This document shows positions 1 to 64,000 of a stretch of 64,000 nucleotides of DNA, one piece after another. The stretch comes from Diphasiastrum complanatum (Eukaryota; Streptophyta; Lycopodiopsida; Lycopodiales; Lycopodiaceae): contig CM055113.1 in assembly GCA_029204225.1 (NCBI GenBank), positions 24,362,357 through 24,426,356 of the forward strand, written 5' to 3'. The notes under the pieces were generated by a model. It was not told the origin of the DNA. It did not search any database and saw only the letters and a list, made by a program, of their open reading frames with translations. Positions within the stretch are counted from its first letter, which is position 1. Every line of letters starts with the position of its first letter. A program made the position numbers and the translations under genes.

Positions 1-1238
1 CAATGTGAAGAAAATTCACCGGAACTGTTTGTTTTGTGTGTGTTGCTTGTAAGACACATAATTTATGAGTCATTTGGATTCATTAGAGAATTGTGTGCAT
101 AGGATACTGAATTCTTGGATGACTATTTCTCAGTTGAAAAATAGACTTGATTCATTAGTGATAGTATCCCAGAGAGCTCAATCGGATACCGGATCCTAAT
201 GGTGCCAAGAATGGTAAACTGAATTTTGGAAATTTAGCAGAACTTTGTAATCTCTAGATGTTGTTCTAGGAGATTGTATAAAGTTTATATTGTAAAAGAT
301 GAATGCTATAAAGTCTTTAGTTTCTTGGTTGATTGTAGAATTTGGAACTCTATGATTGACGAATCATAAGATTCTAAATGTTTATGATTGACGGATCATA
401 AATTGATACTTAAAAGTCATTTGAAGATTATAGGGAAATGTGAGGATTCTTAAGATAATGAATAATTCTTGATCAATTGGGTGAGTCAAGGATTTAGATC
501 TGTTATTTGAACTCTAAATTTTTATTCCAGTGCATACTGGAGATTGTATGGATCTCACAGGCCTTTCCATTAAGTAATTGTTTACTTATGAGGAATTGCT
601 TTCTTTACAGATTGTAGTCTATAAGTGCTTGTGTACAAAGTTCAGTCTATATCTCCAGTTTTGTAGGAGACAGATAAATCTATTAAGATACAAATATATG
701 TTGATTTCTTGCATATGATGTTAGAAATGGGGCTGCTAACTCATTAGAGTAACTGCAGTACTCTGGTTTGATGTTATAATTATCTGAGACTTGATGGATC
801 TCCTAGAGATTTTAGATGATTGAATTATAGTATTTTAGAGTATTTTAATATTCTAAGAATATTTGTACCAAGAAGCATTATTTTCTACAAGAAATTGAAA
901 TGGAATTTCTTTAGCTTTTGGATTTGATCTCTAAAATAAAGAAGTTAATCCACCTAGTGGTTCATGTAATTAGGATTACATGAAGGTGATGAACTTTTGT
1001 TTTGGAGTAGATCAACCCATTTGGAAGATTTATAGCTTAGTGTATCTTTTGGAATTTGAATTAGTATTCAAGAGTAGAGGCTCATTAAAGAATTGTTGCT
1101 TCTCTGAGTGCTTATTCAGATGCAAAGATTGGACTAAGAATAATGATTCATGGAAAAGATTTGAAAGCTTAAGGAATAGTTTCATGTTTTTTTTTTTTTT
1201 TCCGTTCTGAGGACAGAATCTGTTTAAGAGAGGAAGAA
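1..1238 (+). other. Decayed 3' part of a Gypsy-like element, no usable reading frame
   Basis: No protein could be recognised here; frames are short and AT-rich. The end of the stretch has a purine-rich tract (about 1226-1238) shortly after a 'gaggacagaatc' stretch. That arrangement resembles the segment between the end of pol and the 3' LTR in plant Ty3/Gypsy elements. I infer that the window opens inside such an element. It could instead be unrelated intergenic DNA with a chance purine tract. Confidence 0.35.
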
Positions 1239-1726
1239 TATTACGGCCATATTCGGTTAAGGACCTGGAATAGTCCTAAGATGGTAGACCGGCCCTCTAA
1301 TGTTTGAGATTATTGGTCACGCCTAGATCTTATTCCACATCGAGGCCTGTTGGTGACTAATGACCTTGAGAGGACCCAGACACTCTAATTGAGACATATG
1401 GAGTAGTGCATGTACATGTGACTGATATAGGCAGGAGGTATGCATGTAGAGCTGTAACCTATTTATAGTTGACCTGCATGGGGATTGCATGTGCTCATGC
1501 ATAGGATCCTACTCTCCATATATTGAGGTAGTGATTATTCTGTTGACGACTTGGTCTAGGTTACCTGTTGAGATCTTCTCCTCTTGCTATCACATGGCAT
1601 GGCTTGGGGGCTATATCCAGGAGGATTATCCAGGAGGGATCTAGGTTTGGTTGGGTGGTTATGCTCCTCAATCTCTCTTGCGTTTTTCTATCCTCATCTT
1701 AGGGGTTTTCCCTAGTGGTCTTTACA
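1239..1726 (+). repeat. Probable 3' LTR of the Gypsy-like element at the left edge
   Basis: The stretch follows directly after a polypurine tract, contains a TATA-like 'ctatttatag' near 1459, and ends in 'ttaca'. A Copia reverse-transcriptase frame begins immediately afterwards in mid-protein. This fits an LTR end abutting interrupted host sequence. The other LTR would lie outside the window, so neither LTR identity nor a target duplication can be tested. Confidence 0.35.
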
Positions 1727-3243
1727 GAAGGGATGCCATGCAAAAGGAGTATGATGTTCTTATGGAGAATCATACATGGAAGCTTGTGGATCTTCCTCAT
1801 GGAAGAAAACCACTTGAGTGCAAATGGATCTATAGATTGAAGTATAATCAAGATGGGAGCATCAACAAACACAAGGCAAGGCTAGTGGCAAAGGGGTTCT
1901 TGCAAACCAAGGTAGTAGATTTTGATGAAACTTTTGCTCCTGTTGCTAAACTAGTTTCCATAAGGTTGAACATTTCTCTTGCAACTACTTTCAATTGGCC
2001 TCTATTTCAACTTGATGTGACTATTGCATTTCTCAACGGATATTTGGAAGTGGAGATCTTCATGAGGCAACCCAAGGGCTTCATCAAAGAAGATCAAGAG
2101 AAAAAAGTGTGTTTGTTGCTAGAAAGCCTTTATGGGCTTAAGCAAGCACCTAGATCTTGGTACTCTAGGTTGAATACTTTCTTGAACTCTATAAAATTTG
2201 TTGTAGGTGCTTATGATCCTTCTTTGTACTTACGATTCAATGATGGTAAGATCATCATTCTCATTTTGTATGTTGATGACATTATCCTTAGTGGAAGTGA
2301 TCATGATGGTATACAAGAAGTGAAAGTAGCATTGTTTAAAGAGTTTAAGATGGTGGATCTTGGTAATCTTCATTTTATATTAGGAATAGAAGTTTCAAGA
2401 GGCAAGGATTTGAGTTTTATTTTTCAATTCAAATATGCTTCTTCTATCTTAGAAAAGTTTGAAATGAAAGATTGTAAAGGAGTAGAAACTCCTATGGAGC
2501 AAAATGTAAAAGTTTCCAATAGTGATGATGAAGCATCCTTTGAGGACATCACACTATATAGGAGACTTGTAGGCTCCTTGATCTATCTTACTATAACTAG
2601 GCCTTATCTAAGTTATAGTGTAGGTAAACTTAGCCAATCTATGCAAAATCCATTGGTTTGTCATTGGAAAAATGCAAAAAGGGTGTTGAGGTACATCTCG
2701 ACCACCAAGAACTTTGGCATTTTATATGATGGATCTAATATTGCCTTAAGGGCATATTCATATGCTGATTTTGCAGGTGATAAGGTGGATAGGAGGTCCA
2801 CAAGTGCTTTTGTTACCTTCCTTTGCAATGGCATAGTGTCTTGGCTTTCCAAAAGGCAAGATACTATTTCTCTATCTTCAACCGAATCGGAATACAAGGC
2901 ACTAACATCCACAACAAAGGAGATCCTATGGTTGAAGAGGCTTTTGGTGGAGTTGCAAGTCATGGAGGCCGAGGAGCAGCCAATAATATTTTGTGACAAC
3001 CAATCAAGCCAAGCATTAGCAACCAATCCCATATTCCATGCAAGGAGCAAGCACATAGAGATTGCTCACCATTTTGTGAGGGAAAAGGTTCAAACAAAGG
3101 AGATCAAGCTACATCATGTGTCTTCTTTAGATTGCCTTGCTGATCTACTCACTAAAGCCTTGCCAAAGGCTTCATTTATCAAGTTAAGATCAGCTTTAGG
3201 AGTTGTAGATAGATGTACTATAGTTGTATCATGTAAAAATTGA
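1727..3243 (+). pseudogene. Ty1/Copia pol fragment: reverse transcriptase and RNase H
   Basis: One open frame gives a nearly complete Copia RT plus RNase H. Visible landmarks in order: CKWIYRLKYN and KARLVAKGF (RT start), FQLDVTIAFLNG, SLYGLKQAPRSWY, the catalytic LYVDDIIL near 2266, ADFAGDKVDRRST, SSTESEYKAL, and the RNase H tail from CDNQSS to IEIAHHFVREK. Real homology begins near the Met at 1738; residues upstream in the same frame look like read-through from the adjoining LTR. Gag, protease and integrase are missing on the left, where Gypsy-like sequence abuts. RT and RNase H themselves look intact, but the element cannot be autonomous as seen here. Confidence 0.9.
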
Positions 3244-3250
3244 GGAGGAG

Positions 3251-3886
3251 TGTTAGAATTTAGCAATTTTCACATGATTTTTGATGTATCTTTGACATCT
3301 ATGTGGATCCACACGTGTGAGGACCTGTCCACACGTGTGAAATGACACTTGTAATATTCAGATTCATTTTGATTAGCTTTCATTTGATTCTAATATGACA
3401 TCTCCTAAATTGTTAGGTCCTAGATTGTAGGAATCTAGAAGGTCAACACAAACCACTAATGGATGATGTGGAAAACTTGATAGATCTTATCCAAAGTAGA
3501 TATGGATGAGTACAATGAGCTGTCCCAGACGTGTTGGATGAAACAACTTAGAGAGAGATTATGATAATTTTGTACTTGATCCATGATGGATCCATTATTG
3601 ATCTAATGATGAGAAACATTGGTTTGTGAAGCAATCTTGGTGTTTACACTCTCTTAAGCACTTTCTTTGTGGATGTATGCTAAGTAAATGTTTAGTAAAC
3701 TATTTCTCTGTTATCAGGCCATACAGTAGCTGTACTTCACACGTGTGAAACCGTGGGTCATCATTTTTTATTGTTCTTGCTTGGAAACACAAAGATTGTC
3801 AAGTAGAAGCTAGATTTGGAAGCTAGTCTTGATATAGATCAAGATCCCAAGCTACCAATCACTCTTTGTGATCATTTGTAGATCAA
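3251..3886 (+). repeat. 3' LTR of the plus-strand Copia element (right end uncertain)
   Basis: Immediately after the pol stop there is a polypurine tract (gaggaggag, 3242-3250) followed by a TG start at 3251, the standard position of a 3' LTR. The stretch holds three perfect CACACGTGTG palindromes (3310, 3330, 3738). The end at about 3886 is a guess from a 'gatca' end; no second LTR is available for comparison. Confidence 0.6.
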
Positions 3887-4650
3887 ATTCAGTCCTTTAC
3901 TCTGAAATTTGACACTTTGATGGCAGTAGCCACCCGAGATCCCAACTGTTTGGTGACCAACATGTGGAGAAGATATCCACACTTGGTAGTTTGAGATCTC
4001 TTGGTGGTATGTGATCCATCTTGGAGGTATGGACTTCAACCATGGTGACGAAAATTTTTGATGCCGCTCGAAGATGGGAATCTGTGAGGAGGCGGATGGT
4101 GATCCTGTCGTTGGTTTGGGCAATAGTTTTGTCGTCCTCTGTCAGAAACTTGGTAAAATACTTGGCATCATAACTCGTGCCCTTGCCATGGATCGTCTCT
4201 CCGAGATTAGGAATTCCAATGCTCAGGAGAGATGTTGATGATGGTGGAGCTGCCGGCCTTAGATGTGATCTTGAATGTTTGGAACTCATCCGAGTATGTC
4301 AAGTAGGCAGCTTGGATCAGGCTCTCCCTCTTTTCATAAGAATGTCCTTGGCTAGGATAAGCTACTCAACATAATGCTTGATACAGATCATAAAGATATC
4401 CTCTAAATAAGGCCTAGGGGGTTTACGCTAATGGATCGAGAGCGAGGAGTCATGGGAGGCCATGGTAGCAGTGATTCTAGATTGTTCTGGCAAGTTTGAA
4501 AATTCTAAAAAAATTTGGCATGAACTCAAGAGCAGGAATCTAGAATGAATTTGTGGAGAGAAGGGGGGAGGTCTATGTCAGAAATGGTGAACTCCTACAA
4601 CTTTGTCACAGCACGAACAAGACACGAAGAAAGTAAAAGCTTTTGCGACA
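3887..4650. other. Decayed sequence ending in the 5' LTR of the next Copia element
   Basis: No protein family could be recognised. A minus-strand frame at 3897-4289 and neighbouring short frames look protein-like but broken. The right end (…gcgaca, 4650) directly precedes a tRNA primer-binding site, so the last part should be a 5' LTR. Its left boundary is not visible. Confidence 0.4.
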
Positions 4651-4664
4651 TGGTATCAGAGCCA
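4651..4664 (+). other. Retrotransposon primer-binding site (initiator-Met tRNA type)
   Basis: TGGTATCAGAGCCA is the usual plant LTR-retrotransposon primer site, complementary to the 3' end of initiator methionine tRNA. It starts right after a CA-ending LTR and lies 51 bases before the gag start at 4716. Confidence 0.85.
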
Positions 4665-4715
4665 ACAAGTTATCACTACTGATATCCCAGCAGTGATTCT
4701 TCCAGACAACACAAT

Positions 4716-5810
4716 ATGGCTATGACAATCCAGACCAGAGTAGCAATCAGTCTTGATGGTGCAAATTATAGAAGCTGGAAATTCAAAATCAAAACACTCC
4801 TGAAGGGCGAAGACATCTGGTCAGTGACCGAGCTCTCAGAGGTGAAGCCTCCAAGGAGAGCTAAATGGATCAGAAAGGATGAGCGCGCAATGGCGATCAT
4901 CATTTTGTCCATAAATGAGGATCCACTCATGCAGATTGAAGACTGCAAAAGCAGCCATGCAGCGTGGGAAAGATTAAAGCAGAAGTATGAAGTGAGGACT
5001 ACAGCTTCAGTCATGCACCTTCACAATCAACTACAATCTATACGGTGGGATTGCAACCAGTTAGATCAGCATGTTGAGAAGATTAGAGCGATCTTCGCTC
5101 AACTCGCTGCATCAGGACAGGAGCACCATGTCCCAGCACCACAACAGCTGAAGTACTTCATGAAAGCTCTACCGACGTCCTATTAGCCGTTGAGAGTGCT
5201 CATAATGAGTCTACCAGATATGACATTCGACAAAGCAGTCAGTATTGTTGCTGATGAGAGACTGATGAGAGACAAAGGAGAGGGAAGCAGTGATCAAGAG
5301 AAGGCTCTCTTCACAAAAGAAAGGAAGAAGAACAAAAACAAGACAAGATTCGAGAAGACAAAGTCCTTGAATCAACAATCTTCTTCCTGCAATCACTGCC
5401 ACAAACCAGGCCATACGACCAACAAATGCTGGTTCAATCCAGCAATACCTTGCATGCATTGCAAGAAGAAAGGGCATTCTGCATACAACTACAAATTCCA
5501 CCCAAAAAGGAAAGACAGAGCTAAAAAGACAAACGTTGTAGAGTCATCAAAGGATGCTGAAAGAGGTGATGAAGCTTTCACGATACTCGACAAAGCTTCG
5601 ACAAGCTACTCTGAACACGACTACAATGTAGTCATCGATTTAGGAGCAACATCTCACATAGCTTGCAACAAGAAAATCTTGATCAACTTTCGCGAACTCG
5701 AAACAGAGCAGTGATTCTAGGTGATGGAAGCAGACACGATGTCAAAGGCATCGGCTCTCTACAGCTACGAGCACTGTCAGGCCAAGCAGAGCTGCCAGGA
5801 GCACTCTATA
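4716..5810 (+). pseudogene. Ty1/Copia gag and protease remnant
   Basis: The first frame (4716-5185) is a Copia-type gag: DGANYRSWKFKIK at the N-terminus, then DERAMAIIILSI and WERLKQKYEV. It stops at a TAG (5183-5185). The same protein continues from 5190 with MSLPDMTFDKAV, two CCHC-like knuckles (CNHCHKPGHTTNKC and CMHCKKKGHSAYNY) and a protease site VIDLGATSHIACN, where the usual DSGAT is DLGAT. Homology breaks near 5810 and the rest of pol is absent. The protein is clearly related to the minus-strand element at 53511-57050. The broken frame and altered protease motif indicate a dead copy. Confidence 0.85.
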
Positions 5811-6385
5811 CTTTTTTTGTCAGGAATTCGCAACTATATCCAGAAATCGTCCAGCGTCCACGATTTCCTAATGAGGGTCATGAATTTTGAGGCAGTGTTC
5901 TGAGGGTCAGCGAATTTTTGTAAGTGATTTTTGTGTCCCAAAATAAAAAAAAATGTTTGACAATACAAAAATGTGTCTGATCAAAATTTGCGGAGATGAC
6001 AGAGAATTCTGGATGATTCTGAGCTTCAGTGAATTATCTGCAAATTCTGTCAGTGGGTATTTGACGCAAAAAACCGTTTTTTTTTTTAATTTCTAGAAAA
6101 TGTGTCTCTATGACAGAATTCGTGGAGGCCAAAAATGACTCCTGCACTGTAAAAAAGTAGTCGGACGAATTTTATCTGTGAAGGTGGTGAGACAAATGTT
6201 CTGAAAAGAATGATTTCTATGGTTTTCTCAGAAAAAAAAATACTGATTGTATGTCTGATCTGATAGTATCTTGATGTTCTGAAACAAGAAAACACAGCAA
6301 AAAAAAATGACAAGCAGGCATTAAGAAAATTAAAAAAAAAATAGGAAAAAAAATAACTAATACATATCAAGATAAAAGTAGGGCT
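5811..6385. other. Non-coding, A/T-run-rich spacer between two retroelement remnants
   Basis: Several A or T runs are present and no recognisable frame. It lies where the 3' untranslated region of the minus-strand Gypsy remnant would be, but no LTR or primer site was found. Confidence 0.4.
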
Positions 6386-8160
6386 CATTGTACTTTCTCA
6401 GTCCACTCTTATTGACCACAGTGTCTAAGATATCGCTTTGAAGGTTGTACATATCCAGAGGCAAAGATTTTTTGAATGACATAAGGACCTTGGCCAGAAA
6501 ATTTCAGTTTTCCTTTAAAGGCTTTGGCCTGGTATAGCAGGACCTTATCTTTGACCTGAAATTCTCTGAGTTTCAAAGATCGATCATGCCATGCTTTTTG
6601 TCAACGTTTGTGAACTTGTTGAGCATGGATGTTGATCTATCGTATTTCACATAGTTGTTCCAGATGGAATAACCTATTTGCTAGAGTCTGTTGATTTTCT
6701 AGCTCCAGATTATAGGCCACTCGAAGAGATGGGATATGGAATTCTACAGGCATAACGGCTTCTTGGCCATATGCTAACTGGAAAGGGATTAAGCCTGTGG
6801 TAAGCCCATAGAGCAGCATGAAGTTTGAGCTCCCAATCAGATCGGCTGGATTCGACGGTTTTAGTGAGAATTTCACATAGGATTTTATTGGTGGATTCCG
6901 TCTGGCCATTGCATCATGGATAATATGGGGAACTTTTTCGATGTACCACAAAAAATTTGGAAAGAAGATCTGCTGTGATAGAGTTCAAAAAATGTGTACC
7001 CCTATCACTGATAAGTTCTAGAGGACATCTGAAACGAAAATAACGTGTTCATAAAAAATTTTTGTGGTAGAACGAGCATCAGCATTGCGAACAACTCTTG
7101 CTTCAGCCCATTTGGTATAATAGTCTATAGCTACTATGATGTAATGAGATTGTGTGTGCCTAGCAGTGGGACTAATAGGTCCAACGTAATCAATCCCCCA
7201 TTTTTGGAAAGCTTGATCAGTAGTTATAGGGTATAAAGACATGTAGTTGGTCTTTTGAAATCGTTTTGTGCGTTGGCAGACATCACAACCCTTTGTGTAA
7301 TTGTGTGTATCCTTAAAGGGTGTTGGCCACCAAAAACCGGCCAAGAGGATTTTCTTAGTAGTCATTTCAAAAGAGAAATGACCTGCTCCAATACCTTCAT
7401 GAGTGTGGAAAATGACAGAGGGTATTTCACCTTCAGTAAGACAACATTGAATGATTCCATCTAACCTTTGCTTGTATAGTTGGCCTGCAATTAACATATA
7501 AGGTTTGGTTTTCTGGACCAACGCGCGTTGTTCAAGTTTAGATAAGGAAGGATCCATCTGCCTTGAGGTTAAATATTTGGTAATTTCCTTGGCCCATACG
7601 GGTGTAGAGTCAACCTAGAATAAGATGGCATCGGGTAAATCATCGTTGACATCTTGATCTGGGGTGGATAGGTTAGGGATTCGGGACAGATGATCGGCTA
7701 AAAAATATTGAACTCCTTTACGAACCACGATCCTAAACTCAAATTCTCGCAGTAATAGGATCCATCAAGTAATGCGACCTGTTGTGCAAGTCTTGTTGAT
7801 GAGGTACAATAGTGCTTGATGATCAGTGAAGAAGGCAAAAACTTTTCCTAGTAGATAATGGTGAAACTTCTGAATCGCATATACCATTGTCAAGGCTTCA
7901 CACTCAATACTGGTATAATTGACTTCAACAGGTATCAATTGTGTACTGAGAAAACGGATTGGGTAATCTTTTTTTAATTCTCCCGGTTGAATGATCTCCA
8001 ATGGCATACTTGGATGTATTGGTATGTACATGGAATTCTTTGGAATAGTCAGGAGCTCGGAGGATAGGTGCATTGATAAGGGCTTCTTTGAGTTGATTAA
8101 ATGTGACGCGTTGTTCATCCGTCCATTTGAGTACCACAACTACTTTGTAGATTAAGCAGA
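6386..8160 (-). pseudogene. Ty3/Gypsy pol remnant: RNase H, integrase and its C-terminal domain
   Basis: Reading leftwards from 8139: the RT/RNase H connection (WTDEQRVTFNQLKEAL, APILRAPDYSKEFHVHTN), then RNase H (ECEALTMVYAIQKFHHYL, FFTDHQALLYL). From 7557 comes integrase with the zinc-binding stretch (HTHEGIGAGHF … CDVCQRTK) and the core (KWGIDYVGPI, IIVAIDYYTKWAEA). Near 6951-6637 is the distal integrase (AYGQEAVMPVEF). The region to about 6386 encodes a GPY/F-like tail (LKFSGQGPYVIQKIF). Frames are broken between these blocks. RT proper, gag and both LTRs are missing; the right side is cut at the Copia element starting at 8161. This is a dead non-LTR-bounded fragment. Confidence 0.85.
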
Positions 8161-8837
8161 CTTTATTAGTACAGTACTAAGGACCATAAATGGATCTTTG
8201 AATGATCCACAAGGTTGATTGTGTGCTTGTTAAACTACTCATCAGAAAACAAGATCTAGTTTAGCAACTTGATAGAAAACAAGTAGAGACAATCAGAGCA
8301 TTGATCAAAAACTATAATCCGACTTCACACATGTGAAAATGAGGCTGTAGTACGGCCTGTAGACAAAGTTTAGAGTGTGCCAAAGCTGAGTTTCATTGGA
8401 ATCAATCACTATCATCATACAATGAGAGAAAACTCGAGTTTCTCCTTGAGGCTCCAAAACGTTTCTATCTCTTCACTATGGAGAATGAGAATACATAGTA
8501 AAAGACACTTCCTTTGCCAAGTTAGGTGAAAATCCAGCATGTAATAAGGAAGTAGACTCAACTTTCTTGCCCTAATGTGAAAACCCTAGCCTAGATCCAA
8601 GAGTCATGCTTGGTAGGTGCATGGTAGGTACAAATCTCATCATAAATCATGGTCTAGGTCCTACAAAGTAGGAATCACTACCAAATGAACACAACCACTC
8701 CTCTTGACTCGTGGTAACCTACTTTAGGTGTGGATTTACAAGTGGCACTTTGGCCTTTCAAGTGACTAACAAAAAATATTGACAAAATGTACAATATTCT
8801 ACATGGCTAGATTTGTCAATGTAGGCAATTTTTCACA
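8161..8837 (-). repeat. 3' LTR of the outer Copia element
   Basis: It aligns along its length with 17660-18349, with roughly 5% differences and small gaps. It ends in TTCACA followed by the polypurine tract. The first 14 bases match the other LTR poorly (no TG start). Confidence 0.85.
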
Positions 8838-9967
8838 CTCCTCCTCAAATCTAGCCTTGGAAACCACAATGCTTTTATCAATCACTCCAACTGAAGATCT
8901 AAGCTTGAAAAATAAATCTTTAGGTAAAGATTTAGTAAACAAATCAACCAAAACTTGATGATGCACATGTTGGAGCTTTACCTCTTTGGCTTGCACTTTC
9001 TCCCTCACGAAATGATGAGCAATCTCGATGTGTTTGCTCCTTGCATGAATTGTAGGATTAGTTGCAAGTGATTGGGCTGATTGATTGTCAGAATAGATGA
9101 TAGGGATCTCCTTTTCCAGGAAATGAAGCTCCACCAATAGTCTTTTGAGCCACAAGACCTCTTTGCATGTTGATGTCAAGGCCTTGTATTCGGATTCTGT
9201 GGAAGATAAGGAGATGGTATCTTGCTTTTTGGAAAGCCATGATACTACTCCATCACATCGAAAGGTGGCCAAAGCACTTGTTGATCTTCTATCCACTTTG
9301 TCACCTGCAAAATCCGAGTCACTATAGGCTCTTAAGCCAAGATTAGTCCCTCTATACAAAATGCCAAAATTCTTAGTAGATGAAATGTATCTAAGATTTC
9401 TGTTGGCCATCTTCCATCTATTTCTTCTCTCACTCACTCCATTTTGTTGAGGGGTGTATGGACATGACAACTGCCTCTTTATGCCATTAGAACTACAAAA
9501 GTCAATCAACTTATTGCAGATATATTCACCTATATTATCACTCTTTAATACCTTAATCTTGGCACTAAGTTGATTTTCTACCAAAGTCTTGAACTTTACA
9601 AAAGAATCGAACACCATAGATTTGCTAGACAAGAGGTACATCCAACAATATCTAGAATAGTCATCAATGAAGATAACATAATACTTGGCACCACCATTAG
9701 ACTCATGTGAAAAGCTATGAACATCTGAATGGATGAGTTCAAGAGGAGAGCTTGATCTTGATGTAGATCTTGAGAAGGGTAGTTTGTGAGCCTTTGAGAG
9801 GCTGCATGCTTCACATCTCTTTCCACACTTTGACAATGCTTGGGGAGTCCAACTGCAAGCTCCTTTGCAATCATAGATTCCATGGCTTTGAAGCTCGGGT
9901 GGCCCAACCTTTTGCACCATAGTTCCACCTTTGATAACTGCACCTTTTCCAAGTTAATACTCTCCAC
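8838..9967 (-). pseudogene. Copia integrase fragment fused to RNase H (RT deleted)
   Basis: Reading leftwards from 9967, a GAG-pre-integrase segment (WCKRLGHPSFKAMESM, then CEACSLSKAHKLPF after a frame change) leads into the integrase core: LELIHSDVHSFS, YVIFIDDYSRYCW, LKSDNIGEY, YTPQQNGVSERRNR. Directly after RRNR the frame changes to KMANRNLRYISSTKN, which belongs to the end of RT/start of RNase H. It continues through SDSDFAGDKVDRRST, SLSSTESEYKAL and HIEIAHHFVREKVQ. So integrase is joined in frame to RNase H, and all of RT, including the YVDD site, is missing. This must be a deletion derivative. Confidence 0.88.
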
Positions 9968-10028
9968 TACAATATTAGCGGCAAGCTTAAATAATCTACC
10001 TTGCTTAAAGCCTTTGGCTATACATTCC

Positions 10029-10341
10029 TCATTTCAAACAAACTCCATGCTTAAATTGTACATCAAGACCATTATCCATTAACTGGCCAACACTAAGCAA
10101 ATTCTTGGTTAGCTTAGGAACATAAAGAACATTCTCAAGATTCATCCTTTTGGATGATCCAACATACAATGGAATGGTTTCTATTCCACTTATCTTACAT
10201 TCTTGAATACTTGCAGTATAGATTGATCTATGTAAAACATTGTAAGAAAGTAAAGTGGAGAAAATGTCCTTTTGATATGTCATGAGGGAACTAGCCCCAC
10301 TATCCATCCACCAAGAATCATTGGTGTTGCTCTTGGATAAT
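10029..10341 (-). pseudogene. Copia protease segment of the outer element
   Basis: The frame contains the aspartic protease signature WWMDSGASS and downstream NVLYVPKLTKNLLSVGQL, as in Copia polyproteins. It was interrupted by the nested element: the residues before the break (…LSKSNTNDS) continue the gag end SLMVSNKPP found beyond 16139, across the GGTGG target duplication. Confidence 0.85.
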
Positions 10342-10346
10342 GGTGG

Positions 10347-11080
10347 TGTGAAGTTTTTAGCACGTGTGAACTTCACCACACACCCTACAGGATCTTACTG
10401 AGGTGCTGTGCTTGCACAAGATTGATCAAAGAACAGTATGGTTGAAAAATCTAAGGCAAGAGCACAATGGCATACATGAGATGAAAAAATCTAACTCTTC
10501 ACTATGAGAAAATGAATGTCAGAAATAATTCTAAGAGTTCAGTATGAAAAAAAAAAAAGACTGCTCTCGGGGAGAGAGAGAAAATCAAGCATAGAAAACT
10601 CAGGTAGAGAGAGAATGAGTCCAAGACACCAAAATCTCAATATTCACAATGTGGCAAAACATGCCCAGCTTTTCCTACATGAGAGAGACTCGAATTCCTA
10701 TAGTGGAGTTGCATGGAAAGTCCACTTCACTGAACTAATTCACCTACCATAGATCCACATGTGTAACTGCATGCATGTATGTTGCATGTACTACATGTCA
10801 ACTCATAAAACTACCTAGACATGTGTAGATCACTGAGACTACTTTGCATGTTGCATGCATTGATTGCATGTGGCTTGCATGCATACAATAAGACTTTGCA
10901 TGCTATCTAAACATCTGCATGTCATCATAATTGAACCTATCTAACTCAAATCCAAGCTACACTAGAAGGATATGTGCTCAATTCACACTCCTTTTATGTA
11001 CAACATGAATCTTAGTGGAAATCACCATGGACATGGCCCCAAACTCGAGATAGGAAGCTAATATTTTAATAATCTTCACA
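10347..11080 (-). repeat. 3' LTR of the nested Copia element
   Basis: 734 bp, starts TGTGAAG and ends TTCACA; it pairs with 15403-16134. It includes many 'gcatg' repeats around 10750-10920 and a CACGTGTG motif near its start. Confidence 0.95.
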
Positions 11081-11088
11081 CTCCTCCT

Positions 11089-11580
11089 TAAAATTTATGC
11101 TCCTATCAACATAGACTTCAAAATTAGGCCAAGGTTTGACCTCATCTTCATAAAGACATTCTTGAGTAGAGGTTTGGTGAGAAGATCTACAACACAATCT
11201 GAAGATGAAACATGCTCCAATGAGATCTCTCTCCCAATGACTTTTTCTCTTACAAAATGATGAGCTACTTCAATATGCTTGCTCATTGCATGAAAGACTG
11301 GATTATTTGCAAGAGCCTGAGTAGAAATGTTATCATTCTTGATAATTGGTAAATCTTCATCTGCATAACAATTTAACTCCAAAAGTAGCCTTTTGATCCA
11401 TAAAACCTCCTTTGTTGTGGTTGTAAGAGATTTGTATTCAACTTCACAGGATGATAAGGAAATAGTTGTCTGCTTCTTTGATAGCCAAGAAACCAAATTT
11501 CCTCCAAGAAATATAGTGTAAGCACTTGTGGATTTCCTATCCAGTCTGTCCCCTACAAAATCTGAATCTGAAAAATCAAA
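11089..11580 (-). pseudogene. Copia RNase H, nested element
   Basis: The frame reads WLSKKQTTISLSSCEVEYKS, then TTTKEVLWIKRLLLEL, NNPVFHAMSKHIEVAHHFV and the typical DLLTKPL end before the polypurine tract. The segment joining it to RT (around 11497-11552) needs a frame change. The usual DNISAQAL is DNISTQAL. Confidence 0.85.
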
Positions 11581-12323
11581 GTCAGATCTTTTCCTTCATA
11601 GAATAGTCCATAATCCAAGGTAGAAGATATATACCTCAAGACTCTTTTAGCCAACTTCCAATGATATAACTTTGGATCCTGCATGTGTTGACTTAGCTTA
11701 TGAACACAAAAGCTTAGATCAGGCCTAGTCACTATTAACCAAATAAGTGAGCCAATAAGACTCCTATAAAGAGTGATGTCCTCAAAGGATTTTTCATCAT
11801 CTTTAATAGGAACTTTTACAGTGTGCTCCATAGGTGTATCTATGCCTTTACAGTTTTCCATATGGAATTTTTTGAGCATCACAAATCCTGGAGGCTGCTT
11901 CATATAAATCTCCTCCTCAAGGTAACCATTGAGAAATGCATTAGAAACATCAAGCTGGAACACACTTCATTTGTGAAAACATGCAAGAGAGATGAGTATT
12001 CGAATTGTTACCATCTTTGCAACTGGTGCAAAGGTGTCTTCATAGTCAAGACCTTTGATATGTGAGTAGCCTTTGGCACAAAGTCTTGCTTTATACTTAT
12101 TGATTGATCCATGATGATTATACTTGATTATGAATACCCACTTACATCCAATCACATGCATGTTGTTTGGTGGCTCCACAAGCTCCCATGTGTTATTTGA
12201 CATCAAGGCTTCAAATTCTTGGGTCATTGCTTCAACCCACTCCTTGGATTGAAAAGCTTCTTGGACATCCTTAGGCTCTTCATCTGATATAAAAAGTGTA
12301 TGATAGGAAGTTTCACCTTCCAC
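11553..12323 (-). pseudogene. Copia reverse transcriptase with the catalytic centre deleted
   Basis: The N-terminal part (12323-11967) is well preserved: EWVEAMTQEFEALMSNNTWE, GCKWVFIIKYN, KARLCAKGY, DTFAPVAKMVTIR. After a stop the frame resumes with FQLDVSNAFLNGYLEEEIY and KQPPGFV. It then jumps directly to MLKKFHMENCKGIDTP, which normally lies some 90-100 residues further on. The skipped part contains SLYGLKQAPR and the YVDD active site. The rest (TLYRSLIGSLIWL, RPDLSFCVHKL, KRVLRYISST) is present. Confidence 0.88.
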
Positions 12324-12485
12324 TTGCCTTCCTTTTTCATCGTATGTGAGCCTCCTTGGCTCAGATCTTGCTCGTGTAGATCTTCTCGGTGTGGTAGCTT
12401 GAATTTGCTCCTCGTCAAGCCTCGACCCCTCCTCTTCTTGAACAGGATCAAGATTGATGATTGATCTTGCATGAGTCTCCTTGAT

Positions 12486-13445
12486 CTATGCATCATCCAA
12501 GTTAAACTTCTGATCTTCATGGAAGATCACATCTCTACTAACAACATTCTTGTCAGTAGAGGGCAAATAAATCTTGTATGCTTTTTTAGTGGATGAATAT
12601 CCTACAAAAATTCCTTTTACTGCACTAGGATCTTCCTTCTTTCTAGTTTCTAGAGGCACATGCACAAAGCATACACAGCCAAAAATCCTAAGATGATCTA
12701 CCTTAGGCTTTTTCTTATACAACATCTCAAATGGTGTATTTTCTCCTATTGCAAGATTTAGAAGCTTATTACAAAGATAGTTTGCACATGCAATTGCCTC
12801 TCCCCAAAATTCTTTAGGCAAAGAAGCTTCTAGCCTAATGGCTTTTGCACATTCACACAAAGTTCTATTTTTTCTCTCAGCAACTCCATTTTGCTGAGGA
12901 GTATATGAACAAGAAAACTCTCTTTGAATACCCTCTCTCTCACAAAAGTCTTTAAACTTATTGGAAGTGTACTCTCCTCCACTATCACTTCTTAAAGCTT
13001 TTAACTTGAAAGGAAACTGCTTCTCTATATAAGCTTTGAAAGCAAGAAAAACATCGTAGACCATGGCTTTTGAAGACAACATATAGATCCAAGAATATCT
13101 TGTATAATCATCTACAAAAGAGACAAAGCAGTTGGCTCCTCCTTTGCTCTTAGTTGATGATAAATGAACATCAGAGTGTACAAGTTCAAATGGTTGCTTT
13201 GTCTTGATACTTGATCTAGGAAAAGGCCTTATGTGTGACTTTTCCATCACACAAGCTTCACAAGGTAGAAGCTCCTTTGACAGTGTCTTTGGTAGACCAA
13301 CAACTTTTCCTTCTTTGACCATAGATTGCATGGCTTTGAAATTGGGATGACCCAATCTCTTGTGCCACAGATCCTCCTGTAGAACCTTGGTCTCATAAGC
13401 AATATCTAAAATGCTAGCACTCTCCCTAGAATCTAGTTTGTACAA
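12486..13445 (-). pseudogene. Copia GAG-pre-integrase and integrase, nested element
   Basis: A 319-residue open frame carries the zinc-binding segment (WHKRLGHPNFKAM, CEACVMEKSHIRPF) and the integrase core: ELVHSDVHLSS, FVSFVDDYTRYSW, LRSDSGGEYTSNKF and QQNGVAERKNRTL, which carry the acidic residues. A conserved C-terminal stretch follows (KKPKVDHLRIFGCVCFVHVP, DVIFHEDQKF). No internal stop is present, so this is the best preserved part of the element. Confidence 0.9.
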
Positions 13446-13463
13446 CTTACCAATTCTAGGTCC

Positions 13464-13817
13464 TCAAGCAATAACTTCATTTTCTCGTGAGATTATACAC
13501 TTGTCAACTTGAAACTTGACATCCAATCCACTATCAAACAACTGTCCTACACTAATGAGATTCTTGGTCAATCTAGGTACATACAGTACATCATGTAAGC
13601 AAAAAGATTTTGATGATGATGCATGCAATGGAATACTACTTACTCCTTCAATCCTACACTCAACATCATTAGCAGTATAGATTGATATTTTTGCACCTAG
13701 ATATGGCATGAGATTAGTGAAAGAGTTCCTAGAACTAGAGATATGAGAACTAGCCCCACTATCTATCCACCAGACTTCTTCATTCTTAAAAGGAAAAGAT
13801 GAAAAAGTAGACATCAT
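13464..13817 (-). pseudogene. Copia protease, nested element
   Basis: The frame shows the aspartic protease signature WWIDSGASSHISSS and the downstream DVLYVPRLTKNLISVGQLFD. A stop between 13446 and 13463 separates it from integrase, and a stop separates it from gag; in a living element these would be one polyprotein. Confidence 0.88.
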
Positions 13818-13932
13818 TAGTGAATCCTCTCTTTCACTCTCTACACCCTAACACTCATCCTCATTAGTAAGGTTAGCTTGCTTAGATTGGTTCTTCTTCT
13901 TGAAACAGTTTGATGCGTAGATCCTCACCACT

Positions 13933-14640
13933 TTATTTGGCTTTGTCCTTCTTTAAGTGTTGTTGTCCTTTGCCCTTGTCTCTTGACTTGTCTCTGATGA
14001 AGAGTGCTTTGTCATCTCCACCATCTTTCAATGAAAGTCTATTGATCCTCACCATCTTGTTCTCTTGTCTGCTTTCTTCAGCAATGAGAACACCTTGCAG
14101 TGGCTCCAAGGATGGAAGATCCTCCCTTATAGCATAAGTCTGCACAATATTGTCATACTCATCTCTAAGTACATTTAGGACTACTTGAACAAGTTTAGTG
14201 TTCTTAAGGGCATCACCAATACCAGCTAACTCTTGATGAAGATCCTTAACTCTCATGACATATGATGAAGCACTCTCATCTACTCTCTGATAACTTAGAA
14301 ATATTTGGTTTCTAAGTGTAAGCAATCTAGAAATATTTTTGATCTCATAGATTGTTTTTAGAGTATCCCAAGCTTCCTCGGCAGTGGTGCATGTACTGAT
14401 CTCTCTTAACACTTCATTAGTAACATTCATTTTCATAAAATGAAGGGCAATTCTGGTTCTTTTGTGGAATGTTGCAGCTTCATTAGGTGCAGCAAGTTCT
14501 TCTTCAGCTCCACTCACAATATCCATTACATCCTGTAGAATCAACAATGATTCCATTCTGATCTTCCACATTGCATAATTGGAAGATGTTAATCTCTCAC
14601 TGTGCTCTAAGAAATGTGAACCACATCTTCTTGGTGAGAA
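13933..14640 (-). pseudogene. Copia gag, nested element
   Basis: The frame includes MWKIRMESLLILQDVMDIV, RIALHFMKMNVTNEVLREI, AEEAWDTLKTIYE, RLLTLRNQIF and LVQVVLNVLRDEYDN, all characteristic of Copia gag of the UBN2 type. Homology extends upstream of the first Met (SERLTSSNYA, near 14590) without a clear start codon. The zinc knuckle expected after the basic end is mostly missing; only NCFKKK survives, near 13900. Confidence 0.88.
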
Positions 14641-15390
14641 ATTCTAGTAATGATAAAAAAAAATGGAGTTGAAAGGATGTTGCTTGCTATCTCAATCTAG
14701 GATCTAACACAGATGTTGATCCACCCTATGAAATCTAGCAACTAATGTGAGAATAATTCTCAATACAAAAAATCAATCTATCTTGAATTTGGATCTTGCT
14801 TCCGTCACAAAAGAAGAAGCACATGCAAACAAGAAGTCTATCTCTCCCACGAGTTTCAAAGTACTGATAAACTCTCTAGGAACTTACTTTCAACTCAAAC
14901 ACAGTAATATGTGTGAAATGAAAAGTCTAAGACCTCAAAACACTCACTTCTATCCAATTCTACTTGATTGACAGTGAAAATTGATGAAAATGGTGAAAAA
15001 GACAGATGTGTGCTCACTTTGGCATATCCCACAAGTTGAGTACCCTCTCAAACTCTCTGATTACCTAAAACTCTTCTGAAAACAAATCAGATTGATCTAG
15101 AAACAAGAGCAACACATTTTACTCTTCAATACATATCCAACAAGCTATAGAACATCAAATTTGGATCATTCCTTGAGAAGTAGCACTCATTAATGAGGGC
15201 TGATTTCACACGTGTGGGCTCTCTGTCCATACAGAGCTCCGTTGGATCAGATCAGCCTTGATTTTATCCACTTATGATCCTTAGATTGCTTGTTTCTCAG
15301 CGACTTTGAATCCCTCTCCCGAATTCGAGTTCCTGCAAGCAAAAACACTGATGATCTGATGTATACACCCTCACCTCTTCAAAGCATGAA
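14641..15390 (-). other. Untranslated leader of the nested Copia element
   Basis: This lies between the primer-binding site and gag. No frame is recognisable. It carries one perfect CACACGTGTG palindrome at 15207-15216. Confidence 0.6.
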
Positions 15391-15402
15391 GCTCTGATAC
15401 CA

Positions 15403-16134
15403 TGTGAAGTTCTTAGCATGTGTGAACTTCACCACACACCCTACAAGATCTTACTGAGGTGCTGTGATTGCACAAGATTGATCAAATAACAATATGGTTG
15501 AAAAATCTAAGGCAAGAGCACAATGGCATACATCAGATGAAAAAATCTAACTCTTCACTATGAGAAAATGAATGTCAGAAATAATTTTAAGTGTTCAGTA
15601 TGAAAAAAAAAAGGCTGCTCTCGGGTAGAGAGAGAAAATCTAGCATAGAAAACTCGGGTAGAGAAAGAATGAGTCCAAAACACCAAAATTTCAATATTCA
15701 CAATGTGGCAAGACATGCCCAGCTTTTCCTACATGAGAGAGACTCGAATTCCTATAGTGGAGTTGCATGGAAAGTCCACTTAACTGAACTAATTCACCTA
15801 CCATAGATCCGCATGTGTAACTGCATGCATGTATGTTGCATGTACTGCATGTCAACTCATAAAACTGCCTAGACATGTGTAGATCACTGAAACTGCTTTG
15901 CATGTTGCATGCACTGATTGCATGTGGCTTGCATGCATACAGTAAGACTTTGCATGCTATCTAAACATCTGCATGTCATCATAATTGAATCTATCTAACT
16001 CAAATCTGAGCTACACTAGAAGGATATGTGCTCAATTCACACTCCTTTTATGTACAACATGAATTTTAGTGAAAATCACCATGGACATGGCCCCAAACTC
16101 GAGATAGGAAGATAATATTTTAATAATCTTCACA
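15403..16134 (-). repeat. 5' LTR of the nested Copia element
   Basis: 732 bp, TG…CA ends, paired with 10347-11080 and bordered by the primer site on one side and the GGTGG duplication on the other. Confidence 0.95.
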
Positions 16135-16139
16135 GGTGG

Positions 16140-17040
16140 TTTGTTGGAAACCATCAAGGATGACTCTTCATCCTCCTCCTCCTCCTCCTGATGTGCAATG
16201 TTGCTTTGTTTGCTCTCTTGTGCCTTCTTCTTGAGACATTCTGATGCAAAATGTCCTTTCTTTTCATAGAAAAAACATTTGTACTTGGATTTGTCTTTGA
16301 TCTTGCCCTTTGAGCTTGAAACCTCATCCTCCTCCTTGGTCTCCTTGAAGTGCTTCTTCTTGCCATTGGTCTTCTTCTTGCCTTTGAATGAGAAATTAGC
16401 TTTCTCATCACCATCCTGTAGAAAAAGAGCATATATTCTTGCATTGGTATGCATCATCCTACACTCTTCAGCCACTAATACACTGTGAAGCTTTTCTATA
16501 GTGGGCAAAGTGTCTTGGATTGCAAAGCTTTGGACCAAATTTGAAAAGTCACTCCCTAGACCATTGAGGACAATCTGAACAAGCTCACTATCTTGAATCT
16601 TCTCTCCAATGGAAGCTAACTCCCTATTGAGAGACTTGATTTTGAGCACGTAAACCTTGTGCATTCTCATCACTTCTCTTCATGCTTTGCAGAATCTAAT
16701 TTCTAAGCATGAGAACCCTTGAAGTGTTACTAGACTCATAGATTGATCTTAAAGATTCCCAAGCCTCTTTAGCACTGGTACAAGCTGATACTTCTCTCAA
16801 TAAATCATTACTTACATTCATCTTCACATAGTGAAGTGCAAGCCTAGATCTTCTTTTGTATTTAGCTAACTCATGTGCACCTAGAGGTTCATCTTCATCA
16901 TCAATCAGAAACTCATAGAAATTCTAGAGCACCATGAGTGACTCCATCCTCACTTTCCAAATAGCATAATTGGTAAAATTTAACCTCTTACTAGCTTCTA
17001 GAAGGTATGCTCCAGCATATCCCATCTTACTAGTAAGATT
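16140..17040 (-). pseudogene. Copia gag of the outer element
   Basis: On the minus strand from about 17025, EASKRLNFTNYAIWKVRMESL begins the gag, but a stop follows soon (near 16926). The later part gives RSRLALHYVKMNVSNDLLREV, AKEAWESLRSIYE, an open block with VQIVLNGLGSDFSNLVQSF, a zinc knuckle CFFYEKKGHFASEC and an acidic run EEEEEDEESS near 16160. Homology ends at SLMVSNKPP, where the nested element begins. Stops and one frame change make this a pseudogene. Confidence 0.85.
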
Positions 17041-17659
17041 CTACACACAAGATATAGATTTGGTTGAACTTGAAACTCACAAAGGTTTCTAACTTGCAGT
17101 GTTTCACTCAAATGTTGACTTCTAATCCAACAGATGGACTTGTAATCACAGTTCTATCACTCCCTCACAAAGCTAGAATGAAGATAAGATGAAGTGAAAA
17201 CTACTCTCAAGCAAATCTTGCCAATCTTGGCTATTTTTGGACAATAGAATGACTCTACCCCTCTCTTTCACTTTGATGTACTTTCTAGACCTGGTTTCCT
17301 CTTTAAGAAGGTCTGAAATCAGCCTAGATCAATTAGTTATCATAAAACAAATTCAAAACTAATTAATGGCAAGTGATATTGGTAGCTTATCCTAGGATTT
17401 GCACCAAAAATTACATCAAATTGACACCAGATGATATTACAGTGATCCAATGAATATGGGATTTTAAATGCTGGTTCAGAGTTGCCCACACGTGTGAACA
17501 GTATGGATTTTGATCCTGAAAAAGTTTGGGATCAAATCCCCTCACCAAATCCTGGATACCAGCTCGCCCTTCCAATACTAGCTTTTTGCACCAAAAACAT
17601 GCTAAAACTGGATTAGTTTCAAACATTGAATTATAGCCTTCTACTTGGATCTGATACCA
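17041..17659 (-). other. Untranslated leader and primer-binding site of the outer Copia element
   Basis: No coding frame was recognised. A CACACGTGTG palindrome is at 17487-17496. The primer site (minus strand TGGTATCAGATCC) occupies about 17647-17659, directly against the 5' LTR. Confidence 0.65.
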
Positions 17660-18349
17660 TGTTAAAAGTATAGTACTAAAGGACCATAAATGGGTCTTTG
17701 AATGATCCACAAGGTTGATTGTGTGCTTGTTAAACAATCTATCAGATACTAGTCATCAGAAAACAAGATCTAATTTAGCAGCTTGATAGAAAACAAATAG
17801 AGACAATTAGATCATTGATCAAAAACTATAATCCGACTTCAGATGTGTGAAAATGAGGCTTTAGTACGGCCTGTAGATAGATTTTAGAGTGTGCAAAGCT
17901 GAGTTTCATTGGAATCAATCACTATCATCATACAATGAGAGAAAACTCGAGTTTCTCCTTGAGGCTCCAAAAGTTTCTATCTCCTCATTATGGAGAATGG
18001 GAATACATAGTAAAAGACACTTCCTTTGCCAAGTTAGGTGAAAATCCAGCATGTAATAAAGAAGTCGACTCAACTTTCTTGCCCTAATGTGAAAACCCTA
18101 GCCTAGATCCAAGAGTCATGCTTGGTAGGTGCATGGTAGGTACAAATCTCATCATAAATCATGGTCTAGATCCTACAAAGTAGGAATCACTACCAAATGG
18201 ACACAACCACTCCTCTTGACTCGTGGTAACCTACTTTAGGTGTGGATTTACAAGTGGCACTTTGGCCATTCAAGTGACTAACAAAAAATATTGACGAAAT
18301 GTACAATATTCTACATGGCTAGATTTGCAATTGTAGGCAATTTTTCACA
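17660..18349 (-). repeat. 5' LTR of the outer Copia element
   Basis: 690 bp, TG…CA ends, colinear with 8161-8837. It contains 'taatccgacttcagatgtgtg' near 17830, where the partner has a more palindromic CACATGTG. Confidence 0.88.
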
Positions 18350-18926
18350 ATGCCACGTAGGATGGACAAATTAGTCAAAATTAAAGATTATAATATAAGA
18401 AGTGCTTGCCCGCAGTAGTTTGAATACAAAACCGCTCTGGTTACAGTCATGGTCACAGTCATGGTTAACTAAGGTTTCTCTTGGGAAAAATCATGCCTCT
18501 GGAGAAATAAACTCTTGGGAGAACAGAGAGTGGGGGCAAGAATTGAAAAGAAGAGCACCAACTACATTATATTATGGATTGAATGAACTAGAGGAAAAAT
18601 AGATGGACGTCATTATAATATTTGCATCAATTAGCAGTCACCATCTTTGAATGCTACATAAAATGCCTACATCTCTCGAGAGAAAAGAAAGATGGCAAGA
18701 TTTGAAAAAAGAAGAGCGGCAACCAAAATACACGGATTGAGAAAACTCAAAACTCAAAAATGAAAAAATGAGCGGCATGACAACATTTGAATCAAAGATC
18801 AATCTCATTCTTCAAGTGCTACGTGAAATGATAAACAAGTATGTGAAATGTATAAAGGTGCTGAGTATGTTTCATTTTTTTTTGGTTGAACTGTTATTGG
18901 ATCGTAATCTATTTTTTCTTCTTACA
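18350..18926. other. No gene seen; weak local duplication
   Basis: AT-rich. Two diverged stretches, around 18520-18590 and 18680-18750, share a pattern of 'ggcaagaattgaaaagaagagc…caac'. No function is proposed. Confidence 0.3.
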
Positions 18927-20315
18927 ATGAAAAAATTTCATCTCCATATAGATCTTCCTGAAGGATATGCTCCTTCGTTCAAAAGAGGTGTCAAAGCATC
19001 TTGCTTATCAGTTGATGATTGTCTGCGCTAAGGGCAGGAGGGAAAGCAAATCTGGACCTCTGGATAGACGGGACATTATATCTTAAAGATCCATACTCCA
19101 TGCAGCATCCCAAATTTTCTTCTGCTACTCAATTGATATATTTTGTCTGTCATGGAAAGAATGGTTTGCTAGGTTATTGTAAAAGATTAGAAGAATATGG
19201 TAACACATTTTCAATGGAAAGAATTTGTTGTTTAGACAATGTAATTAGACGTATATCTTCATATTGTGCTCAAAAAGACAATATTTTACGAATAAAATTG
19301 CTAGAGAATGAGGTTCTCCAAAAAGAAAATGAAAATGTACAAAAAATCATAGTGAGTACAAGAAAAGAGATAGATCAAATAGAAATCGAATTGAATAATG
19401 GTCGTTCTGCATACTCACAACTATTGAAAGATGTTGACTTGATAGGTAAAAAGATAAAAACAAAAAAACAAAAGCGAGTGATGAACACAAATACTCATAA
19501 TTTGTCATCAACAGGAGGCTATCAGAAAAGGAGAATTTATGCATTCAAATAAGTTTTTGACTTTTGGCCTTTATACTTCAAGAGTTCATATCTTATATTG
19601 TTTTAGCATGACTGTAAATTGTAACATTAATCATCTATTATTATTTTTTTCTTTTTTTACAGATCTGTATTGGTTGGTAATCAAAAATGTAAAAGACAAT
19701 GCTATGGGCTCTGTGTTGACAACAAAATCAACTGAGTCATTGATGACCAATAATCGAAACAGTCGTGTTAAGATAAAAATTGTTGATGCATTAATGATTG
19801 AAGTACAAAAAATACTTGACAATACTATAATTCTAGGAGCATGTGATTTTGCTGGAATAAGTAGAGATGCTTATGGCACCATATTTAAGATTATCAAACA
19901 AGCTTTGACGCTGGTTAGCATTAAGAAATTTCCTATTCCACGACCATTTCAAATAAAATCAGAGCGTGGTTCAATGAATAGAGGAATTCAAAAGCTTATA
20001 GGTGTTCCAATTCATATCGAGGAAGTATATCAATCAAAGGACAAAAAATCCATGTCTTACAATCAGTCAACTAACTTGTTTGTCGATATGAATACGTTAT
20101 TAAGGTTTATTATACATTTCTATGATATTTCCATGGAAAAGGTAGACAGTAAGATAGTCTTGGTACTGAAGCTGGATGAATCAGAACTTATTAAAGGACA
20201 AAAAATGGAGAGAGTGAGCCTCATGAATGGAGCACTTCAAAAGACTAACGATCAAGGAGATTTTAACTTCAATGTTCAGTCTGAGAATGACATCTGGTGG
20301 TTGGCAGCCTTTGAG
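18927..20315 (+). pseudogene. Unrecognised spliced reading frame with a coiled coil, 3' incomplete
   Basis: I do not recognise this family. A first segment from an ATG at 18927 reads MKKFHLHIDLPEGYAPS … LSVDDCLR and stops at 19031. An overlapping frame from about 19019 continues LDLWIDGTLYLKDPY, LIYFVCHGKNGLLGYC and a coiled-coil-like run (KLLENEVLQKENENVQ, KEIDQIEIELNN). The two read as one protein if a single frameshift near 19025 is allowed. A donor AG|GTAAAA at 19445/19446 and an acceptor after tttttttacag at 19662 join in matching phase (G|AT = Asp). The next exon contains CDFAGISRDAYGTIF, VDMNTLLRFIIHFYDI, VLVLKLDESELIKGQKMERV and DIWWLAAFE, ending at a donor-like GAG|GTATGA (20315). 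No further exon was found. It may be a broken host gene or part of an unrecognised mobile element. Confidence 0.5.
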
Positions 20316-20816
20316 GTATGATATTTTATAATCTAATGAGTTTTGATTCTAGCGACATTTTTAATCAGATTGATGCTCACACATCTATTCTATTAAATGC
20401 TCTACAATGAAAATGAAATCAGTTATCCTGAACTTAGCTCATGAATAATTTCCTCTATCAAACAAGGCTTGCAACTTCTTCTAAAACCCCAAATTTGATC
20501 TAATTGACCCAAACATGTGTAACCTTCTCTTCAGTTCACTCTATGTCATGATGGCATTTATAGAGTCTAATGTCCTCAATTAAATGTCTATGGCCTAAAG
20601 AACTTCCTAAGTAGTATGTGAGGCCCAATTAAATTACTGCCAAATTTATGCTCAACTCCCAAATTTGTTTAAAAAAATGGTGTCCCCACATGAAGATTTT
20701 TAAAAGTTGAGGAGGCAACTTAAAATGCTGAAGAAAAATGTAGCAAAATATTCTCTCAAAAATGGAAACATTGAAGGATGATTATTGAGGACAATGTGAA
20801 TTGAAATGGTTTTTCA

Positions 20817-21185
20817 AGGCCACTCTTCTATGGTAAGCTTATTGATCAAGAATTTCACCTGAATACTTAATTGAGTATGTGAGAAAATCATCACTAACCA
20901 TTGCCATAGCAAAACTTCAATGAGAATCAATGGCAGTAGTCATGAAGGATGCCTTGGAGGCGCTCTTCTATGGTCTATTTAAGGCCACTATTCTATGCCA
21001 CGCTTATTGACCAAGCATTTAACATGAGTACATAGTTGAGACTCAAAGAATATCATGACTAATCAATGCTATAGCAAAACTATAGAAGTATTCGATTGCA
21101 GATTGTTATGAATGATGCTTTGGAGGTACTCCGTAGTCTATGAATGAGATGGCTATGATCAACCAAAGCCATAGTGAAACTAGAG
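20817..21185. repeat. Diverged tandem repeat, about 164-bp period
   Basis: The block beginning 'aaggccactcttctatgg' at 20817 recurs as 'aaggccactattctatgc' at 20981. Both contain 'gcttattgaYcaag', 'gccatagcaaaact'-like and 'atgccttggaggcgctc'-like segments in the same order. A third partial unit ends near 21185. Confidence 0.65.
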
Positions 21186-22078
21186 ACGGATTGATGGTGT
21201 TGACCAAAACAAAATAAACTACATACTGGGCTTTTAGACCAAGAGTGCCATACATTTATGCCCCAAGCTATTGAGTAATGCCAACTTGAAGCCATAGAAG
21301 GAGCCATAAAATTATCGACTTTAGAGGCAAGTTTGCAGCATCTAAAAAAGAATATGATGGCAACACCGTGGAAACAACATAAGATGGAAACAACATCTCA
21401 AGCACGGCCTTTGAATCGAGACCTATTTTAGAGATCTTCTACACAAAATCAAATCCAATAGAGCTATCACTAGACTCCAACCCAGTACGAGTTCCTACCC
21501 AACGGAGCCGGTACTCTATGCATCATATTTCATTTGCAAGTAGTGTGGTAGATATACTAGGACCCACCTGGCATTTGGGCTGTCATTCCAAGCAATGTGG
21601 GCGCTCTGGCATCACTCAATAAAATTTTATAATAGCTTGACTCCCCAAGCCTGAATTTTCAACAGTTGCAACTTCCTCATCGGTGAGTCTGACGATTCTG
21701 ACCTCAATTGGCTAGCTATGCCATCACCATCCTCTCCACGTGATCATGTACGTTCTCAGTTGCATATGGCAGTTCGACACATATACACGTTGGCGAAGAA
21801 ATTGAGAGCAGAACAAGTTGTGTGTAACCTCTAGGCTCACTAGATACATCCATCACGGCTCCCTCTCTCTATTTGCTTTCTTTCCGTCGTGGGTTATTTC
21901 AGTCCAAAAGGTAAATTTATAACAATCCAAAAGGTAAATGTTCTAAAGGCGTGCCCTAGCATTTTAGACCAATTTGCTTATCATATGACGCATGTTGGAT
22001 GTTTCCATATTAAGACTAATGCTAGCATGGACATACAAAAAAATTTGATTACACAACTTAAATCCAGGGTCCTCTCTC

Positions 22079-22080
<2 letters not shown>

Positions 22081-22110
<30 letters not shown>
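22081..22110. repeat. (CT)15 microsatellite
   Basis: Thirty bases of uninterrupted CT repeats. Confidence 0.95.
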
Positions 22111-22114
<4 letters not shown>

Positions 22115-22523
22115 GAACTGATTTACAGGTTCAAGTGCATTTTCACATCATGCACTTTGGTTGTAGCAGCTACGTACATGATCTTGGATGATGTAAATCT
22201 ACAAGGATAAATCAAGAGAGAGCCATAGATGAGGAGCCGGACCTGCAAATGGAAATTTACTGGAGCTAGAGATGGAAATGTAGTTTATGCTAGATCTGGA
22301 GATGGAGTTTATGCGCCTCGAGCTGGAGAAAATTACGTTTATGTTTTTTATGTTTTCTTCGTGTATGTGTTTATGTTCAGAGCGCCCATCACCCGTAGGT
22401 TGGGAGCTCTTTCACCCTCATATGTTTACAACATCAAAGAAACACATACATCGGCCACCTGTCAACGACCATTGGCTTTCTTCCTAAACCATCAGCCGCC
22501 ATCCTAATCATCGGCCGTCATCC

Positions 22524-23260
22524 AAAAGTGACGTCATATATTTTTTTGGCATATTAAAGAATCTAAGTCTATGAAGACAATTTCACAAGGACACTATGCT
22601 CATGAAGAATATGACCCACAAAATGCAAAATTGGGACTTGCCAAAAATTTCAGCATTAAAGAGGGATTTTCCTCACCATTTTTTAGCCTTGGGCAAGGTC
22701 TTTTTAGTGACCTTTAGACCCAGTTCAACACGTGTTTAGTGATGGCTCGGCCTAACAGCCTTGCCATAATTTTAAGGCCAATTTACAAGTTGGAAAGGTC
22801 ATTTCGGAATACTTTCAAATCACTACACCAACATATGATGTCATCTTCAATTTATGCGGCATCGTCCAGCCCAGCCCTTTTTATCAACAATGTGAACAGA
22901 GGAGAGTACAATAAATAAATAAAAAGTGACTTCATATATTTTTTGGCACATTATAGAATCTAAGTCTATGAAGACAATTTCACAAACACACTATGCTCAT
23001 GAAAGGTTCATAAAAAAGTTTGAAAAGGGAAAATATGACCCATAAAATGCAAAATTGGGACTTGCCAAAAATTTCAGCGTTAAAAAGAGGGATTTTCCTC
23101 ACCATTCTTTATGCTTGGGCAAGGTCTTTTTAGTGACCTTTAGACCCAGTTCAACACGTGTTTAGTGATGGCTCGGCCTAACAGCCTTGCCATAATTTTA
23201 AGGCCAATTTACTGGTTGGAAATTTTTATTAACAATGTGAACAGAGGAGAGTACAATAAT
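22524..23260. repeat. Tandem duplication, offset about 398 bp
   Basis: Copy 1 starts with aaaagtgacgtcatat at 22524, copy 2 with aaaagtgacttcatat at 22922. They share 'tctaagtctatgaagacaat', 'gacttgccaaaaatttcag', 'gggcaaggtctttttagtg' and, at the end, 'caatgtgaacagaggagag'. Copy 2 lacks about 80 bp present at 22798-22877 in copy 1 and gains about 27 bp near 23006. No protein is encoded. Confidence 0.85.
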
Positions 23261-23742
23261 GACCAAGCTTGCACTAAGAAGGATCAGTGCATCACTAAAA
23301 AGAATGTGTAGGAGTACATGCACCCATGAGTAGATTGTGCTATCTACAAGGAGATTGGCATCCCATGGATTGATCAAATTGTGATAGTTTCCAAATGACA
23401 GCACAATTGCAATAGAATCATAAGTCAAAATGCAACCCATGGTTTGAAAAAAAGGAATGAGGAGCTCATTCATTATATTTTGCTAGCTTTGAAGATGGTA
23501 ATGAACGAATCAACCAATTCAGCTACTGCAGGAGCTGCTAGTGGCTCATCACGTTCACAGATAGCTCACCTTGAAGACTTGAAAGACACAAATACGATTA
23601 CACTCAACTTAACCAACTATCTCAGGTCCTTCCATAGAATGTATATACAATACATCACAGGCTAGGACTCGACATATTTACGGACACAGGACTGCACCCC
23701 ACACTGCTACTGATAGAATAAGAGGGCATCAGCTCAAAATGT

Positions 23743-26700
23743 TCAAAGCAATTGAAGCATTCCAGATACGTTTTTGTCGAGGTGCCTTTCCCTCAGGCGT
23801 CCTGCAATTACAAAAGCCAGCTCCAAAGATTGGGAGGCATTAAGTCTTGGATCACAATGGGTGTGGTAGCGAGAACTTAGATCATCCACACTGACCAACT
23901 TGGATCCACCAATGCATTCAGTCACATTCTGACCTGTCATTTCCAAATGAACTCCACCAGGGTGACTGCCTTCGTGTTGGTGCACATCAAAAAATGCACG
24001 AAGCTCAGCCTGCCAAGAAGTTCCCATGAGATTTATCAACAGCTTACATATATGTTTTTCTCAACCAAAGTATGTGTTTCTTTGAATCAGTTATAACAGC
24101 TTGAAAAAAATGATGTAAATAAAAGCATAGATCACCTGAACACTGTATTAAAACTTACTCGAATGGCATCGAAAGATCGAGTTTTGATTCCACTGATGGT
24201 TTTGATTGTATTACCATGCATGGGATCACTGACCCATGTCACGATGATACCTGATTGCCGCACAGCACGAATGAGATGGGGCAACTTTTTTCGAAGAATA
24301 TCTGCCCCCATTCGAACAATGATTGTCAATCTGCCAGGTTTGTTTTCCGGATTCAAAATCTTACAGACTTTAACCAGTTCACTGGGATCCATCTTATCAC
24401 TCACCTGCGGCACAGTAAAGACAGAGAAATCAATGTTTGCCAAAAGAGGCGGTTGCAGTTCAGAAACTGTTGAAAACCAGATGGAGCAATAAAATGAAGT
24501 TCCTGTTGCTCAAAGAAAAAGAATCAGAAGTGTAGGTTACTGGAAATTGCACAAAAGAACTAAAAGGAAGGAAATATAAAAGGGAGCTCAGGAAATCCTA
24601 CATTCATCAGGTATTAGATATCTTCATATCTCTTTTTGCTGCAGGAAAAATCAGCAGCCATTCTAAGGGCCCGGAGATGTTCAACTATAAATTCTTCCTT
24701 GATAACCCTTGGAAATAAGGAACCGTTGGGATTTGAGCCCAATACATTGATAGGACGTATGGGGTCACACGGCTACTTGGCAAGGAGTCAATGCGAGGAA
24801 GGGCATGTAAATAGATGACCCTGATCATAAAGATAGCGGCTTAGTGGATAAATATGATTAGGATTAATTAAGATTTCTTGCAATTAGATCTTTTAAGTAG
24901 GAGCCCATTGTGTAAGACAGCACGCTGGAATAGCAGAATGACACCTTCCATTTTGGGAACATTGTCTCCTACGTTTCTTGAACTGAGAGAGATAGAGAGA
25001 GTGAGAGCTGTTGCGTTCTGTCTATTTTGGTTTATGTTTAATGAATGCCTACAGATCGCACTACTTCAGCAAGCTGTATCAGTTTCTGAGCACTCTGATT
25101 CCGTCAATGGTTATGGGCCCACACACCAATGAAGACTGATTGGGAGATTCAAGTTCCGTGGAGCGGCAATTTTTTTTTTTGGATGTTCCAAGTTGTTGGA
25201 AGAAGATTGGGATGCTGGAGCAAGTATAGGGTCTTGTTCTTCAATGCATGCTGAAGTGTTGTATTGTCCTTGAAGGAATTCGATCTGCAGTGCCAGCAGT
25301 GGTGTCTGTAGCAATATTTTGAAGCAAGCATTGGTTGCTTGAAGAGCAGAACAAGAAGTTCTGAGAGAGAGATAGCACTGGGTGCTTGATTGTCGCAACA
25401 TGGAGGCTGCATCTTGAATGTCAAGGAGGGCATTGAGAGTTGGAACAAGGTGTGTAGCAAGGGCTGCATCTTGAAGAGCAGAACAAGAGGTTCTGAGAGA
25501 GAGACAACACTGGGTGCTTGACTGTGACAGCATGGAGGCTGCATCTTGCATGTCAAGGAGGACATTGAGAGTTGGAACAAGCGGAGGTGTGCAGCAAGGG
25601 CTGCACTGAGAAAGCTCAGACAGGGTACTTACTAGTTAGAACTCAAGGGGAAGTAGTGGGATACTGGAGGCTCATACTTCTGGAGAGAGTCACTAGGTGA
25701 GGTGAGGCTTGGTGCTTGTTTCTGTGTTTTGGAATGGCTTGAGATGGTAACCATTGTGGAATAATGATTTGAAGAAGGTCACTGCAAGAAAGGATCGTTA
25801 TGAAAATCTTCTTGTACATACACTGTCTTTGGATGTAGTGGGAGCTTTGGTGGAGTGAGTCTGATCATCAAGAACGTGTCGCGGGGAATCAGGGGCATGC
25901 GAATCAAAGGCAAAGGGTTTGTGCCTCCATCGAGGATCACAACCTTTTCTTCTTCCGCTGTTTCTGCAGCTGTGAAGGGGCCTTTTGTGGTCAGATATCT
26001 TAAGAAAGCTTGAGGATCGCAACCTTTACTACTGCAAAGGAGGCTTTCGTGGGCAGATTGATATTGTGGATCGTGAGCATCACTGCTGAGGATGAAGAAA
26101 AAGGGTGGGCCTTGGTACTTATGATGCACAGCTTGGACCAGGAATGCTTGGACCTCAGACAGGCTTAGGACCTTCCCGTACTCTAATTAAGCAACAGCTT
26201 GCTATGCTGCATGCAGAGATTCAAAGGCTTCTAACAGAAAACCAGCATCTTGCAGCTATTCATGTTGCTTTAGGAGAAGAAAGCGGAAGGAGAGAAGCAG
26301 ACACTAGTGGTGAGTCGTCACAGGCGGTGGCTGGTCAGAGACCAAGATTCTTTTGGTGATGGAGACCTAGCTCGTGGTCTTTCTGTGCTGTCTCAGCTTA
26401 ATCATGATTTTGGCATCTTGTTGGCACAGGGTGGCATCCGTGACAGTGCACACATGCTCATTACCTCACAGATGATGCCTCAGGTAGCTCAATCTTTGGG
26501 CACGAGCACGCAAATGAGGCATCAGTCTACACCAGTAACTCTTTCAGATTGGTCCAAGATCTTATATTGTGACAAGAAAAAGAATGAGAATGTGTTTAGG
26601 CTCAATATTGCGGAGCTGGCAAGTTTGTTGGCTACGAAAGGTGAGGGTTTTCACCCGCTCCTTGAATGACAAGGTGAACATGGGTTCACTTTCTCAATTC

Positions 26701-29700
26701 CTGTGAACAAATTTCCACCAATTCTAAAATACTGTTAGGTGGAAGCAAGGAAAGGGAAGGACAAAAGAAGAGAGAGCATGTCAATGGGGATGGAGGAAGA
26801 CGATGATGTTTGGTTAAAAGGGAAAGTGGTGCTTGCCACAGGTGGTCTTGGAAGGATGTTCTCACTAGCCTTGGCCACCCATGGCTGCCATGTCGTTATT
26901 GCTGCTCGCAGGGTGCAGCTCTTGCATTCTCTCCTCCAACACATCCAGTCTCTTTCTACTTCCACTGATTCCTTGGCATGTGAGCAGCAACAGCAGAGGC
27001 AGATGGCAGGAAAAGTAGCAATCTTGAAGCTGGATGTGAGTAACAGTGAGGTAAGCATGGATGCTTGGTGGAGAATGCTTGGAACGCTTTTGGGAAGATT
27101 GATATCCTGGTTAACAACACGGGCTTCAGAGGAACTGTGAAGTCATCTTTAGAGCTTGAAGATGATGAATGGAACAAAGTTATGGCTACCAATTTAAGGG
27201 GCATGTGGCTTGTAGCTAAATCTGTTGGAAGATATATTGTCGAAGAGTTGCAAGCTGCAAGGGGCCAACATAAGTTAGATATGCAAGTCATTACTCTGGT
27301 CAATGATACTGTTGGGACATTAGCAGGAGGCTAATACTGCAATGAAGAAGTCGGTTCTCGTTCTCGGATCGAACTCATGTTCACTCCTGTGAATATCGAA
27401 GAAGGTTGTCTCAGGTATTGTTGCAGATGCTGAACTTGTTGAAAGTTACATAATATTCAAGCCCGAGTTAGAGGGTGTTGGATACTACATGCGCTGTGAG
27501 TGCATAGTTTCAGATGCATTTGGAAGATTCGCTGACCCAGTCACATCCTTGATGGCACCAGTTGCGTCAGTTTTTCTTCGAGTGTATAGTGGAGGAAAGG
27601 AGGCCGAGAGGGCAAATCAATGGTTCAGAGCTATGGCTAAAAGATCTGACCTCATTCCCTTGCCTGGGAAAGTTGGAAAAATGACTGGAGCTAAAATGGT
27701 TAATCTTGTGCATGGATTGATGGCAAAGCTGGTGTTAGTGGTTCGTCTCTTTGATGTCATCAATGGGTATTCGCTGATGGAAATGAGCTTGCCCTGAAGG
27801 TCTTCAGGATTTTTCCTGTTGGTGCCCAATCATTCAAAGAATTGATAAAGACTGAAATTGGAATCTATGGTAGTCTGAAGAATGCAATGAAGAAAGATCA
27901 TGGACTGTCTACTCCAAAGCATGTAAGAAAGATCATGGACTGTCTACTCCAAAGCATGTAGTAGTTGTTGAAGATCAGAAGACTTGCAAAACACTGTGTT
28001 GAAGGCCAATGAAAGTGGTTGAGTGACTGACAGAGTAGAAGATGTGAAAATGGCTGAGTGGGCAGTCACAAAAGGCCATAGCTCGATGATAATATATTTT
28101 GTGACTCGTCTTACATCATGAGTATCTTTTAAATGTATTGGTTAGTTGGGAGATTGTTGGGATTTGTGCCCAATACATTGATAGGACGTATGGGGTCACA
28201 CGGCTACTTGGCAAGTAGTCAATGCGAGGAAGGGCATGTAAATAGATGACCCTGATCATAAAGATAGCGGCTTAGTGGATAAATATGATTAGGATTAATT
28301 AAGATTTCTTGTAATTAGATCTTTTAAGTAGGAGCCCATTGTATAAGACAGCACGCTGGAATAGCAGAATGACACCTTCCATTTTGGGAACATTGTATCC
28401 TACGTTTCTTGAACTGAGAGAGATAAAGAGAGTGAGAGCTTTTGCGTTGGTTTATGTTTAATGAATGCCTACAGATCGCACTATTTCAGCAAGCTATATC
28501 AGTTTCTGAACACTCTGATTCCATCAGGAACGTGATGCGATACGATACGTACCTTCACTCCTAAAGGATTTGCAATGCCACGAAGGAATTCGATGTGCGC
28601 ACCGTCTAATTGGCGTGTGCGCTCTCCCAGCCACAGCAGATGAGCAGAGCAATCATACCAAAGACCTGTGGTAGAGTCTTGTCGGGTCAAAGCCTGCTCA
28701 AAAGGAAGTAGTAAGCACTCATGGGATGTCCAGAATTCTGTGGTGGTCATGATGGGGTGATCCTTTGTCAGTCCACTTGCGGCCATGAAGCCTAAAGCTT
28801 CATCTACCCGGTTTGCCAGCTCCAAATACCTGCTTCACTTTCAAGTTCTTGTGAGCTGTTCTATCCTTGCCAGAAGACCAGAGTAAAATGCTTTGCTGTT
28901 AGACAAGAGAATGAAAATAAACCCACTAGAATGGTTATTAGAAGTTACAGGAGAAACAGAATATGTGGAAGGAATTTGACATTGAAGACGACTTTGGTTT
29001 CGTACCTTCCACCCTGTTCACTGTGCAAGGTAAAATCCAAGTTCCACTGAGTGACCCGCTGCATAGCTGCATAGCCTCCTGTGGCGAATGCACGCAATAA
29101 GTTTAGAGTTGCTGCAGCTTGGCAATAGGATCTCACCATGCGCTGGGGATCAGGAATACGAGATTCGCTGTCAAAGGCATCGCCGTTCACATTATCACCA
29201 CGGTAGCTCGGGAGTTTGACACCATTTACCACTTCAAAATGCTCTGATCTCGGCTTTGCGAATTGACCTGCCATTCGGCCAACCTGCTCCAACCACATAC
29301 AAAAAATTACAGCAACTTTTTTCATATCCAAAACCAATCCATATCACAATTGCGAAAAAAAGTATCAACCATCCTGATTAATGAAGAATTCCACGTAATC
29401 TAGCAACCTTGATCACGGGCATCTGTCCTCCGAACATGAGCACCACGCTCATCTGCAAAAGGACTCTGAACGTATCACGAATGTTGTTTGCACTAAATTC
29501 TTTGAAGCTCTCAGCGCAATCGCCTCCTTGCAATAAAAAAGCCCTGCCCAGAGCCGCTTCCGCAAGCCTGTCCTCCAAGCTGCGCGCTTCCCCTGCAAAT
29601 ACAAGGGGAGGGAAACTCTCAATCGTCTCAAGGACAGAATTGAGCTGCTCTGCATCAGGATAATCTGGCAGCTGCACAGCCTTTCTGGATCTCCAGCTGC

Positions 29701-29914
29701 TGCGATTCCAACTTCCTTCACTCTCACTAGCATCAATTCTTGGCTCTGCAACTTTGATGGGCTCTGCATGATTGTGCATTCCATAGATTGCAGCTCCAGG
29801 CTGCGATGCTGGCCTCCCTCCAGCGCTGCTGCTGCAAAATCTCTGAGATTTAGTGCCTTTAAATGCCAGCCAGACTGAACCGATCGCTGCTGCTGATCCC
29901 GCAGCACTGGCCAT
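23743..29914 (-). CDS. Class II DAHP synthase, plastid type, five exons
   Basis: 3-Deoxy-D-arabino-heptulosonate 7-phosphate synthase condenses phosphoenolpyruvate with erythrose 4-phosphate, the first step of the shikimate pathway. Exons on the minus strand: 29914-29408, 29283-29006, 28829-28553, 24404-24159 and 24009-23743. All borders are GT-AG and together give 1575 nt, 524 residues plus stop, the usual size for plant enzymes. Residues 1-70 ([15 protein letters not shown]…) are rich in Ala and Ser with no acidic residue until about residue 55, as in a plastid transit peptide. Family motifs: [29 protein letters not shown] across intron 1, [48 protein letters not shown] and HTHCDPRLN. Expected metal ligands are Cys133, His417, Glu459 and Asp489, spaced as in characterised class II enzymes. 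The reading frame is intact. Intron 3 (24405-28552) contains a whole LTR element. Confidence 0.95.
24724..25106 (+). repeat. 5' LTR of the gene-fragment element
   Basis: 383 bp. It matches 28155-28526 except for about 12 substitutions and an extra 11 bp around 25020 (ctgtctatttt). Confidence 0.92.
25336..25605 (+). repeat. Tandem duplication, 132-bp period, inside the LTR element
   Basis: Two adjoining units begin gaagagcagaacaagaagtt (25341) and gaagagcagaacaagaggtt (25473). Both contain 'ggaggctgcatcttg' and 'attgagagttggaacaag'. Frames are open on the minus strand in both, but no protein is recognised. Confidence 0.85.
26105..26330 (+). pseudogene. FLX-like coiled-coil protein fragment
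   Basis: The open frame contains [18 protein letters not shown] followed by [17 protein letters not shown]. This resembles the start of the plant FLX / FLX-like family, in which a segment of the type 'QH-EIQ-LL-DNQRLAATHVALKQEL' opens a long coiled coil. Only about 45 residues of similarity are present. No ATG opens it and the remaining coiled coil is missing. It sits between LTRs, in the sense direction of the element. I base the identity on this one conserved block. Confidence 0.6.
26331..26669 (+). other. Unidentified protein-like fragment in the LTR element
   Basis: An open frame overlapping the preceding fragment reads [37 protein letters not shown] and [15 protein letters not shown]. 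It looks like real, possibly captured, coding sequence, but I cannot place it in a family. It ends with a stop at 26669. Confidence 0.35.
26769..27334 (+). pseudogene. Short-chain dehydrogenase/reductase fragment, frameshifted
   Basis: The first frame (to about 27050) shows the Rossmann start [20 protein letters not shown], where the usual TGxxxGxG loop is shortened, and [10 protein letters not shown], then [14 protein letters not shown] frame change leads into 27065-27334 with [20 protein letters not shown] (the NNAG motif is NNTG) and [20 protein letters not shown]. The catalytic Ser and Tyr-x-x-x-Lys part is absent and the frame ends at a stop (27334). It is spliced-like, without introns. 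This is a broken copy of a plant SDR gene carried by the LTR element. Confidence 0.85.
27400..27700 (+). pseudogene. Unidentified captured fragment, possibly an AIR9-like A9 repeat
   Basis: The frame reads [20 protein letters not shown], then [20 protein letters not shown] and [20 protein letters not shown]. The first half recalls the Ig-like A9 repeats of the plant microtubule-associated protein AIR9 (…VGY-LRCE-VV-DA-G…). The second half is not recognised. The assignment is weak, and the boundary with the enolase piece that follows is uncertain. Confidence 0.3.
27700..28105 (+). pseudogene. Enolase fragment, frameshifted and internally deleted
   Basis: [10 protein letters not shown]-type sequence near 27745 (enolase FNVINGGSHAGN) runs, after a frame change at about 27768, into [20 protein letters not shown] and [20 protein letters not shown]. 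This parallels enolase '[29 protein letters not shown]'. After a 40-bp local duplication around 27890-27960 the sequence continues [19 protein letters not shown]. That corresponds to the enolase stretch '[21 protein letters not shown]', far downstream in the protein. The middle of the gene, with most catalytic residues, is missing. No introns are present at these points. The copy cannot make enzyme. Confidence 0.75.
28155..28526 (+). repeat. 3' LTR of the gene-fragment element
   Basis: 372 bp, TG…CA, followed by the GGAAC duplication. Its right end is 26 nt from the exon-3 border of the DAHP synthase gene (28553). Confidence 0.92.
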
Positions 29915-30024
29915 CGCTCTATGCGCTCCAACGACACACCAACAATTTCAATTCCAATTCCAATTCATTTATTGCTCTCTAAACCCTAAATCTTGAATCC
30001 TCCCCAATGTCCCTATATTTGGCT
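29915..30024 (-). promoter_or_regulatory. Presumed 5' UTR and core promoter of the DAHP synthase gene
   Basis: Upstream of the ATG (29914) there is a telo-box-like AAACCCTAAA on the plus strand (29981-29990). This element is frequent near plant transcription starts. A TATA-like AAATATA on the minus strand lies at 30014-30020, about 100 nt before the ATG. The start site itself cannot be located. Confidence 0.35.
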
Positions 30025-30103
30025 TTGCCTTGCAAAGGCAATACTATGTGTTGAGGTATATGTGTTTTTGGCCTTGCCTTGCAAAGGCAATACTATGTGT
30101 TGA
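30018..30103. repeat. Duplicated 37-bp unit with a small inverted repeat
   Basis: 'ggctttgccttgcaaaggca…' at 30018-30054 recurs at 30067-30103 with one change. Each copy has TGCCTT-GCA-AAGGCA, a 6-bp stem with a 3-base loop. It overlaps the presumed DAHP synthase promoter. Confidence 0.8.
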
Positions 30104-30105
30104 CT

Positions 30106-33100
30106 AATGGGCCACTAATGCCCGTTAAATGACGATAATAGAAGGGCCTACTTTTCATTACCTTTCAACATAGGAAATAAGATGAGATGATGGTGGTGTA
30201 GATCTGCTGATGAGCATACCTAGAAGGAAACATCAATGATTAGCAGTTGTCAGATTAGTATGGGAAGCATCTTAAGCATAGAAGACTCCAGAAGGATGAA
30301 ACGTGCATTCAACATGCAAATTAAATTGATACAAGCTGTTTGCTTTTGTTGAATAGCACCAGTGTTTTCAACAACTGATTTAAGACCTTTGCCAAGCGCA
30401 AATCTTAAGAGATCCAAACGAGAAGAGTCAACTAAAGCTCAATGATCTGTGGATGTGAGTACCGGATCTAGGTCTGCAATCACTCTAGTAGGTCACAAAC
30501 TTGACATATCAATCACTCCAGTTTTGAAGTTCTTCTCCTGTATAAGGCATCAAACTATGGTTGTGATTGATCAAAACAAAACATGAAATGATGATGAAGA
30601 TGAATATTGTCTGCCTTCAAGTGAATATTGATCAAATCCTATAAAGCATTCCGTGATCAGTTATGTACTCATGCAAATTTTGTGGAAAGATGCAATAAAC
30701 ACGCTCTGACGCTCTGCCTGATGCATGAAGGTCGCCCTTCACGCCTGAAGGGCACCCGACAATTTCTTTGTTATGCTTTGGTGTAGCGCATTCTGGTATA
30801 TTATGATGCCTGTTTTTAACGAAAAATCGGCAGGCATGTTATTAACGTGTTGAGGTAGGTCAATGGAGTTTGGAAAGAAGTCAATGTTAAAGGATATTCT
30901 ATAATGGTAGCCAAAATTTTGAAGGCATGAACTTTGATTAAAGGCTAAACTAACATGCATATGTTTTTATCAAAAAGTTCTTAGGAGCGCATGCAAACAA
31001 TGCACGATGCAGAAGGCCAAAAAGGCAAAACATGTGAATGTGATGCTTTATTCATCTTCCAGCAAGGATATAATGCATGCATGAGGTTGAAAACTTCAAA
31101 GGCTGAAACTAATTTATGGCGGTGCATAATCTGCAGATGATCGAGTCTTCTTTTCTATCGATCTGATTGTTTAGCGGCCATTCTTTGTGGACTTTTAGAT
31201 CCAGTTTTTTGTTTCATCTTTTGGGTTTCATTTCGTTGGAGCATTGAAGTGAGGGCCCTTATCTTGTGTTTGTTTCTTGTTGAGTTTCCTTTAAGGTGTT
31301 TTGGATCGCTATTCTTGGTGTCTGCTAAGGGTAGCACAATGATGGTGTATATTTCCACTAGCTATGGAAGAAGTATGTCACTGATGGGAGAGGCAGAGAG
31401 CATTGCAATCAAGACCTGTCTTGCTCGCAAATTATTCGACAAGGTTAAGGCAAATCATAATCAACAGGTAATATAGGAAGCAAACAAAGGTAGGTTGCAA
31501 TTGGCACTGTCATGTGTTGATGACAATGGTGCCTTGGGGGGGAGCTCTGATGATGCTACATGCCAAACACTGTGACGTTGAGGATTGGAGTAGTTTGCAA
31601 TTACAAAAAGGAGGCATCTCACAACTAGCTCTGTGTTTACATTCCAAAAGAATTTTGAAGGAATTTAAAGATCTATAGAAGGACCCTCCAACATCATGCA
31701 ATGCTGGTAATCAAATTCTTTGTTCCTTTTGGTTGTCGGTCGTTGATAAGTTTAGGTGGTGGTCAATCCTTCCATGTATTCAAAAGATCTGCAAAATGAG
31801 CTATTGGATATTTGTAGCATCGTAGTCACAAAGATAATTGCAAAAGCTTCTTAGAGCTGTATGATTAAAGTTTTGTGTGCAATATCAAAGATTCCTTCTA
31901 GAATCCTTTACATAGATAGGAAGGTTCAAGAAAGTTCGATCTGAAAGGCCAAGTGTACCAAGATAATTTCTTCCTATTTTAGAAGCATTTTACAAATTTC
32001 TAAATTTCATAGATTTGAGATTCAAAAATATTCTTCTTAAAAGTTCCTTCAAAATCAAAATCTATTGAGTTCGTTAATATGTAGGTTAAGTTAAAATTTT
32101 AAAATTAGGAACAAGGCTAAATTTCATGTGTGCCCATTAGCCGGGGGTGTAAAAAAAGCAAGCACAAAAAAGCGAGCGTCGAGAGAGCAGCATGCTACCA
32201 GTATAAGACAATTAATAAATTTGTCATAGTGAAACTTTTGTCATATAATTTCACCCAGAGGATTATGAGTTAAAGATGGACCTTTCATGACAATGGTAAA
32301 TTATGTTAGACAACACTCATAGATTCAAGAAATGAGCATTCTGAACAACACACACGATTACAGTCAACCACATACACTGAAAAATAGCGAAAAATAATGT
32401 TGTCAAATTGCTCTATTATTTCTATTGCCTAAGTTCTGTGCACAGATGGCAGATGTTTGTTTGATGTTATGGATGATGCAAATGATTATGCACTATGAGA
32501 GATGCATACAAATTTGTGTCAGAATGTGAATCTGCAACTTATTTGAAAAATATGTGTTTGAGAACCCAATAGGTTGTGGCCTTCCTTACATGGAAGATTT
32601 CTACCAGCCGTTGAAATAGAAATAGAACATCCATCTCCTCATTTTGGATTATCTAAGGTTTCGATGTTGTAACCAATATGATGTTTAAATAGGTCGGACT
32701 CCTTTGTACAAGTGATGATCCATTGAAAGGCAGAATGTATCATCTGAATGTAAACTATATCAGACTTGCGCTGCATTGTCATTTTCCCTGCTGCGTGATT
32801 TCACATATGAAAGTCATTTGATATGTGTGTCCACAACACTCACATTCAGAGGCTACATAGCTTGATATGCAAAGTTTTGAGCCTATGTGTGTCCACAACT
32901 CAGTTTATCAAGTCAATGTTTTGGTTAAATAGGGGAAAGAGTATCTCTTATGTTGTGGACTACTTTGTTAAATGTTGAAGTGGATTTAAATCTTTTCTAG
33001 TGTGAGATATTGTTATAATTTCATGAATTAGAGCTGTAGAACTCAAGTTACATTGAAGTGGTCATGATCAGGCCAAAATAAGGTGCTATTCTGGTAATCC

Positions 33101-33767
33101 ATGTCACTTTGCATTGGCATGTCACATAGTAATCAAGGTTGTGAATCCCACAAAAATTGACAGGTTGTGGCCTTCAAAACCAAAATCAAAGGGCAAATTT
33201 TAGCCTGCCCATCCTTTCTAACTATTTCATAGCAAGCCCTAGGAAGGTGTAGTTTAAACTTGCTATCAAAGACAACAGTAATCCATCGTTAGATGCTTGA
33301 TAAGTTTTAGCAAGTGCTTGCAAAACTAATCTTATATCATTGCAATCAGATGCACACACACGAATAGAAAAAAACATAAACTGAATTAATGCCAAACGTC
33401 CTTGCATTGACCAGTTGTTTATGCGAACATAGTAATATTCTTCAAGATATGCTATACAGGGATCCATTCTCTCCTACAACGACATCACAAATTGTATCTA
33501 GATAATTTTGAAAACATGGATGATGTCATTGATAGACAAATCAAAATCACAAGATAGTTTCAATAATTGATAACAGATATTAGACAACTTTTGTTATAGA
33601 CAACACTGAAAAACAAATCGTTTTCTAGTGGTAAAACATTGAAATGAAAATAGGAAAAAAAAAAAAAAAACAATGTGTGTTTAGATTACTAACCTCTTTG
33701 GAGAAAACTTTGTTGGCCTTAGTAGATCCTTCCAACGACTCTTTCAAACGGTTCCCTCCAACAACTC
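30106..33767. other. No gene recognised
   Basis: 3.7 kb of AT-rich sequence with only short scattered frames and a poly-A run near 33655-33670. I see no exon, RNA gene or mobile element here. Confidence 0.5.
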
Positions 33768-33772
33768 CTTGT

Positions 33773-34558
33773 TGTCGTAAAATGGTGGGAGCGTGAGCGG
33801 CAACGGAAGCTCGAGGATTTGAGCGCGGCGTGTAGGAACGAAAACGCAACAATTAGCAACAAAAATGTTCAAGTAGAAAAATTCATACAGAATGCACAAA
33901 TGAACGACGTTTCTCCACCTATTTTAGGGTTGATGATAAGTTAACGACGTTGGTCTGCCAATGTAGCAAAAACGCGAAAAACTTGAAGGTGCCCTTTTAA
34001 CTGAACAAATCTTGAAGGTGCCCTTAGACTTAAAGTGTGTGTATTTCCCTAAGGCGCCTGTAGACTGAAGGCAGCGAAAAAAGCAAGGGTGCCTTAAGAA
34101 TGGTTTCTAAGGTATTTTGGCCAGCCTTATACTGAAGGCAGTGAAGAAGCCGAAAAAGGCAAAAAAAGACAAAGGTGCCTTAACTAAAGTTTTAGCGAAG
34201 AAGGCGAAGGTGCCTTAGATTAAAGACAGCGAAAAGTCAAAAAAGGAGAAGGTGCCTTTTAAATGATTTCTAAGGCATTCTGGCCACTTGGCCACTGTGT
34301 CGCATTTTCGCGAAGTTCCAAAAAGGGGAAAAGGAGAAGGTGCCTTAAAAAATGATTTCTAAGGCATTCTGGCCACTTGGCCACTATGTCGCTTTTTTCA
34401 CGAAGTTGCGAAAAAGGCGAAAAAGGAGAAGGTGTTTTAAAAACGTTTAAGACATAAGGGAAAAATTTTAAAGGGAAAAAGTGAAGGTCCGAAATTATAT
34501 TCTCGGCCTTTCCGTTTTCAAGATGCTCATTACTTGTCTGAGCATAAGAAATCTAACA
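33773..34558 (-). repeat. 3' LTR, internally shortened, with an array of related sub-repeats
   Basis: 786 bp against 1070 bp in the partner. About 270-285 bp (corresponding to roughly 37473-37745) are missing after 'aaatgaacga'. From about 33990 to 34440 the LTR consists of repeated variants of 'aaaaggagaaggtgcctt…aatgatttctaaggcattctggccacttggcc'. Confidence 0.9.
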
Positions 34559-34599
34559 CTCCCCCTTAATGAGGATCTTGAAAAAATGCTTTAAACTTC

Positions 34600-34760
34600 G
34601 GATTTAACATATCGTTAAATCTGAGATGAAGCTCCTTTTGATAGAGCTAACATGCATTTTGAATCCTTCAATAAATTCATATTGTTACTAAATAGTAACA
34701 TATCATCTACATGAAAGGTGATGATTATGAAGGGATTCAACACAGACTAAAAATAAAAAT
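34600..34760 (-). pseudogene. Copia RT scrap around the active site
   Basis: The minus strand reads FHVDDMLLFSNNMNLL, matching the YVDD region of Copia RT (Tyr is His here). Flanking RT is missing on both sides. Confidence 0.6.
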
Positions 34761-34970
34761 TCGAGCCTGTCGAGTTTGGAATTAAACCATTCTCGTTAAA
34801 AGATGCATTGGTCTTCTTTTGATCAGCGTCAGGTGTTGACATTGCCTCTAAAATAGCATTTGATTCCTATACAAATTAGCAGGCCAAATCATTAGTAACT
34901 TGGGATGGAGGCTGTCTTGAACGGTTCGATCTTTTGGTTTGTCAATTTTCTTATCAGTCCTGAGTCGTTC

Positions 34971-35785
34971 CTAGCCGTTGGTGTCGATTCTAGACTCTGA
35001 ATTCAAAGTAGCTTTCCCCTTGTGGTCAAGAAACTGATCTTCCGCAAAAATGACATTTCTGCTCATGAAGGTCTTCTGAGAGTCCAAATTGAAGAGCTTG
35101 TCTGTCTGATGGTCTGAGGAATAGCTGATGAAGATCAACATTCTGCTGGTGTTGTTCAGCTTTCTACTTAAATCAGTAGGGATCTGTGCGTAGGCTATGC
35201 ATCCAAACACTCGAATAATTGTGAGTGATAGCTTCGATCTTGTCCACACCTCATAAGGTGTCTTGCCATGCAGGGACTCCGAGATGGATCGATTTTGAAA
35301 GTAGGCTGTTGTAGTAACAGATTCTGCCTAGAATTTCTTTAGAAGAGAGGCATGGGCCAGCATGCTCTTTGCACTTGCGATGAGTGACTGATTCTTCCTT
35401 TGAGCTACACCATTGGACTGAGGTGAGTAGCTGGCTGAATGTTGTTGTAAATGTATTCAATTGGCCTTGCATAGAGCTTTGAACTTGGTGGAGATAAATA
35501 CCCCCCTTGCATCAGAGCGTAGAGCTTGATTCTTCTCTGGGTCGATTTTTCTGATGATGCCTTGAACTGAATGAAGAACTTGAGAGTCTCGGATTTGTTC
35601 TTCAAGAAATATGTTGCAGTCCTCCGAGAGAAGTCATCAATGATAGTCAGCAAATAGAAAGCTCCCCCTGTGGAAATAGTCTGCATAGGACCACAAATAT
35701 CCATGTGTACAAGATCTAATGAACCTTTAGAAGAACGAACTGAATCGAAAGTGACTAGAGTTCTAGCATGTTGTTGAAAATACAA
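34971..35785 (-). pseudogene. Copia integrase, broken
   Basis: The first block (35785-35405) has LDLVHMDICGPMQT, YLLTIIDDFSRRTATYFL and ends in frame changes near the expected D-G-G-E-Y (YALMQGGYLSPPSS). The last block (35249-34971) carries the conserved C-terminal part VFGCIAYAQIP, LIFISYSS and SRNVIFAEDQ. QRKNQS-type sequence lies in another frame near 35390. Several frame changes make it inactive. Confidence 0.85.
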
Positions 35786-36297
35786 CTTTCACATGAAGAA
35801 TTCAATTTGTTAATGAAGGGTAGATCTTGTAATAAATTTTGTTTTGACATTTGCTGAATACAACTGGAATTTAAATGGCCTAATCTAAAATGCCAAAGCA
35901 TCTCAGTTGATTCAGAAGTTGAAGTAAAAAGGGCTTGACTACTTGTAGAATAGGAATGATTGATTTTGTACAAATTGCTACACCTTCCACTAAAAGCAAT
36001 AACTTTCCTAGATTTGTCAAAAATAGTGCAGCCCTGTCTATCAAATTTGACCCTCTGACCCGAATCTGTGATTCTGCTGATTGGGAGCAGGTTTTTTTTT
36101 GTCAAATTTGGAATGTGAAGAACATTGGACAAAAACATTACGTCACCTTTCTGGAATTTGACTTTGACTGTTCCTACATCCTCGATAGTGTGAGTCGAGT
36201 TGTCTCCAAGTTGCACAACTATAGGATGGGTGTATGACTTGTAGTCATGGAACCAGTGTCGATGGTGAGTCACGTGTTGTGATGCACCTGATTCCAA
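35755..36297 (-). pseudogene. Copia protease and GAG-pre-integrase
   Basis: The frame starts MESGASQHVTHHRHW (usual DSGAS), followed by NVLHIPNLTKKNLLPISRI, then a pre-integrase segment LWHFRLGHLNSSCIQQMS. The Asp to Glu change in the protease signature would be expected to abolish activity. Confidence 0.85.
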
Positions 36298-36315
36298 ATA
36301 CCATGAATCGATATC

Positions 36316-37300
36316 CTATTGTTCTTCGACTTTGGTCAAGAAGGCAGCTTCATCTTCCTCCTGTTGCTGGATCGAGTAACTGGTAGAAGCAGCATTTTCT
36401 TGTTGTTGGAACTGTTGTTTCCTTTTGTTGTTGTATTGCAGCATTCTGCAATCCTTGATAAGGTGACCAGTCCTCTTACAGTACTTACAGAATAGATTCT
36501 GTCTTGGCTGGAAGGATGAAGACTCTGAAGTTGATGGTGTGTTTGATATAGGTTGTTGCATGTTGCTCTTGTTTTCAGGATAGTCTGACTGTGTAGACCT
36601 CTTGTGATTTCTTGAATATAGAGCTTGAGGATCCGATCCTGAGCTTGAGGAGGATGTTGATGCAGCGAAATTATTCTTGATAGAGTGAGGTGCTCCTAGG
36701 TAGAAATTGCCATTACCCAATTTTCGTAGGCTTAAGGTAGACTCGATAATAGAGTCATGAGTGCATCGGAATCTTCTATGACTAAGCCAGTTGCAGTCAT
36801 CTGCTCCATAAGATTTTGAGGGTGTTGAGGTGGCTTGAAACACTATCTGCTTCAGACATTCTGAGGGTGAAGAATTTCTTCCTCAGATGGAGCTTGGATG
36901 TAACATCTCTAATGTCATAGAGAATTGCTAGGATGTCCCATGCATCCTTAGCAGTTTGAGCGGCACGTATGTGGTTGATCTGAGTATCCTTGATGTTGAG
37001 GGTGATCATGGCAAATGCTTTGCCATCTCTCAGTCTCCACTTGGTGATGATGGCTGCATCACCTTCTGGTTTGAGCTCTGTGCCATCAACGATGTCCCAC
37101 AGTTCTTTGGCTAGAAGTATAACCTTCATTTTGAATTTCCAGATGGTAGTTATCTCCATCGAGTTTGTCAATGAGAGATGAACTAGATGATGGATCCATT
37201 CTGGTTGAACGAGATCGTTGGTAGAAACAACGACTATCGGAATATTGTTGGTTGCGCGTTTGCTAGAAAGATGTCTTGATAGAAACAAGACTGATAATCT
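36316..37300 (-). pseudogene. Copia gag with zinc knuckle
   Basis: The N-terminal part (to about 36845) reads TIWKFKMKVILLAKELWDIV, MITLNIKDTQINHI, AKDAWDILAILYD and LHLRKKFFTLRM. After a frame change the second part has a Ser-rich linker, one CCHC knuckle (CKYCKRTGHLIKDC) and a Gln-rich tail. Confidence 0.88.
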
Positions 37301-37343
37301 GCAGTAGAAAATGCAGATTACTGAAATGCCCGCTCTGATACCA

Positions 37344-38413
37344 TGTCGTAAAACGGTGGGAGCATGAACGACAACAGAAGCTCGAGGATTTGAGCGTGGC
37401 GTGTAGGAACAGACACACAACAGTTAGCAGCAGGAATGTTCAAGTAGAAGAATTCATATAGAATGCGCAAATGAACGATGCAGTAGTGAGACAAAAATTG
37501 CACTCTGATAAAAATCAACAACGAGTACAATGGCTTGAAGTAATAACTTCAGCTTGTTGAGCGTGATAATGCTGGCTACAGAAAAACTTTGATTAAAAGA
37601 AGAAATTCAATTAACACTTGCATAGCTTGATTCAACTAGTATATATATTTACAAGTGTCGAGAGAGAAATATCTTGTTCCTTAACTGCCATTTACTCCAG
37701 TTTTGCATCTATACAAAAGTTGGTAACCGCCCTTAGGATATTTGTTTCTCCACCTGTTTTAGGGTTGATGATAAGTTGGCGACATTGGTCTGCCAATGTA
37801 GCAAAAACGTGAAAAACCCGAAGGTGCCCTTTCGACTGAAGGTATGCAACTCTTGAAGGTGCCCTTAGACTTAAGGTGTGTGCAAATCCCTAAGGCACCT
37901 ATAGACTAAAGGCAGCAAAAAAGACGAAGGTGCCTTAAGAATGGTTTCTAAGGCATTCTTGCCAGCCTTATACTGAAGGCAGCGAAGAAGCCGGAAAAGG
38001 CAAAAAAAGACGAAGGTGCCTTATACTAAAGTTTTAGCGAACAAGGCAAAGGTGCCTTAGATTGAAGGCAGTGAAAAGCCGAAAAAGGAGAAAGTGCCTT
38101 TAAAATGATTTCAAAGGCATTCTAGCCACTTGGCCACTATGTCGCATTTTCATGAAGTTGCAAAAAGGCGAAAAGGAGAAGGTGCCTTAAAAAATGATTT
38201 CTAAGGCATTTTGGCCACTTGCCCACTGTGTCGCTTTTTTTGCGAAGTCGCGAAAAAGGCGAAAAAGGAGAAGGTGCCTTAAAAACGTTTAAGACATAGG
38301 GAAAAACTTTAAAGGGAAAAAGTGAAGGTCCGAAATTATGTTCTCGGCCTTCCATTTTCAAGATGCTCATTACTTGGTGATTTTCTTTAAGGCTGAACAT
38401 TAGAAATCTAACA
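37344..38413 (-). repeat. 5' LTR, full length, with sub-repeat array
   Basis: 1070 bp, TG…CA. The array at about 37810-38300 mirrors that in the other LTR: repeated 'gaaggtgccttaa' and 'tttctaaggcattc' blocks. Confidence 0.93.
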
Positions 38414-38487
38414 CTTGTATCTATCTTTCTATCTCTCTCAACACTCTCTCTCTCAAACCCTAGCATGTCTTTTCTTTGCTCTACTCT

Positions 38488-41369
<2,882 letters not shown>

Positions 41370-42619
41370 ATCCTATCAGGATTCATAACTGACGTGATGG
41401 GCAAGTAGGATCATAGTTGGTTGATGCGGACAGTTTTTGAAACTGTGTTTTCTGATACAGTCAGGGCACTTAGCATGGTACTTGGCCTTGACTGGACAAT
41501 CAACCATGAAGTGGCCAGTTTCACCACAGATGAAATATCCGGTGTGCAATGGCCCTTGTATAATGGCGTATCCATCTTGTATGGCTAGTGGGTCTGGACT
41601 TTTTGGTGGATAGTCATGATAAGTCAAGGAATGTCTAGACTGTGTGGTTGTTCTTAATATTGTTGAGCTGTATGTGCTTGGATAGGCGGATATGAAGGAC
41701 AAGCATCAACAGGATGCGTAGCCCGATAGTGTGGGCACCATATTGTTTTTCGTCTATAAGGTACATGTGCAGGGTTTGACTGACCAGGCATACTGCTTTG
41801 GATAGACTTCAGGGTAGTTTGAAACTCATTGGTGAGTTTCTCCATTTTAAGTTGGTGTTTCTTATTAAGCAACTCCAGCTATGATTTTCAAAGCTGATCT
41901 CGGGTGTCCTCGATCGGCTTCGACTCATGGACAGGAGCATGTGGTGCTCTTCTTTCCCTGGATTCATCAACATCTAATCCTTCATCTTCTTTCTTGATGG
42001 CATCAGACATAGCTATCATATATTCATCATTGGATTTAAGCTCGCGTCTAATCCATCTTGGAAGGCCGACTAAAAGCCTGATGATGAGCATCTGTTAGGA
42101 GGGTTATTCCTATACTTGACTTTTGAGGCGTTTGAAACGCTTGATATAGTCTCGTACCGCTCATAGTCTGTCTTTTCGTCACGTTCAAGGTTGAAAAACC
42201 AAACACGTGCTTTAGCGATCATGGTCATCGAAAATAATTGGACCATAGCATCAGGAGATGTTTCGCCATACACGTCACATGCATTCTCAAAGATTTGCAA
42301 AAATCTTTGAGGGTCCGAACTACCGTCAAACTTTGGTAGATCTAGCTTGGGTGTACATCGCTCATGATGAGCATTGTGGGTAGCAGAGACTCCATTAAGG
42401 TTGGTTCTGGTCTGTGAGGGTTCAGCACCATAAAATTGGGGTCATGCACGTGAGTACTCAGCTCTATCAAGTTCTTGTCCCTCAAATGGGTCTGTGGATG
42501 GCTCGTGTATTTGGGCCCACATTCGATAGAATCTATGACATCTGATTTGTTCAGCTACAGGGGACCTGATCTCGTATGGATAATCTTCGGGGATTTCAAG
42601 ATCTGTATTGTCAGCCATT
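41370..42619 (-). pseudogene. Ty3/Gypsy gag with zinc knuckle, frameshifted
   Basis: From an ATG at 42619 the minus strand gives MADNTDLEIPEDYPYEI. A stop lies near 42444. Then comes LDLPKFDGSSDPQRFLQIF, running into NACDVYGETSPDAMVQLF, ARVWFFNLE, LLVGLPRWIRREL and, after frame changes, a Cys/His block WCPHYRATHPVDACPSY and a knuckle CGETGHFMVDC. This order is the retrotransposon-gag architecture of Gypsy elements. No pol follows at its 3' side, so the element is truncated. Confidence 0.8.
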
Positions 42620-42639
42620 GGGTACTATTGTGTCGTTTT

Positions 42640-43328
42640 TTTATTGTTTTGGATTTTTCGAGGTTTGGTGTTTTTGGGAAAAAAAATATTTTTTTTTTGG
42701 GTTTTTGCGGTCCCTACGGTTTGCGGTCTACGGTCTGGTGTGGTTTACGGTTTCGGTGGGATGCGGGTGCTACGGATCACTGTGGGTGATTGCGATCTGA
42801 TGTGGTTGAGGATGGAGGGATGCGGACTGGTGCAATCAGTGGCAGGTTTACGGTGTCCATGTTTTGCGGTGAAGGTTGCCGATGGTAGTCGCAGGGCGAA
42901 TAAGTGCGGTTGGATGCGGTTGGGCACTATGGCTTATTGGTGACTATGTTAGTGACGGTTGACTACGGTGGTGATGGTGGACAGGTGGGGTTGAATGCAG
43001 TGGTTGCGGTTATTTGTGGGTGATTGCGGTCAGTGGTCGATGGCGGTTGATGGTGGCCAAGGGTAGTCGTAGGGCTGTATGATTGTGGTCTGTTGCTATT
43101 ATGGATGAATGCGGTTGTAGTGTGTCTGTTTTTCGGTGGGCTGTTGTACCTACAGGTTACGGTGGAATGGATGTATGCGGATTATTATGGGTGAAGGAAT
43201 GACGTGAGTGGATTGTGGTCACTACGGTTCAAGACAGCTGGTGCAATATCTGGAATGCGGTTTCTACCATTGGAAGGGTGGAGGTGTGTGACTGCGGTTC
43301 TGACGAGAGCGGTGGTGCTGGTGTTGGT
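42640..43328 (-). other. Strongly strand-skewed leader upstream of the Gypsy gag
   Basis: The plus strand is rich in G and T ('tgcggt', 'tacggt' recur many times), so the gag-sense strand is rich in C and A. Frames are open by composition only and no protein is recognised. Confidence 0.5.
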
Positions 43329-43530
43329 GATGGCTACGGCTCAAAGCGATCACGTAGTGGTTTGCGATGGCTACGGCTCAAGGCGATCACGTAGTGGTTT
43401 GCGATGGCTACGACACAAGGCGATCACGTAGTGGTTTGCAATGGCTACGGCTCAAGGCGATCACGTAGTGGTTTGCGATGGCTAGGGCTCAAGGCGATCA
43501 CGTAGTGGTTTGCGATGGCTAGGGCTCAAG
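43329..43530. repeat. 37-bp tandem array, five full units and a partial
   Basis: Units start at 43329, 43366, 43403, 43440 and 43477, with a partial one at 43514. Each reads 'gatggctacggctcaaggc' then 'gatcacgtagtggtttgc' with only one to three differences. Confidence 0.95.
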
Positions 43531-43619
43531 GGCAGATACAGGCCCGTGTCGTTGCTCTTGTTTATAGCGGTAAGGCTTGTATGTCATTTGGTTTGACAGA
43601 AAGATGTCGTTAAAAAGGC

Positions 43620-44085
43620 TGGTGGTCGAGCGTGAATCTGGTCTAGTTGAGATTGGAAGAAATTCGTTCGTCGAGATTGGACCCAGACCCTCCAGTTGAG
43701 AGTTGAGCGAAAACTCTTTTGTCGAGACGTGATAAGATCTCGTCGATCGAGAGTTGAGAAATTGCTTTGGTTGAGATTGAGAATCTCTTTGGTTGAGATT
43801 TAAGCTTTGGGTTTTGGCTGAGATTGAATAGAGCACTTCGGCTCCGGTTGAGATGTGAAGGATCACTTCGGCTGAGATCAAGACTGAAGGCTCCGGTTGA
43901 GATTCGAAAGTTGCCTTCGGTCGAGATGTTAAAGAGGCCTTCGGTCGAAATCTGGACTTATGGCTCCGGTCGAGATCTAACTGATGGCGTCCGTCGAGAT
44001 CTAATTGATAGCGTCGGTCGAGATCTAATGTAGGGCCGTCGGTTGAGATCTGATTGATGGGTGTCAGTTGAGATCTAATTGTTGT
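43620..44085. repeat. Degenerate repeats of about 29 bp built on 'ggtcgagatct'
   Basis: The motif 'cggtcgagatct' / 'ggttgagatt' recurs some 15 times with spacers such as 'aattgatagcgt'. It continues the repeat-rich leader of the Gypsy element; an LTR boundary could not be seen. Confidence 0.75.
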
Positions 44086-44439
44086 GTTTGTGTCGTTCGC
44101 ACTAGATCAACTCTTTTGCTGAAAGTTTGCCATTATGCCGCAATCAAATGTGTGTCGTTTGGTGTGTATGCCCACATGACATTGTATGTTTTGTACTAGC
44201 ACATCATATCTTAACCATTCTAGCATTTAAGATTTAGAGCTAGAAAAAAAAAATTCTTATCACACTTTTCAAATTTAAAATGTTTAACTATGCTGATTTA
44301 CCATAAACAATTGTGAGCGAATTTCCACTCTTCTTCTATCACATGTTTACCAATTTTTGTTGCTATTTTGATAGTATTATAAATCCATTCACATGTGCAT
44401 TGTGAAGGTAATAAAATTCTAATGGTTCGTCATTCACAT

Positions 44440-45601
44440 GCAAATGGTGAGTCATCATCTTATTCCTTCTCCTCTAAAAGTATTTTTATTTTTTGCGTCT
44501 CACTGGCTGCACTTTTCTCTTTTTGGCTTCTTTGTACTTTGAAATCCACTTGCCCATTCTTCCACAATTATATAAAATGAGCGTTGCAATTTTTTCACAT
44601 AATAATGGTGACATTTTTCTTACAATGCCTTTTTCTTGCAGTAATTCACCTTTACCACGTTCGTCCTCTTCATCATGCCATAACTTTGGTGCACTAGGAA
44701 GTATTGTGAGAGATATTTTGTGATGTAAAAAAAGGATTCTTGAACAAGCCAACCTTCTGCGATGCTACCCTCTGACCTTGGCCTTTTGTCTCACGAACTC
44801 TTGTAGAACTTTCATAAAATGCTCAAGGTAGAACATCCATCTAGTGACTGACAATGGAAATCTCTTCAACCAAATGCACGAGAAGACAAACTTATATATC
44901 CATGAATAAAGTTGAAATATCTCTGTCCAAAAAGCATGTTGTTTCAACCAATTCTTGCCTTCTAAATGAATTTCATTCCATTTGATCTCTTTTGAGGTGA
45001 TCCACCTACAAGATCGACATTACACTAAATCGATTATGAATAAAGTATAGTAATAAAAAATTTAAATACTTGATTATTGATGCTAATTTGTACAAAGTAT
45101 TTTGTAGATTGTCTCATGAACAACCTCAAATAAAGATTAGAAAAATGAATTTAATTCACTTTGTGAGATTTTAATTCACTTAATTTGTCATTAGTGAATG
45201 AGTTGCACAAGGAATATGCATAACCAGTTGGAGTTCTAACATATCTTATTACATTTTTGACATATGAGAGCTCTCTGTTTGCTAAAATCCATGGTGCACT
45301 AGGTATACTTGTCATCCCACTTTCATTATTTTCAAACCAATAGGGTCTTTTAACATTAGCCACCTCCAACTCTTGAGGTGTTGCAATAGTGGTTTTTCAC
45401 CAACTATATCTAGTAGGTAATTGATCAAGAGATGTTCCAATAGGGTAACCGTTAGTGGTATCGACGATCTCTTCATGTTTTCAATTAACTTATACCAAGA
45501 ATTGAGATCACGGTGTTTGATCCACTCGTCATATCAATCTTTTATTCCCATTCACGTGCATGAATGTGTGATTAAAGGGCCATCTTTTGGTCACCCTTGT
45601 A
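44440..45601 (-). pseudogene. CACTA (En/Spm) transposase C-terminal part, broken
   Basis: Minus-strand blocks match the conserved C-terminal half of CACTA transposases (DUF4218 region): SIPSAPWILANRELSYVK, VRTPTGYAYSLCNSFTND and LSELKSHK near 45160-45310. Then come RWMFYLEHFMKVLQEFVRQK (near 44765-44860) and PSAPKLWHDEEDERGKGELL with KMSPLL…ILYN (near 44540-44700). Several stops and frame changes separate them. The N-terminal side continues at 53235, beyond the inserted Copia element. No CACTA terminal inverted repeats were identified. Confidence 0.7.
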
Positions 45602-45606
45602 TAAAA

Positions 45607-46208
45607 TGTTGAATTCACACGTGTGGGATGCCCTAAACATGTACTTTTGATCCCCTAAGCCCAATAATACCATAAAGATCAAACTAGCATTGATTGACAA
45701 TAGGAAAGCTGATCATACAAGAAATATTATTGTGTTACAAGCAAGATTTGTCAACAAAATATGAAACTAAATGCAATAAATGCCTCAACTCGGCTAGAGA
45801 GAGAATATGAATGTACAAAACTCGAGTAGAGAGAGAGGGCACAAAGAGCTTAGTCATTACACACAAAAATCATCATCTTCTCAATGAGAGTACATCACAT
45901 ATATATAGATCCATGGACTGTCCTCCTACTTTGAGTTGAATTGGAGTTATGAATCCACCTCAAGCTATCTAGACTTATTCAAGCCACCTCAATATGTCTA
46001 ATTGTGCCACCTAGTATTTTCATGCATTAAATGTGGCATGCAAAGTACAAATGGCAATTCCTATGGTAGCTCGAGTTTCTACTTCTACCTACCTTGAATA
46101 TTTTATTCTAAGATGGGTCTTTACTAAGCCAAAAGAGCTCAATTCATCTTTGGTATTTTTAGAACCCCTACTTATAACATTAGATAGATTTTTTCCGATA
46201 TTTCAACA
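45607..46208 (-). repeat. 3' LTR of the 45.6-53.2 kb Copia element
   Basis: 602 bp, TGTTGAATT…CAACA. It carries CACACGTGTG at 45616-45625. Confidence 0.95.
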
Positions 46209-46226
46209 CTCCTCCTAAGAAAGTAT

Positions 46227-47159
46227 CTAATGTGGATCAAGCATCGATCTTGAGATAAGACCAAGATTAGATCTATGCTTTGAGAAGGCACTTTTGCAAA
46301 GTGTCTTTGTGAGAAGATCAACAATACATGAAGATGTGTCGACATGTTCCAAGTTGATTTCACCTCCAATGAGCTTTTCCCTTACAAAATGGTGTGCCAC
46401 TTCTATATGCTTGGTTCTTGCATGAAAAATAGGATTGTTTGCAAGAGCTTGGGCCGATATGTTGTCACACTTGATCAAGGGAAGATCATCCTCTTTGATG
46501 CACTTTAGCTCCATGATTAACCTCTTGATCCAAAGCACCTCTTTAGTTGTTGCAGTGAGTGCTTTGTACTCGGCCTCACAAGAAGATAGAGATATGGTAT
46601 CTTGCTTCTTTGAAAGCCAAGACACAAGATTGCCTCCAAGAAAGATAGTATATGCATTAGTGGACTTTCGATCCATTTTATCACTTGCAAAATCGGAATC
46701 CGAATAGCCAACAATGGTTAGATCTTCATTCTTATACAATAAACCATAATCTTGAGTAGAAGATACATATCTTAGAACTCTCTTGGCCATCTTCCAATGT
46801 TGGATCTTAGGATCTTGCATAAATTGACCTAATTTGTGCACACAATAGCTTAAATCGGGTCTAGTGATAGTAAGCCAAATTAAAGAGCCTATAAGACTCC
46901 TATAAAGTGTGATGTCCTCGAAGGATCTTTCATCACCTTTAATAGGGTCTTTTACATGTTGCTCCATGGGAGTATCTATGCCTTTACAATTTTGCATATT
47001 GAATTTTCTCAACATAGAAAAGACATATCTAGATTGACAAATAAAAGCATACTCTTCTTGAAAATCAATCTTAAGGCCTAAAATATAGTGGATCTCTCCT
47101 AGATCTTGCATTTTAAATTCTCCTCCTAATGCATCCTTAGTTTCTTGAACTAGCATCAA
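46227..47159 (-). pseudogene. Copia RT end and RNase H
   Basis: A 310-residue open frame runs from FKMQDLGEIHYILGLKI through KRVLRYVSSTQDYG, GYSDSDFASDKMDRKST, SLSSCEAEYKALTATTKEV and HARTKHIEVAHHFVREKL to DLLTKTL. It continues the RT block to its right after a frameshift close to the YVDD site. Length and motifs are those of the C-terminal third of a Copia polyprotein. Confidence 0.9.
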
Positions 47160-48202
47160 ACAACTTCCACTAAAATAATGTCATCTACATAGATTAGAAG
47201 AATGACAATATTACTACCATCAAACTTTAAGTACATAGAAGGATTATAGTCACTAAGCACAAATCCTAATGAAAGTAGAAAGTTGTTGAGTCTTGAATAC
47301 CATGATCTAGGTGCTTGCTTCAAGCCATAAAGACTTTTAAATAGAAAACACACCTTAGATTTATCCTTGATGAATCCTTGAGGTTGTTCCATGTATATCT
47401 CCTCTTCAAGATAGCCATTCATAAAAATGTTGGAGACATCAAGCTGATACAATTTTCACTTAAAAAATAAGGCAAGAGAGATTATGATTCTTATTGTCAC
47501 CATCTTTGCTACAGGAGAAAAGGTTTCTTCATAGTCAAGGCCATATATTTGTGCAAAGCCTTTAGCACATAATCTTGCCTTGTACTTGTTGATGGAGCCA
47601 TCATGATTGTACTTGATCTTGAACACCCACTTGTATCCATTGATGTGCATGTTAGGTGGTGGATCCACTAGCTCCCATGTATGGTTGGTGATTAAGGCAT
47701 CATATTCAATCTTCATGGCCTCATACAACTCCTCGGTATTGAGGGCTTCTTGGACATCTTTGGGCTCCTCATGAGAAACAAAATAAGCATAGGTGGAATC
47801 AAGATCCACTTGTTTTCCTTTGTCATCATAAGTGAGCCTCTTAGGCTTGGATCTCTCCCTCATGGATCTTCTAGGAGTGAGAATCCGAGGACTTCCATCT
47901 TCAAATCTCGACCCCTCCATATGTTGATTGCCTTCAATAACAAAAGGTGTTAGATTTTGAGGTTGCTTGATCTCGGCCCCTCCAAGATTGGACTTTTCTT
48001 CTTCATGAAAAACTACATCTCTACTATCAATTACTTTAGAAGTAGAGAGCATGTAGATTTGATAGGCTTTCTTGTTGGATGAATATCCAACCATTACTCT
48101 TTTGCTTGCACAAGGATCATCCTTCTTTCTTGTTTCCAAGGAAATATGGACAAAGCATATGCATCCAAATACTCTAAAGTGATCAACCTTAGGTTTCTTC
48201 AA
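47156..48202 (-). pseudogene. Copia integrase C-terminus and reverse transcriptase
   Basis: Frame 48202-47456 covers VDHFRVFGCICFVHI (integrase tail), the linker, EALNTEELYEAMKIEYDAL, GYKWVFKIKYN, KARLCAKGFAQ and FSPVAKMVTIR. A stop follows; the protein resumes at 47452 with YQLDVSNIFMNGYLEEEIY, SLYGLKQAPRSWYSRL and the catalytic LLIYVDDIIL (about 47170). Only a stop and a frameshift break the RT. Confidence 0.9.
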
Positions 48203-49431
48203 ATAAAGTGCTTCATATGGTGACTTTCCTCCAAGTGCAACATGAGGGAGTCGATTGCAAAGATAGTTTGAACAATGATGGCCTCACACCAAAAGTCTTT
48301 TGGCAAGGATGCCTCAACTCTAATGGTTTTGGCACATTCACACAAGGTTCTATTCTTTCTTTCAGCCACCCCATTTTGAGATGGTGTATATGCACAAGAA
48401 AACTCCCTTTTAATGCCTTCAAGCTCACAATAATCATGAAATCTATTGGAAGTGTACTCACCACCTCCATCACTTCTAAGAATCTTGATTTTGTATGAAA
48501 ATTGCTTTTCAACTAGAGCTTTGAACTTTAGGAAATAGTCAAACACCATAGACTTTCTAGCTAGAAGATATAACCAAGTAAACCTTGTGAAATCATCAAT
48601 GAAATTTACAAAGCAAGTAGCACCACCCTTGCTCTTTGAAGATGAGAAGTGCACATCCGAGTGTATGAGCTCCAATGGATGTGTAGTGTTAATAGATGAC
48701 TTTGAAAAAGGCTTCTTATGAGATTTAGATATGGCACAAACCTCACATGGCTTGAAATGCTTGGAGATAAGATTAGGCAGGCCAATAGCTTTGGCTTTCT
48801 TGACCATGGAAATCATAGAATTATAGTTAGGATGCCCCAACCTTCTATGCCATAGTTCCTCCAAAGAAATATGAGAAGCAAAAGCACCATCACAAGAGTT
48901 AGCATACTCTTTGGGATCAAGCTTGTAGATTCCACCATATCTAGACCCAAATGCAAGGATCTCATCATGCTTCTTGATTGTACATGTATCAACACTGAAA
49001 TTTACATCTAGTCCACTATCAAACAATTGCCTAACACTAATAAGATTTTTTGTTAACTTAGGAACAAAAAGTACTTTAGACAGAGAAAGAACTTTTGATG
49101 ATGAAAGCTTTAAGGGAATGGTCCCTATGCCTTCAATAGCACACTTATGATCATTTGTTGTGTAGATGGACTTCTTGGCTCCTTCATAAGGTGTCATGGA
49201 TGAGAAAGAATGCTTGGAGCTACACATATGTGAGGAAGCTCCACTGTCGATGTACCACGAACCATCCTTCTTGAAAGGTGATGAAGAAAAACTCGAGACC
49301 ATAAGAGATCTCTCTCCATCACTTGCATGAGCATCTTCCTTCTCTTCATTGGAAATGTTGGCTTGCATGAATTGACTCTTCTTCTTGAGCAATTGGTGGC
49401 ATAATGCCCCTTCTTGCCACAAAAGAAACAC
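48199..49431 (-). pseudogene. Copia protease, pre-integrase and integrase
   Basis: One 410-residue frame has the protease WYIDSGASSHMCSS, VLFVPKLTKNLISVRQLFD, the pre-integrase LWHRRLGHPNYNSM and CEVCAISKSHKKPF. The integrase core follows: LELIHSDVHFSS, FVNFIDDFTRFTW, LRSDGGGEYTSNRF and SQNGVAERKNRTL. A frameshift follows after DFWCEAI. Residues expected for catalysis are present. Confidence 0.93.
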
Positions 49432-50201
49432 TTGATGTTTTTCTTCTTCTTCTTGGATGCGAAGGCTTGAGAGGACTCATCCTCTTCTCCTTTCTCCTTG
49501 GAAATAAGATTGTTCTTGCTTGAAGAGGGCTGGTGTTGATTCTTACTTCTTGTCTTGTGCTTGTCTTTGTTAAAGAGGGCTTTACCATCAATGTTGAGAG
49601 ACAGTCTTTCCTTTTTCAAGAGTTTATACTCTTGTCTTGATTCTTCAGAAATGAGCACACTTTGGAGTGCTTCCAAACTTGGTAGCTCCTCCTTAATGGC
49701 ATAACTCTGAACAAGGTTGTCATATTCCTCCTTTAACCCATTAAGTATGACTTGAACAAGTTCATTTTGGTTGATGGAGTCTCCTATGCATGACAATTCT
49801 CTATGGAGGTCTTTAACTCCCACTACATAAGCTGAAGCACATTCATCACTTCTCTGTACACTTTGAAAAATTTGGTTTCTTAGTGTTAGAAGTCTAGAAG
49901 TATTCTTTGCCTCATAGATGGACTTGAGAGTATCCCAAGCATCTTTGGCATTAGTACAAGTACCAATTTCTCTTAAGATGTCATTTGAGACATTCATTTT
50001 AATATAATGCAGAGCCATCCTAGCTCTCTTTTTGTACTTTGGAAATTCTTGAGGAATTTGTGGTTCTTCTTCAATTCCAAGTACAATATCCATCATATCT
50101 TGTAGAATTAAGACATATTCCATCCTAGCCTTCCAAATTGAGTAATTGGAGGTTGGCAATCTTTCACTTGCTTCTAATAGAAAGACACCCATTGAAGTCA
50201 T
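49194..50201 (-). pseudogene. Copia gag with zinc knuckle
   Basis: The start ATG at 50201 gives MTSMGVFLLEASERLPTSNY and IWKARMEYVLILQDMMDIV. Then come RARMALHYIKMNVSNDILRE, AKDAWDTLKSIYEAKNTSRL and VQVILNGLKEEYDNLVQSY, a Lys-rich linker and the knuckle CFFCGKKGHYATNC. After the knuckle the frame drifts off homology while the protease frame (from 49431) takes over, so gag and pol are out of frame. That may be a programmed shift or simple decay. Gag itself is uninterrupted. Confidence 0.9.
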
Positions 50202-50956
50202 AAAGAATGATGGAAGTCAAAAAAGATGGATGAAAAAATTGCTTATCTTCTCACTATAGGAACCAATCAAGGGCAAAAAACCAAATCCTATGTAAGACAA
50301 AGCAAAAAACTATGAGATAGGTGTCACTAGTTTGACAATCTCTCTAAAACAAGATTTGAATCATCAAAAAAGTTGAAGTATGCCAAAAGTCATGGTTCTC
50401 TGAATTTCACACGTGTGAAATACTCCAAAAATGTCAAATTGACTCAAAGACAATCTATTTGTATGAAACAATTTGCCTAGATCCTCTAAATTTTGCCTAA
50501 ATCACATATAGATGAGATTGGTCAACTTCTGGATGATTTTGTGATCGTTCAAGCAATAAATGACATGTACTCATGATTTGTCACAGGTCTAGGTGCCCTA
50601 CCTATGACTATTCAAAAGCTTATAACTTTTGATTGGCTTATCCAACTGTCATGATTCAAATTGCATCAAATTTTACACATTTCTAGCTTTCTAGTGGGCC
50701 AATTTGCATGAAATTTGGATCTAAGGTGAGAGAAAACCACCAAACTGAAAATGGGCGGATTTCACATGTGTCTGCACCTGAAATTCCGTACAGTACCTGA
50801 TCTAGACCATTCAAAGTGGTTTGGAGCTCTAAATCACCAGAAAACTGCAAACTAGCTAGAAAGTAGAATCTAGACAATTCCTAGCTTGAAATCTGATCAA
50901 ATTTGCAAACTTTTTGATTAGATTTACTTATAAATCTTAGGTAGGCTCTGATACCA
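50202..50956 (-). other. Leader and primer-binding site of the Copia element
   Basis: Untranslated stretch between gag and the 5' LTR. It holds a CACACGTGTG palindrome at 50408-50417, a related CACATGTG near 50765, and the primer site at 50942-50956. Confidence 0.75.
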
Positions 50957-53229
50957 TGTTGAATTCACACGTGTGGGATGCCCTACACATGTACTTTTGA
51001 TCTCCTAAGCCCAATAATTATTATGATGATGTGCATGTTAGGTGGTGGATCCACTAGCTCCCATGTATGGTTGGTGATTAAGGCATCATATTCAATCTTC
51101 ATGGCCTCATACAACTCCTCGGTATTGAGGGCTTCTTGGACATCTTTGGGCTCCTCATGAGAAACAAAATAAGCATAGGTGGAATCAAGATCCACTTGTT
51201 TTCCTTTGTCATCATAAGTGAGCCTCTTAAGCTTGGATCTCTCCCTCATGGATCTTCTAGGAGTGAGAATCCGAGGACTTCCATCTTCAAATCTCGACCC
51301 CTCCATATGTTGATTGCCTTCAATAACAAAAGGTGTTAGATTTTGAGGTTGCTTGATCTCGGCCCCTCCAAGATTGGACTTTTCTTCTTCATGAAAAACT
51401 ACATCTCTACTATCAATTACTTTAGAAGTAGAGAGCATGTAGATTTGATAGGCTTTCTTGTTGGACGAATATCCAACCATTACTCTTTTGCTTGCACAAG
51501 GATCATCCTTCTTTCTTGTTTCCAAGGAAATATGGACAAAGCATATGCATCCAAATACTCTAAAGTGATCAACCTTAGGTTTCTTCAAATAAAGTGCTTC
51601 ATATGGTGACTTTCCTCCAAGTGCAACATGAGGGGGTCGATTGCAAAGATAGTTTGAACAATGATGGCCTCACCCCAAAAGTCTTTTGGCAAGGATGCCT
51701 CAACTCTAATGGTTTTGGCACATTCACACAAGGTTCTATTCTTTCTTTCAGCCACCCCATTTTGAGATGGTGTATATGCACAAGAAAACTCCCTTTTAAT
51801 GCCTTCAAGCTCACAATAATCATGAAATTTATTGGAAGTGTACTCACCACCTCCATCACTTCTAAGAATCTTGATTTCGTATGAAAATTGCTTTTCAACT
51901 AGAGCTTTGAACTTTAGGAAATAGTCAAACACCATAGACTTTCTAGCTAGAAGATATAACCAAGTAAACCTTGTGAAATCATCAATGAAATTTACAAAGC
52001 AAGTAGCACCACCCTTGCTCTTTGAAGATGAGAAGTGCACATCCGAGTGTATGAGCTTCAATGGATGTGTAGTGTTAATAGATGACTTTGAAAAAGGCTT
52101 CTTATGAGATTTAGATATGGCACAAACCTCACATGGCTTGAAATGCTTGGAGATAAGATTAGGCAGGCCAATAGCTTTGGCTTTCTTGACCATGGAAATC
52201 ATAGAATTATAGTTAGGATGCCCCAACCTTCTATGCCATAGTTCCTCCAAAGAAATATGAGAAGCAAAAGCACCATCACAAGAGTTAGCATACTCTTTGG
52301 GATCAAGCTTGTAGATTCCACCATATCTAGACGCAAATGCAAGGATCTCATCATGCTTCTTGATTGTACATGTATCAACATTGAAATTCACATCTAGTCC
52401 ACTATCAAACAATTGCCTAACACTAATAAGATTTTTTGTTAACTTAGGAGCAAAAAGTACTTTAGACAGAGAAAGAACTTTTGATGATGAAAGCTTTAAG
52501 GGAATGGTCCCTATGCCTTCAATAGCACACTTATGATCATTTGTTGTGTAGATGGACTTCTTGGCTCCTTCATAAGGTGTCATGGATGAGAAAGAATGCT
52601 TGGAGCTACACATATGTGAGGAAGCTCCACTGTCGATGTACCACGAACCATCCTTCTTGAAAGGTGATGAAGAAAAACTATGATGATCAAACTAGCATTG
52701 ATTGACAATAGGAAAGCTGATCATACAAGAAATATTTATTGTGTTACAAGCAAGATCTGTCAACAAAATATGAAACTAAGTGCAATAAATGCCTCAACTC
52801 GGCTAGAGAGAGATATGAATGTACAAAACTCGAGTAGAGAGAGAGGGCACAAAGATCTTAGTCTCCAAATTCGCATTACACATAAAAATCATCATCTTCT
52901 CAATGAGAGTACATCACATATATATAGATCCATGGACTGTCCTCCTACTTTGAGTTGAATTGGAGTTATGAATCCACCTCTCAAGCTATCTAGACTTATT
53001 CAAGCCACCTCAATATGTCTAATTGTGCCACCTAGTATTTTCATGCATTAAATGTGGCATGCAAAGTACAAACGGAAATTCCTATGGTAGCTCGAGTTTC
53101 TACTTCTACATAGCTTGAATATTTTATTCTAAGATGGGTCTTTACTAAGCCAAAAGAGCTCAATTCATCTTTGGCATTTTTAGGACCCCTACTTACAACA
53201 TTAGATAGATTTTTTCCAATATGTCAACA
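50957..53229 (-). repeat. 5' LTR split by an inserted pol fragment
   Basis: LTR sequence runs 50957 to about 51021 and resumes at about 52680 to 53229. Together it matches 45607-46208 with roughly 3% differences. It carries CACACGTGTG at 50966-50975. Confidence 0.93.
51027..52679 (-). pseudogene. Duplicate of Copia protease-integrase-RT segment inside the LTR
   Basis: This 1653-bp stretch matches 47641-49293 base for base without gaps. I counted 11 differences (about 0.7%). It starts inside the linker/RT start (…VDPPPNMHI) and ends just before the protease signature, so it carries the pre-integrase and integrase in the same orientation, with the same frameshift near DFW-GEAI. Both ends lie in a shared TATGATGAT (51022 and 52679), either a target duplication or microhomology. 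No LTR or primer site accompanies it. Confidence 0.92.
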
Positions 53230-53234
53230 TAAAA

Positions 53235-53470
53235 TGTCATCATTTGGACATGCATGAATCCTTTCGTAATCCATTCCAAGTTTGCTCAACATATTTGGTG
53301 CTTAGTTTTGCATTCCTAACATCACATTGTCTTTTGGAACTATTTTTTGCAATAAAATGCAAAATAATATTGTTGTCATAAAAATGAGCATAAACATATA
53401 ACTTAACAAACAATATAATGCGTTTTGGGTTCATGCATACTTGAACAATGACATAACACTAGTGGAACTC
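53235..53470 (-). pseudogene. CACTA transposase remnant, continuation beyond the Copia insertion
   Basis: A minus-strand frame reads IILHFIAKNSSKRQCDVRNA and KYVEQTWNGLRKDS. Joined across the TAAAA duplication to the stretch left of 45602, it gives one continuous protein-like sequence leading into the DUF4218 blocks. The family assignment rests on those blocks, not on this piece. Confidence 0.5.
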
Positions 53471-53510
53471 CATTTGTACGTAGCTTGTAGACTTAGAAGT
53501 AGTGTTATTG

Positions 53511-56500
53511 CTAGTTGAGAAAAAGATGCATTTGGCTACAAGGGAGTGTTAGTCCAATCGATCTTCTATGTTTTGTGAATAGTGGTTTGTCCAGTGGCTT
53601 GGTCAGTAGATCTGCAATCACATCCTCTGACTTTATGAATTCAACACAGAGCTCTCCCTTTGAGATGAGATTTTGAACATGATGGTACTTCAGAGGTATA
53701 TGTTTGGTTTTTGAGTGAAAAACTGGATCCTGGGTTCAGTAAATAGCACTATGAAAATCCATCTCTTCATGATGGAAGGGTCCCAATGTGGTATGCCAAT
53801 CCCTTCCAGCATCATCTTCAACCATACTACCTCATTTGCCACCTTCGAAACTGCTCTGTATTCAGCTTTGTATAAAGACTGTGCCACTAGTGTTTGCTTC
53901 ATGCAGGTCCAGCTGATTGCAGCTCCGCATGCTATCGAACATCCACCTGTTACGGACTTGTTGTTGTCTCTACAGCTAGCCCAGCTTGCATCATTATAGT
54001 GCTGAAGGGTAAACTCCTTCTCTCTTTCGTAGATCAACCCCAAATTGTGGGTGCCTTTCAAATATCACAGTACTCGTTTTGCCATCAGCCAATGTTGCAT
54101 GCCAAGATTAGAGGAGAATTGACTTAGTGAATAGACAAAGAATACTAGATCGAGTCTTGTACATACTGTAAGGCATCAGACTACCGATCAGATTTTGATA
54201 TGGTATCTTCTCCATCTTCTATCTCTCCTCACCTGTATTTGGGCAATTCTGCTTCGACAATCTAGCTCTGGCTATCATCGGTGTCACTTTTTTTTTGCAC
54301 TCGATCATCTCATATTGCTTCAGTACTTTTTCAACATACTCAGACGGTTTAGATGCATGACTCCTCTTGTTTGGTCTCTTTTGATTTGCAGTCCCAAACA
54401 TTTCGTCTCCTCTCCTAGATCTGTGATCTCATAGCCTACAAATATTTGAATCTTGGTTTCATTAATTAGCATTAGATAATTTCCTATCATTAGAGAGTCA
54501 TCCACAAATATTGTCAAAATCACAGACTTCTTTTCTATTCTTTTTATGTAGACATTATAGTCAGGTTGTGTAGGAGTGAAGCCTAGAGACTTTAGAAGAT
54601 TGTCTCGATTTTTCGGTTCTTCATATCCTTCAAGTTGCTTCATGAAGATTTCTTTGTCTCGGTCTTCGTGAAGAAAGGCTATCTTCACATCCATCTGGTG
54701 TACTTCCAGATCATACTTTGTTGCATATGTGAGGAGTAGTTAGATGCTCGACATCTTGACCATCAATGAGTATGTATCGAAGTAGTTGATGCCATACCTC
54801 TGAGTGTAGCCTTTGGCGACAAGTCAAGCTAGGATCGTTCGTCGACACTTCCATCTGATTTCAGCTTCTTCTTGTATACCCATTTGCAATCAACTTTCTT
54901 CTTTCCTTATGTCGATTTGTCAAACTTCACGTCTCTACTCATTAGAACCTTCTTTGAGATTGGATTGTAGAGTTGATAGATCTGTGAGCCATTCGAATAT
55001 CTAACCATCACCGTTTGCACCAACTTTTTGTCGAGCTTGCTTCTCTTTTCTTTTTGTATGTGCATGTATGCTGCACATCTGAATACTCGTACATATGACA
55101 GATCAGGTTTCTCACTCGTCCACATTTTGTACGACATTCTATTCGCCAACGTCGTCATTATCAATCTGTTCTATATAGCAGCTACAATTGCTTCAGCCCA
55201 AAATTGACTTGGCAACTGTGCTTGAGCCATGATGCACTTGGCTCCTTCGACAAGAGTCATGTTCGGTCTTTCTGCTACACCATTATACTGTGGTGATAAG
55301 CAAGTGTGAACTGATTCTTTCCTGGCCAGTGGCATAAGCTTGAAAACTCCTTGCTTGAATACTCGCATCCATTGTCAAACATGAGAGTATGCAATTTCTT
55401 GGAGGTGTGTCAAATGCCACGAACTTCTTGAATGCATCGGACACTTCAGACTTCTTCTTCAAGTAGTATATTGTTGTAATCCTACTGTAATCATCTACGA
55501 ACATTTAGAAATATCTCGATCTAGAGAGAGAGTCAACTTTCATTGGTCCACAAACATCTGAGTGAACTAGCTCAAGGATATCCTTGGCTCTTCTTCCTTC
55601 ATGTACGAACAGACTTTGATGTTGCTTACCCTTTTGACAAGCTTTGCAGAAGTCAGAGTCTGGACTTGTGATCTTTAGTCCACTTACTAGCTCCAATCTG
55701 CTCATGTCGTAGAGACTCCTCATATTCAGATGATACATTCATCTATGCCAAAGATGATTTTTGTTTTCAGATGCATTCAGTATATGCTATCGTAGTTGCT
55801 GATGATTTTGGCTTGGTAGAGATTACCTTGTCTTGATCCAACAACAGTAGCTTGTTCGATTTGTGCTCGACCATTCGACATACATTCACATCGAACAGGA
55901 CTCGTATTCCGAGATCTGCTATCCTCGATACAGAGAGCAGGTCTCTTCTCAACGTAGGTACATAGAGTGCTCCTTGAAGCTCTGCATGTCCCAATAGTGT
56001 ATGGAACTGTAGAGTGTCGATGCCTTCGACATCGTGTCTGCCTCCATCACCCAGTATCACTGCTCTTGTATTGTCAAGTGCTCTGTAGTTGATCAAGACG
56101 TTCTTGTTGCAGGTTATGTGCGATGTAGCTCCTGAGTCAATCATTATGTCGTAGTCGTGCTGCGTGTAGGTGGTCGACTCTTCTATGAAGGCATTGTCGT
56201 TCTTCTCAACATCCTTCAATGATTTTGCAACATTGGCTCTCTCTCCTTTGTGCTTTCCTTTGGGATTGTGCCAATATTCATATGCTGAATGTCCCTTCTT
56301 CGTGCAGTGTGTGCAAGGCATTGTCGGGTTGAACCAACATCTGTCTACTGTGTATCTAGACTTATGACAGTGATCGTAGGTAGAAGTCTCTTTGTTATAG
56401 TTGCCTCTTATCGAAGAATTTGTTTGAGTTCTTTCAATCTTGGGCTTGTTTTTGTTTTTTTTCTTTCCCCTTATGAAAAGGCCCTTCTCCTAGTCACCGT

Positions 56501-57050
56501 TTGCTTCTCCTTCATCTCTCATCAGTCTATCATCTGTTACAAGACTGATTGCTCTTTTGAATGTCATCTCAGGTAAGCTCAAGATGAGCATTCTAACTAG
56601 TGGCTGGTAGGATGAAGGTAGAGATTTCATGAAGTACATCAGTTGCTAGGGTGTTGGAACTTGGTGTTCCTATCCAGATGCATCAAGCTGAGCGAAAATC
56701 ATTTCGATCTTCTCTACATGCTGATCTAGCTCATTACCATCCCATCGCAAGCTCTGTATAAGCTGATTATGGAGGTGCATAGCCGACGCGACTATCCTCA
56801 CTTCGTACTTATGCTTTAGTTTCTCCCACGCTTCATGACTACTTTTGGCAGTCCTCGATCTGCATGAGGATTTCTTCATTTATGGAGGACACAATGATCG
56901 CCATTGCGCGTTCATTCTTCCTTATCCATTCTGCTCTCCTTGGGTCTCCTCTGGAGGCTTTTGCTCTGTGAGATCGGTCACTGACCATATTCCTTCGCTT
57001 TTTAGAAGTGTTTTGATCTTGAACTTCCATATACGATAATGTCTACTTGG
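53511..57050 (-). pseudogene. Decayed Ty1/Copia gag-pol without LTRs
   Basis: From right to left: gag (RIWKFKIKTLL near 57030, WIRKNERAMAIIVSSI, WEKLKHKYEVRI), a knuckle CTHCTKKGHSAYEY (56310) and protease MIDSGATSHITCN (about 56140). Then come pre-integrase and integrase (CKACQKGKQHQSLF, ILELVHSDVCGPM, QYNGVAERPNMTLVEGAKCI). RT follows (VHQMDVKIAFLHEDRDKEIF, LTIFVDDSLM with Phe for Tyr), then RNase H (DASWASCRDNNKSVTGG, EVVWLKMMLEG), ending DLLTKPL and a stop at 53511. There are many frame changes. It is related to the plus-strand gag at 4716-5810. Its 3' LTR is absent, since the CACTA remnant lies directly to the left. Confidence 0.88.
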
Positions 57051-58742
57051 TGGTGTGCGCCTATTCTGTGCGGAAGTGCACTACACAATGCATTACATAA
57101 CAAGACCTAGATACATTGCTACCAATCACAGACAATGCAACAATCAATCAAACACTAGCGCAAAGACAACAGTTGGAAGAACAAAAAATCTCTTTTGTAT
57201 CTTGTTTTCCTTTTAGAGTCAGTCGACAATGCTTCGCGACATAGCGGCCTGACGCTCCTCTTACAATTCTATATTCTACTTTTGCTTCTGCTTCTAAGCA
57301 TATGTTCTATTGATTTCTGATCTATACTTATGTCCCAACATATGGGATTAAAAAATAGATTAACTAATCGTTACAAGAGAAAATTACGCTAAACTAATAG
57401 TTAACTACATCTCCCTTGCAACGTTCCTTTACGATTGAGCGTGACAGTTGGAAGCTTGTCCGACTTGTCCGACATATCGACTTACCTGACGATTCATTTA
57501 GCTCGACGTCCCGTTCTCAGCTCTTGTGTAGAAGTCGACAATTCGGTGTTGATGCCTACTGATTTGTCAGCCGTTCAGGGAATGCCAAAGAAGGGTTGCA
57601 TGAGTTCACCATCTCTAACACTTAGGCGAGGAGATTTTTCAGCATTCACAAGTACCTCCAGTTATTTGTGTTGACTTGGATATGATCATGTTTTTAATAG
57701 GCATTCTATTACTTTGCAATTATTTTCATGAAGTTTGTAGCCTGCCAAAAAATCCTAAATTTCTTTTTTTAGATGTTTGGTTGTTTTCTGTACACGTTTC
57801 AAAGCTTTCCGAAACATTTTAAATTGTATTCAAAATTTTGTTTGCTCAAGATTTTCTAAAATTGTTGATGTTGAAAATGTAGATTACTTAAACGCAATTA
57901 GATTTTACAGCGACCACAAGTATTTTCTTACTTTACCATTATTTTGATCCAACATGTAGACTGCCAAAAAAACCCTAAATTTGCAAGTAGCTTATATTTG
58001 TTCTTAAAATTCTTTGAAACTAAGTTATGTCTTGACGATATCGATGATGTGGCCGACTCGCTCAAAACTAAATGGTCAATGATGTGGCCGAATGGTTGAA
58101 AATTGAATGGTCTACTATGTGACCAAAAGGTGGAAATTGAACAGTTGATGATGTGGTCGAATGTTGATCATAGATATCAAGTCAAAAATGATTTAGCTTT
58201 ATTTTGAGTGCTAAAAAATGGGCTAACACAAATGTCAAATTTGGGACACCCTAAAAATTTTCATGTCATGTGATCAACTATGCCCAGTTCTGTCTCGAAT
58301 TCGTGAGTAGTTTTGCAGACTGTAACTCTGCCGTCAAATTGGGCTTAATTATGTAGGCTTGTTTTCCTGCCTATTTCTCTGAGCAAAAGAGAACAAAAGA
58401 GTAGTATACTTACAAAATTTGAAGCTCATAGTTTTCAGCAGTTAATGCATCGTATAACCCACTTTCCAGCGCTGCATTGATTCCTCCAGCGCGCACTCAC
58501 ATGAAACCTCCTCGCAAATTGATTCACTACAGACACATCCTCGACTACACAGCAAAATTCCGCTTTCTGATCATGAAAAGCACGTTGTCCCGCTCAACAA
58601 TTTAATCCAAACACTATAATTATCAGTTGATCCTTCATCACAACCCACTAGGAAAATGCTTCTTGAGACAGTTGATTCAAATCTTCGATCATCGGTCTGA
58701 TTTCTCTGTGTCTTGTTCCAAAAGTTTTTGTTTGTCATATCG
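57051..58742. other. No gene recognised; possible LTR remnant and the remorin upstream region
   Basis: 57051-57430 lies where the 5' LTR of the preceding Copia would be, but no primer site was found. 58040-58165 holds three or four degenerate copies of 'gatgatgtggccgaatggttgaaaattgaatggt'. The rest is AT-rich upstream sequence of the remorin gene. Confidence 0.4.
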
Positions 58743-61111
58743 ATGCAGTTTCAAGGTTCTTGCCGATCGGATGACGATCTGTGTGTCAGTTTACGCACTA
58801 TGAGGTTCAAACAGTTCAAAACGTCCAAGAGCTTAGCTGTGGCTGCCAATAGAGCGAATGTTGTAGATAAATGAAGTGACATAGAAAGACATTTGGTCCT
58901 GTAAATGTGTGTTTGCATAAGAGGCATGTCTGAATGAGTGTGGTTGTCTTCACCCATTGTGTGGTTCGGTTCAGGGAAAAGGTTTTGAGTTTGCAGCGAT
59001 GTTTGTTTGGGTAACGTCAAGGTGGAAGCACTTGATTCTGCTTGTCAAGTACCAGTGAGTTCTGCATGTAACGTTTCAGCTCGCAGAATATCATTCATGA
59101 CGGGAATGTGGAAGATGGCATAAACTTTTATCTCATGTTTCACTAAGAAAATACTTATTTGATCTTGTAATTCGAGAATGGAATTTGGTAGTGAGAGACT
59201 TGTTTTGACTGACGTGCGTTAATTATGTGATGTTAGTAGGGCCATTCCTGTTCTTCCCCTCAAATAGTTTATTCTTGCAGGCTTATAGATGAGACTCGGG
59301 TCCAGAAAACTGGTTTGCAATTGAAAATGTTAGGCCGGCTAGATAGCAGCATGCGCAGTCAAACCAGCATCATGGACGAGGGGTTGAGAGCTAATGCGGA
59401 CGAGACGGATTGCATTGAGATGGAGGAGTCCGCTTCTGAAACGCAGCCTTCCATATCAACAGTGACTTTGGCTCCAAGAGACGTGGAAAACTCAATGCAT
59501 CCAACAAAAACTGCTATTTACGATCACAATTATGGTCATTCCCTAGATTTCTTTGATTCTGTACCTGCCGCACCTCCAGAAATCAGTCGCAATTTAGGTG
59601 AGTCAGCAAACCTAGTGTTTATTGTTGGTAGCAAGCAACATTAATATACAGATCAGTTAGACAGTATACGAGCAGAAGCAACAAACGGAGTCCGAGGCAA
59701 AGCAGCTTAAACTTCTCATAAATTAGAGATGGCAACCCTCCTGACAGGGCTTATTCAGAGCCGTAGCATTAAGATGACTGGCATTTGTTGGTGTACATTG
59801 TTCTAGCTGTTTTTCAGAATGAGATCACCGATTGGTTAACCTTCTCCATTCTGGGGTGCTATAAACAAATTGCGTCCCTACAGAATGGAAGAGAATTCAA
59901 TTTGGCATTCTGCATTGAAAGATTGATTCAATAATGTTCGTGTATTTTTCTAACATTATTCTAAGTTGACAGATACCGTATTTACTGTTCGCCGGGGTGC
60001 TGCTGATCGTGCTGATAGGGAAGTTCGAAGTAGTGCTGAATCGATATCTTTCAACCAAGAACCCGTTGGATCTGCAGATCGTGGTTGGTATTCGCCACTC
60101 GAACATAACTCTGACATGCTACGCAAATAAACCTTCACAACGATTATGACAAACGTTTATGAATTTTTGTACTATGGCAGATGCAATATTTGCACAAGTT
60201 GTCCGAGACAGAGCAACTTCACACATTAGAGCCTGGGAGCAGAGCGAGAAGATGAAATCTTTCAACAGGTAGATGTAGTGTTTCAGTGAGCATTATTGTT
60301 TGATTGACTCTTATAATATGTTTCACAATGGCGAACAGCAACATGAGGTGAAATCTCACTATGAAGGCGACTAAACCTTAGCTTGTAGACTCAGATACAA
60401 CAAGAAGATGTCCAGAATAGCGGCCTGGGAGAAAGCCAGGAAAGCGAAAGCTGAAGCTGAATTAAGAAAAGCCGAGGCAAGTATCCACAGCCGGTAGTGA
60501 TGTTTAAAAGTCCTAAAGATACTATTAGAATAATGTCGAATTAGGTGATCCGTGCTTTGCGTTACCTGCATTCACAATTATGAACTCTGTTATAACTTAT
60601 GGTTTGTAGAGGTTCATTGCAGATCTCAGATGACAGATTAGGTTTTTTACACGGATGTTGATGATATCTATGTGTTCATCTTCTGACATTATATATAACT
60701 CATTGTTATGTCATGTGTTCATATTCTGACATGATAAGAAGTCATTGTTATTGAATGGTAGCGATGCCTGAAGGGATAGTTTGTCGATTACCGTAGTCCC
60801 CGCTACGTTACTCCTCATCTTTCACACACTGTAGCTGATGCCGCTTTGGGAATTTTCCAATGCTTATCTTTCAGGAAAAATTGGAGAAGAAAAGAGCGGC
60901 AATTGTTGAAGAAAAACAGAATGAAATTGCCCGAGCTCAGAGGAAAGCCGAGGAAATGAAAGCTAATGGAGAAGCTCAGCGAGGAGAAGAATTGCTAAAG
61001 GTAGAAGAAATGGCAGCTAAGTACCGGGCATCCGGAAAACTTCCAAAACAAATGCTGTTTTCTTGTTCTTGCACCTGCTTTCAAATGCTACCATGTCACC
61101 GAAGTAGCTAA
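58743..61111 (+). CDS. Remorin, six exons, one GC-AG intron
   Basis: Remorins are plant plasma-membrane nanodomain proteins anchored by their C-terminus. Proposed exons: 58743-58804, 59281-59597, 59973 to 60080 or 60083, 60181-60268, 60395-60476 and 60875-61111, giving about 297 residues. The C-terminal remorin domain is clear: ATSHIRAWEQSEKMKSFN, then MSRIAAWEKARKAKAEAEL, KLEKKRAAIVEEKQNEIA and KVEEMAAKYRASGKLPKQ. It ends with a cysteine cluster (CSCTCF), typical of S-acylated remorin anchors. The N-terminal half is acidic and low in conservation (MLGRLDSSMRSQ, ETDCIEMEESASETQ). All exon phases agree. Intron 5 starts GAG|GCAAGT. The first exon rests on phase and an ATG only, and the exon-3 donor has two in-phase options. 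The C-terminal domain is certain; the start is not. Confidence 0.85.
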
Positions 61112-64000
61112 TAAGTTGATCCTCCGATTCCCTAAATATAACTAGCATATATTTATGGTCATAAAGATAGAAATCTATACCCTGATCTGGTTTTCTACCC
61201 AAAGATTGTCAGTTTACAGATTTTAGATCAGCTAATTTGGGAAGAAAAGAGGCTGACTTGTTGAGTCAGATATCTGTCATGAACTAGCTCATTTAACCAT
61301 CTTTGAAAGCTGGGCTTGATGTGATGATTGAATATATACTTGAAGATAGTGACTATATACATGTAATGGATTGTACATGACAGATTTTGCCCATCTTAAA
61401 GTCTTTTAGTGAGCACGATCTGCTATTTTTGTGAGGTAACATGGGCCAATACATTGCAAAATTTCACTCCCCAAAAATGAGTATGCCTGTTCTGTTTTGT
61501 AATCTGAATTTCATAAATGCAAATGCTTATTATGATTCATAGTCGTCATGTGAGAATAACCTATATGTGACCCATTATGCAATGGAAGCAATTGAACACA
61601 ACAGTTTGCCTGGGTCTGTCTGACTTCCAGAAATTTTTAGGCTTGGCCTCCCCATTATACCAAAGCTGAAGTTAAACGAGAACATAAAAGATTATTATAT
61701 GAGAATTTTCCTTTTGGAGATTATTGTATGCTAAGTTGTTTGTCTTTTGTTGATGCAATGCTTTTAGTTCATCCATGGTTTTTGCCTTAGGAAAAGACCT
61801 TAATAGCACCTTCAAATTTAGATTATGAACCAATTTAATAAGTTGAGGAGGATATGACACAATCAAATGCGGAAATATTTGCTTTGTAGGGAAGTCCAAA
61901 GAGCACCAATGTGATTAATAGATATTAAAAGTTTATGACATCATAAAGCAACTTTGAATGGTTATTATTCTTTTGAGCAAGTATCGACGTAACAATACTT
62001 GATTATGACTAGTAATATTTCTTTTTCTTTTGTTTAAAGATGAAAAGTTATTCAGCGTCTCCAATACTTTATAATCTGATCTTGCATGCATGTCATACGT
62101 GAATCACGGTTGAGTACCAAGTGCCAAATCCAACAATTATATCAAAATGCAAAAAACTTTTCTAGTAATTAGAAAGTAACAATGACAACCATGTAGATGA
62201 CACAAAATATTCAAAACACTTTGATCACTTATAAGCAATGGGTTACAAGGATATAATCTACAAATCATTGGCAATCATGTGGACATGGCACTGAGATCTA
62301 GCATAGAAATTGCCATGGCTCTCATACACAAAGGGAGATGGATGAGCTCCATATCTCTAACCAAGTGAATAAGTCAATTTTTACATTATATACTATTTAA
62401 TACCTAATATAGAAAAACTTAAACCCTGTTAGTAATTACTAGTTATCCTTGTTCAATAGCTTTTAGAGGTTTAAAGAGAGATCATCCACCTTCACTCATT
62501 ATGGCTTCCTTTTGCACTTAGTAAAAGTTGACATACATTTGTTGAATATAAGAAATTTTTACCTCTAATAGTTGATGTATTCAGTCATATTTATATGGCA
62601 CTCCCATTACTTGAACATTTTGTATTTGATATTTGAGGTACCTTGCTAGTAGTCTTTCACACCAAAAAAAATGGCAATGTTGAGTAAGTTTCCAACAAGA
62701 TATTCTAGTATATCTATCAATCAATCACTGCTCCACAAGCTCCCAGTAACTTTTGAAGATGGTTGATGAAAAGATTGATGATGCTTAATATTGTTTACAT
62801 AAGCATTCAAATCTCCAAGCATAACAAATGACAACAATATGCCATGTTTGTCATCTTCACCCCCCATCATCCTTGCTTGGATCAATCCTCCTTTGCCTAA
62901 TGCATATATTTTCCATTGCACATGATGCTTTCACTTCATCCATTGTTCCAACTGAGGATGATTGATACTTTCTTCAACTCCAACATTGTGATAAGAGCAA
63001 TGATTTCTACATTTGAACTCTTGATCCCATATCAAAGAGGCTTATTATTATCATAGTCAAACTAGATTGTGGTAAATTTGACATTATTGTCAAGTAGCAT
63101 CTGGTTTCTTGTAACGAGACTTTAAAAAGTAATTCCTCAAGGATTTTTCTCTTGCAAACTATTAGATGTAATACTGGTCCTTAATAGTAATCAATATGCG
63201 TACATCAAGCTGTGTTAGGTCATCTAGTTTTCCCCAGATTTTCATTGGTTCAAATTTTCTGGCATGTATCCACACAATTATGATCATGTTAAGTGAAGTT
63301 GTCTAGTTAACTTGCATTAAATTATGATTTTTCAATAAACGACTATTCCATTTGTATTTAACATATTCAAAGGAAAATTTCTCAAATATTGAACATAAAA
63401 ATACTTGGTGTATATAATTGTAGTCCTCTATAAGAATATAATTACCAAGTTTATGGAGCACCAAACCTTGTCATTCAAAAAAATTCTATTTGATTTGATT
63501 TTTTTTTATGAATCTAGGCACTGTATTTGTAACCATGGGAGTGTAAGGACAAAATTGTCCTTGATTTACTATTTGCATTATGAATTACAAAATAGATTGA
63601 GTGATTCATCCTACAGATATTAGTTGATCAGTTGACAGTAAGACCTATCCAATCCAAGATCATAGCATATTGAAATCCTATTGTCAATAGTTGTCACTAC
63701 ATGTTTTGAATCCTTCTTAGAGGAACCAATATGCTTTGTGCTAGCTAAGGAATTGTTCATGACACATTGCAATGTAGTTTTGATCTTTCAGGTCCTTGAA
63801 TCCACTTTTATTGCCCTTTCTCCATTTGAGATATTTCCATACCTCTTTCTCAATCATGTAACATAGTACTTTATCTTAATGATGGCCTTTCTAACAACAA
63901 CATGAAAGACGTTGACATTTCAGAAAAAGCCAACAACAAAATTGAGATGAGAAAGTGAACATCATAAACATTGAGATAGACATATTAGTTCACACAAATG
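61112..64000. other. No gene recognised
   Basis: AT-rich sequence with short frames only. A minus-strand frame at 62721-62921 includes 'VMLGDLNAYVNNI', faintly like a LINE endonuclease motif, but nothing around it supports that. Confidence 0.45.

Follow-up and report, generated by a model that had tools for sequence, protein, structure and literature searches.

An LTR element of Diphasiastrum complanatum that carries pieces of six host genes (FLX-like, Senescence-regulator/S40, SDR, hexokinase, AIR9, and enolase), all in its own sense direction, very probably belongs to a non-autonomous family that has repeatedly gained pieces of spliced host mRNA during reverse transcription. With the target duplication at both ends, the element occupies positions 24719-28531 of the window (the whole 64,000-nucleotide stretch of DNA that was analysed), where the following features can be distinguished:

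24405-28552, minus strand: host intron of a class-II DAHP synthase gene, delimited by splice sites, which holds the element
24719-24723, plus strand: left target site duplication GGAAC, an exact match to the right copy
24724-25106, plus strand: 5′ LTR, starting with CG
25107-25878, plus strand: leader, common to sibling elements
25109-25129, plus strand: primer-binding site GGTTATGGGCCCACACACCAA
25338-25449 and 25470-25581: 112-bp direct repeat within the leader
25879-26108, plus strand: segment after the leader, found among the mapped loci only in the window element, its duplicate L009, and L011
26109-26281, plus strand: FLX-like coding exon piece; parent C13:25701128-25701300, 91%
26296-26583, plus strand: S40 (Senescence-regulator) piece; parent C4:69648478-69648762, 80%
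26584-26734, plus strand: segment between the S40 and SDR pieces
26735-27230, plus strand: 5′ part of SDR, exon 1 to 27131 and exon 2 from 27132; parent on C6
27224-27230, plus strand: GTTGGAA at the SDR-hexokinase join, 7 bases common to both parents
27224-27351, plus strand: hexokinase piece, two exons joined at 27298/27299; parent on C8
27344-27670, plus strand: AIR9 piece, joins at 27429/27430 and 27570/27571; parent on C15
27724-27907, plus strand: enolase piece, joins at 27799/27800 and 27880/27881; closest exons in the C2 enolase gene
27881-27950, plus strand: 35-bp tandem duplication
27908-28154, plus strand: 3′ tail common to sibling elements, with a purine-rich stretch at its end
28155-28526, plus strand: 3′ LTR (TG..CA)
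28527-28531, plus strand: right target site duplication GGAAC

Direct LTRs at both ends, bordered by a target duplication, and a tRNA-complementary site after the 5′ LTR identify an LTR retrotransposon. The LTRs are identical at 360 of 373 aligned sites in an alignment extending 1-2 bases past each of them, and differ by 13 substitutions (8 transitions and 5 transversions; K2P 0.036) and one indel of 11 bp; their first bases also differ, CG in the 5′ LTR versus TG in the 3′ LTR. In the window, the motif at the LTR start is present at two places, versus 0.00 expected from 100 shuffles. The DAHP synthase gene lies on the minus strand and has four exons (Pfam PF01474), so that the element is antisense to it, and the target duplication starts 21 bases inside the splice donor. 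The internal gag-pol of an autonomous LTR retrotransposon was not found: of 73 listed open reading frames of at least 35 amino acids, the 20 element frames that were scanned gave no Pfam match to gag or pol, leading us to reject a gag-pol concealed in the interior. LTRs, splice sites, and PF01474 exons thus bear out the first-pass annotation, which had described an LTR element within a DAHP synthase intron, with two similar LTRs, an exact GGAAC duplication, and no gag-pol.

The first 14 bases of GGTTATGGGCCCACACACCAA are complementary to initiator tRNA-Met along its anticodon arm, as for a half-tRNA primer. When up to one mismatch is allowed, GGTTATGGGCCCA has a single occurrence in the window, at 25109 (0.01 expected), and the window element has all 21 primer-site bases in common with sibling loci L014, L021, L024, L025, and L027. 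Further primer-like sites, TGGTATCAGAGC, lie at 4651, 15402, 37343, and 50956 of the window.

The six pieces sum to 1,581 of the 3,048 interior bases, leaving about 48% of the interior outside them. Parents were sought in the same genome (1.74 Gb, 5,176 contigs) by DNA and family searches, and all six pieces could be matched to genes elsewhere, although for enolase to the closest relative only; the parents sit on other chromosomes than the element. This comparison excludes one of the results named at first pass as refuting, a lack of any match between the fragments and host genes; the earlier reading had correctly recognized FLX-like, SDR, and enolase fragments and their sense orientation, but had missed hexokinase, S40, and AIR9, so that there are six genes rather than three. 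Specifically, i) FLX-like is a provisional protein name that no Pfam family supports, and a paralogue of the parent lies on C18 (83%); ii) the name S40 is supported by a Pfam Senescence_reg match (a weak E of 0.0074 for the element frame alone versus 8.7e-42 for the C4 parent protein); iii) the SDR piece (Pfam E 1.1e-10) is 87% identical to exon 1 and 97% identical to exon 2 of the C6 parent; iv) the hexokinase piece (Pfam E 3.7e-6), which contains an in-frame TAA, is 86% and 83% identical to the exons of the C8 parent, of which a paralogue lies on C2; v) the AIR9 piece is identified by its exons on C15 (84% and 81% for two exons, the third being shorter and gapped), the element frame alone giving a weak Pfam E of 0.081 and a PDB search with that frame a best E of 0.17; and vi) the enolase piece (Pfam E 2.8e-6) is 70-76% identical to the closest C2 exons, found by a Pfam family search. 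A DNA search for the enolase parent gave copies of the element and a single short match, at C2:8338898, and the C2 enolase gene may be, but is not certainly, the parent of the element piece.

Evidence that the pieces passed through RNA comes from the parental introns. Parent exon ends were joined and then aligned to the element, and the parent introns all have GT and AG at their borders. All six testable introns (four genes, 0.18-13.3 kb) are missing from the window element, and the joins are gap-free: i) SDR, 87/90 identical across the join, with a C6 intron of 13,264 bp missing; ii) hexokinase, 75/90, with a C8 intron of 615 bp missing; iii) AIR9, 44/48 and 49/63, with C15 introns of 181 and 1,188 bp missing; and iv) enolase, 68/87 (735-bp intron; one gap, off the join) and 47/68 (271-bp intron). 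A 13,283-bp intron of ATP-synthase delta is missing in all four aligned sibling loci; the second join of AIR9a, which had been set one base off and shows a one-base gap in 4/4 rows, was left out of the count. The FLX and S40 pieces, which each come from a single uninterrupted stretch of coding sequence, are uninformative on introns. Judged from these alignments, the SDR, hexokinase, AIR9, and enolase pieces are derived from spliced mRNA, and because the introns are missing at the splice sites, capture at the DNA level is excluded for these four. The first-pass proposal of a multi-gene transduplication that moved as a unit is supported, with a correction: the LTRs, the target duplication, the sense orientation of the pieces, and the parents on other chromosomes all agree with movement as a unit, but transduplication, a term for DNA transposons, fits poorly because the introns are gone and the mechanism is RNA-based.

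The element is one of a family, as had been suggested, in that its LTR, leader, and 3′ end recur at other loci. A whole-element search of the genome gave at least 80 matches; 40 of 104 candidates were scored, hence these counts are lower bounds. A map of 18 modules was drawn for 23 loci (L009 to L031), four of which are host genes (L022, L029, L030, and L031) and one the duplicate of the window element (L009). Among the 18 others, 10 carry a second cargo set (L013, L014, L016, L017, L018, L021, and L024 to L027) with pieces from BTB, ATP-synthase delta, the N-terminal portion of S40, or an earlier portion of AIR9; L014 and L025 hardly differ and so do not count as independent, and L018 matches Pfam BTB (7e-7) and ATP-synt_DE_N (6.6e-15). 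Three of the 18 resemble the window type in some of their features: L019 has SDR-hexokinase-AIR9 (86%), L011 has the leader and the segment next to it, and L010 has SDR-hexokinase-AIR9-enolase-LTR broken by a 5.3-kb interruption. L010 is a mixture, since it also holds some of FLX and, from the second set, the N-terminal piece of S40; a target duplication around its interruption was considered and rejected, the edges not matching exactly. The remaining loci (L012, L015, L020, L023, and L028) carry parts of the LTR, leader, or tail and no distinguishing cargo; L028 is bounded by LTR pieces on either side and has little cargo. The two cargo sets thus have the LTR, leader, and 3′ end (AIR9-enolase) in common and differ in the middle, and eight host genes have been identified in the family. 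No mapped sibling combines complete cargo with two complete LTRs. In L015, the family LTR and leader are joined straight to a Copia pol resembling that at 46-48 kb of the window, with no second LTR seen within its 8 kb, a junction that may represent a helper, a fusion, or a deletion.

The joins between pieces suggest how the cargo was acquired. The SDR and hexokinase parents share the 7 bases at which those pieces meet, and the hexokinase and AIR9 pieces meet at GAAGA(A/T)GT, 8 bases with one mismatch; the FLX piece diverges from its parent after GAAGAA, with no shared bases past that point, and is followed by 14 unassigned bases and then by the S40 piece. Such short shared bases would suit template switching by reverse transcriptase, a reading against which the end of the FLX piece counts. 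The hexokinase side of the SDR-hexokinase join is the first base of an exon, and this exact start also counts against template switching; the shared bases explain it, and chance need not.

A search with the interior of L018 found a BTB parent on C21 and an ATP-synthase delta parent on C19. The BTB cDNA breaks off at parent base 36162961 and gives way to 0.5 kb of ATP-synthase, after which BTB restarts one base on; the ATP-synthase piece starts in a (GA)n stretch just ahead of its start codon, and L021 has the same BTB cDNA uninterrupted, without the ATP-synthase piece. On the simplest reading of this arrangement, reverse transcriptase would have switched from the element RNA to the ATP-synthase mRNA, followed the latter almost to its 5′ end, and returned. 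The resumption of BTB at one point without a target duplication could also reflect repair of a break with a cDNA. Further, an ATP-synthase piece at a single point inside BTB and missing from L021 looks like an insertion, as expected if the fragments were first processed retrocopies made by LINEs, which inserted in an LTR element and were later carried along. We consider that origin improbable: neither poly-A nor a target duplication is present at the ATP-synthase insert in the sequence inspected, the pieces are internal and lack mRNA 3′ ends where they can be placed, and one join lies in bases common to both parents.

Capture during reverse transcription might then proceed as follows: i) a half tRNA would prime the element RNA, and an enzyme provided in trans would copy it; ii) host mRNA, we infer, would be packaged together with element RNA; iii) the enzyme would occasionally quit element RNA and move onto host mRNA at short shared bases; iv) on its going back to an element RNA, the daughter DNA would retain both LTRs and be inserted; and v) recombination between element RNAs would then shuffle the cargo sets. 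Both the helper and the order of gains are matters that we infer; because relatives hold different sets, the pieces were acquired in more than one step. The family may even be a habitual sampler of host mRNA, in which frequent switching makes mosaics of at least six spliced messages, with excursions, returns, and exchange of cargo between members, as a retrotransposon counterpart of Pack-MULE shuffling, but this broader proposal is tentative and we lean slightly against it.

That the element acts, or once acted, as a selected chimeric gene in the manner of maize Bs1, maintained by its protein, is very unlikely. Bs1 retains a gag. In the family described here, dN/dS is near-neutral in most copy pairs (two comparisons with SDR parent exons were left out, the reference having been read out of frame), and L019 has one open frame of 149 codons. 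Least credible of all is capture of exons as DNA in the manner of Helitrons or Pack-MULEs, with LTRs enclosing them later, which could account for a 191-bp spliced AIR9 fragment that occurs in other repeats as well, the L043 copy lying beside a Helitron-helicase-like frame (identified by eye), but is contradicted by the loss of every testable intron at its splice sites.

Template-switched capture by an LTR family, the reading we prefer, is of a kind already known; what is new is how many genes are involved, together with the existence of two cargo sets and of the excursion. The closest precedent is Bs1, likewise an LTR element that combines fragments of several unrelated host genes, which the account in PMC13317346 describes as a low-copy element with three of them (H+-ATPase, xylan endohydrolase, and glucanase); here there are six in one element and eight in the family, in alternative cargo sets. 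The same review, in its treatment of capture, includes abnormal template switching as a route (PMC13317346). Surveys, in the figures they report, find pieces of host genes in LTR elements for 672 rice and 1,343 sorghum genes (PMC3726574), and in maize 425 intact LTR elements holding gene pieces that trace to 189 captures or more, no element under the conditions of that survey having more than one standard nuclear gene, a figure that is a guide only because Bs1 evidently fell outside it (PMC2774510). Template switching has been proposed for fused Triticeae elements (PMC1950507); Veju, BARE-2, and the Triticeae fusions join element RNAs or unknown DNA, whereas several host mRNAs are joined here. 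Pack-MULEs and gene-carrying Helitrons also hold several host gene pieces per mobile element, but they are DNA elements, whereas the window element has LTRs and lacks the introns. A literature search, thin on subscription papers, turned up neither an element described as holding six host genes nor any account of the family of the window element, and a search on gene-capturing LTR elements of lycophytes returned nothing on the point. If our reading is true, LTR retrotransposons can join pieces of many unrelated spliced mRNAs to an extent otherwise familiar mainly among DNA transposons; and the readable joins between known parents would give direct access to the frequency with which a retrotransposon reverse transcriptase changes between element and host RNA, to the sequences at which it does so, and to the question of whether the mosaics feed new genes or the silencing of parent genes.

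A second full-length match, near-identical to the window element, lies at C22:24477855-24481667. We considered it as evidence of transposition and rejected it, since the 9.9 kb fetched around it is inverted and 99.5% identical to positions 21689-31586 of the window; to judge from this extended match, the C22 copy belongs to an inverted segmental duplication of at least 9.9 kb or reflects an effect of assembly.

The element and exons of its host DAHP synthase gene belong to a stretch of at least 9.9 kb that is present twice, in inverted orientation: window 21689-31586 matches C22:24474800-24484700 (L009), which holds the second full-length copy of the element, at 99.5% identity. The two arms are about 90 kb from each other, and the arrangement reflects either segmental duplication in the recent past or an effect of the assembly. 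Near-identical parts of sibling elements also occur at two other places in the genome, C2:69494500-69513500 and C4:10153500-10172000, where L014 pairs with L025 and L013 with L026; a further segmental duplication would fit this pattern.

Remnants of Copia-type gag, integrase, and reverse transcriptase are found outside the element at four positions in the window:
1645-3240
4683-5183
12486-13460
46227-47177
At another locus (L015:4464-5132), the LTR and leader of the family run straight into a Copia pol, 93-95% like that of window 46.4-47.8 kb; this may represent a fusion, a deletion, or the remnant of a helper.

A spliced AIR9 fragment (161-191 bp) is present at eight places (L043:1511-1701, L044:977-1167, and six more), 90-94% like that of L018, one of the siblings with pieces of the second cargo set, and with a nearly identical start. 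At the two of these eight places that were retrieved, L043 and L044, the surroundings are (GA)n repeats, and the L043 fragment adjoins a frame which, judged by eye, resembles a Helitron helicase. The window itself has a long (GA)n tract (38137-38963), which the listed ORFs translate into runs of RERE and of SLSL.
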